Assembly (NCBI GenBank): GCA_017937925.1
Contig: JAGBCQ010000002.1
Span: 1 to 39,115 of the forward strand
Direction: 5' to 3'
From: Paraprevotella sp.
GTDB taxonomy: Bacteria > Bacteroidota > Bacteroidia > Bacteroidales > Bacteroidaceae
DNA: 39,115 nucleotides
Shown: piece after piece, positions 1-39,115 of the stretch
How positions within the stretch are numbered: the first letter of the stretch is position 1
How the letters are laid out: the number at the start of each line of letters is the position of its first letter
The notes under the pieces: generated by a model
The model's database searches: none
Told to the model about the DNA's origin: nothing
What the model saw: only the letters and a program-made list of their open reading frames with translations
Program-made: the position numbers and the translations under genes

Positions 1-1
1 C

Positions 2-475
2 ATCAAAGAATGCCTGAATGGCTATGGCATATCTTACATTAAGGTGGAGAAACTGGACAAGACTCCGATTGATGCTTATTCAACTTTCACTGGGGACATG
101 CCGGTCATCACCGTAACTTACCGCTACAATGACATGGACAAGCTGGCATTTGATATTCTCCATGAGCTATGTCATATAGACCGTCACTTCTCTGAAGGGA
201 ACAAGGCATTCATTTCCATTGAAGGAGTTGAATACTCCAATAATCCGAGAGAGAAAGAGGCTAACGAGTTTGCAAGACAGATGCTCATACCGGATGAAAC
301 ATGGGAAACCATTCTTAAAGTGGGAAGTACAGACCTTTCCCCATATAAAATTGTGAAGACTATCGCCACAGAAGCCGTACGATGTGGTATAAGTCCATCT
401 ATTGCTATTTCAAGATATAAGCATGACACCAATTGGTATCGCACATCCGCTTATAAATCTCCAAAGATATTCTGA
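2..475 (+). CDS. ImmA/IrrE-type metallopeptidase, 5'-truncated by window
   Basis: The reading frame is open to the left edge of the window, so the true start lies upstream; a GTG at position 44 is internal. The visible 157 residues contain the zinc-metallopeptidase motif HELCH followed by a run with NNPREKEANEFARQMLIP, which is the usual layout of the ImmA/IrrE domain (HExxH, then an E..AN.FA segment). Such proteins cleave or partner XRE-type repressors in mobile elements, or act as the toxin-side partner of HigA-like antitoxins. An N-terminal HTH domain would be expected just outside the window but cannot be seen. It faces a minus-strand gene and ends before a bidirectional terminator. Family assignment is firm; the target is unknown. 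Confidence 0.8.
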   Translation: MKECLNGYGISYIKVEKLDKTPIDAYSTFTGDMPVITVTYRYNDMDKLAFDILHELCHIDRHFSEGNKAFISIEGVEYSNNPREKEANEFARQMLIPDETWETILKVGSTDLSPYKIVKTIATEAVRCGISPSIAISRYKHDTNWYRTSAYKSPKIF

Positions 476-522
476 CAGGAGAATCTCATCTGCAGAGATC
501 ACCGCTTAAGTTATAAATCCGG

Positions 523-554
523 CAAAAGGTATGGACGGCAGTTCGTACCTTTTG
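523..554. terminator. Bidirectional intrinsic terminator
   Basis: A perfect 9-bp stem (CAAAAGGTA at 523-531 with TACCTTTTG at 546-554) encloses a 14-base loop. It lies between the convergent metallopeptidase gene and the membrane-protein gene. The A-rich and T-rich stem ends let it serve both directions. Confidence 0.6.
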
Positions 555-558
555 TCTT

Positions 559-1452
559 CTATTTTACAGATCCATGAAACAAGAATTCTCCTTTATCAGG
601 CTTGTCCAGCTTGATGAATCCTTCCTTTGCCTTGTGGGTCAGGTTCTTTGCCAAGTAATCCGCTTCTGCATTGTGGCAGATGTCTGGGAACAAACGCTTG
701 ACGAACATTCCCCTCTGCATACAGGAATAGTCCATGCCGAAGAATTGGAGACGTTCGGCTATATTCCATACAAAATGCCTCAGGTCAAGAGTTGTCAATT
801 CGGAACTAACGGATACTGCTCTCGGCTCATGGTTCTTGTCATTGGCCCATTCCATGACATCTTCCTGAATAAAGGAGATTGTTTCCATATCACAGAACGG
901 GGACATGGTTTCAAGAATATAGGTGTTGACACATTGGAGCATCTCCTTTCTTTGCCGTTCCTGCTGTTCGCGATGGGCTGACCTGCATCTGTCATAGATT
1001 GACAGGGGGCTTTCTGATAGGGGTGTCGCATCTTGAATGACTGAAATCGAATCCTCAATCGGCTTTTCAACCGTTTGTCCGCAATCTTCCTGGACCGGAC
1101 AAGAATGAATATTAGCCACGGCAGGCAAGAGCAAATTCTCTTGCTTTCTTGACTCTTCTGCAATATCGCTAATGCCGTTGGTCTGTTCTGTCTGCTTTTG
1201 CCAACGGCTGACTATTATATTGCAGAGGTCTTGCGGCAGTGTCTGGAATATAAGCCAATATAAGAGGAACAGCAATGCAGTGCATACCGCAAAGGTTATG
1301 CATTCAACAAAACTGCTTTGTCCAAAGCTGTATCCTACCTCCAATGACACGAGCAATGAAATGATGCAGATGACTATTCCCGGCAAGCCCCAAAGAAGGC
1401 ATTTCTCTCTCATGTCCGTTCTTGCTGACAATACTTTTTCCATATTTCTCAT
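559..1452 (-). CDS. Two-helix membrane protein of unknown function, mobile-element cargo
   Basis: This 297-residue protein is not recognised. Two hydrophobic helices lie near the N-terminus (about residues 19-43 and 48-70), separated by only a few residues, which suggests a hairpin anchor. The remaining ~225 residues are hydrophilic and probably cytoplasmic: a Gln/Glu-rich linker, then a compact acidic/aromatic region from about residue 160 with several Cys and Trp residues. An alternative start at the Met in MEKVL (1443) is possible. It lies downstream of the integrase on the same strand, separated from it by a terminator, and has its own -7 box. Position suggests accessory or maintenance cargo of the element; nothing in the sequence gives a biochemical function. 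Confidence 0.6.
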   Translation of the reverse strand: MRNMEKVLSARTDMREKCLLWGLPGIVICIISLLVSLEVGYSFGQSSFVECITFAVCTALLFLLYWLIFQTLPQDLCNIIVSRWQKQTEQTNGISDIAEESRKQENLLLPAVANIHSCPVQEDCGQTVEKPIEDSISVIQDATPLSESPLSIYDRCRSAHREQQERQRKEMLQCVNTYILETMSPFCDMETISFIQEDVMEWANDKNHEPRAVSVSSELTTLDLRHFVWNIAERLQFFGMDYSCMQRGMFVKRLFPDICHNAEADYLAKNLTHKAKEGFIKLDKPDKGEFLFHGSVK

Positions 1453-1489
1453 TCTTGTTTATTGTACGTGGTTTCTGATTTTTCTGGGA

Positions 1490-1497
1490 CAAAGTTA
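1490..1497 (-). promoter_or_regulatory. -7 box for the membrane-protein gene
   Basis: TAACTTTG on the minus strand matches the Bacteroidetes TAnnTTTG box and lies 38 bases upstream of the gene start. No TTTG -33 element is present at the usual spacing. Confidence 0.4.
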
Positions 1498-1616
1498 AGC
1501 TGCGCATTTGTGATTATCAGTATTTGGTTCTCGTTATTATGCCTTTTTTAAGATTGATTATGAAACAAGTATGATTCATACTCTTAAATCATACTATAAC
1601 TTGACTTTAAAGGGGT

Positions 1617-1650
1617 AAAACGAAAAGGGACTGCCTCATTGGGCAATCCC
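1617..1650 (-). terminator. Terminator downstream of the integrase
   Basis: On the minus strand, GGGATTGCCC and GGCAGTCCC pair with one mismatch around a short loop and are followed by TTTTCGTTTT. It sits 31 bases past the integrase stop codon, so integrase transcripts should end here before the membrane-protein gene. Confidence 0.7.
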
Positions 1651-1681
1651 TCGTTGACAATGTTTGCAATGTGATAATGGG

Positions 1682-2800
1682 CTATTTCAACTTGACGCAA
1701 TTGACTGTTGCCCGTATCTGTTCATCCGACATCTTTGCGTATATTTCTGTCGTGGAAAAGTTTTTATGCCCCATCAGGCGCTGGATGACCATAAGGTTTG
1801 TTCCTGCTTCCACCTGAAGGCATCCGAAGGTATGCCTTGCACAATGGAAACTGATGTGCTTGGTGATACCTGCCGCCTTTATCCACTTTTTAAGCGGGAC
1901 TTGCGTCAGCTTGTCGCGGAAATCCGGAAATACAAGCCCCCGTTTATCGGGATTGTAGTCTATAAGTTCCAGAACTTCCTCGCTGATGGGATTATGAATG
2001 ATGTCTTTTGTCTTCTGCATCCTGACTGTCACATACATGACTCCGCTATTGCCATAGGACTGTATGTCTTCCCACTTCAGTGCCTTGATATCGCTTTTCC
2101 TCAGTCCCGTCAGGCAGGAAAACAGGAATGCGGTCTTCAGGACAGACGATTCACACGGCGTTGCAGCCAGCTTTACCAGCTCTTGCTGTGACAAGTGCTG
2201 CTTTTCAGTGGGTATGGTGTCTATACGGTCTAGGAATCCGTTGGGATTCTCTCTTATCTTGCGGTCTCTGTAGGCTGTGTGCATCACGGCACGGAAGGTT
2301 GACCAGTAGGCTGCAATTGTGTTGGTGTGCAACTTGAGGTTCTTGTGCAGCCCTTGCGGTGCATTGTAGAGATATTCCATGAACTTGTTGCACATGTCCA
2401 CATTTATCTCTCCGAAGGAGCACTTGCCTCGCACGAAGGTGTGGAAGTGCTTATAGACATGCTCCCACTTGGTATTCTTCTTTCGCGCAAGTTTTTCGAA
2501 ATAGGCGAGGAAGTCACCCTTCATTTTCTCCTTGTCGAAGAATTCATACTTCTCGTTGACGATGCTTTCATAACGTCTGCAACGTAAGGCTTCTGCTTTC
2601 TCGCGCATGCGTTCGTTATAGTCACGTTCCCGCTGGTTCTTGGGCTTGGCATAGATGTATATGCCCAGTGACTCATGGCGCATGGTCTTCATCGTGCTTT
2701 CATCACGGTAGCCCGGATAATAGTCAAGATAAAATGACAGTTGTTCTCCGTTCTTGATTTTACGTGTACGCAGGGACACAGTCTTGCAATTCGTACTCAT
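1682..2800 (-). CDS. Tyrosine recombinase / integrase
   Basis: This 372-residue site-specific recombinase probably integrates and excises the element at the left of the window. The N-terminal ~100 residues form an arm-binding-like region with a repeated RxRK pattern. A SAM-like core-binding domain follows (about 95-185), then the catalytic domain. The active-site residues are visible: R234 in TGLRKSD, a candidate Lys in the MQKTKD hairpin, H319-x-x-R322 in HCARH, H345 in LMGHKN and nucleophile Y354 in TEIYAKM. This is the layout of Bacteroidetes integrases of conjugative and mobilisable elements. The four-HTH gene lies 102 bases upstream on the same strand, a usual position for excision or regulatory genes. 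The gene looks intact. Confidence 0.93.
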   Translation of the reverse strand: MSTNCKTVSLRTRKIKNGEQLSFYLDYYPGYRDESTMKTMRHESLGIYIYAKPKNQRERDYNERMREKAEALRCRRYESIVNEKYEFFDKEKMKGDFLAYFEKLARKKNTKWEHVYKHFHTFVRGKCSFGEINVDMCNKFMEYLYNAPQGLHKNLKLHTNTIAAYWSTFRAVMHTAYRDRKIRENPNGFLDRIDTIPTEKQHLSQQELVKLAATPCESSVLKTAFLFSCLTGLRKSDIKALKWEDIQSYGNSGVMYVTVRMQKTKDIIHNPISEEVLELIDYNPDKRGLVFPDFRDKLTQVPLKKWIKAAGITKHISFHCARHTFGCLQVEAGTNLMVIQRLMGHKNFSTTEIYAKMSDEQIRATVNCVKLK

Positions 2801-2902
2801 AATTGTTTCAATTTATTTGTGAATAGTGGCGCAAAGGTCTCAAATGGTATGAAGCGGATGGTTTTCATTTGCATCATTCGCAAATCATTTCCGTTTCATC
2901 TA

Positions 2903-3841
2903 TTACATGAGGCCTTTTGCCCTGCGTTCTGTTATAGCCCGTTCTACATCGGATTTCAGAAGGAGGTTACTGACACCTATCCGTTCCTTGGTGATATGAT
3001 ACCGTTTGATGATGGCCGCAAGGTTGGCGCTGGTCACGTTCATCAACCGACATGCTTGCGCTGTCGTATAAAAGCGGTCATCGTTCCGCAAGTCTGGTTT
3101 GAACCATTCGTCAAGATGTTGCTTGGAGTAATAGGTGATGCCGTATTCTCTCTTGGTCGGAATCTTATGGCGATAGGAACAGGAGCGCAGTGAAGGGGCG
3201 CTCATGCCATATCTTTCAGATGCCTCTGATGCAGTGAGCCATTCTTCAATGTTCTCTACATCTACCGCTGTACCGAAGAACTCATCCGTATGATGTTTGC
3301 TATAAAAGGTTCTGCCTGAAATCCTGCAAGTGGGGATTCCGTTGCGTTTGGCACTGGTATAGAGCCACGACTGCCTGACCTTGTATATCCTCATCACATC
3401 CTCACCGCTGTAGTATTCCATCGGTTCGTTTGATGTTCCTTTTCCCTTTTGTTGAGATTTACAGACGCTTATCTGATTGGCTTTGGGATGTTGGCAAGGG
3501 ATTACCCGTCTGTATGGATTTCCTTCCAGCATGTCTTCTATGTCCTTCCTACGGATAATGGCCATTCGGTCACTGATGCGTGAGGCATGGAGCTTTCCTT
3601 GTGCCACCAGCTTGTAGATATATTGCCGGCTGCATCCCATCAACGTGGATGCTTGTGAGAAAGTGAAATAGTCTTGCTGTCGCAAATTAGCTATTGGTGC
3701 AAGTTCATTGAGGAGGCTGTTCCTTTTCTTCTTTATCTCCTGCTTGGCGGCTTCGGCACATTCAATACAGCAGTACTTTTTCACCGCGCTCTGTGTGCTG
3801 AACTCCTTGCCGCAATAAAGGCATTTCTTGGTTCTTTTCAT
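2903..3841 (-). CDS. Zinc-ribbon protein with four excisionase-like HTH modules
   Basis: I chose the ATG at 3841 because the protein then begins with a complete metal-binding-like motif, MKRTKKCLYC...KKYCCIEC (C7, C10, C24/25, C28). An in-frame upstream extension to 4024 runs through leader repeats and is unlikely. The 312-residue product has four helix-turn-helix modules of the HTH_17/excisionase type at about 57-108, 142-190, 201-250 and 256-305. Each has the pattern aromatic-(T/S)-xx-(Q/E)-A, a turn, then a basic helix and a short wing ending in a Ser/Arg-Lys strand. Small excisionases usually carry one such module. The neighbouring integrase suggests a role in excision directionality or regulation of the element; this is inference. 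Confidence 0.72.
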   Translation of the reverse strand: MKRTKKCLYCGKEFSTQSAVKKYCCIECAEAAKQEIKKKRNSLLNELAPIANLRQQDYFTFSQASTLMGCSRQYIYKLVAQGKLHASRISDRMAIIRRKDIEDMLEGNPYRRVIPCQHPKANQISVCKSQQKGKGTSNEPMEYYSGEDVMRIYKVRQSWLYTSAKRNGIPTCRISGRTFYSKHHTDEFFGTAVDVENIEEWLTASEASERYGMSAPSLRSCSYRHKIPTKREYGITYYSKQHLDEWFKPDLRNDDRFYTTAQACRLMNVTSANLAAIIKRYHITKERIGVSNLLLKSDVERAITERRAKGLM

Positions 3842-3908
3842 GTGATTCTCTTTTTTGCGTTGAACAATCTGTCGTATTCCACGCAAGAGAGTGTACGGTA
3901 GTAAATGC

Positions 3909-4022
3909 TTGTCAACTGTTGTCGCCTCTGTGCACGATATGGCGGGACTTGCATATATGCCCCAAATTTGTCTTCTCATGTAAACCGTTGTCAACCGGTG
4001 TAAACGGAGTACACGATATGAC
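3909..4022. repeat. Two imperfect 35-bp direct repeats in the leader of the four-HTH gene
   Basis: Copies lie at 3909-3943 and 3988-4022, 79 bases apart. They share TTGTCAAC at one end and CACGATATG at the other, with a variable middle; 25 of 35 positions agree. They lie between the promoter at 4065-4096 and the start codon at 3841, so they are transcribed. They may be operators for the HTH protein, arm-type binding sites for the integrase, or both. The rest of the 347-base gap between this gene and the BspA-like gene holds only the promoter and a T/G-rich stretch at 4150-4185. Confidence 0.55.
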
Positions 4023-4064
4023 AAAAAATAAGCCCCGTAATTTCTCTGCGGTAGAAATACGTGG

Positions 4065-4096
4065 CAAAATTATCATCAAAAATGCATATCACCAAA
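4065..4096 (-). promoter_or_regulatory. Full Bacteroidetes-type promoter for the four-HTH gene
   Basis: On the minus strand TTTG (4096-4093), a 20-base spacer and TAATTTTG (4072-4065) match the -33/-7 consensus exactly. Transcription would start near 4058 and give an untranslated leader of about 215 bases before the ATG at 3841. Confidence 0.65.
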
Positions 4097-4188
4097 TAGC
4101 GACTGCGAAGTGTTAAAATTTGAGCAGCGTTGATTATCAGGAGTTTAGTTCGTGTTGTTTGTTTTTGTTTGTGGTTGTTTGTAAGTGT

Positions 4189-5028
4189 CTAATTACATTC
4201 ATAGAACGCATAGTATCCAATGCTTATCACACTGTTGGGGATGGTGATACTTGTCAGTCTGGTGCAATCACAGAACGCTTGGTCTCCAATGCTTATCACA
4301 CTGTTCCCAATGGTGACACTTGTCAGTCCGGTGCAATTTAAGAACGCTTGGTCTCCAATGCTTGTCACACTGTTCCCAATGGTGACACTTGTCAGTCCGG
4401 TGCAATTTAAGAACGCTTGGTCTCCAATGCTTGTCACACTGTTGGGGATGGTGATACTTGTCAGTCCGGTGCAATCACAGAACGCATAGCTTTCAATGCT
4501 TGTCACGCTGTTGGGGATGGTGATGCTTGTCAGTCCGGTGCAACTACCGAACGCACCATCACCAATGCTAGTCACACTGTTAGGTATGGTGATGCTGGTC
4601 AGTCCGTGGCAACCTGAGAACGCACCATCACCAATGCTAGTCACACTGTTAGGTATGGTGATGCTTGTCAGTCCGTCGCACACATTGAACGCTAGGTTCC
4701 CAATGCTTGTGACGCTGTTTGGGATGGTGATGCTTCTCATCCTAGAGCAACAATAGAACGCTTGGTTCCCAATGCTAGTTACGCCATTTCCAATAGTACA
4801 TTTCATTATATAGAAACTATGGTAATACCATGGAGTACGATTATTATTATTTTCATCATAATCTTCCATCTTCCCACTACCCGTAATCTCTAGCAATCCT
4901 GTTCCTGTGTCAAGCGTCCAATTGACATTTGCGCCACAAGAACCGCTATACACCTCAGCATAACTGCGTGCAGATGTAAACAGTAAGAGCAGCACAGCGA
5001 ACCAATAAAATAAGTAATTGCGTTTCAT
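4189..5028 (-). CDS. BspA-like leucine-rich repeat secreted protein, probably truncated
   Basis: The 279-residue product has a signal peptide (residues 1-24, ending in ARSYA), a ~50-residue N-terminal module with the [16 protein letters not shown] motif common at the start of BspA-type proteins, and about nine 23-residue LRR_5 repeats of the form [21 protein letters not shown]. Such proteins are surface or secreted adhesins in Prevotella, Tannerella and relatives. The protein ends at AFYECN, in the middle of a repeat, with no capping region and no C-terminal sorting domain. The stop lies next to the mobile element, so loss of the 3' end by element insertion or a deletion is plausible. Nothing in the sequence shows what it binds. 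Confidence 0.85.
4273..4479. repeat. 69-bp tandem DNA repeats inside the BspA-like gene
   Basis: Units at 4273-4341, 4342-4410 and 4411-4479 encode three 23-residue LRRs. The first two differ by a single base (A/G in GCTTATCAC versus GCTTGTCAC); the third departs in its middle and at its end. Less exact units continue to about 4790. The in-frame 69-base period permits copy-number change without a frameshift. Confidence 0.9.
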
Positions 5029-5098
5029 ACGCTACAAAAGTTTTAGTGCTTACCACTTCTCCCTGCGTCAGCGGTTATAATATAATAAGGTATGGAAC

Positions 5099-5410
5099 AA
5101 AAAAGACGTGGGAGAAACTTCCTTGCTTATCCCACCGACTAGGCCTTCGCATTGCCCTCCAACCGAGATAAGCAACTTAGCCAGCCCACGCCATTGCGTA
5201 TTATAGGAAATATGCATCAACCTTAGGGCTGATGACATACGGATATAATACACCCAACGCGGACGCTTCGTTGCGATATCTTCAGGTTGATCAAGTTTGC
5301 GAAGTTGAGTCGGTTGAAGATAACGTTTTGAAAACGTCCTTTCATGCCCTTTCGGGCATAGTCCATTGATGTTTTAACCAACGCCCGCCCCTCCGGGTAG
5401 GCTAAGTCAG
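5099..5410 (-). ncRNA. Candidate ~310-nt structured noncoding RNA
   Basis: This gap between the BspA-like gene and mce has no convincing protein but, read on the minus strand, a promoter box, a series of hairpins and a terminator. From 5' to 3': a G/C-rich hairpin at about 5383-5402; ATGCCC-GAAA-GGGCAT, a GNRA tetraloop, near 5343-5358; ACGTTTT/AAAACGT near 5322-5337; a long interrupted hairpin at 5251-5198 with GTATTATA/TATAATAC at its base and CATCA/TGATG near its tip; and a terminal domain in which CCCACG (5112-5107) closes with CGTGGG (5190-5185) outside a perfect 9-bp TTGCTTATC/GATAAGCAA stem, followed by six Ts (5104-5099). It is not tmRNA, RNase P RNA or SRP RNA as far as hallmark motifs go. 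It could be a solitary regulatory RNA or a remnant of an RNA-bearing transposon. Confidence 0.5.
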
Positions 5411-5412
5411 TA

Positions 5413-5420
5413 CAAAGATA
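5413..5420 (-). promoter_or_regulatory. -7 box of the candidate structured RNA
   Basis: TATCTTTG on the minus strand fits TAnnTTTG and lies just upstream of the first hairpin; transcription would start near 5407. It follows directly after the mce terminator. No good -33 element is visible. Confidence 0.4.
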
Positions 5421-5453
5421 GTGATAAAAGAATAAGTAGGAGAATGTTCTCGC

Positions 5454-5490
5454 AAAAAAAATAACGATGGCACATTGATGCACCATCGTT
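5454..5490 (-). terminator. Terminator of mce
   Basis: On the minus strand AACGATGG pairs perfectly with CCATCGTT; the stem extends by four more pairs (two G-U) to a TCAA loop and is followed by TTATTTTTTT. It begins about 30 bases after the mce stop codon and separates mce from the structured RNA. Confidence 0.85.
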
Positions 5491-5519
5491 ATACCTTATT
5501 ATATATATGCAACTGTTTA

Positions 5520-5924
5520 TTAGTGTTCGCAAAGCTCTGTCAATACACCGCAAGTAGATTTCGGGTGCAAGAAAGCGATTTGTAATTTCTCTGCTCCCAA
5601 ACGGGGGGCTTTGTCAATCAAGCGTATCTCTTTGCTCTCGCATTCTGCCAAAGCATTAGCTACACCGTCTTCTACAGCGAATGCCACATGGTGAACACCG
5701 CGACCGCCCTTTTCCAAGAATTTGGCAATGGCGCTATCTGGGCTCGTTGGCTCCAATAATTCCAATTTAACTTCACCCACTTTCAAGAAAGCGGTCTTAA
5801 CTTTTTGGTCAGCTACCTCTTCAATGTTGTAGCACTTCAAACCCAATACGTTCTCAAAGTAAGGTAATGCTTCCTCGATGCTCTCTACGGCAATACCCAA
5901 ATGTTCGATATGCGAAATTTTCAT
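5520..5924 (-). CDS. mce: Methylmalonyl-CoA epimerase
   Basis: This 134-residue VOC-fold enzyme interconverts (R)- and (S)-methylmalonyl-CoA in the succinate-propionate pathway, a standard route in Bacteroidales fermentation. The sequence follows the family closely from IEHLGIAV to the C-terminal VLTELCE. The metal ligands expected for the fold are visible: H8 in the first betaalphabetabetabeta unit, Q40 in VADQKVKT, a His in GVHHVAF (78/79) and E130 in LTELC. The length is typical of the family. The gene has its own -7 box upstream (5975-5982) and a strong terminator, so it appears to be monocistronic; the TonB receptor upstream is separated from it by 97 bases. Confidence 0.95.
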   Translation of the reverse strand: MKISHIEHLGIAVESIEEALPYFENVLGLKCYNIEEVADQKVKTAFLKVGEVKLELLEPTSPDSAIAKFLEKGGRGVHHVAFAVEDGVANALAECESKEIRLIDKAPRLGAEKLQIAFLHPKSTCGVLTELCEH

Positions 5925-5974
5925 AATGTTATGATGTTTTTATGGTTATGCACTTGCTGTGCGATTATATTGAG

Positions 5975-5982
5975 CAAATTTA
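5975..5982 (-). promoter_or_regulatory. -7 box for mce
   Basis: TAAATTTG on the minus strand lies 50 bases upstream of the mce start and fits TAnnTTTG. A matching -33 TTTG is not seen at 19-21 bases. Confidence 0.4.
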
Positions 5983-6021
5983 GGCAATTTATGGTTATGC
6001 CGGAAATTATTGAATGTTTTT

Positions 6022-8421
6022 TTATAGTTCAATCAAGATGCGGGCGTTAATCAGTCGTCCGGTCAGGTAATTGGGAACGGCATATTGTTGATTGGTTACG
6101 TCTGTCACCCAATAATACGAACTGACGTTGCTGATGTCGAAGAGGTTGAAACAGTCAACGCCCAACCATATATTACGCAGATATCTGAGGAACTTCTTTT
6201 GATTTCTGCCGTCCTCATTATTTAATAGTCTGTAACTCATTCCTATATCAACACGTTTGTATGCCGGAGCGCGGAATGCCATGCGTTCCAAACCGGTGTG
6301 TGGCGGACCAAAAGGTAAGCCGTCGGCAACAGTCGCTTTCAGTGTCATCTTCCAACGTGTCGTACCGGGGAAGTAGTCGCTGAAGAAGAAGTTGAGGTTA
6401 TAGCGTTGGTCGGTAGCTTGAGGGAAACTCTTGCCATTGACCTCTTGTTGTGCCTTCATCAAACTGAAACTAATCCACGAGTCGGTCCCTTCGACGAACT
6501 CACCAAATAGTTTGAAATCAATGCCGGCAGTATATCCTTTTGCGACATTGCCTCCGTAATAGACAATCTTGACGTTGTCAACATTGTACGGAATCAAGTT
6601 GCTCAGTGCCTTGTAATAAACCTCTGTGGTAAACTTGAAAGGCCGGTTCATCAGTTTGAACTTATAATCGCCACCCAATACAACTTGGAAGGAGCGTTGC
6701 GATTTGATGTCCTTGTTCAGTACGACCTTCGTTGAGCCATGTGCCGTGACCGTGTCGCGCAATTCTTTGTAGAAAGGCGATTGATAGTATAGTCCCGTAG
6801 CCAACCGGAAAGTGAAGTCCTCGTTAAATGACGGAATCATGCCGAGCGATACGCGTGGACTGAACAGCCATTCTTTGTTCCAATTCCAATAACTGAGGCG
6901 TGCGCCATAGTTGAGTGAGAAGATACCCCATTTATTGACAAAGCGCCATGTGTCTTGTCCGAAAATCTCAAGTCGGTCGCTACTGATGCTGTTTGACGAA
7001 CGCAGGTTATATATCAAGTCCAATCGGTTGCCGGTGTGGGGGATAGAGTAGCCGGCAGAGTCGCGCATCTCCCATTCTCTGGAGTTCTCCTTGATGCTTT
7101 CGTGCTTCCATGTAAAGCCGGCTTTAATGTCGTGTCCTTTCGGTTTGTGCGAGTAAGTGAGTTTGACACTCTTCATGTTGGCATCCAAATAGTTTCGGGC
7201 ATGCTCCATGTAGGTACCCACACCTAATTGTTCCGTTGTGTTGGTTTCGTCCAACCAATATTGACCCTGTATGTCGTACGTCTCTTGTTCTTTTGTAGTG
7301 AATGCCGATGCCGCCAATGAGAGTTTACTCCGTTCCGTGAAGTGATGTGTCAAACTGATGGTACCGAAGAATGTGCGGAACAGGTCTTCTTCCTTGCCGT
7401 CGAAATACACTTTAAATGATTTTACGTCGTGCATCGTACCGAAGTTTGTATGGCGGTCCGCCGGTAGGAAGTCGTACTTGTTTTGCGAGATATTACCGAT
7501 GAAATCCAAACTCCATTTCTTGTTGGGCGACCAGCTGATATACGTTTGGTAGTCAAGGAAACGAGGATTGTATTCGCCCTTTGTCTCTAACGACCCCAGC
7601 ATGTACTGATTGGTTTTGTAGCGCACACCATGTGTCATACTGAAGCCGCGCTTTGCGTAACCGACGTACAGGTTCGCTCCTAAAAGACTGGCAGAAGCAG
7701 TCATCTCAAACTTCTTGGGCTTCTTATATGTGATATCAAGGACAGAAGACATCTTATCGCCATACTCGGCCGCGAAACCGCCGGCGGAGAAATTGATATT
7801 GTCCACCATGTCACTGTTGATGACGCTCAGTCCCTCCTGTTGTCCTGAACTGATAAGAAGCGGGCGGTATATCTCTATGCCGTTGATGTAAACACTGTTC
7901 TCGTCAAAACTTCCGCCTCGTACGTTATACTGCGAACTCAATTCGTTGTGTGTGCTGACACCGGCTTGTGTTGCCACCAATTCCTCTACGGCATTGCCCG
8001 TAGTGGATGGCAGTTGTTTGATGTTCTCAGCATTGAGGGTTTGTGTTGTGTTGAGTTGTCGGCGAACCTCCTTTACCGTAACTTCTCCCATGTCGATACT
8101 TTGTGTCTGAAGCGTGATGTTCAGTCGCAAATCGCCTTTAGGTTTGGTCAGTGTTTTTTCCTTTGTGACGTAACCCATCATGCTGAATGAGATGGTGATG
8201 GTATCTGCCGAGTTGAACTCAAGGCTGTACTTACCTTGCAGGTCGGTCGTTGTGCCGGCGGCTTGTCCATGAACTTTGACCATGGCGAAGATGACCGGAT
8301 TCTGTTCCTCGTCAATCACCCTGCCCGACAACTTCACTTTCTCTTGCGCCGAAACGTGTAGCGCAGAGAACAGTAGGACGAGCAGTGTCAATATAATATT
8401 ATGTCGTAACAGACTTCTCAC
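6022..8421 (-). CDS. TonB-dependent outer-membrane receptor
   Basis: The 799-residue protein imports a ligand across the outer membrane using TonB energy. It has a signal peptide (residues 1-25, ending LHVSA), a carboxypeptidase-regulatory-like beta-sandwich (about 28-110, from VKLSGRVIDEEQNPV), a plug domain (about 120-230, with NVRGGSFDENSVYINGIEIYRP) and a 22-strand-type barrel that ends in ARILIEL, a normal terminal strand. There is no SusD partner next to it and the barrel is shorter than SusC proteins (~1000 residues). That points to a solitary receptor for a small ligand such as a metal chelate, a cofactor or a peptide. The ligand is unknown. A palindrome lies over its transcription start. 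Confidence 0.9.
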   Translation of the reverse strand: MRSLLRHNIILTLLVLLFSALHVSAQEKVKLSGRVIDEEQNPVIFAMVKVHGQAAGTTTDLQGKYSLEFNSADTITISFSMMGYVTKEKTLTKPKGDLRLNITLQTQSIDMGEVTVKEVRRQLNTTQTLNAENIKQLPSTTGNAVEELVATQAGVSTHNELSSQYNVRGGSFDENSVYINGIEIYRPLLISSGQQEGLSVINSDMVDNINFSAGGFAAEYGDKMSSVLDITYKKPKKFEMTASASLLGANLYVGYAKRGFSMTHGVRYKTNQYMLGSLETKGEYNPRFLDYQTYISWSPNKKWSLDFIGNISQNKYDFLPADRHTNFGTMHDVKSFKVYFDGKEEDLFRTFFGTISLTHHFTERSKLSLAASAFTTKEQETYDIQGQYWLDETNTTEQLGVGTYMEHARNYLDANMKSVKLTYSHKPKGHDIKAGFTWKHESIKENSREWEMRDSAGYSIPHTGNRLDLIYNLRSSNSISSDRLEIFGQDTWRFVNKWGIFSLNYGARLSYWNWNKEWLFSPRVSLGMIPSFNEDFTFRLATGLYYQSPFYKELRDTVTAHGSTKVVLNKDIKSQRSFQVVLGGDYKFKLMNRPFKFTTEVYYKALSNLIPYNVDNVKIVYYGGNVAKGYTAGIDFKLFGEFVEGTDSWISFSLMKAQQEVNGKSFPQATDQRYNLNFFFSDYFPGTTRWKMTLKATVADGLPFGPPHTGLERMAFRAPAYKRVDIGMSYRLLNNEDGRNQKKFLRYLRNIWLGVDCFNLFDISNVSSYYWVTDVTNQQYAVPNYLTGRLINARILIEL

Positions 8422-8434
8422 AGTTTCAAAATAT

Positions 8435-8463
8435 CGTTTACTTAGTAAGTAAACGCAAAATTA
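8435..8463 (-). promoter_or_regulatory. -7 box and palindromic operator of the TonB receptor
   Basis: On the minus strand TAATTTTG (8463-8456) fits the -7 consensus. It is followed without a gap by a perfect inverted repeat, two 10-base arms CGTTTACTTA (8435-8444) and TAAGTAAACG (8446-8455) around one central base. The predicted start of transcription falls inside the palindrome, as expected for a repressor operator. Confidence 0.6.
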
Positions 8464-8550
8464 CGCTTTTTTGTATATTGAGGAGCGAAATATTTATTTT
8501 ATCCGCAGAATAGAGACCCAAAAGTTTTCTTTTTGCCCGATAAATCACGT

Positions 8551-8558
8551 ATCTTTGT
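8551..8558 (+). promoter_or_regulatory. -7 box of the nitroreductase operon
   Basis: TATCTTTG lies 35 bases upstream of the ATG at 8594 and fits TAnnTTTG. The -33 region has only T-rich sequence. Confidence 0.45.
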
Positions 8559-8593
8559 CGCTGTAGTAAGAAACTAACGTAATAAATAAAGAT

Positions 8594-9133
8594 ATGGACA
8601 GCTTTAGCGAATTGATAAAAGTGAGACGAAGTATGCGTAAGTTTACCGAAGAAGAACTGACGCAAGATGAGGTAGTTTTATTGTTAAGGTCGGCTTTGAT
8701 GTCTCCGTCTTCTAAAGGAACGCACGCATGGCAGTTTGTGGCAGTCGATGACAAGAATTTATTGCAACAACTGTCCGAGTGTAAGGATAAAGGAGCGGAA
8801 CTGATAGCCGGTGCCCCTTTGGCTGTCGTAGTCTTGGCTGACCCCTATGTCAGTGATGTGTGGGTAGAAGACGCCTCGGTAGCAACCACGATGATGTTGT
8901 TACAAGCGGAGGATATGGGGTTAGGAGCGTGCTGGGTACAAGTCCGCAACCGTTCTATGGAAGACGGTAAACCTGCAGAAGAGATGGTCAGAAGCATATT
9001 AGGCATACCCGAACATTTGAGAGTGTTGTCTATTGTGGCCGTCGGGCATAAGGGCATGGAGCGTAAACCATTCAATGAGGAACGCCTCCTATGGGAAAAG
9101 GTACATATCAACGGATATCAAAATCAAGAGTAA
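8594..9133 (+). CDS. Nitroreductase-family flavoenzyme
   Basis: This 179-residue protein belongs to the FMN-dependent nitroreductase superfamily. The N-terminal RRSMRKF motif (phosphate and flavin contact) and the GLGACWV segment after the central helix are characteristic, as is the late IVAVGHK strand. It is on the short side of the family, as are many Bacteroidetes members annotated as NAD(P)H-dependent oxidoreductases. The physiological substrate cannot be told. It is the first gene of a plus-strand run: its TAA stop is followed with no gap by the GTG start of the DUF2520 gene, so the two are probably translationally coupled. Confidence 0.88.
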   Translation: MDSFSELIKVRRSMRKFTEEELTQDEVVLLLRSALMSPSSKGTHAWQFVAVDDKNLLQQLSECKDKGAELIAGAPLAVVVLADPYVSDVWVEDASVATTMMLLQAEDMGLGACWVQVRNRSMEDGKPAEEMVRSILGIPEHLRVLSIVAVGHKGMERKPFNEERLLWEKVHINGYQNQE

Positions 9134-9919
9134 GTGAGAATTGTTTGGATAGGTGCAGGAAACGTAGCGACCCATTTATCAATGGCGTTGGCGCAGGCAG
9201 GCCACGAAACGTTACAAGTGTTTAGTCGAACCATTGATTCGGCGAGCATACTTGCAGAGCGTTTAGGTTGTATGGCAACCGATAGGGCAGAGGAAATAGT
9301 ACCTAATGCAGACGTTTACATTTTATCCATAAAAGACGATGCTATAGACGACTTGATAGAACAGGCATTGCCTAGATGTGAAGATGCGTTGTTCGTGCAT
9401 ACCGCAGGAAGTGTACCTATGAATGTGTTTCAACCTTATGTGCGTCATTTCGGAGTGTTATATCCCATGCAAACATTCTCGCGCACTAAACCGGTTGACT
9501 TTAAGGAGATACCTGTTTTTTTAGAAGCGTCAGATGAAGACGCTATGAAACGGTTGCGTGAGTTAGCAACTTCATGTACTGAAAAGATATACGAGTTGTC
9601 ATCCGACAGACGTAAACAGTTGCATCTGGCAGCTGTGTTTGCTTGTAATTTTGTGAACGGATGTTATGCTATGGCAGAAGATCTGTTGAAAGCACAAGGA
9701 TTGCCTTTCGAAATCATGTTGCCATTGATAGACGAGACTGCGCGAAAGGTCCATTCGTTAAGTCCGCTGATGGCACAAACAGGACCGGCAGCACGTGGTG
9801 ATGTGGAGGTCATGAAACATCAAATCGCATTGTTGGAAGACTTGCCTGAAATGCAGGAACTCTATAAAACAATGAGTCGTTGCATATATCGTTTGAAACA
9901 AGAAAAAGATATAAAATGA
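9134..9919 (+). CDS. Rossmann-fold DUF2520 protein
   Basis: The 261-residue product begins with a nucleotide-binding Rossmann motif (IGAGNVATHL, residues 6-15) like that of F420- or NADP-dependent oxidoreductases, and ends in the helical DUF2520 domain with its signature HLAAVFACNFVN and TGPAARGD segments. Members resemble short-chain reductases of the pyrroline-carboxylate or ketopantoate reductase type, but no reaction is established. The start is GTG, placed directly after the stop of the nitroreductase gene; no ATG lies nearby in frame. The next gene, kdsC, starts 6 bases after its stop. This DUF2520-kdsC-maf order is, as I recall, common in Bacteroidetes. Confidence 0.87.
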   Translation: MRIVWIGAGNVATHLSMALAQAGHETLQVFSRTIDSASILAERLGCMATDRAEEIVPNADVYILSIKDDAIDDLIEQALPRCEDALFVHTAGSVPMNVFQPYVRHFGVLYPMQTFSRTKPVDFKEIPVFLEASDEDAMKRLRELATSCTEKIYELSSDRRKQLHLAAVFACNFVNGCYAMAEDLLKAQGLPFEIMLPLIDETARKVHSLSPLMAQTGPAARGDVEVMKHQIALLEDLPEMQELYKTMSRCIYRLKQEKDIK

Positions 9920-9925
9920 ACATTT

Positions 9926-10444
9926 ATGATAAATTATGATTTGACAAAGATAAAAGCCTTGGTGTTTGATGTTGATGGCGTGTTGAGCGCAGAGACCATC
10001 GTGTTACATCCCAACGGAGAACCGATGCGAACCGTCAATATCAAAGACGGTTACGCTTTGCAGTTGGCTGTAAAGAAAGGTTTGCGCGTGGCAATTATTA
10101 CCGGTGCAAAAACGGCGTCAGTCCGTCAGAGATATGAGGGTTTGGGTATTCAAGATGTTTATCTTGGATGTGCCGTAAAAATCAAGACTTACGATGAGTT
10201 CCTTGCTAAGTATGAGCTGAAGGATGAAGACGTTTTGTATATGGGTGACGATATTCCCGATTATGAGATAATGACGCGTGTCGGTTGCCCATGCGCCCCA
10301 TCTGATGCCGCTCCCGAAATTAAATCCGTTGCTACATATATTTCTCACATAAAAGGTGGTTATGGATGCGGAAGAGACGTCGTAGAACAAGTGTTGCGTG
10401 CTCAAGGCAAGTGGATGTCCGACGAAAAAGCATTTGGTTGGTAA
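9926..10444 (+). CDS. kdsC: 3-deoxy-D-manno-octulosonate 8-phosphate phosphatase
   Basis: This 172-residue HAD-superfamily phosphatase hydrolyses Kdo-8-phosphate to Kdo in lipid A/LPS core synthesis. It lacks a cap domain, as KdsC does, and acts as a tetramer in known cases. The catalytic motif VFDVDGVL gives nucleophile D15 and acid/base D17. Motif II is IITGAKT, the motif III lysine lies in VKIKTYDE or nearby, and motif IV is [11 protein letters not shown]. The [13 protein letters not shown] tail is typical of the family and completes the neighbouring subunit's active site in characterised enzymes. The gene sits 6 bases after the DUF2520 gene and 15 bases before maf. Confidence 0.92.
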
Positions 10445-10459
10445 AATCAGCAGATAAAG

Positions 10460-11044
10460 ATGATGTTAAAGAATTTAGATAAATATCAGGTCATATTAGC
10501 GAGTAATTCTCCTCGCCGTCGTGAATTGTTATCCGGTTTGGATATTGATTATACGGTGAGAGTGATGGATGACATTGATGAGAGCTATCCTGACAATCTC
10601 CCTTGTGCGGACATACCTTGTTATATATCCCGTAAGAAAGCGGAAGCTTATAAGCAACAGATGCGTCAAGACGAATTGATTATAACGGCTGATACAGTTG
10701 TTTGTGTTGGTGACACGATTTTAGGGAAACCCAAAGATGCCGATGATGCAGCCGCCATGCTCCGTTTGTTGTCAGGCAAAACTCATCAGGTTATCACAGG
10801 CGTGACCTTGTTGACAAGCGAACAGGAGAAAACATTCTCGGTAGTGAGTGATGTCACCTTTGATGATTTGAGTGATGAAGAAATAGCGTATTACGTTGCT
10901 AAATACCGTCCATTTGACAAGGCCGGTGCCTATGGTATTCAAGAATGGATAGGGTATGTAGGTGTCACGTCTTTGAAAGGTTCTTATTTCAATGTGATGG
11001 GACTGCCGGTACAACGTTTGTATAATGAATTAAAAACAATGTAA
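10460..11044 (+). CDS. maf: Maf-family nucleotide pyrophosphatase
   Basis: The 194-residue protein matches the Maf family, which hydrolyses dTTP, UTP and modified nucleotides to monophosphates and so limits their incorporation. The N-terminal ILASNSPRRRELL loop (residues 12-24) and the IITADTVVCVGDTILGKPKD block carrying the catalytic Asp are nearly consensus. The late YGIQEWIGYVGVTSLKGSYFNVMGLP segment resembles the YhdE-type (dTTP/UTP) subgroup. Two consecutive ATG codons (10460 and 10463) are both possible starts. The lipoprotein gene follows after 8 bases, so it probably closes the same operon. Confidence 0.93.
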   Translation: MMLKNLDKYQVILASNSPRRRELLSGLDIDYTVRVMDDIDESYPDNLPCADIPCYISRKKAEAYKQQMRQDELIITADTVVCVGDTILGKPKDADDAAAMLRLLSGKTHQVITGVTLLTSEQEKTFSVVSDVTFDDLSDEEIAYYVAKYRPFDKAGAYGIQEWIGYVGVTSLKGSYFNVMGLPVQRLYNELKTM

Positions 11045-11052
11045 ATAAGAAT

Positions 11053-11547
11053 ATGAGAAAACAATTGATTTATAGTTTGACGTGCTGCTTGATGTTGTTG
11101 ATGGCCTTTACGTCGTGTGAGGAAGACAAGCATTATTCTAAGTTGCCTACGTTCAGCGGTTTTAAGTTTAGTCCGGGTGTGATCCATTCCGGAGATAGTG
11201 TTTATGTTACAGCGGTTCAACAGACGCAAGGCGATTTGCTATATAAAGCGCAATATACATGGACGGTCAATATGTCTGGAACAGACCCCATCAAAAAGGA
11301 TTCTGTAGTAATCTACGATTACGATAAGTCCAATCCGCAATTTAAGTTTAAAGTCCCCGAAGGCGTTAGTGGACAACTTGTAGTTGGTTTCAGAGCGCGT
11401 TATCATTATTCGGCGACAGCACCTGAGGAAATCCGTAACGGCACAAAAGTAGAAGGACAAGGTCTTGTCGGTACCATAAAGGTAGAAAACAGTGCATTGC
11501 TGGAGGGTAGTGTCAGCGGGTCATTTCAAGAGACCATTTTCCCATAA
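11053..11547 (+). CDS. Small lipoprotein of unknown function
   Basis: The 164-residue product has a lipoprotein signal peptide with the lipobox LMAFTSC (Cys at about residue 22) followed by EED; acidic residues after the Cys are associated with surface export of lipoproteins in Bacteroidetes. The mature part is predicted beta-rich (alternating patterns such as SVYVTAVQQ, AQYTWTV, QLVVGFRARY) and resembles an Ig-like or PKD-like sandwich, but I cannot assign a family. It is the last gene of the run starting at 8594 and converges on the DUF6250-like gene, with 26 bases between the two stop codons. Confidence 0.75.
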   Translation: MRKQLIYSLTCCLMLLMAFTSCEEDKHYSKLPTFSGFKFSPGVIHSGDSVYVTAVQQTQGDLLYKAQYTWTVNMSGTDPIKKDSVVIYDYDKSNPQFKFKVPEGVSGQLVVGFRARYHYSATAPEEIRNGTKVEGQGLVGTIKVENSALLEGSVSGSFQETIFP

Positions 11548-11573
11548 AGGTAAGCAGTTGTTTCGTTTTTAAC

Positions 11574-12305
11574 CTATTGCGCAGTGTAAGAGAAGTCTGT
11601 TATCTGAGCGCGCGACCAGGTGGTGCGAAAACCAAACCAACCCGATGTGAGTGGCGAAGGGTCGATATAATCAACCAATCGGTTGCCGTCAATGATATAT
11701 TGAACTCTGCCATTGATACAAGACAGTTCGATGTGATACCAATGGTTAGGGATTAACAAGTGGGCAGAATCAGTATATTCGGTTAATATCTCAGGGCGAA
11801 ATGAAGCATCGTCAATGCCTCGTGAGTCGCCGGAGTAACGACGAAATCTTGTTGTACTGTTGTAATTCCCACCATAACCGACATAATACATTTGAAGAGA
11901 ATAGTATTGACCAAATTTCCCGCTTCGTTGGTCTGAGTTCGTAAAGATGTTGTCGGCATGAGGGTCGGATGCCATCCAAAAACAATTCAGGTCACTCAGT
12001 CTGTCAGTCGGTTTGCCTTCATCCATGATTCGGGCAGAATAAGTAATACGAACATTGCCACTCATTTTGTCTTTCCGCCAAAGCGTGAAACCTTTCGGTG
12101 CTACAATCTCTAAAGTGTCACCGTAGAATGAGAAGTACGAACTGTCGCTCTCCGATTCGATGACCCAATATAACGGGAATTCTTCTGCCGAAAGTCCGTT
12201 GGTAATAGCACTCACAGTTTGTTTGTGTGCGGACTGTTGACAACCGCAAAGCAGTATCAGTAGAATGAGAGTGCTGAACAGAGAAAGTTTATTATGACGT
12301 TGCAT
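11574..12305 (-). CDS. DUF6250/YesU-like lipoprotein, probable glycan-active sandwich protein
   Basis: The 243-residue product has a lipoprotein signal ending LLCGC (Cys 22). The mature part reads as a concanavalin-like beta sandwich: YWVIESESDSSYFSFYGDTLEIVAPKG at the front, the conserved DLNCFWMASDP block at about 105-115, and a closing GWFGFRTTWSRAQITDFSYT strand pair. This matches my recollection of DUF6250/DUF1961 (YesU) proteins found in rhamnogalacturonan loci, so it may bind or cleave a pectic fragment, which would fit the PL11 gene 13 kb away. It is transcribed away from the phosphatase gene with only 19 bases between the two start codons. Confidence 0.7.
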   Translation of the reverse strand: MQRHNKLSLFSTLILLILLCGCQQSAHKQTVSAITNGLSAEEFPLYWVIESESDSSYFSFYGDTLEIVAPKGFTLWRKDKMSGNVRITYSARIMDEGKPTDRLSDLNCFWMASDPHADNIFTNSDQRSGKFGQYYSLQMYYVGYGGNYNSTTRFRRYSGDSRGIDDASFRPEILTEYTDSAHLLIPNHWYHIELSCINGRVQYIIDGNRLVDYIDPSPLTSGWFGFRTTWSRAQITDFSYTAQ

Positions 12306-12324
12306 TATACAATTTGATTTATAT

Positions 12325-12804
12325 ATGAAAACTACAAAAGTCCTATTTGTTTGTCTCGGTAATATCTGTCGTTCATGTACGGCAGAGGAAATTATGCGAC
12401 AACTCGTTTGTCAGGCTGGGCTGGAGGAGCATTTCTTTTTAGATTCTGCCGGACTTATCAACTATCATGAAGGAGAACCTGCAGATGCAAGAATGCGTGC
12501 CCATGCGTCCCGTCGAGGTTATCATATCACCCACCTATCTCGTCCTGTGAAGTATGGTGATTTCTTCGACTTTGACCTAATCGTTGGAATGGATGATAGC
12601 AACATTGCCAAGTTAAAATCATTAGCGCCCGGCATTGACGAGGAAGCCAAAGTGGTGCGCATGACTGATTACTGTCGGACAAAGGTGGTTGACCATGTTC
12701 CTGACCCTTATTATGGAGGAGATTCCGGTTTTGAGAATGTGATTGACATATTGGAAGACGCTTGTGCCGGTCTGCTTGATACCTTGTCAAAAGAAGACCG
12801 CTAA
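12325..12804 (+). CDS. Low-molecular-weight protein-tyrosine phosphatase
   Basis: The 159-residue enzyme carries the P-loop CLGNICRS near its N-terminus (nucleophile C10, R16, S17) and the general-acid loop DPYYGG (D127). These are the complete catalytic elements of the family, which dephosphorylates protein phosphotyrosine, often on capsule-synthesis tyrosine kinases. The third position of the loop and the length are ordinary. No kinase or capsule gene lies nearby. Its start is only 19 bases from that of the divergent DUF6250-like gene, so at least one of the two promoters must overlap the other gene's coding sequence. Confidence 0.93.
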   Translation: MKTTKVLFVCLGNICRSCTAEEIMRQLVCQAGLEEHFFLDSAGLINYHEGEPADARMRAHASRRGYHITHLSRPVKYGDFFDFDLIVGMDDSNIAKLKSLAPGIDEEAKVVRMTDYCRTKVVDHVPDPYYGGDSGFENVIDILEDACAGLLDTLSKEDR

Positions 12805-12842
12805 TTTATGGCAAAGATAGTGTCTTTTTGCATATTATTCGT

Positions 12843-12850
12843 TAAATTTG
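12843..12850 (+). promoter_or_regulatory. -7 box for the HpaII-family gene
   Basis: TAAATTTG fits TAnnTTTG and lies 36 bases upstream of the ATG at 12887. An in-frame TTG at 12848 falls inside this box, which argues against that codon as the translation start. Confidence 0.45.
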
Positions 12851-12886
12851 CATCGTTTTTATAATAACAACTTAATACGAACGTCT

Positions 12887-13975
12887 ATGTTGTCAGCTAC
12901 ACGTAAGGAGTGGAACGAGTTATATGTTTTCTTCACACTGTTACACAAAGGAAGTGTTTCACTTGGTAATGAGGAAGGCAAACCATTGGGCAGAGTTTTA
13001 CCTATATATATGATTTCACGTCAGGAGCATGACGGCGAAAGGAAGTATTATGTTGAAGAAGAATTGATACGTGTCGTGTCCTCTGATAATGAGACAGAGT
13101 TCCCCCGTGAAGATTTCGGAACTGTTTCGGATATGATACTCTCAGCCCTACGAGAGAATAGAGAAGATGAAGTGGAAGCACCCGACGGTGTAGAAGGCTT
13201 TTTGGATGCCTTACGCATATTTGATATGGAAGCCCGAACAGACGATCGTACTAATTTTTATATCACTTTCCATGATGCCTCTTTCCCGCCCGTCGGATTG
13301 CGCATCTACTCACGTCTATGTGCTATGCAACCGTTGTTGGATGGTGGACGAACAGCCAACCTTAAGTTAGAACAGAGCGGTGTCCGTTTCTCACAACCTG
13401 CTGTGAATAAAATCAACTATACCGACGACCCCGAGAATCCCAATGAGGTGGCGCGTCGCATGATGTATATAGAAAGTCTCGGAGGCGTGTTGAAATATAA
13501 TGACGTTGCGGACAAAATTTTCCGAAGTAATCTTGCCTTGATTGATTTGAATATAGGTCGGGTGCTAACAGAAATGGTAAGAGTGATGCACCTCGATAAT
13601 ATCAATAAGGTCGATGAGTTGACTGCCATTATTGAGGACCGCAATCCGTTGAAGATAAAGGAAGAGTTGATTCGTAAACATCTCTATTATCGTCATAAGA
13701 TAAAAGAATTCCTGCTGGCATTGGCGTTAGGGATGAGACCATCCAAGCAATACAACGGGACAGAGTCAGCAGTGGCGGGATTTGTTATGGTCGATGCTCA
13801 AGGTAATATTCTGGTTTACCGCAAAACCGAACGCGAGGTGTTTGCCAACTATTTGTTCAAGCACACCCGTTTGGAGAAAGGCAATCCCGAAAAGGATAAG
13901 TATGGTTACTTAGAGCGCGAAAATCGTTTGTATTATTTTAAACTCAACTTGAAAGTCGCGTTTGTTAAGCGCTGA
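12887..13975 (+). CDS. HpaII-family restriction endonuclease homologue, possibly inactive
   Basis: The 362-residue protein resembles the HpaII restriction endonuclease family along its length: the start MLSATRKEWNELYVFFTLL, a central GLRIYSRL...TANLKL region, and a C-terminal block EFLLALALGMRPSKQYNG...FKHTRLE...YFKLNLKVAF. HpaII itself cuts CCGG. As I recall the family, the central strand reads IKSxLG, with a lysine that could be catalytic; here it reads IYSRLC, so that lysine is replaced by Tyr. No cytosine methyltransferase gene is adjacent or elsewhere in the window. Together these suggest a non-cutting DNA-binding or domesticated homologue. I chose the ATG at 12887 from the family start and the promoter position. 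It converges on the helicase gene. Confidence 0.7.
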   Translation: MLSATRKEWNELYVFFTLLHKGSVSLGNEEGKPLGRVLPIYMISRQEHDGERKYYVEEELIRVVSSDNETEFPREDFGTVSDMILSALRENREDEVEAPDGVEGFLDALRIFDMEARTDDRTNFYITFHDASFPPVGLRIYSRLCAMQPLLDGGRTANLKLEQSGVRFSQPAVNKINYTDDPENPNEVARRMMYIESLGGVLKYNDVADKIFRSNLALIDLNIGRVLTEMVRVMHLDNINKVDELTAIIEDRNPLKIKEELIRKHLYYRHKIKEFLLALALGMRPSKQYNGTESAVAGFVMVDAQGNILVYRKTEREVFANYLFKHTRLEKGNPEKDKYGYLERENRLYYFKLNLKVAFVKR

Positions 13976-14009
13976 TACTTAATCCTCCACGTGTTGCTCA
14001 GTCCGATAT

Positions 14010-17000
14010 TTATCTTTTGAAAATGCCATCTTGTCGGTATATGTAGTCAATAAAATCTTTATATGCCGGACATTTCTGTAGTAATGAACCATTACCGATA
14101 AGGAAGAACTGTTTTCGGCCACGCGTAATGGCTACGTTTAATTTGCGGTCAATCCATATCCCGTCGGTCAATATAGGTTCCGACAATATAGCGAGCTGAT
14201 AATATTGCTTAATCGTCGAAGAAAATAAAATAATATCCCGTTGACTTCCTTGATAGCGTTCCACAGTGTCGATGGTGATGTCGGTAGCATCGGGTAGGGC
14301 GGTTTCTGCTAAAAGATTCTTAATCATTGCTATTTGCGCACGGAAAGGTACGATGACGCCGATTCTTTTACCAATTTCAGGAGTAATGCCGTTGTCGTTG
14401 TAGAGTTTGTATAAGGTGGCAATCAAATCAACCACAACTTCAGCTTCTTTTTTATTGCTTTTATTGTTGGTGGTGACGTCCTCCGTATCGGTCACGTCAA
14501 TCATACCGATGCGTGTCTTTGCCACGAACGCACTCCATTCGTCGTTGTCGTGCTTGCTGAACTCCAATGAACCGGTTTGGTGTTCCAATGGAATAATGTC
14601 GAGTTGTGAGTTATAGAAACTTTTGTTGACATAGTCGCTCAGCATTGGGTGCATTCGTCCTTGTCGGTGCAACAAGGCAACAAAATCTTCTCTTCCCAAG
14701 ATGTGCTGCAACGTATGCAGTCGTTCAAAAAGTGAATTACGGCAGTTCGTTAATCCAATGGCATTCAGTGATGGAGAATTGACAGTCGATTGTTCCACTG
14801 ATTGACTGACCACAGCAGGTAATTGTTTATGATCCCCGATAAGAATGAATTTCTTAATGGCACATTCCGGTAGGATAAAACTGCCGTCGTGCGCTTTTGT
14901 TCCAGCGCATAGTAATGGAAGCAGTTGTGGTTCTAAAACTTGTGATGCCTCGTCGATTATGGCCACGTCGATGGGCTTCAAGTCGAAAAGTTCGGTGTTG
15001 CCACACATGCTGCTGATGGTGCTCACGAAGATACGCACCGGCATCAAGGTCTCGTAAATTTCCTTGCGTGTTGTCGCTGAACTGATAACGTTGCAAAGCA
15101 GATGTTTTCTGTATTCTTCTTCACAGTTCAGCTCCTGGCCGATACGTATATAATCAGGTGATGGTTCAATGGTGGAAAGCATCCCACAAATTTCATCAAC
15201 GGCTCTATTGGTATATGCCATCAGTAGGATGGTCTTATTATGCGCTTCAGTTAAGAATTCTTCGACCATTGACTTTAATGCAACAGACGTTTTACCTGTT
15301 CCCGGTGGACCGATAAGCAAAAAGTAATCTTTGGCTTGTTTCGCTTTTAGGACGATTCGACTAATATCATCGTTAAGGTAACTACCGTTTAGAGTAAGCG
15401 TTTTGTCACACTCCGGTGCTCTTTGCCCAAGCAGTAGCTCCTTACGTCGTCGTGGTGCTTTGAGTAATTTAAATAATCCAGAATAGGCCTGATTGAATGA
15501 ACTATCCATATATCCCGGCTCAATGGCATAACGACTCGTACAATTAAAGACTTTCACGTTCCTCTGTGCGTACGATAATTTCAGTAAGAAATAATCATTG
15601 TGTATTTCTTCTATCAGGCATCTGAAGATTTGTTTGTTTATAATCAAGTCGCCCTCAGTATTGCGTTCATACAACATGACCATATCTCCTTGTCTGAAGT
15701 TAGGAAGGAAGTCCATGTCGTACTTAGGCAAATTGATGCGGATGTGAGTTACATTCCCTTTTTCATCAACCTTTGGCATGATACTCAAATCAGTAAGAAT
15801 ATTACCATTTTCCCATTTGGTCTGGCAGTCGCAGTTCCATGTCTCAGCAAAACCATTTGATGAATCGGGGCGTGAGTCACCAATTTTCGCAAGGATTTGT
15901 TCCCTTTCAATAAATGTGAGGAAGTGATGAAAATATTCCGCTTCTATACCATCCATTTTCTTTATAGGTCGTGTCACCTCTATAATCTGAGGACGTAAGT
16001 AGTTGATGTAAAATCTGTCATTCCTTTTATCTACGTTAAGGTGGTCTTCGTCCAATTCTTTCAAAACTTCTTCCGATTGTCCATCTCTCAGTCTGTGTTC
16101 AAGGTGTACTATCGCATTGCGTAGTGCCATCATCCTTTTGATTTCTGTACGCGGTGTGTTGATAACATAAAATTGAGGATAGCGTGAGTAGAAGAGATAG
16201 GACGACACGTCTTCATCGTTAATATCAGCGTTATGATACAATATTTCTTTGTATAGTGCCATTTGAAGACAATGTTCCAAGCGTGGATGCCGATAAGGGT
16301 ATTCCTCTGCCTTTCCGCTTTTTAGTTCAATAATTTTCTTGTAGTCCGTTGTCAGCAAGTCCATACGTCCTTGAATACCTAAGGCTTCGCATACGAATGA
16401 CGGCTCTAACTGCACATCAGTGTTTTTAATATCCACTTCGGCAGTACAGAAACTTTCGCGAATCGTCTTCTTGATATTATTGAATTGAAGTTGGCACTGC
16501 TCGAAGAACTGTTGGTCAATATCCTCAAGTATGGTGTAAACTATAGGAAATGTTGAGAAACTCTTGCGGAGAGATTGCAGATAACTTTCGTTGTCATGTT
16601 CTTCACCGTCTGTCACACTTTCTTCATTGACGCAGTCGTCTAAGAATTGGTTGGCGGCATTTCCGAGTTGGATGGCAGCCGACTTAGGAGCAGGGGCAAA
16701 CTTATTCAGTAAATAAGTGTAGGCAGAAATACCATAAGGTCTGATACAACCGCACAATGCTGTAATATCAATGATGAAATCAGGGTCCAGAATGACCAAT
16801 TCAGGTATCAGCACCTCTTCTCCGGCGCTATTTTTTATTGTTTTGACATTGATAAGATTCACCTGCGCACCTTCATATAGTTGTTCGTGTAATGCCACAA
16901 ATGAATCGTTGTCCTCTGAATGATAGCACACCTTTAGTGTGGATATAGTCGGTGTCGATGTACTCGTTCCGTAAATATAATGTTCATCCCACTGCGACAC

Positions 17001-17423
17001 AGTCAGTCGGACGCGCTTTAAAGTGGACGCGGTTTTATGTCGCTTTCTTGTTCGTGCTTTGTCCTTAGGTAATAAATCCTTTATGTTAGTAGGAATAGGT
17101 TCTTTATAAAAAACAGCTATGGCCTCACATACCGCTTTGAGGTCGTATGCGTATTCCTTTTCAATCGGAGCGTAATCCCCTGTTCGGATGCCGACGATGC
17201 GTGAACGGAAAATTTCCAAAGGAAAAGCATCGTGTTTTTCTGCTTTGCAAAGATGATGCAGTCTTGATGAAAAATTAGTGAAATCAACTTTATAGTTGGC
17301 CGTAAGCAGTTTGACACACCTCTCAAGGATGCGGTTCAGTTTGCGGTAGCGCTCATGCAAACTCTTCTCTTTATGATGAATGAGCCAAATTTCTCCGTAT
17401 ATCTCACTGATGGGTTCCGTCAT
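14010..17423 (-). CDS. Dna2-like nuclease-helicase (Cas4-like nuclease plus SF1 helicase)
   Basis: The 1137-residue protein combines an N-terminal nuclease-like half with a C-terminal Upf1/Dna2-type SF1 helicase. The PD-(D/E)xK-like element is KIIELKSGKAEEYPYRHPRLEHCLQMALYK read in parts: the ELKSGK core near residue 365 and the following HCLQMALY helix, as in Cas4/RecB nucleases. Helicase motifs: Walker A GPPGTGKTS (~705), Walker B IDEASQ (~825), GDHKQLP, the motif IV-like GRMHPMLSDYV, motif V RYQGSQRDIIL (~1060) and motif VI NVAITRGRKQ. A role in DNA end processing or replication-linked repair is likely from the family. I chose the ATG at 17423, which overlaps the upstream gene by 20 bases; a longer 35-residue extension would lie fully inside that gene. 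Confidence 0.85.
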   Translation of the reverse strand: MTEPISEIYGEIWLIHHKEKSLHERYRKLNRILERCVKLLTANYKVDFTNFSSRLHHLCKAEKHDAFPLEIFRSRIVGIRTGDYAPIEKEYAYDLKAVCEAIAVFYKEPIPTNIKDLLPKDKARTRKRHKTASTLKRVRLTVSQWDEHYIYGTSTSTPTISTLKVCYHSEDNDSFVALHEQLYEGAQVNLINVKTIKNSAGEEVLIPELVILDPDFIIDITALCGCIRPYGISAYTYLLNKFAPAPKSAAIQLGNAANQFLDDCVNEESVTDGEEHDNESYLQSLRKSFSTFPIVYTILEDIDQQFFEQCQLQFNNIKKTIRESFCTAEVDIKNTDVQLEPSFVCEALGIQGRMDLLTTDYKKIIELKSGKAEEYPYRHPRLEHCLQMALYKEILYHNADINDEDVSSYLFYSRYPQFYVINTPRTEIKRMMALRNAIVHLEHRLRDGQSEEVLKELDEDHLNVDKRNDRFYINYLRPQIIEVTRPIKKMDGIEAEYFHHFLTFIEREQILAKIGDSRPDSSNGFAETWNCDCQTKWENGNILTDLSIMPKVDEKGNVTHIRINLPKYDMDFLPNFRQGDMVMLYERNTEGDLIINKQIFRCLIEEIHNDYFLLKLSYAQRNVKVFNCTSRYAIEPGYMDSSFNQAYSGLFKLLKAPRRRKELLLGQRAPECDKTLTLNGSYLNDDISRIVLKAKQAKDYFLLIGPPGTGKTSVALKSMVEEFLTEAHNKTILLMAYTNRAVDEICGMLSTIEPSPDYIRIGQELNCEEEYRKHLLCNVISSATTRKEIYETLMPVRIFVSTISSMCGNTELFDLKPIDVAIIDEASQVLEPQLLPLLCAGTKAHDGSFILPECAIKKFILIGDHKQLPAVVSQSVEQSTVNSPSLNAIGLTNCRNSLFERLHTLQHILGREDFVALLHRQGRMHPMLSDYVNKSFYNSQLDIIPLEHQTGSLEFSKHDNDEWSAFVAKTRIGMIDVTDTEDVTTNNKSNKKEAEVVVDLIATLYKLYNDNGITPEIGKRIGVIVPFRAQIAMIKNLLAETALPDATDITIDTVERYQGSQRDIILFSSTIKQYYQLAILSEPILTDGIWIDRKLNVAITRGRKQFFLIGNGSLLQKCPAYKDFIDYIYRQDGIFKR

Positions 17424-18666
17424 TTTGAGAATGGTTAGAGTTAAACTTCGTCTCCATTTCCTCTGCGGAAAGGACTTGGCTCTTATATCCCCCTTTTGAA
17501 TTCTTCTTACTCGGGGTTGGGATGGCACTGCGTATTAAGGAACGGTATTCTTTCCAACGCAATTGGATGAGACGGACATAATCCACCGTTTCTTGTCCTC
17601 GCATATAACCATGTATCACGTCTGCGTCATTGTAATACTGCGGTTGTGCGAGTTTCAAGATGAAGGGCTCAACATCCTTCCAAAGGTAGGGATTCTTGCC
17701 GTACTTCTTTGTCAACGTCATGGCATCGCGAACGTGAGCTGCGCCACCGTTGTAAGCCGCTAGCACAAAATTGATTCGTTCGTTTTTGTCACGAATATCA
17801 TTGAAAGTGTTGCTGAGTTGTTTGATATAGCGCACCGCAGTTTTGATGTTTATTTCCGGTGTATATAGATTGTTGACGGGAACATTGAGCAATTCTGCAG
17901 TCCCCGGCATAATCTGCATCAGACCGATGGCGCCGGCCCAAGAGCAGGCATGAGGATTGTAGCCGGACTCTTGATAACATTGAGCAGCCAGCAATCTCCA
18001 GTCCCATCCTATTGTCCGTGCGTGTCGTGCGAAGTGAGTGTCATAATCGGAGATGACTCCCTTTGCTCTGTTTTTAATAGGAGCTCTGAAAGTTTTGTTC
18101 GTGACGAGGACTTGATTTCTGGTCTTCTCTTTTTCTTCTATCCGTGTCCTGATGTCTGAGTTGTACCATTTGTTCAAAGCGGCAGTCAGTTCGGATGATG
18201 TTTTTCTTGTTATCCATTGTTCCCTTTCCGCTTCGAGTGAGTCGTGGCCTATACTCCATGCGCCGGCAAAGAGAAAGTCCTGTTCAATAGGGTAGGTTAT
18301 AGGTATCTCAACTGCTACAAGGTCGGCATCTCCGTTTGCAAGTTTTTTTATAAGTTCCACTGTGTCGCGTGCCGTTTCCATTCTCAGTCTTACACCGATA
18401 GCGTTGGCAAATGCCTCTGCCAATTCGAATTGTAGTCCGACAAACTTCCCCTTATATTCATAATAGGTGTCAGGTCCTTGAAGTGTGATGGCAATCAGTT
18501 CATTGCTTTCTTGGATTTGCTCCAAATCGTAGAGTGGCTGTTGTGTTGTTTCTTCAGTCGCATGAAAAGAGGGTTTCTTCTTACTATTATCTTGACGATT
18601 GCACCCTGTGCATAATAGTAAGAGAACAGATATAATGAGAGTGGACACTATACACTTGCTCTTCAT
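17404..18666 (-). CDS. MltF-like lytic murein transglycosylase lipoprotein
   Basis: The 420-residue lipoprotein (lipobox LLCTGC, Cys 22) has the two-domain layout of MltF: an SBP_bac_3-like solute-binding domain (about 50-150, with YKGKFVGLQFELAEAFANAIGVRL) and a C-terminal SLT lysozyme-like domain (about 215-360). The catalytic Glu is E233 in QESGYNPHACSW, followed by GAIGLMQIMPGT and the NFVLAAYNGG motif. It cleaves peptidoglycan glycan strands to 1,6-anhydro ends; the sensor-like domain binds muropeptides in known homologues. A Lys/Ser-rich tail of ~40 residues follows. It begins 18 bases after udk and overlaps the helicase gene by 20 bases, so the three are likely cotranscribed. Confidence 0.92.
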   Translation of the reverse strand: MKSKCIVSTLIISVLLLLCTGCNRQDNSKKKPSFHATEETTQQPLYDLEQIQESNELIAITLQGPDTYYEYKGKFVGLQFELAEAFANAIGVRLRMETARDTVELIKKLANGDADLVAVEIPITYPIEQDFLFAGAWSIGHDSLEAEREQWITRKTSSELTAALNKWYNSDIRTRIEEKEKTRNQVLVTNKTFRAPIKNRAKGVISDYDTHFARHARTIGWDWRLLAAQCYQESGYNPHACSWAGAIGLMQIMPGTAELLNVPVNNLYTPEINIKTAVRYIKQLSNTFNDIRDKNERINFVLAAYNGGAAHVRDAMTLTKKYGKNPYLWKDVEPFILKLAQPQYYNDADVIHGYMRGQETVDYVRLIQLRWKEYRSLIRSAIPTPSKKNSKGGYKSQVLSAEEMETKFNSNHSQNDGTHQ

Positions 18667-18684
18667 GGAACGGTGGGGTTGGAT

Positions 18685-19293
18685 TTATTTTAAATGATGA
18701 AGGATATACGTCCGCATGATTTCAATAGCCTTCATGTTTTCACCCCCTTGTGGGATAATCAAGTCAGCAAATTGTTTCGTCGGTTCAATAAATTCCTGAT
18801 GCATGGGTTTCAGTACTTCGCGATACCTATCCATTACCATCTGTGCCGTTCGTCCGCGTTCAATGACGTCGCGCTCTATCACTCTGATAAGCCGTTCATC
18901 TGAGTCGGTATCAACAAAAATCTTAAGATCCATCAAGTCACGCAATTCTTTCTTGGCAAGAGCCATGATACCTTCTATGATAATCACTTTGTGCGGTTCT
19001 ATGTGTATCGTCTCTGCTTGGCGGTTACACTCTATATAAGAATAGGTAGGTTGTTCTATTGACACACCGTTTTTAAGGTCTTTGATGTGTTGAATCAGTA
19101 ACTGCCAATCGAAAGCAGATGGGTGGTCGAAATTGATTTTATGACGTTCTTCTATTGTCATTTCCGAAGTATCATTGTAATAAGAATCTTGTGGAATCAG
19201 TGCTACATCCTCCGTTGTAAGACTCTCAACGATTTTTCTGACCACTGTCGTTTTACCTGAACCGGTACCTCCTGCTATGCCAATGATGTACAT
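18685..19293 (-). CDS. udk: Uridine kinase
   Basis: The 202-residue P-loop kinase phosphorylates uridine and cytidine with ATP or GTP in pyrimidine salvage. The Walker A motif GGTGSGKT lies at residues 8-15; the uridine-binding NFDHPSAFDW segment and the YSYIECNRQAETIHI strand are family hallmarks. The length is normal. It is the first gene of a minus-strand run with the transglycosylase and the nuclease-helicase and is divergent from the Dabb-protein gene across a 124-base A/T-rich gap. Confidence 0.94.
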   Translation of the reverse strand: MYIIGIAGGTGSGKTTVVRKIVESLTTEDVALIPQDSYYNDTSEMTIEERHKINFDHPSAFDWQLLIQHIKDLKNGVSIEQPTYSYIECNRQAETIHIEPHKVIIIEGIMALAKKELRDLMDLKIFVDTDSDERLIRVIERDVIERGRTAQMVMDRYREVLKPMHQEFIEPTKQFADLIIPQGGENMKAIEIMRTYILHHLK

Positions 19294-19371
19294 AATATAG
19301 AATCTTAGTTATTGATGGTTTAAAAAATAATAAAAAAAACTTTTTCTTTCGTCTTTGCTTTTTGGTTGTAC

Positions 19372-19379
19372 TACCTTTG
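19372..19379 (+). promoter_or_regulatory. -7 box of the Dabb/thioesterase pair
   Basis: TACCTTTG fits TAnnTTTG and lies 38 bases upstream of the ATG at 19418. The -33 position is T-rich but not an exact TTTG. No minus-strand box for udk is evident in the same gap. Confidence 0.45.
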
Positions 19380-19417
19380 CAAAGTTAAGTAATAAATCAT
19401 AAAAAAGTACTAACAAA

Positions 19418-19717
19418 ATGATAAAACATATTGTATTGTTTCAATTAAAGACCGAAATAGACGCACAGACCAAGAAGGATGTGATGTTCAATTTTAAGAA
19501 AGGTATTGAGGAACTGAAGGCTAAGATAGGATGTATCAAGAGTATTGAAGTGGGATTGAATACCAATCCCGACGAGGACTTTGACATCGCTTTGGTCAGT
19601 GAGTTTGAATCAATGGCGGACCTTAAAACTTATGCGTCGCATCCCGACCATCTGGCGGTAGCTGCTCTTTTGAAAGACTATAAGAAGAGTCGTTCGTGTG
19701 TAGATTACGAATTTTAA
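19418..19717 (+). CDS. Dabb-family (stress-responsive A/B barrel) protein
   Basis: The 99-residue protein is a single dimeric alpha/beta-barrel domain. The start MIKHIVLFQLK, the middle GLNTN...DIALVSEFESMADLKTYASHPDH and the end SCVDYEF follow the family closely, with the His of YASHPDH conserved. Family members range from stress proteins to small-molecule cyclases, and most bacterial ones have no assigned role. The thioesterase gene starts 3 bases after its stop, so the two probably work together on a hydrophobic or acyl substrate; that is inference. Confidence 0.9.
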   Translation: MIKHIVLFQLKTEIDAQTKKDVMFNFKKGIEELKAKIGCIKSIEVGLNTNPDEDFDIALVSEFESMADLKTYASHPDHLAVAALLKDYKKSRSCVDYEF

Positions 19718-19720
19718 TCA

Positions 19721-20239
19721 ATGGAGAAAGATATTATGAGAAAGATTATCAATAGTTGGATTAACAAAGAGGGTTATTTTTGTTTTGGATGCTGTAAGGA
19801 AAACCACGCCGGAGTGAAGATGGACTTTTATGTCGATGGTGATGAGGTGGTGAGCTATTGGAAGCCTGAGGATCGTTTCCAAGGATGGATTGATACTTTG
19901 CATGGTGGTATTCAAGCTGTCCTGCTGGATGAAATTTGTTGTTGGGCAGTCATGCATAAAACACAAACTTCGGGAATGACAACCCAATTGGAACTCAGAT
20001 ATAAACATCCTGCGTCTAGCAGTGACGCCTATCTAATGCTGAGAGCTAAGGTGACCGATGTTAGAAGAAATTTAGTAACGGTCGAAGCGTCATTGATGAA
20101 CTCAGTAGGTGAACTCTGTACCCAAGCAGTATCTACCTATTTTGCGTTCCCGCCTGAAAAGTCAGAGGAAATGGGCTTTTACGGACTTTATTTGGAAGAT
20201 AAAGAATTGACAGAGGCTGAAATCATCGCTTCATTATAG
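19721..20239 (+). CDS. PaaI-like hotdog-fold thioesterase
   Basis: The 172-residue protein has the hotdog fold of the PaaI/4HBT group: an N-terminal CFGCCKENHAGVKM strand, the conserved GWIDTLHGGIQAVLLDEICCWA active-site helix (HGG with a downstream Asp/Glu) and the following TTQLELRYKHPA strand. Such enzymes hydrolyse acyl- or aryl-CoA thioesters. The start at 19721 is 3 bases after the preceding stop; an internal Met (MRKIINSW, 19736) is possible. It may close a two-gene operon. The 270 bases downstream hold the his promoter and attenuator. Confidence 0.87.
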   Translation: MEKDIMRKIINSWINKEGYFCFGCCKENHAGVKMDFYVDGDEVVSYWKPEDRFQGWIDTLHGGIQAVLLDEICCWAVMHKTQTSGMTTQLELRYKHPASSSDAYLMLRAKVTDVRRNLVTVEASLMNSVGELCTQAVSTYFAFPPEKSEEMGFYGLYLEDKELTEAEIIASL

Positions 20240-20318
20240 TTTTTTGTTGGTAATTGTAAGAAAAAGCATCGATATAATAGAAAAAAGTAAATAAAAGACT
20301 ACTTTTTTACAAGTTTTG

Positions 20319-20349
20319 TTGGTAGCGTATAAAAATAATACTACTTTTG
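20319..20349 (+). promoter_or_regulatory. Promoter of the his operon
   Basis: TTG (20319-20321), a 20-base spacer and TACTTTTG (20342-20349) match the Bacteroidetes promoter pattern. The leader-peptide ATG lies 15 bases downstream. An A/T-only 9-bp hairpin (20281-20308) just upstream may end the thioesterase transcript. Confidence 0.6.
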
Positions 20350-20364
20350 CTCAAAATAAACATT

Positions 20365-20409
20365 ATGAAGAATATCTGTACATCTCATCATCATCATCCT
20401 AACGAGTAA
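20365..20409 (+). CDS. hisL: Histidine leader peptide (14 residues)
   Basis: ATG at 20365 opens MKNICTSHHHHPNE, ending at TAA 20407-20409. Four consecutive CAT histidine codons (20386-20397) in a 14-codon frame between the his promoter and a terminator hairpin are the signature of ribosome-mediated attenuation. When charged tRNA-His is scarce the ribosome would stall on these codons. The frame is short, but the codon run together with the RNA structures that follow makes it convincing. Confidence 0.85.
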   Translation: MKNICTSHHHHPNE

Positions 20410-20410
20410 C

Positions 20411-20485
20411 AACGGTAGGCGTGAGTGTGTATGTGCATGAATTAAGAATAAGGGCTTGCCGTTGAAATGGCAAGCCTTCATTATT
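20411..20485 (+). promoter_or_regulatory. his attenuator: antiterminator and terminator
   Basis: AACGGTAGGC (20411-20420), which starts one base after the leader stop codon, can pair over ten bases (two G-U) with GCTTGCCGTT (20454-20463). The alternative is the terminator stem GGCTTGCC (20453-20460) with GGCAAGCC (20469-20476), followed by TTCATTATTTAT. The two structures share 20454-20460 and exclude each other. A ribosome at the leader stop codon would cover the first segment and allow termination; one stalled at the His codons would leave it free and allow read-through into hisG. Confidence 0.8.
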
Positions 20486-20509
20486 TATAATAGAAAATAA
20501 TAAAGAAAT

Positions 20510-21361
20510 ATGTTAAGAATAGCAGTACAGTCAAAGGGACGTCTTTATGAAGATACCATGTCCCTATTAAACGAAGCAGGTATCAAAGTAAGTTCATCGA
20601 AAAGAACATTGTTGGTACAGTCAACCAACTTCCCAGTTGAAATTTTATATCTGAGAGATGACGATATTCCTCAGTCCGTTGCCAATGGTGTAGCCGATTT
20701 GGGTATTGTTGGTGAGAATGAGTTCGTAGAAAGGGATGAGGATGCCCAAATTATCCGTCGCTTAGGATTTAGCAAGTGTCGTCTGTCCTTAGCCATACCA
20801 AAAGGCATTGATTATCCGGGATTGTCATGGTTCAATGATAAGAAGATTGCGACGTCCTATCCGAACATTCTTCGTCGTTATATGAGTGAGAACGGTGTGC
20901 AAACAGACATTCACGTCATAACCGGTTCCGTTGAGATAGCTCCCGGCATCGGTTTGGCAGATGCAATCTTCGATATTGTCAGTTCAGGTTCAACGCTCGT
21001 AAGTAACAACCTACGTGAGGTGGAAGTGGTGATGAAAAGCGAAGCGCTGTTGATTGGCAATAAGGAACTGTCCGCAGAGAAAAAGGCAATATTGGACGAA
21101 TTGTTGTTCAGAATAGAGGCCGTAAAAAGTGCAGAGGACAAGAAGTACGTGTTGATGAACGTCCCCACCGACAAAGTGAATGATATTGTTGCCGTATTGC
21201 CGGGAGCCAAAAGTCCCACAGTCATGCCGTTGGCACAAGAAGGGTGGAGCAGTGTTCACACGGTCATTGACGAAAAGAGTTTTTGGGAAATTATCTCAAA
21301 ACTTAAGGAGTTGGGGGCTCAGGGAATATTGGTATTACCCATTGAGAAGATGATTCTTTAG
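20510..21361 (+). CDS. hisG: ATP phosphoribosyltransferase, long form
   Basis: The 283-residue enzyme condenses ATP with PRPP, the first step of histidine synthesis. The N-terminal MLRIAVQSKGRLYEDTMSLL and the DLGIVGENEF region are standard. The PRPP loop lies around the ADAIFDIVSSGSTLVSNNL segment (about 150-170). The length and the C-terminal ~75-residue alpha/beta module (KYVLMNVPTDKVNDIVAVLPG...) identify the long form, which carries the allosteric histidine-binding domain and needs no HisZ. It begins 25 bases after the attenuator terminator. Control would therefore act both by transcription attenuation and by feedback inhibition. Confidence 0.96.
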   Translation: MLRIAVQSKGRLYEDTMSLLNEAGIKVSSSKRTLLVQSTNFPVEILYLRDDDIPQSVANGVADLGIVGENEFVERDEDAQIIRRLGFSKCRLSLAIPKGIDYPGLSWFNDKKIATSYPNILRRYMSENGVQTDIHVITGSVEIAPGIGLADAIFDIVSSGSTLVSNNLREVEVVMKSEALLIGNKELSAEKKAILDELLFRIEAVKSAEDKKYVLMNVPTDKVNDIVAVLPGAKSPTVMPLAQEGWSSVHTVIDEKSFWEIISKLKELGAQGILVLPIEKMIL

Positions 21362-21392
21362 TCATTTTAATATCAAAATGAGGAGATAACTT

Positions 21393-22685
21393 ATGAGGAT
21401 AATTAAGAATCCACAAAGAACAGAGTGGGACGAACTTTTGCAACGTCCGTTGATGAACGTTGATACGTTGCGCGATACCGTGTCAAGCATACTTGCTGAA
21501 ATCAAAGCCTATGGTGATGACGCAGTCAGAAAGTATGAAAAACAGTTTGACAAGGTCGATTTGGATATTTTAGAAGTGAGTGAAGAAGAAATGAACGAGG
21601 CAGACGCTTTGGTATCACAAGAACTGAAGGATGCTTTGATTCAGGCGCACGAGAATATTCATAAGTTCCATGCAAGTCAGAAGTCAGAAAGTAAGAAAGT
21701 TGAAGTTTGCGACGGTGTGACTTGCTGGCAGAAGAATGTACCTATAGAAAAAGTTGGTTTGTATATACCCGGCGGCACCGCTCCGCTCTTCTCGACAGTA
21801 CTTATGTTGGCAACGCCCGCACGCATTGCCGGTTGCCGTGAGATTGTACTATGTACCCCACCTGATAAGGAAGGGAAAGTCAACCCTGCCATTTTGTGTG
21901 CCGCACGTATTGCCGGTGTCAGCAAGATATTCAAGATAGGAGGCGTGCAAGCCATCGGTGCGATGGCATACGGAACACAAAGCGTCCCCAAAGTATATAA
22001 GATTTTCGGACCGGGCAATCAATATGTAATGGCAGCCAAACAACAAGTGTCATTACATGATGTGTCGATTGATATGCCGGCAGGACCTTCTGAGGTGGAG
22101 GTGCTGGCAGACCAAACAGCCCATCCTGAGTTTGTCGCTGCGGACTTGTTGTCACAAGCAGAACATGGTGTGGATAGTCAGGTGTTACTCATTACCGATA
22201 GTGAAGAGTTGATACAACGCGTCGAGGAGGAGGTCAATAGACAACTCCCATTATTGTCGCGTCGTGACATCGCAGAGAAGTCTTTAGCCAACAGTAAACT
22301 CATACTAGTAAAGGATATGGATGAAGCGTTGGAAATGACGAATAAGTATGCTCCGGAACATTTGATAATCGAGACAGAAAACTATATGCAGTTGGCAGAT
22401 AGAATCGTCAATGCGGGAAGTGTCTTTTGTGGACCTTATTCTCCGGAAAGCGCAGGCGATTACGCTTCAGGAACTAATCACACCCTGCCGACGAATGGCT
22501 ACGCGAAGATGTATAACGGTGTGAATTTGGATAGCTACAATCGTAAGATAACCTTTCAGGAGTTAAGTCCGGAAGGCGTTAAGGCAATAGGACGTACCGT
22601 TGAGATCATGGCAGCAAACGAACATTTGGACGCCCATAAAAACGCCATGACAGTCAGGTTGAATTCTTTAAAAGAGCAAAAGTGA
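21393..22685 (+). CDS. hisD: Histidinol dehydrogenase
   Basis: The 430-residue zinc enzyme oxidises L-histidinol to L-histidine in two NAD-dependent steps. The [17 protein letters not shown] segment and the [17 protein letters not shown] segment bind NAD and substrate. The zinc and catalytic residues sit in [12 protein letters not shown] (Gln and His), in the EHLIIET region and near the C-terminal [10 protein letters not shown] (His). A clear AGGAG ribosome-binding site (21381-21385) precedes the ATG, which is stronger than usual for Bacteroidetes. The stop overlaps the start of hisC. Confidence 0.96.
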
Positions 22686-23725
22686 TGAAAGCATTACGAG
22701 ATTTAGTAAGAAAAAACGTTTGGGAACTGAAACCATATAGTTCTGCTCGCGATGAGTATGCAGGTGTTGATGCGACCGTCTTCTTGGATGCGAACGAATG
22801 TCCTTATAACGCCCCCTACAACAGATACCCCGACCCCTTGCAGTGGGATGTTAAGAACGTTTTGTCAAAGATAAAACAAGTTGCACCCGAACAAATCTTC
22901 TTGGGGAATGGTAGTGATGAAGCCATCGATTTGGTGTTCCGCACGTTCTGTGAACCGAAGGTTGACAATGTCGTTGCCATCGCACCCACATACGGTATGT
23001 ATAAGGTCTGCGCGGATATCAATGACGTGGTGTACCGATCTGTGCTGCTTGATGAAGGATTTGCGTTGAATGCCGACCGTCTGTTGGAAGCCGTCGATGA
23101 ACAAACGAAAGTGATATTCATTTGTTCGCCCAACAACCCGTCCGGCAATGATCTGGAAAGGGAAGAAATCGTCAAGGTCATAGAACGCTTTCAAGGCATC
23201 GTAGTGATAGACGAAGCCTATTCCGATTACTCTTCACAAAAACCCTTCCGTTTGGAGTTGGATAAATATCCCAATATCATCGTTCTGAATACATTCTCAA
23301 AAGCGTGGGCAAGTGCCGGTATTCGTTTGGGAATGGCATTCGCGCACAAAGATATTGTCGCCTTGTTCAACAAGGTAAAATATCCGTATAATGTGAACCT
23401 CTTGACACAACAAAAGGCATTGGAGATACTCAAACGTCACTACGATATTGACAAGTGGGTGACGGTTATCAAAAATGAAAGGGCAAGTGTCATCACTGCG
23501 TTTTTGGACTTACCGTTCTGTAAAAAAGTCTATCCTACCGACGCCAATTTCTTTTTGGCGTTGATGGATGATGCGGACAAAATCTATGCGTATCTGGTTC
23601 GCAAAGGTATCATTGTCAGGAACCGTTCCAAGATAGAGTTGTGTGGCAATTGCTTACGAGTAACCATAGGAACGCCACAAGAGAATAACCAATTATTATC
23701 TGCATTACGCTCATACATGATTTGA
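22685..23725 (+). CDS. hisC: Histidinol-phosphate aminotransferase
   Basis: The 346-residue PLP enzyme of fold type I converts imidazole-acetol phosphate and glutamate to histidinol phosphate. Visible motifs: [17 protein letters not shown] near the N-terminus, [15 protein letters not shown] (PLP phosphate contact), [18 protein letters not shown], and the PLP-binding lysine in [16 protein letters not shown] use the ATG at 22685, which overlaps the hisD stop as TGATG and implies translational coupling; a GTG three bases upstream is possible but less likely. Confidence 0.95.
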
Positions 23726-23727
23726 TT

Positions 23728-24831
23728 ATGAAGAAAGTTTTATTTATCGATAGAGACGGTACTTTGATTAAGGAACCGCAAGATGAACAAATTGATGCGT
23801 TCGAAAAATTGGAGTTTGTCGAAGGCGTCATGCGCCATTTGAGTTTCATCTGTTCACATCTAGATTTCGAATTGGTCATGGTGTCCAATCAAGATGGTCT
23901 CGGCACGAGTTCTTTCCCGGAGGAAACCTTCTGGCCGGTACATAAATTTATGCTTAAAACTTTAGCAGGCGAGGGGATTGAATTCGATGATATTTTGATA
24001 GACCGTAGTTTCCCTGAAGAGAACTTACCGACACGCAAACCCGGTACGGGGATGCTGGGCAAGTACATGAATGGAGATTATGATTTGGCCAATTCCTACG
24101 TCATCGGCGACCGTGAAACCGATGCGCAGTTGGCAATAAATCTAGGTTGTAAGGCTTTAATACTCAGAGATAAGGATAACAACTCTTATAGTGACGCACG
24201 AATAAGGTATGTGCCCGATTGGCAACGCATAGCAGAACTGATTTTTGCCGGCGAACGTACGGCACAGATACGACGAACGACCAAAGAAACCGATGTTGAA
24301 ATTCGATTGAACATGGATGGTACGGGAACTTGCGAAGTGTCAACCGGTTTGGGATTTTTCGACCATATGTTGGAACAAATTGCCAAACATGGAAACATCG
24401 ATTTGTTCATAAGAGTTAAAGGCGATTTGCAGGTTGACGAACACCATACGATAGAGGACACCGGTTTGGCATTAGGCGAATGTCTTTTGACAGCGCTGGG
24501 AGATAAACGCGGTGTTGAACGTTATGGTTATTGTCTGCCGATGGATGACTGTTTATGTTCGGTAGCATTGGATTTTGGCGGCAGACCTTGGTTGGTTTGG
24601 GACGCGGAGTTCAAACGTGAGAAAGTTGGAGATGTTCCTACAGAGATGTTCTTACATTTTTTCAAAAGTCTGAGCGACACCGCCAAAATGAATTTGAACA
24701 TCAAGGCAGAAGGGGAGAACGAGCACCATAAAATTGAAGGCATCTTCAAGGCCTTTGCCCGTAGTTTGAAAATGGCGGTAAAACGCGATATTTATCATTA
24801 TCAACTGCCGTCAAGTAAGGGAGTGCTTTGA
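23728..24831 (+). CDS. hisB: Bifunctional histidinol-phosphatase / imidazoleglycerol-phosphate dehydratase
   Basis: The 367-residue fusion carries two steps of histidine synthesis. The N-terminal HAD phosphatase (about 1-165) has [13 protein letters not shown] (D8, D10), the SNQDGLG and GDRETDA motifs, and converts histidinol phosphate to histidinol. The C-terminal dehydratase (about 178-367) has [12 protein letters not shown] and [16 protein letters not shown], the manganese-binding His clusters, and [19 protein letters not shown] use the ATG at 23728, two bases after the hisC stop. hisH, hisA, hisF and hisIE are not here; the next gene is unrelated, so the pathway must be completed elsewhere. 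Confidence 0.96.
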
Positions 24832-24901
24832 TTCTTGTCGTTTGCTCATTTTCCTAATGTTAATTGACAAAAAACATAGGTCGTAAGCAGTAAACTTCTG
24901 C

Positions 24902-24909
24902 TAATTTTG
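24902..24909 (+). promoter_or_regulatory. -7 box of the PL11 gene
   Basis: TAATTTTG fits TAnnTTTG and lies 32 bases upstream of the ATG at 24942. No TTTG occurs at the -33 spacing. No clear terminator for hisB is seen in the 110-base gap. Confidence 0.4.
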
Positions 24910-24941
24910 TCGCGAAATAATAAAACTTAAATCAGACTGAA

Positions 24942-27900
24942 ATGAAAAAACTAAGTTTCTTGTTAATGTTATTCGCTTTAATGCTGACTTTTTCAAGTGT
25001 TAAGGCACAACGTACAACAGATAAGTTAGATCGTGGATTGGTGATAGTTCCGGGAGAATCCGGTGGCAATTTCATCAGTTGGCGTATCTTCGGTGAAGAG
25101 TATTATGACACCGAATATAACTTGTATCGTGATGGTGTAAAATTGAATGAGACACCGTTAAAGGTATCCAACTATACAGATACATCCGGCAAAACAACCA
25201 ACGAATATCAGGTTGCGCCCGTAGTTCGTGGCGTAGAACAAGAGAAGTGCGCTGCCGTGAAAAGTTGGGGACAGCAATATTTGTCTATACCGGTAGCAAA
25301 GGCGACTGATAGAAACGGTGAGGACGCAAGTGCTTTTTATTCATTGAATGATGTGTCGTTAGCAGACTTGGATGGCGACGGTATCACAGAGTTTATGGTA
25401 AAGCGTCCGTGTGATGCATGGAATGTAGAGCAAAATGTTCGTTTCAATCAATTGGATTGCTACGACCACAAGGGTAACAGACTATGGTGGATAGACTTAG
25501 GACCTAATATGTTGTCAGGTCCTGATGAGCAATGGGATGTTGTCGCATACGACTGGGATGGTGACGGCAAAGCCGAAGTGTTGTTGCGTGGACAAGACAA
25601 TATGATTATACATCATGCCGACGGCACTACGACACTGATAGGTAATCAAACCGTTGATACCCGTTGGAGTGGTATTGAGTACACGTCTTCCGGCAATGAG
25701 TATCTTCTTTATTTAGAGGGTAAAACCGCTAAACCCTATCAGATAGGTCCCTCAGCACATCCCGATTATATGGTTTATCCGATTGCTCGTGGTAATGATT
25801 CCGATTGGGGAGCAGGTATCGTAGGTCACCGTTCAACCAAGCACTTCTTTGGTGCGCCTTTCTTGGATGGTCGTAAAGCCAGCATCTTCTTAGGTCGTGG
25901 TATTTACACCAAAGAAAAGATGGTAGCCTATGATGTCGATCCTGTTACTCATGCTTTGACTTTACGTTGGTCATGGGAGTGTAATGTCGGTGGCCCTTGG
26001 TTCGGACAAGGTTATCACAACTACGCAATCGGTGACGTCGATTGGGACGGACGTGACGAGATTATTTATGGTTCAATGGTAATAGACGATAATGGAAAGG
26101 GACTTTCAACAACCGGTTTAGGTCATGGTGATGCGCAACACTGTTCCGATTTAGACCCCTATCGTCATGGTGCAGAGCAATTCGCTTGTAATGAGAATGC
26201 ACCTGCGATGAACTATCGTAATGCAACCACAGCACAGATGTATTACCGTCATGTTGCCGGCGGTGATGACGGTCGTGCCTTGTGTGCCAACTTTACCAAT
26301 GCATATCCGGGAAGTGTAGGTCGTAGTGTATCTACCGGTTGGGTAAGTTCTGTTGGTGACAAGATTATCAACGAGTTGAATGGTGATGCGTTCATCAGTT
26401 GGGGCGATCTGAACCAACGAATCTATTGGGACGGAGACTTATGTGACGAGTATATGGAGAGTCCGGGTACTGAGGGCTATGCAGTGGTTTATAAACCCGG
26501 TACCGGAGCAAGGATTTTAAGCGCGTCAGGAACAAAGCTTAGCAATAGTTCTAAGAACAATCCCGGAGCTATTGGTGATATTTGGGGCGATTGGCGTGAA
26601 GAACTCGTATTGAGAGACGGCGCAAACAGCGAGTTGCGTGTTTACACAACGAACATCTATACCAACTATAGGAACTATACATTATGGCATGACCATCAGT
26701 ATCGTAATGCGATGGTATGGCAATCAATGGGATACAACCAACCTCCTCACAAGAGTTATTTCTTGGGTGAAATGGAAGGTATCACAGTAGCCCCACCGCC
26801 ATACACCATGACAGGAAGAACTGAAGTGAAGAACGGCGGTACAATAACTAACGAGGACAAGCACTTCATTGTTTGTGAAACCAATGATACAGAAGTAACT
26901 ATTGCCGATGGAGCCAATCCTTATATCGTGACATTCAACGTGCCGACATGGGTTCAAGGAACTGCAGGAAATCATGCCACTGTCGCAGGAACTACCATCA
27001 ATACAACGGTTTACACTTGTAATGTCAAGGGAGGTGCTTTAAGTGGTGCAACCAAGTTGATAAAGCAAGGTGATGGTATCTTGAACTTGCCGAAAGTCGA
27101 TATGGCTCACACCGGAGAAACCAATATATGGGCGGGAACATTGAACTTTGATGGTTCAATGGTAAAGTCCCCGTTATGGTTAAACCGTTTCACCCAACTC
27201 AACTCCAATGGCGGTCATTTCATGGAAATCAAGGCCGAGTATGGTAGTACTATCCGTCCCGGAGGCGATGGCATCATCGGAGAGATAACCGTTGATTCAA
27301 CTTTGGCGTTGGCGTTCGGTAGCCGTATTATTCTGGATTTGGACGGTTCAACGCTGAGTACAGATGTTTTCAAAGCAAAGAAATTGACAATAGAACGTAA
27401 GGGCGGTGTAGCATGGACCACCTACGGACCTGAATATTTGCAACCGATTATCGAAGTAAAAAGTTCTAACTTAGCTGAAGGTCAATACATTATTGGAGAA
27501 GTGGAAGAGTTAGGCGGTTCATTGGCAAATATCAGAATAGAGGGAACCGGTGACTTTAAGTATGGTTTAACACATGAAGACGGCAAAGTCATTTTGACTT
27601 TAGGTAACACACGTGGTGCAAGCAACGTACTTTGGACCGGTAGCGTGAGCACAGAATGGAATTTTGCAAAGACAGAGAATTTCGTTTTGGCAGATGACCC
27701 AGAAAAGACACCTGAAATCTTTGTTAAGGGAGATATTGTCGAGTTTAATGACGATGCCTCAAGATATGCAGTCACTATCAATGAACAATTGGAAGTAGAT
27801 TCGTTCGTTGTCAATACCTCTAAGAATTACACATTGTCAGGAACAGGAGCAATCGTTAGTGGCGCTTTCTCAAAGAAAGGAACAGGAGCGGTATCCATTG

Positions 27901-29531
27901 CAACAGACAATACTTATACAGGTGGTAACTATCTCAGCGGTGGTGTAGTGAAAGTCTCTTCATTATCTAACAATGTTCAGGCACATGGAAACCTTGGAGC
28001 GGTAACCACCAATGCAAGCAAGTTTACTATTTCCGATGGCGCAGAGTTGCAAACCCTTGTTGGAGTGAGAAACGGTTCACCGATTCGATTCATGGGCGCT
28101 CAAGGTGGTATCATCAATAACTTAGGCGACTTTACTCAAGATGCAGCCTTTATCGGAACGACGTTGACGAAGCGAGGTGGTGGCTGGTTGAAGACCGGAG
28201 CATCCGGTGCGAGCTTGGCACGAATGATAATTGAGGAAGGAACGGTTCAAAACGGTTCAGGCAATGCCGCAAGAGTGGTTGAAATCAAGAATGGTTCATT
28301 GGTGGATAATGTATCAACATCCCATGAAATCAATATTCCCGAAGGTGGTGTAGCCTATTGGACTACCGGCAACCGTTGTACCTATACCAACAAGATTACG
28401 GGAGAAGGAGCGATTACTATTTATTCCGCTTCCGAAAAAGGAAGTGGTTGGTATGCGACACGTACGCCACTACAATTGAATCTCTCTGATTTTAATGGAA
28501 CGTTGATACCTCAATCAACATACGCAGAGAATCCTATATTTACATTAGATACGTCCAATGGTATGCCGAATGGAACTATGAACATTCCGGCAGGTATGAC
28601 AGTGCGGAACCACGGCAAGACTTTCCAAATCGGTAAGATGGACGAAGATGGAAGAGGTAGTTTAGGAGGTTTCTGTTCTTTCAATAACAATGGCGAAAGT
28701 GGTAGTAATACTTGGATTTTGGGTAACGATGAGGACTGGATGTGGTATGGTACTGTGACCGGTTCCGGAACCGCTGTTACAAAAGTAGGAGAAGGTAAGA
28801 TGACCATTCGCGGAAAGTGGGATAATACAGGTACAGTACGTGTCAATGAAGGTGAGTTGCAAGTATTCAATGGAGTGTTAGGAACAGGACAGTTGATTAT
28901 CGCGAAGGATGCGATGCTTTCAGGACGTACCGGTGACGATTTGACCAACTCATCTGTCAATATCAATGGAACTTGTCAGGTAGGTAACTCGGCGACAGCG
29001 ACATCAGGTGCATTGGAATTCGGTAACAAGAACGTAACGTTCGGTTTAAGTTCTGTATTGAAAATAGGTATTGCCAAAGCTGCAACCAAAACCAATACAG
29101 GTGGTGGAAGTCTGAAGAACATCAATAGATTGTCAATGAAAGGTACGATAGTATTGCATTATGCTGACGATTTAGCGTTGGAAGTAGGCGACTCAGTTGT
29201 GTTGTGGCAAGCACAGACATGTACCGGTTCACCCGTTCTTGAAAGCGTAGTGATAAATGCCGAGAAGAATTTGTATTGGGATACCAAGAATTTGCTCAAC
29301 GGTGTTCTTTACGTGACAGATGTACCGCCCGCAGGAATTGCAGATATTACTGTTGACGAATATGTAGAGGTGAAGGTGGTGAACGCCGGTGGTGCTGTGG
29401 CACATACCTACTCTTGTACTTATGGTAACGTAAAAGCGGAATTTGAGCGTGTGGCATTACCAAAGGGTATATATATGTTGAAGATTGATTCCGGTAAGAA
29501 GTCAGAAACCATTAAGCTACAGAAGCGTTGA
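24942..29531 (+). CDS. PL11 rhamnogalacturonan lyase fused to autotransporter-type repeats and a T9SS-like tail
   Basis: The 1529-residue protein has a signal peptide (1-22, ending VKA), then a complete PL11 rhamnogalacturonan lyase (about 23-625). Its beta propeller carries calcium-type loops DLDGDGITE (142-150), DWDGDGKAE (204-212) and DVDWDGRDE (~365). The lyase family cleaves the rhamnose-galacturonate backbone of RG-I pectin by beta-elimination. From about 640 to 1440 the sequence is beta-helix-like with repeats of autotransporter-associated beta-strand type (K.G.G.L ... Y.G...V..G.L), clearest near 706, 975, 1075 and 1280. The last ~70 residues resemble a T9SS type A sorting domain (LPKGIYMLKI ... 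ETIKLQKR). There is no autotransporter barrel. Export through T9SS and surface attachment are inferred. Confidence 0.85.
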   Translation: MKKLSFLLMLFALMLTFSSVKAQRTTDKLDRGLVIVPGESGGNFISWRIFGEEYYDTEYNLYRDGVKLNETPLKVSNYTDTSGKTTNEYQVAPVVRGVEQEKCAAVKSWGQQYLSIPVAKATDRNGEDASAFYSLNDVSLADLDGDGITEFMVKRPCDAWNVEQNVRFNQLDCYDHKGNRLWWIDLGPNMLSGPDEQWDVVAYDWDGDGKAEVLLRGQDNMIIHHADGTTTLIGNQTVDTRWSGIEYTSSGNEYLLYLEGKTAKPYQIGPSAHPDYMVYPIARGNDSDWGAGIVGHRSTKHFFGAPFLDGRKASIFLGRGIYTKEKMVAYDVDPVTHALTLRWSWECNVGGPWFGQGYHNYAIGDVDWDGRDEIIYGSMVIDDNGKGLSTTGLGHGDAQHCSDLDPYRHGAEQFACNENAPAMNYRNATTAQMYYRHVAGGDDGRALCANFTNAYPGSVGRSVSTGWVSSVGDKIINELNGDAFISWGDLNQRIYWDGDLCDEYMESPGTEGYAVVYKPGTGARILSASGTKLSNSSKNNPGAIGDIWGDWREELVLRDGANSELRVYTTNIYTNYRNYTLWHDHQYRNAMVWQSMGYNQPPHKSYFLGEMEGITVAPPPYTMTGRTEVKNGGTITNEDKHFIVCETNDTEVTIADGANPYIVTFNVPTWVQGTAGNHATVAGTTINTTVYTCNVKGGALSGATKLIKQGDGILNLPKVDMAHTGETNIWAGTLNFDGSMVKSPLWLNRFTQLNSNGGHFMEIKAEYGSTIRPGGDGIIGEITVDSTLALAFGSRIILDLDGSTLSTDVFKAKKLTIERKGGVAWTTYGPEYLQPIIEVKSSNLAEGQYIIGEVEELGGSLANIRIEGTGDFKYGLTHEDGKVILTLGNTRGASNVLWTGSVSTEWNFAKTENFVLADDPEKTPEIFVKGDIVEFNDDASRYAVTINEQLEVDSFVVNTSKNYTLSGTGAIVSGAFSKKGTGAVSIATDNTYTGGNYLSGGVVKVSSLSNNVQAHGNLGAVTTNASKFTISDGAELQTLVGVRNGSPIRFMGAQGGIINNLGDFTQDAAFIGTTLTKRGGGWLKTGASGASLARMIIEEGTVQNGSGNAARVVEIKNGSLVDNVSTSHEINIPEGGVAYWTTGNRCTYTNKITGEGAITIYSASEKGSGWYATRTPLQLNLSDFNGTLIPQSTYAENPIFTLDTSNGMPNGTMNIPAGMTVRNHGKTFQIGKMDEDGRGSLGGFCSFNNNGESGSNTWILGNDEDWMWYGTVTGSGTAVTKVGEGKMTIRGKWDNTGTVRVNEGELQVFNGVLGTGQLIIAKDAMLSGRTGDDLTNSSVNINGTCQVGNSATATSGALEFGNKNVTFGLSSVLKIGIAKAATKTNTGGGSLKNINRLSMKGTIVLHYADDLALEVGDSVVLWQAQTCTGSPVLESVVINAEKNLYWDTKNLLNGVLYVTDVPPAGIADITVDEYVEVKVVNAGGAVAHTYSCTYGNVKAEFERVALPKGIYMLKIDSGKKSETIKLQKR

Positions 29532-29585
29532 TAGCGTCAAATATGAATTGACATAACAAAGATATTTTTTTTATGGTGTGATGAT

Positions 29586-29638
29586 GGGTTCTTCGCATAC
29601 TCCTTTAACTCAAGGACAGTGTGTGGAGAACCCTTTTT
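29586..29638 (+). terminator. Strong terminator after the PL11 gene
   Basis: GGGTTCT pairs with AGAACCC, and eight further pairs (some G-U) extend the stem inward; five Ts follow. It lies 54 bases past the stop codon. Confidence 0.88.
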
Positions 29639-29678
29639 AATTCTTGACGTTATTTAATGTGAAAAATAGTGTCAGCTA

Positions 29679-29711
29679 TTTGTCCGATAACTCTGCTTTT
29701 ATTTATATTTG
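29679..29711 (+). promoter_or_regulatory. Promoter of the rubrerythrin gene
   Basis: TTTG (29679-29682), a 21-base spacer and TATATTTG (29704-29711) match the Bacteroidetes consensus at both elements. The ATG is 50 bases downstream. Confidence 0.65.
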
Positions 29712-29761
29712 CAAGGTTTTATTATAAGAGAATAAATTATCAACTTTAAAGAAAGACGATT

Positions 29762-30340
29762 ATGGAGAAATGTTTGAAAGGTACTCGTACCGAGAAGAAC
29801 TTGATGATTTCATTTGCCGGTGAGTCACAAGCAAGAATGAGATATACATACTTTGCCAGCGTAGCGAAGAAAGAAGGTTATGAGCAAATCGCGGCTATTT
29901 TCACCGAAACAGCCGACCAAGAGAAAGAGCACGCTAAGCGTATGTTCAAATGGTTGGAAGGTGGTATGGTTGAGATTACAGCCACTTATCCTGCAGGAGT
30001 TATCGGTACAACATTGGAAAACCTCAAGGCAGCAGCTGCCGGCGAACATGAAGAGTGGTCGTTGGATTATCCCAAGTTCGCTGATATTGCTGACGAAGAA
30101 GGATTCCCTTTGATTGCTGCGATGTATCGCATGATTGCCGTAGCAGAGAAAGGTCATGAGGAGCGTTACATGGCGTTCGTGAAGAACATCGAAGCCGGTA
30201 AAGTATTTGAGAAGGATGAAGAAACCGTATGGCAATGCCGCAACTGTGGTTATATCCATGTAGGCAAAGAAGCACCCGAGTCTTGTCCTGCTTGCTTGCA
30301 CCCTCAAGCACACTTCGAAGTGAAAAAAGAAAACTATTAA
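29762..30340 (+). CDS. rbr: Rubrerythrin
   Basis: The 192-residue cytoplasmic protein reduces hydrogen peroxide with electrons passed through its rubredoxin-like centre, a main peroxide defence of anaerobes. The N-terminal four-helix ferritin-like domain provides the di-iron ligands (FAGESQARMRY, TADQEKEHAKRMF, and the later EEGFPLIAAMYRMIAVAEKGHEERY). The C-terminal rubredoxin-like domain has the CRNCGY ... CPAC cysteine pairs. It has its own promoter and terminator and is unrelated in function to the glycan genes on either side. Confidence 0.96.
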   Translation: MEKCLKGTRTEKNLMISFAGESQARMRYTYFASVAKKEGYEQIAAIFTETADQEKEHAKRMFKWLEGGMVEITATYPAGVIGTTLENLKAAAAGEHEEWSLDYPKFADIADEEGFPLIAAMYRMIAVAEKGHEERYMAFVKNIEAGKVFEKDEETVWQCRNCGYIHVGKEAPESCPACLHPQAHFEVKKENY

Positions 30341-30363
30341 GAAGAGAAAATCAATCGGAACAG

Positions 30364-30401
30364 TGGCTCTCGGCACAAACATACCGGGAGCCATTCTTTT
30401 T
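30364..30401 (+). terminator. Terminator of rubrerythrin
   Basis: TGGCTCTCGG (30364-30373) pairs with CCGGGAGCCA (30384-30393) with one G-U pair, followed by TTCTTTTT. The GH43 gene starts 13 bases past the T-run. Confidence 0.82.
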
Positions 30402-30414
30402 ACCTTTGCTCTAA

Positions 30415-31764
30415 ATGAAAAACATAATAACATCCATACACTTATTTGTCGTAATTATTGTATTTTATCTGCCATTAGTCACTGTTCGTTCTCAGTCTAA
30501 TCTCAAACACCTTGTTGTTAATGGAGTATCTTGGTACGATACGAATGGCAATGTCATCAATGCGCATGGAGCCTGTGTGGTTTATGAAGGCGGGAAATAT
30601 TGGCTTTTTGGAGAATATAAATCCAATAATATCAATCAATTCAACGGATTTTCATGTTATTCTTCCAATGATTTGGTAAGTTGGAAGTTCGAACGCATTG
30701 TATTGTCCGTACAATCAGATGGAATATTAGGACCGGGACGGATTGGAGAGCGCGTTAAGGTGATGCGTTGTCCCGCAACCGGAAAATTTGTGATGTTCAT
30801 GCATGCTGACGATTTGAAATATAAGGACCCTTATATAGGAATTGCCATGAGCGATAGTATCAATGGTGAGTATAAAATGTTGGGCCCTATTCTATATCAA
30901 GGTAAGCCAATTAAACGATGGGATATGGGTACGTTCAAGGACAATGACGGAACCGGTTATTTATTGATACATCATGGACCAATATATAAATTAAGTGCCG
31001 ATTATCTTACAGTTGATTCTAAAGTGGCGCATGTAGAAGGAATGGGCGAGTCGCCGGCCATGATAAGAAGAAATGGTCGGTATTTCTTACTCTCGTCAGG
31101 ACTGACAAGTTGGGAACGTAACGATAATTTCTATTTTACATCCGAAAATATTGCCGGACCATGGATTAAGAAAGGTTTGTTCTGTCCAGAAGGAACCTTA
31201 ACCCATAATTCACAAACAACTTTTATATTGAACGTTCCCGTAAAGGATGATACGATTTCGGTATTTATGGGAGACAGATGGTCGTTTCCCAAACAAAAAG
31301 CCTCTGCCACTTACGTGTGGATGCCACTAGATATAAGTGGAGATACTTTGCGCATTCCGGAATTTTGGGATAGTTGGAATGTGAATACAATAACTCCCGA
31401 ACGACCTGCTGTTCAGAAAATAATAAAAGCAGATTGGATGGCACAAATAAAAGGAGAGGCATTGATATATCAATTTGTTGGTGAAAGAATAGGCTTTACC
31501 GGATTATCTGACGGCAATGGTGGTTATGCCAAGGTTGCAATCATAAATGAGAGTGACGAGGTGGTGTTTGATACTTATGTTGATTTTTATAGTAAAGTCC
31601 CCAACAGAGGTTATCGTTTCATTTCGCCTAAATTACCCCATGGTAGTTATAAGTTACTGATTGAGGTGTCGGGCGAAAATTCAGTGTGGTATGATAAAAA
31701 GAAGAACTGTTTCGGTAGTAATGGTTATAATGTCAATGTTGAAAATGTAGTTGTATTTGAATAG
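30415..31764 (+). CDS. GH43 glycosidase, galactanase-like subgroup
   Basis: The 449-residue secreted protein (signal peptide 1-26, ending VRS) has a five-bladed-propeller GH43 domain (about 30-330) and a C-terminal beta-sandwich (about 335-449). The opening WYDTNGNVINAHGACVVYEGGKYWLFGEY resembles, read in parts, GH43 members of the exo-beta-1,3-galactanase type, in which the usual catalytic-base Asp of GH43 is absent; here the same position also lacks it. Other motifs are CYSSNDLVSW, RWDMGTFKDNDGTGYLL and MGESPAMIRRNGRYFLLSS. The likely substrate is a galactan or arabinogalactan side chain. It is followed after 3 bases by the GH115 gene. Confidence 0.82.
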   Translation: MKNIITSIHLFVVIIVFYLPLVTVRSQSNLKHLVVNGVSWYDTNGNVINAHGACVVYEGGKYWLFGEYKSNNINQFNGFSCYSSNDLVSWKFERIVLSVQSDGILGPGRIGERVKVMRCPATGKFVMFMHADDLKYKDPYIGIAMSDSINGEYKMLGPILYQGKPIKRWDMGTFKDNDGTGYLLIHHGPIYKLSADYLTVDSKVAHVEGMGESPAMIRRNGRYFLLSSGLTSWERNDNFYFTSENIAGPWIKKGLFCPEGTLTHNSQTTFILNVPVKDDTISVFMGDRWSFPKQKASATYVWMPLDISGDTLRIPEFWDSWNVNTITPERPAVQKIIKADWMAQIKGEALIYQFVGERIGFTGLSDGNGGYAKVAIINESDEVVFDTYVDFYSKVPNRGYRFISPKLPHGSYKLLIEVSGENSVWYDKKKNCFGSNGYNVNVENVVVFE

Positions 31765-31767
31765 AAT

Positions 31768-34110
31768 ATGCGTTGTTTTAGAGTTTTACTGCTTTGTTGT
31801 ATTTTGTTGTTGAATCATCACAGACTGATTTCAGCAAATTTTGTTCTAGGGGAAAAACAATCATTGTTGATAGCATTTGACAAACAAGAACAGCCGGTCG
31901 TTCATACGGCATTGGAAATCTTCTGTAGCGATTACGCTAAGGTTTTTGGAGATAGCTGTCGTGTGGTCGGCAATGGTGCTAAGTTGGTGGTCGGAACAGT
32001 AGGCGTCAGTCAGGTGGTGGAACAACTTCCCATTCGAATCAAAAAGTTGAAACGACTCAGTCAAGGCTTCCTGATTAAAGTCCTTGACGACGGCACTTTG
32101 GCAGTGGTGGGCAGTGATGCGCACGGAACAGCCTACGGACTTATGGAACTCTCCCGGTTGATAGGAGTGTCACCCTGGGAGTGGTGGGCAGACGTTACAC
32201 CCGAACGTCAAGAAAATTTCGTGCTTCATAAGGGTTATGAAACCTTACAATCCCCATCAGTAGAATACAGAGGTATCTTTATCAACGACGAAGATTGGGG
32301 CTTGATGCCATGGAGTTACCGAACCTACGAGAAAGGTCATCCCAAAGGAGTGATAGGTCCAAAGACACATGAGCGCGTTTTTGAACTCATGCTCCGTCTG
32401 CGTGCCAATATGTTTTGGCCGGCAATGCACGAATGTACCCATCCGTTCTTCCTCACAGAGGGCAATCGAGAAGTCGCAGCACGTTATGGCATCTATATAG
32501 GCGGCTCGCATTGTGAGCCGATGGCATCCAGTACGGCAGGCGAATGGCCGTTGCGAGGCAATGGGGCGTATGACTATGTCAACAATGCCGATGCTGTGCG
32601 TGATTTCTGGCGACAACGTGTCAAGGAAGTAGCAGGTCAAGAAGTGATTTACACCGTCGGGATGCGAGGTGTTCATGATGGTAAGATGCAAGGTGCCAAA
32701 ACCATTACCGAACAGAAGAACGTACTTCAAACGGTCATCGCTGACCAACGCCAATTACTGAAAGAGCATGTCAATGCCGATGTGACGAAAGTACCGCAAG
32801 TATTCATCCCCTATAAAGAAGTTCTGGATGTGTATCATGCCGGTTTGCAAGTGCCGGAAGACATCACCTTGATGTGGTGCGATGACAATTACGGTTATAT
32901 CCGTCATTTCCCCACAGAGGCGGAGCGGCAACGCGTTGGGGGTAATGGTATCTATTATCATGTGTCCTATTGGGGGCGGCCTCATGATTATTTATGGCTC
33001 TGCACAGTGAGTCCCGGACTGATACACCAACAAATGACTGCTGCCTACGATAATGGCATCCGAAAGATGTGGGTGCTCAATGTGGGAGACATCAAACCTT
33101 GTGAATATCAAATAGAACTCTTTATGGATATGGCGTGGAATATTCAGGCCGTCAGTGAGGTGGGAGTGGAGCAACACCTGAAGAACTTTATAACACGAGA
33201 GTTCGGAGCGAAGAATGCCGGTGAGCTATTGCCGACACTCCTTGAACATTACCGTTTGTCATATATCCGTAAGCCGGAGTTTATGGGCAATACGAGGGTA
33301 GAGGAGAAAGCACCTGAATATAAAATTGTCAAGGATTTACCATGGTCGGAGACATACATCCGTCAACGCATGAGCGCCTACAAGCGCCTGTCCGATGATG
33401 TGGAACGTATCGCAAAGAATATCCCTACAGATAGAAAGACAGCTTATTATCAGTTGGTGCAATATCCTGTTCAGGCCACCGCGCAGATGAACATAAAACA
33501 TTTGTCCGCACAGTTGGCACGTCATGGATTGGTGGAATGGCACGTCAGCGATGCTGCTTATGACAGTATCGTTGCCTTAACACAAAGATATAATGACGTG
33601 AAGTGGGAGGGAATTATGGATATGCACCCCCGCCGACTACCCGTATTTGCTCAAGTTAAGCATGAACAGACAGATGTCCCCTTGTCAGCGGATGTTCAAC
33701 CAATAGTGACTATCAATGCGACGGATATTACAAACGATGAAGCGTTGTTATGCCCTCTTTTAGGCTATTCCGGACAGTCCGCAAAATTACCAAAAGGAGA
33801 AACCTTGTCCTTTACGTTCGATGTCGCTTTGCCCGACACGGTCGTTGTTCAATTGTCTTTTGTCCCGACACATCCCATTGAAAATGATTTACGTGTCCGT
33901 GTCACGTTTGATGACAAGGACTTAGGTACAGTCTCTTACAAGACACAAGGACGTAGCGAGGAATGGAAACAGAATGTGTTGCGCAATCAATCCATCAAGG
34001 ATATGATATGTAAACCCGCTAAGAGAACCAACCATCAACTGAAAATTAAAGCTCTTGATGATGGAATAATTCTTGACAGAATACAACTATTTGTACATAA
34101 AAACGAATGA
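31768..34110 (+). CDS. GH115 alpha-glucuronidase-like enzyme
   Basis: The 780-residue protein, with a signal peptide (about 1-24), belongs to GH115, whose members remove glucuronic acid or its 4-O-methyl ether from xylan or arabinogalactan. The N-terminal domain (about 30-140) is followed by the catalytic barrel, with family hallmarks RGIFINDEDWGLMPW, MLRLRANMFWPAMHE, IGGSHCEPM, MRGVHDGKM and CDDNYGYIRHFP, then YHVSYWGRPHDYLWL. Helical and C-terminal beta domains follow; it is somewhat shorter than some family members. It forms a two-gene operon with the GH43 gene. Arabinogalactan or RG-I side chains with terminal glucuronate are a reasonable target; xylan is an alternative. Confidence 0.9.
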   Translation: MRCFRVLLLCCILLLNHHRLISANFVLGEKQSLLIAFDKQEQPVVHTALEIFCSDYAKVFGDSCRVVGNGAKLVVGTVGVSQVVEQLPIRIKKLKRLSQGFLIKVLDDGTLAVVGSDAHGTAYGLMELSRLIGVSPWEWWADVTPERQENFVLHKGYETLQSPSVEYRGIFINDEDWGLMPWSYRTYEKGHPKGVIGPKTHERVFELMLRLRANMFWPAMHECTHPFFLTEGNREVAARYGIYIGGSHCEPMASSTAGEWPLRGNGAYDYVNNADAVRDFWRQRVKEVAGQEVIYTVGMRGVHDGKMQGAKTITEQKNVLQTVIADQRQLLKEHVNADVTKVPQVFIPYKEVLDVYHAGLQVPEDITLMWCDDNYGYIRHFPTEAERQRVGGNGIYYHVSYWGRPHDYLWLCTVSPGLIHQQMTAAYDNGIRKMWVLNVGDIKPCEYQIELFMDMAWNIQAVSEVGVEQHLKNFITREFGAKNAGELLPTLLEHYRLSYIRKPEFMGNTRVEEKAPEYKIVKDLPWSETYIRQRMSAYKRLSDDVERIAKNIPTDRKTAYYQLVQYPVQATAQMNIKHLSAQLARHGLVEWHVSDAAYDSIVALTQRYNDVKWEGIMDMHPRRLPVFAQVKHEQTDVPLSADVQPIVTINATDITNDEALLCPLLGYSGQSAKLPKGETLSFTFDVALPDTVVVQLSFVPTHPIENDLRVRVTFDDKDLGTVSYKTQGRSEEWKQNVLRNQSIKDMICKPAKRTNHQLKIKALDDGIILDRIQLFVHKNE

Positions 34111-34126
34111 AATTTAGTCGAGAAAA

Positions 34127-34295
34127 AGTGAAACATCATGTTTCACTCTGAAAACCGCATCCACAAACGGTTTTTGGCGAAAAGTGAAACATGAAACATG
34201 ATTTCAAAAAATTCCTGTGGGGAGGATTTTAGTAGTATTTGATTTTCAATACATTACAAAAACGCTGAAAAACGCTTCATGTTTCATGTTTCATT
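34127..34295. repeat. Cluster of inverted TGAAACAT repeats
   Basis: A perfect palindrome (AGTGAAACAT at 34127-34136 and ATGTTTCACT at 34138-34147) is followed by an 18-base arm AGTGAAACATGAAACATG (34183-34200) and its near-perfect inverse (34278-34295, 17 of 18 positions). The gap between GH115 and hsdR (477 bases) holds no credible gene, only these repeats, a weak hairpin and the GACGTC cluster. Confidence 0.8.
34151..34175 (+). terminator. Possible terminator of the GH43-GH115 operon
   Basis: AAAACCG (34151-34157) pairs with CGGTTTT (34168-34174) around a 10-base loop; the T-run is short and partly inside the stem. It is nested within the repeat cluster. Confidence 0.4.
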
Positions 34296-34425
34296 CTGAA
34301 TTTTTGAAAATGTAAAGAATAATGAAGAAAAAAGAATTTACAAACCTTTGGCAACCAATCGCGTTTCTTCATTAAAGATAGATCCAATTTTCCCTTCAAT
34401 TTTATCGCCCTTTTGAAAGAAAAAT

Positions 34426-34486
34426 GACAGACGTCCGCCGTCACGACGACAGACGTCTCACGTTTCAACGCCGGACGTCCGGCGTT
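34426..34486. repeat. GACGTC cluster with a perfect 20-bp palindrome
   Basis: GACAGACGTC occurs at 34426-34435 and again at 34448-34457, 22 bases apart. A perfect 20-base palindrome AACGCCGGACGTCCGGCGTT follows at 34467-34486, with the same GACGTC core. The run is far richer in G/C than its surroundings and lies about 60-120 bases upstream of the hsdR -7 box. Confidence 0.75.
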
Positions 34487-34548
34487 TGAGTAAGTTACGC
34501 TGTTCGTAAATTCCTCACCTTTGGCGCGGTTCTAAAATAAATTTTAAT

Positions 34549-34556
34549 TATTTTTG
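34549..34556 (+). promoter_or_regulatory. -7 box of the hsd operon
   Basis: TATTTTTG fits TAnnTTTG and lies 31 bases upstream of the ATG at 34588. A TTTG at 34520-34523 is 25 bases away, longer than usual. Confidence 0.45.
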
Positions 34557-34587
34557 CATTTAGCACGATTTATATACATTGGTTGAT

Positions 34588-37404
34588 ATGACAACACAGA
34601 GTGAAGCAGCATTGGAAAATGGTCTGATAAAGACATTGCAAAATATGAGTTATGAATATGTTGTGATTAAAGAAGAAAGCAATTTGATTGAAAACTTCAA
34701 ATTACAACTGGAAAAGCATAACCAAAAAGAACTTTCAAAATACAACCGTACACAGTTTACTGATAAGGAGTTTGAGAAAATCCTCATTCACCTTGAGGGT
34801 GGTACTCGCTTTGACAAAGCGAAGAAGCTTCGCGACCTTTATCCTCTTGACACCGAGGATGGAGAACGCATTTGGGTGGAGTTCCTTAATCGTAGCCAAT
34901 GGTGTAAAAACGAATTTCAGGTAGCAAATCAAATTACCATTGAAGGACGCAAGAAGTGCCGGTATGATGTTACCATTCTTATTAACGGATTACCATTAGT
35001 GCAAATAGAACTAAAGAAGAGAGGTATTGAACTGAAACAAGCATACCAACAAATTCAGCGTTATCACAAGACATCATACCACGGACTATTTGACTACATC
35101 CAAATTTTTGTAGTCTCTAACGGTGTGAATACACGATACTTTGCTAACAATCCCAATCAAGGTTACAAATTCACATTCAACTGGACAGATGCAGCAAACA
35201 CACCATACAATGACCTCAATCTGTTTGCCAATGAGTTTTTTGACAAATGCACTCTTGGCAAATTGATAAGTAAATACATTGTAATGCACGAAGGCGATAA
35301 ATGCCTTATGGTGTTGCGACCATATCAATTCTATGCCGTTGAAAAGATACTTGACCGTGTACAAAACACCAATAAGGACGGATATATTTGGCACACAACC
35401 GGTGCAGGCAAAACACTGACATCATTCAAGGCTGCTCAATTGGTGTCTGAAATAGACGGAATAGACAAAGTTATGTTTGTTGTTGACCGCCACGACCTTG
35501 ATACTCAAACACAATCGGAATACGAAGCGTTTGAACCTGGTGCTGTAGATAATACCGACAACACATCGGAACTTATCAAACGCTTGAATGGAAATAGTAA
35601 AATCATAATCACTACAATACAGAAGCTCAACACAGCTGTATCAAAGGATTATTATAGCAATAAACTTTTGGCTGTTAGAGACAAACGGATTGTTATGATT
35701 TTTGACGAGTGCCACCGAAGTCATTTCGGCGATAGCCATAAGAATATTATGAAGTTTTTTACCAACACTCAAATATTCGGCTTCACCGGCACTCCGATAT
35801 TCGTTGAAAATTCAATCGACGGGCACACTACCAAAGAAATCTTTGGCGACTGTTTGCATAAGTATCTTATAAAAGACGCTATTGCCGACGAAAACGTACT
35901 TGGTTTCTTGGTGGAATATTATACAGGCAATGTAACAACTGAATATGACGATGAGGGAAGAATGACAGAAATAGCCCAGTTTATACTCAACAACTTCAAC
36001 AAATCTACATTCGACGGAGAGTATGATGCTCTTTTCGCAGTACAATCTGTTCCTATGCTGATAAAATACTATAAGATATTCAAGAGTCTTAATCCCCAAA
36101 TTAAGATTAGTGCTGTATTCACCTATGGACAAAACACGAATCAGGATGATGCATACACGGGTATGAACAAAGGTTTTGAGAATGAAAGTGTTCAAGCCGA
36201 TGAATTGCAAGCCATAATGGATGATTACAATAAAATGTATGGCACAGCATTTACCACAGAGAATTTCAGTGCTTATTACGATGATATAAATCTTCGTATG
36301 AAGAAGAAAAAGCCTGAAATGAAACCTCTTGACCTTTGTCTTGTGGTAGGTATGTTCTTGACTGGTTTTGACTCTAAAAAGTTGAATACGCTTTATGTTG
36401 ATAAGAAACTTGAATACCACGGGTTGTTGCAAGCATTCAGTCGCACCAATCGCGTGCTTAACGAAAAGAAACGCTTTGGAAAAATCGTCTGTTTCCGCAA
36501 TCTAAAGGACAATGTCGATAGTTCAATCAAACTATTCAGTAATAACTGCCCTTCGGAAGATATTCTGCGTGAACCTTTCGAAAAGGTAAAGAAAGAACTT
36601 AATGACCTTGCGATTACATTCTTAAAGAAATACCCGAAGCCACAATTCGTAGATACACTTCAAAGCGAATATGACAAGCGTGATTTTGTATTAGCTTTCC
36701 GCAACCTTATAAAAAAACAGGCTGAAATTCAAATTTACGAGGAATACGATCCTAATGATTCAAGCCTTTATATGTCCGAGCAGGAATTCAACGATTTCAA
36801 GAGCAAATACCTTGATATCGCATTGGGTGTCGTATCACCGGAACAGACAAGTGGAATAGCAGCAGAACCTGAAGCACCATACGGTGAGCCAAAGACACTT
36901 GAAGATATTGATTTCTGTCTTGAATTGCTTCATAGCGATGTAATCAATGTAGCATATATCCTTGCACTCATAGCCGACCTTAATCCGTCAAGTGATGATT
37001 ACGAGGAAAAACGCAGAAACATCATTGATACAATGATTAAAGATGCCGAAATGCGTAATAAAGCGAAGTTGATTGACGGCTTTATTCAGCAGAATGTGGA
37101 CGATGATAAAGAAAACTTTGAACGTGCAAAGGCAGACGGGTCAATGGATTTGGAGGCGAGACTCAACACCTATGTGAAAGAAAAACGAGAAAGAGCGATA
37201 AAAGATCTTTCGGAAGCTGAAAATATACCCGTAGATGTGCTTGTACGCTATTTGGCAGAATATGATTATCTGCAAAAGCACAAGCCTGAAATAATTCAGG
37301 AAGCCATTGCTGAACAGCATCTTGGCTTAATCAATACAAGAAAGGCTATCAAACGAGTTACCGAAAAATTACTGTTGATTATAAATACATTCTCTTGGGA
37401 TTAA
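34588..37404 (+). CDS. hsdR: Type I restriction enzyme, R subunit
   Basis: The 938-residue subunit cleaves and translocates DNA in a type I complex. The N-terminal nuclease domain has the PD-(D/E)xK-like VQIELKKRG near residue 137 followed by the QAYQQIQRYH motif. The SF2 motor has Walker A TTGAGKTL (~270), DECH (~372), FTGTPI, GFDSKKLNTLYVDKKL and LLQAFSRTNRV (motif VI). A helical C-terminal region for docking follows. I use the ATG at 34588; in-frame TTG at 34579 is the only alternative. It is intact and begins the operon hsdR-hsdM-hsdS, with 49 bases to hsdM. Confidence 0.95.
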   Translation: MTTQSEAALENGLIKTLQNMSYEYVVIKEESNLIENFKLQLEKHNQKELSKYNRTQFTDKEFEKILIHLEGGTRFDKAKKLRDLYPLDTEDGERIWVEFLNRSQWCKNEFQVANQITIEGRKKCRYDVTILINGLPLVQIELKKRGIELKQAYQQIQRYHKTSYHGLFDYIQIFVVSNGVNTRYFANNPNQGYKFTFNWTDAANTPYNDLNLFANEFFDKCTLGKLISKYIVMHEGDKCLMVLRPYQFYAVEKILDRVQNTNKDGYIWHTTGAGKTLTSFKAAQLVSEIDGIDKVMFVVDRHDLDTQTQSEYEAFEPGAVDNTDNTSELIKRLNGNSKIIITTIQKLNTAVSKDYYSNKLLAVRDKRIVMIFDECHRSHFGDSHKNIMKFFTNTQIFGFTGTPIFVENSIDGHTTKEIFGDCLHKYLIKDAIADENVLGFLVEYYTGNVTTEYDDEGRMTEIAQFILNNFNKSTFDGEYDALFAVQSVPMLIKYYKIFKSLNPQIKISAVFTYGQNTNQDDAYTGMNKGFENESVQADELQAIMDDYNKMYGTAFTTENFSAYYDDINLRMKKKKPEMKPLDLCLVVGMFLTGFDSKKLNTLYVDKKLEYHGLLQAFSRTNRVLNEKKRFGKIVCFRNLKDNVDSSIKLFSNNCPSEDILREPFEKVKKELNDLAITFLKKYPKPQFVDTLQSEYDKRDFVLAFRNLIKKQAEIQIYEEYDPNDSSLYMSEQEFNDFKSKYLDIALGVVSPEQTSGIAAEPEAPYGEPKTLEDIDFCLELLHSDVINVAYILALIADLNPSSDDYEEKRRNIIDTMIKDAEMRNKAKLIDGFIQQNVDDDKENFERAKADGSMDLEARLNTYVKEKRERAIKDLSEAENIPVDVLVRYLAEYDYLQKHKPEIIQEAIAEQHLGLINTRKAIKRVTEKLLLIINTFSWD

Positions 37405-37453
37405 AAAACGAGCCAATAACATTGGCAAATTAAGAATAATAAATACTTACAAT

Positions 37454-39010
37454 ATGAGCGAAGAACTTCAGCAAAAACTGCGTAACCAACTTTGGACTGT
37501 TGCAAACACATTGAGAGGAAATATGTCAGCCGGTGAATTTATGTACTTTTCACTTGGCTTCATCTTCTATAAATATCTGTCGGAGAAAATAGAGCATTTT
37601 GCAGACACCGCCCTTGTCGATGATGAAATAACATTCAAGGAGCTTTGGAAAGTTACCGACGACGAAGATTATCTTGAACTTCAGGAAGCTGTAAAAACAC
37701 AGTGCCTTGAATCTATCGGTTATTTCATTGAGCCAGAATTCTTGTTCTCTTCGGTTATCTCTTTAATCAAGAAGAAAGAGACAATACTTCCTGTTCTCGA
37801 ACGTTCATTGAAGCGTATTGAGGACAGCACATTGGGACAGGACAGCGAAGAGGATTTTGGCGGTCTTTTCTCCGATATTGACCTTGCATCACCAAAGCTT
37901 GGTAAAACAACTGATGACAAGAATACTCTAATCAGCAATGTTCTTCTTGCCCTTGATGAAATCGATTTTGGTGTAGATGCAACACAGGAAATAGATATTC
38001 TTGGCGATGCATACGAATATATGATTAGCCAATTTGCAGCTGGTGCTGGAAAGAAAGCCGGTGAGTTCTACACACCTCAGGAGGTGAGCCAAATTCTTGC
38101 TGATATTGTAACTACAGGCAAGACACGCTTACGTAATGTATATGACCCTACTTGTGGCAGTGGTTCATTGCTTATTCGTGCTGCACGCAATGGCAAAGCA
38201 GAAGACATTTACGGACAGGAAAAGAACCCGACAACATTCAACCTCTGTCGTATGAATATGTTGCTTCACGGTATCAAATTCCACAACTTCCGCATTGAGA
38301 ACAATGACACTCTTGAACACGATGAATTTGGCGACACGCAATTCGATGCTGTGATTGCTAACCCACCATTCTCTGCCGAGTGGAGTGCAGATGCAAAATT
38401 CAATAATGATGACCGTTTCAGCAAAGCCGGCAAACTTGCACCAAAGAGCAAAGCCGACTATGCGTTTATTCTTCACATGGTTCACCACCTTAATGAAGGT
38501 GGTACAATGGCTTGTGTTGCGCCTCACGGAGTGCTGTTCCGTGGCTCTGCCGAAGGTACAATTCGCCAATTCCTTATTGAAAAGAAAAACTATATTGATG
38601 CAATCATCGGTTTACCTGCAAACATCTTCTATGGCACATCAATCCCGACTTGTATTCTCGTCCTGAAAAAATGCCGTCAGGCTGATGACAATATACTATT
38701 TATTGATGCAAGCAAAGAATTTGAGAAGGTAAAGACTCAAAACAAGCTGCGCCCCGAACATATTGAAAAAATCGTTACCACATATCGCGAGCGTAAAGAA
38801 ATTGAGAAATATAGCCACTGTGCTACTCTTGATGAAATCAAGGAGAATGACTACAACTTGAATATTCCTAGATATGTTGATACATTTGAAGAGGAAGAGG
38901 AAATCGACATCAAAGCAGTGATGGCAGACATCAAAACACTTGAAGCACAGCGTGCCGAGCTTGATGCTCAGATAGAAGTTTACTTAAAAGAGTTAGGATT
39001 AGTTGACTAA
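37454..39010 (+). CDS. hsdM: Type I DNA adenine methyltransferase, M subunit
   Basis: The 518-residue subunit methylates adenine in both target half-sites and forms the M2S core. An N-terminal helical domain (about 1-150, LRNQLWTVANTLRGNMSAGEFMYFSLGFIFYKYLSE) precedes the methyltransferase. The AdoMet motif I is DPTCGSGSLLIRA (~231) and the catalytic motif IV is NPPF (~301). The EFYTPQEVSQILADIV segment just before motif I is typical of HsdM. A C-terminal coiled coil (about 480-515, IKTLEAQRAELDAQI) contacts HsdS. The gene is complete and lies 49 bases after hsdR. Confidence 0.96.
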   Translation: MSEELQQKLRNQLWTVANTLRGNMSAGEFMYFSLGFIFYKYLSEKIEHFADTALVDDEITFKELWKVTDDEDYLELQEAVKTQCLESIGYFIEPEFLFSSVISLIKKKETILPVLERSLKRIEDSTLGQDSEEDFGGLFSDIDLASPKLGKTTDDKNTLISNVLLALDEIDFGVDATQEIDILGDAYEYMISQFAAGAGKKAGEFYTPQEVSQILADIVTTGKTRLRNVYDPTCGSGSLLIRAARNGKAEDIYGQEKNPTTFNLCRMNMLLHGIKFHNFRIENNDTLEHDEFGDTQFDAVIANPPFSAEWSADAKFNNDDRFSKAGKLAPKSKADYAFILHMVHHLNEGGTMACVAPHGVLFRGSAEGTIRQFLIEKKNYIDAIIGLPANIFYGTSIPTCILVLKKCRQADDNILFIDASKEFEKVKTQNKLRPEHIEKIVTTYRERKEIEKYSHCATLDEIKENDYNLNIPRYVDTFEEEEEIDIKAVMADIKTLEAQRAELDAQIEVYLKELGLVD

Positions 39011-39051
39011 TTGCAATCCTTAATGTTTAACCTAAAAGTAAACAAATGATT

Positions 39052-39115
39052 ATGGCAAACGATAAACAAAATACAAGTCCTAATGTACCCAATTTGAGAT
39101 TTCCTGAGTTCACAG
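39052..39115 (+). CDS. hsdS: Type I specificity subunit, 3'-truncated by window
   Basis: The frame opens MANDKQNTSPNVPNLRFPEFT and runs off the window. The NLRFPEF run is the usual opening of Bacteroidetes HsdS specificity subunits, and its place after hsdM fits. Another ATG two codons upstream (39046) could also be used. The target-recognition domains are not visible, so the DNA target cannot be inferred. Confidence 0.75.
   Translation, partial: MANDKQNTSPNVPNLRFPEFT

Follow-up and report, generated by a model that had tools for sequence, protein, structure and literature searches.

What does the minus strand hold between a glyoxalase-family gene, which we take to be mce, and a gene for a BspA-type leucine-rich-repeat protein? 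An earlier note on this DNA, written from the letters alone, proposed a novel structured RNA of ~310 nt at 5095-5424, either a standalone regulatory RNA or the RNA component of a decayed transposon (RNA-guided or of the IS200/IS605 type). The note suggested a search of Rfam, a search for homologues with compensatory changes in their stems, and a look at the genes that flank them. We find that the structured RNA is real and conserved. Judging from its many copies, it is a cis-regulatory leader with its own promoter and is unlikely to be a stand-alone RNA or a transposon relic. Comparison of these copies brings out a family, its place ahead of genes, pairing for each of two folds, a "latch" hairpin, and "barcode" helices. 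We believe that the family probably consists of cis-acting, two-state transcription attenuators.

The RNA in the window

By the window, we mean the whole stretch of DNA that was analysed (39,115 nt). The minus strand of 5095-5424 has a minimum free energy (MFE) of -132.2 kcal/mol vs. -92.9 +/- 5.1 kcal/mol in 100 dinucleotide shuffles (z = -7.7), while the fold of the plus strand is weaker relative to shuffles (z = -3.9). The parts that the earlier note had read from the letters are present (Table 1): a -7 box right behind the terminator of mce, several hairpins including one with a GNRA tetraloop, a long interrupted hairpin, and a terminal nested stem followed by six Ts. The TAnnTTTG box TATCTTTG is presumably the Bacteroidetes -7 element. 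The note set the 3' end of the RNA too early, as conserved sequence that coevolves with the terminal stem runs past the U-run to ~5048. The leader occupies about 380 nt of the minus strand (~5412-5029) and reaches almost to the ATG of the BspA-type gene at 5028.

We also note a tyrosine recombinase (Phage_integrase, Phage_int_SAM_5) at 1682-2800 on the minus strand. Together with two genes close by, the BspA-like gene and one for a helix-turn-helix protein (HTH_17, 2903-4024), it may belong to an integrated element.

Table 1. Features of the leader and its surroundings, in window coordinates.
Feature	Position	Strand	Basis
Glyoxalase-family gene, upstream of the terminator below	5520-5924		family search
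Terminator stem preceding the -7 box	5492-5461	-	terminator scan
Promoter -7 box TATCTTTG, TAnnTTTG type	5413..5420	-	sequence
5' hairpin GCCUACCCGGAGGGGCGGGC, variable among copies	5383..5402	-	sequence, fold
Hairpin AUGCCCGAAAGGGCAU, GAAA tetraloop	5344..5359	-	sequence, fold
5' domain, whole	5258..5339	-	alignment pairing
5' domain: Pb stem	5338-5333/5267-5262	-	alignment pairing
5' domain: Pg stem	5322-5313/5286-5277	-	alignment pairing
5' domain: local hairpin with 9-nt kissing loop	within 5258..5339	-	alignment pairing
Barcode helix h1, 5' strand (partner 5141-5134)	5307..5314	-	covariation
Kissing helix h2, 5' strand CUUCGCA (partner UGCGAAG, 5151-5145)	5298..5304	-	98-100% paired, 168 copies
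Barcode helix h3, 5' strand (partner ~5163-5158; register uncertain across copies)	5285..5291	-	covariation
Rod strand CGCAACG (partner AGUUGCU, 5177-5171)	5269..5275	-	94% paired
Antiterminator strand GUCCGCG, end of 5' domain	5264-5258	-	alignment pairing
Apical interrupted hairpin, variable in sequence and length	~5251-5198	-	sequence, fold; four columns pair well
3' domain, whole	5106..5191	-	alignment pairing
3' domain: terminator-like stem T	5191-5185/5112-5106	-	alignment pairing
3' domain: A stem, inside T	5173-5165/5133-5125	-	alignment pairing
3' domain: hairpin GGGC/GCCU, inside T	5157-5154/5144-5141	-	alignment pairing
U-run CUUUUUU (DNA CTTTTTT) after T	5099..5105	-	sequence
Latch hairpin	5048..5072	-	coevolution test
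Latch loop GGGAGAAG, complementary to UUUCUCCC (5117-5110, 3' arm of T)	5063-5056	-	sequence
Gene behind the leader: BspA-type leucine-rich-repeat protein, 279 aa	4189..5028	-	Pfam LRR_5, E 3.3e-69

Searches for known RNAs and for a reading frame

No Rfam 15 family matches the window at its gathering score, and at loose thresholds the window copy has weak matches only, far below that score. At 20 further loci, the matches to Rfam 15 fall outside the element. More specifically, there is no match to the T-box leader in the window or within the element at those 20 loci; RNase P, SRP, and 6S RNA have no match at gathering score in the window and none within the 20 further copies; and ARAGORN finds no tRNA or tmRNA genes in the window. 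This agrees with the earlier note, which saw no hallmarks of tmRNA, RNase P, SRP, or 6S RNA. Within the open-access literature that was searched, we found no description of the leader RNA. The family is probably new, and it is absent from the curated Rfam 15 library.

We also considered and rejected a protein-coding frame. Read from a fixed anchor, the three frames run through without a stop in 8, 14, and 22 of the 168 copies, and the lengths of the elements fall into the three frames at 65, 52, and 51 copies. When only the 5' domain is considered, 48, 41, and 59 of the 168 copies have an open frame, vs. 29-32 for shuffled sequences, and none of the three frames stands out. The earlier note was right to dismiss two short overlapping frames as genes: no protein is conserved across the 168 copies. 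Given the lack of an Rfam 15 match or a conserved frame, and the abundance of compensatory pairs described below, its claim of a novel structured RNA is supported.

A family in the Bacteroidales

With blastn, we found three copies in the window's own genome; counting that genome, 17 of 101 relatives have matches. We aligned the 3' half of 28 blastn-derived sequences, whose consensus fold contains compensatory pairs, and built a covariance model, R1, from this alignment. R1 finds six copies in the own genome and has matches in 43 of the 101 relatives and in 57 of 295 genomes of the order, which are partly the same genomes as the relatives. Among 345 genomes sampled from the phylum, the only one with an R1 match is the own genome, so this sample gives no occurrence outside the order. 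At least 4 matches are present in 27 of the 43 positive relatives, with a maximum of 12. In 38 of the 43 positive relatives and 39 of the 57 positive genomes of the order, the best match has an E value lower than 1e-6; R1 matches with weaker E values are less sure, and 7 of 177 are opposite-strand shadows at 27-31 bits.

A degenerate pattern gives, among the matches listed, Bacteroides, Prevotella, Paraprevotella, Parabacteroides, Phocaeicola, Xylanibacter, Odoribacter, and Muribaculaceae; many of the records listed are metagenome-assembled genomes (MAGs), and the genera are taken from record titles. Culturable carriers among these matches are Paraprevotella clara, Bacteroides caecigallinarum, and Xylanibacter rarus. 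Pattern-bearing MAG contigs that are labelled as Firmicutes, Clostridia, or Lachnospiraceae are probably binning errors. Overall, homologues with abundant compensatory changes in their stems do occur in the Bacteroidales.

We collected 170 distinct copies after dropping 17 of 187 loci as repeats of the same places. Our main alignment is a sequence-only MAFFT alignment of 168 of these (two had too little flank), with an effective number of 148. In a later expansion, 9 of 121 loci were not added and 7 of the 112 additions were copies already in the set, and 273 copies were compared. In three copies from the own genome (L001, L002, and L003), the leader, the latch region, and the start of the protein look as if they were duplicated together. 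The third own-genome copy lies near the end of a contig and has no placeable ORF behind it.

Position, promoter, and the genes behind the leader

The nearest ORF of 80 aa or more shares the strand of the leader in 156 of 163 cases on the downstream side, as compared to 88 of 141 on the upstream side. We could place an ORF behind 164 of the 170 copies (some of the other six are near contig ends), and for 107 of the 164, the distance from the end of the R1 match to the start of the ORF is 50-89 nt. TAnnTTTG is found upstream of 140 of 168 copies vs. in 12% of random 210-nt windows. By a crude rule, 57% of 162 proteins behind the leader have a signal-peptide-like start, vs. 21% of 52 upstream neighbours. 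This arrangement, together with a latch that lies past the U-run and coevolves with the T stem (see below), speaks against a standalone RNA.

We scanned two sets of downstream proteins against protein families. After leaving out 14 of 164 and 1 of 100 ORFs, these contained 150 and 99 proteins; seven loci in the second set repeat loci from the first, and families were cut by E value and not always by the curated score. Among the families listed, of which there are at most 25 per list, are BspA-type LRR_5 (9 of 150 and 4 of 99), DUF4595 (6), LytTR (3), sigma-70 ECF (2), type III methyltransferase models (2 and 1), SspB models (1 and 1), DUF4007 (1 and 1), ZorA2 (1), MADS6 kinase (1), UpxY (2 of 150), CsgG (2 and 1), and KdtA-like (1). 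Cys-Xaa-Xaa-Xaa radical-SAM target peptides account for 4 of the 150 and 9 of the 99, with at least one locus in both sets; the one member given in full scores 36.5 bits, which is below the curated cut-off of 50. The identities of these genes point to no particular ligand.

Two types of small protein recur behind the leader. Cys-rich peptides that start with LQSRREFFKKAAKGALPILGA (NCBIfam Syntroph_Cxxx, radical SAM targets) are found at L011, L029, L135, L211, L221, L231, L232, L239, L284, L289, L292, and L293. Cro-like proteins of ~70 aa (IGxxI...QGRTVTWFARQL.C.R.NVYKIF), which we found by eye, are at L012, L044, L094, L105, L122, L148, L210, L212, and L242.

We give almost no credence to the idea that the RNA is left over from a mobile element, that is, from a decayed IS200/IS605 or RNA-guided transposon. 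The element is multi-copy, and a phage-integrase-family gene lies at 1682-2800, but a relic would not be expected to have strong two-sided covariation, a retained promoter and latch, or a position that is tied to gene starts. The genes behind the copies differ, and no nuclease or transposase is among the families listed for the 150 and 99 downstream proteins. As for other mobile DNA, one consensus-like copy had no blastn match among the records of 50,697 phages and 72,556 plasmids, but the exact leader pattern matches three IMG/VR contigs (L306-L308). The ORF behind L307 looks like an elongation-factor-Tu protein; there is one GTP_EFTU member in that protein set.

Two putative competing folds

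The 168-copy alignment supports two putative folds that would be mutually exclusive. Fold 1 consists of local stems and ends in the terminator-like stem T and the U-run. Fold 2 is a long rod in which the two halves of the leader pair with each other and T's 5' arm is taken up. The strongest covariation in the alignment is between the loop regions of the two halves.

For fold 1, the proportion of cells paired across the 168 copies is 96% for Pa, 97% for Pb, 81% for Pg, 78% for the local hairpin, 94% for the A stem, 95% for GGGC/GCCU, and 88% for T (register -1). For fold 2, it is 89-99% per pair for h1, 98-100% for h2, 94% for GCAAC/GUUGC, and 85% for the antiterminator (register -1). Slid controls for the helices that we rely on are mostly at 20-55%; isolated values for Pa, T, and GGGC/GCCU reach 58-76%. 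As aligned, h3 is weak, with 54% paired vs. 36-43% in slid controls, but 62% one column off. The apical stem is 42% paired vs. 34-53% in slid controls; four of its columns reach 77-89%, and most of it fails to align. A further possible local hairpin, GCGUUGC/GCAAUGC (0.95 paired at -1), is not used in our model. Because one arm of T and one arm of the antiterminator hardly vary, the support for these two helices is that pairing has been kept rather than two-sided change.

The folds compete for bases at several places: Pb and T each overlap the antiterminator, the A stem overlaps GCAAC/GUUGC, Pg overlaps h1, Pa overlaps Pb, and T overlaps the latch. The rod helices are nested and form one rod. 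Within it, h2 joins two 9-nt hairpin loops, and it could also form within the first fold as a kiss. The kissing loops of L058 and L125 carry a rarer compensated seed, UCUAGC/GCUAGA, beside CUUCGC/GCGAAG and UCUCGC/GCGAGA.

The U-run is well conserved: TTT is found within 9 nt behind T in 165 of 168 copies, and 151 of 168 have at least 6 Ts in 9 nt. A simple terminator scan misses T because its loop is long (~70 nt) and branched. Mutually exclusive terminator and antiterminator helices with a U-run, which is the arrangement of an attenuator, thus seem to be present. Alternatively, there may be one fixed tertiary structure that uses parts of both pairings.

A fixed RNA could also modify the polymerase so that it reads through long operons. 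Leaders of some surface-polysaccharide operons work by such processive antitermination. The two UpxY antiterminators are encoded behind our leader, and so are parts of multi-gene defence systems, for example ZorA2 and SspB. We nevertheless consider this explanation very improbable: it would leave the competing terminator and antiterminator pairings unexplained, and the element also precedes short genes, such as those for the Cro-like proteins.

Energies, the latch, and a proposed mechanism

Of 161 copies (7 of the 168 were not indexable), 153 have a rod that is more stable than their terminator fold. The difference averages 11.7 kcal/mol, with no credit given for the kiss, and it is below 10 kcal/mol in 66 copies. 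We also traced MFE folds of the growing transcript for three copies. These are equilibrium folds and not kinetics. The closed 5' domain forms first, and the rod appears as soon as the kissing loop, GUUGC, or the strand that pairs with the antiterminator is present, ahead of the 3' arm of T. Because the energies favour the rod as the default, termination would need a helper.

The latch is a conserved hairpin past the U-run, shortly before the start codon, and it coevolves with the 3' arm of T. Across 168 copies, the pairing energy of this arm with its own latch region averages -13.1 kcal/mol, vs. -10.5 kcal/mol with mismatched partners. In controls, ten shuffle means ranged from -10.2 to -10.7 kcal/mol, and the reversed own region gave -11.2 kcal/mol. 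The own latch region is among the best 5% for 22% of copies, and its median rank is 0.18. The coevolution is clear on average and modest per copy.

If the leader is an attenuator, we propose that it would work as follows. The RNA would start at its own promoter, and the 5' domain would fold on itself first (Pb, Pg, and the hairpin with a 9-nt loop). Once the 3' half was made, its 9-nt loop would pair with the first loop (h2, 7 bp) and nucleate the switch. This contact would zip up through h1, h3, and GCAAC/GUUGC into the long rod, in which a GUCCACG-like strand would capture the 5' arm of the terminator, and the polymerase would continue into the gene. The hairpin after the U-run would take up the freed 3' arm of T. 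If, on the other hand, the 5' domain were held closed, then the 3' half would form the A and T stems and transcription would end at the U-run. Three steps of this scheme are inferred: termination at T, the role of the rod as the fold that lets the polymerase read on, and a signal from the cell that decides between the two.

As the latch is made after the U-run, it would not block termination in that round, and it may act on translation. This raises the question of whether the same leader controls translation or RNA stability, with the U-run as a linker. We think that this is unlikely, although the latch loop coevolves with the T arm despite being made after the U-run, and the latch sits shortly 5' of the start codon. 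In that case, the latch would gate ribosome access or protect the mRNA. A linker would not need its T-rich run to be kept as it is, and the antiterminator strand is kept as well. We continue to prefer transcription attenuation.

Barcode helices

The strands of h1 and h3 are highly variable and yet remain paired, and they flank the near-constant h2 contact. We computed the duplex energy of the first half with the second half. It is -38.8 kcal/mol for own halves (168), -20.0 kcal/mol for halves that were crossed within genomes (584), and -19.0 kcal/mol for those crossed between genomes (3,921).

Barcodes may diverge after duplication. L001, L002, and L003 are recent paralogues, and pairs of them differ at 19 of 33, 24 of 35, and 20 of 35 barcode positions (57-69%), while elsewhere they differ at 20 of 283, 28 of 286, and 38 of 288 positions (7-13%). 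The Fisher p values for this excess are 1.5e-11, 6.4e-14, and 2.5e-8; these and our other barcode p values are nominal, as the two strands within a helix depend on each other and the same element can enter several pairs. Among 16 hand-picked pairs, six (including the three from the own genome) have a barcode excess at p < 0.05 and ten have none. Among all 30 pairs that are at most 20% divergent elsewhere, the barcode is the more divergent part in 19. For pairs that are at most 30% divergent elsewhere, the divergence of the barcode minus that of the rest is +0.28 within genomes (13 pairs) and +0.15 between genomes (58 pairs; p = 0.015). For the 15 of those 58 pairs whose downstream proteins are at least 60% alike, it is +0.02 (p = 2e-4 vs. 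same-genome pairs). So it appears that orthologous loci mostly keep their barcodes. In bins of core identity below 0.9, with all pairs included, same-genome and different-genome pairs look alike.

Some distant copies share a barcode. With repeats removed, 44 of 37,128 pairs among the 273 copies differ by at most 15% in the barcode, and in 24 of these 44 the hairpins have strongly diverged (core divergence 0.17, barcode divergence 0.09). At least 11 of 13 barcode pairs are shared in 46 pairs of copies, vs. none in column shuffles, which ignore descent. Some of the copies that share a barcode are from different genera; the genes behind these copies differ, and the DNA upstream of them is not similar. 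Because 22 compared pairs were mostly chosen for similar barcodes, finding p < 0.05 in 6 of the 22 overstates conservation. Also, no barcodes are shared in 29 within-genome pairs, but as only ~0.6 would be expected, we do not claim a depletion.

From these comparisons, we read the barcodes as addresses of loci that would be kept in descent and changed upon duplication. Alternatively, gene conversion of the core that leaves the barcodes alone may account for the pattern, and this is the main rival to our reading. Tentatively, we suggest that a constant seed with private barcodes might keep each leader pairing with its own second half. The barcodes could perhaps also avert pairing with the terminated leader RNAs of paralogues, and we put this forward with equal caution.

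The kissing loops also bear on whether the main product could be the terminated RNA of ~310 nt, with the gene being secondary, and with the RNA acting in trans through its loops on leaders or mRNAs. The many copies per genome, the constant loop sequence, and the strong complementarity of the two loop strands would fit with this, but the same-strand gene behind most copies and the latch past the U-run suggest action in cis. Also, the 17-nt h1+h2 strand of the window has no second site in the own genome with up to two mismatches. We consider a trans-acting product to be quite unlikely, and we favour a leader that acts on its own gene.

Relation to known systems

Transcription-attenuating riboswitches and T-box leaders are long 5' leaders with exclusive helices around a terminator. 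Like them, our element is a long conserved 5' leader with exclusive helices at a terminator-like stem and U-run, and it precedes several genes per genome. Unlike them, it has no Rfam 15 match, its halves zip into a long rod, it has barcode helices, and its T arm has an extra partner past the U-run. ColE1 RNA I/RNA II and CopA/CopT are plasmid antisense systems that use kissing loops. They resemble our element in that a loop-loop contact can be extended to a long duplex that changes the fate of a transcript, and in that specificity is coded in sequence. However, our element is a single transcript with a near-constant seed (h2), and the flanking helices carry the specificity. The leaders of capsule operons in Bacteroides are under the control of UpxY antiterminators. 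These are also leaders of surface genes in the Bacteroidales, and two of the 150 proteins behind our element match UpxY, but most of the genes behind it are unrelated to capsules.

A microbiome survey (PMC8040213) describes short candidate RNAs from Bacteroidetes, such as the 108-bp HMP2_1881 near radical SAM genes, and our element likewise precedes radical-SAM target peptides. Compared by description alone, the candidates that we saw in that survey do not include a long two-state leader. In the transcriptome of B. thetaiotaomicron (PMC7366714), 13.5% of mRNAs have a 5' UTR of over 100 nt.

If our interpretation is correct, this would be a large, many-copy family of structured leaders in major gut and rumen genera that is missing from the curated RNA library. 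Because the leader precedes genes for adhesins, radical-SAM target peptides, small regulators, and defence (DNA methylases among them), all of these functions would come under one kind of control through its signal. With the barcodes, one could test directly whether selection acts on the specificity of RNA-RNA pairing between paralogues in one cell. As barcodes appear to be kept in orthologues, to recur across genera, and to be replaced after duplication, a cell might control its genes for surface proteins, peptides, and defence by a set of RNA switches that are insulated from one another or else cross-wired on purpose.
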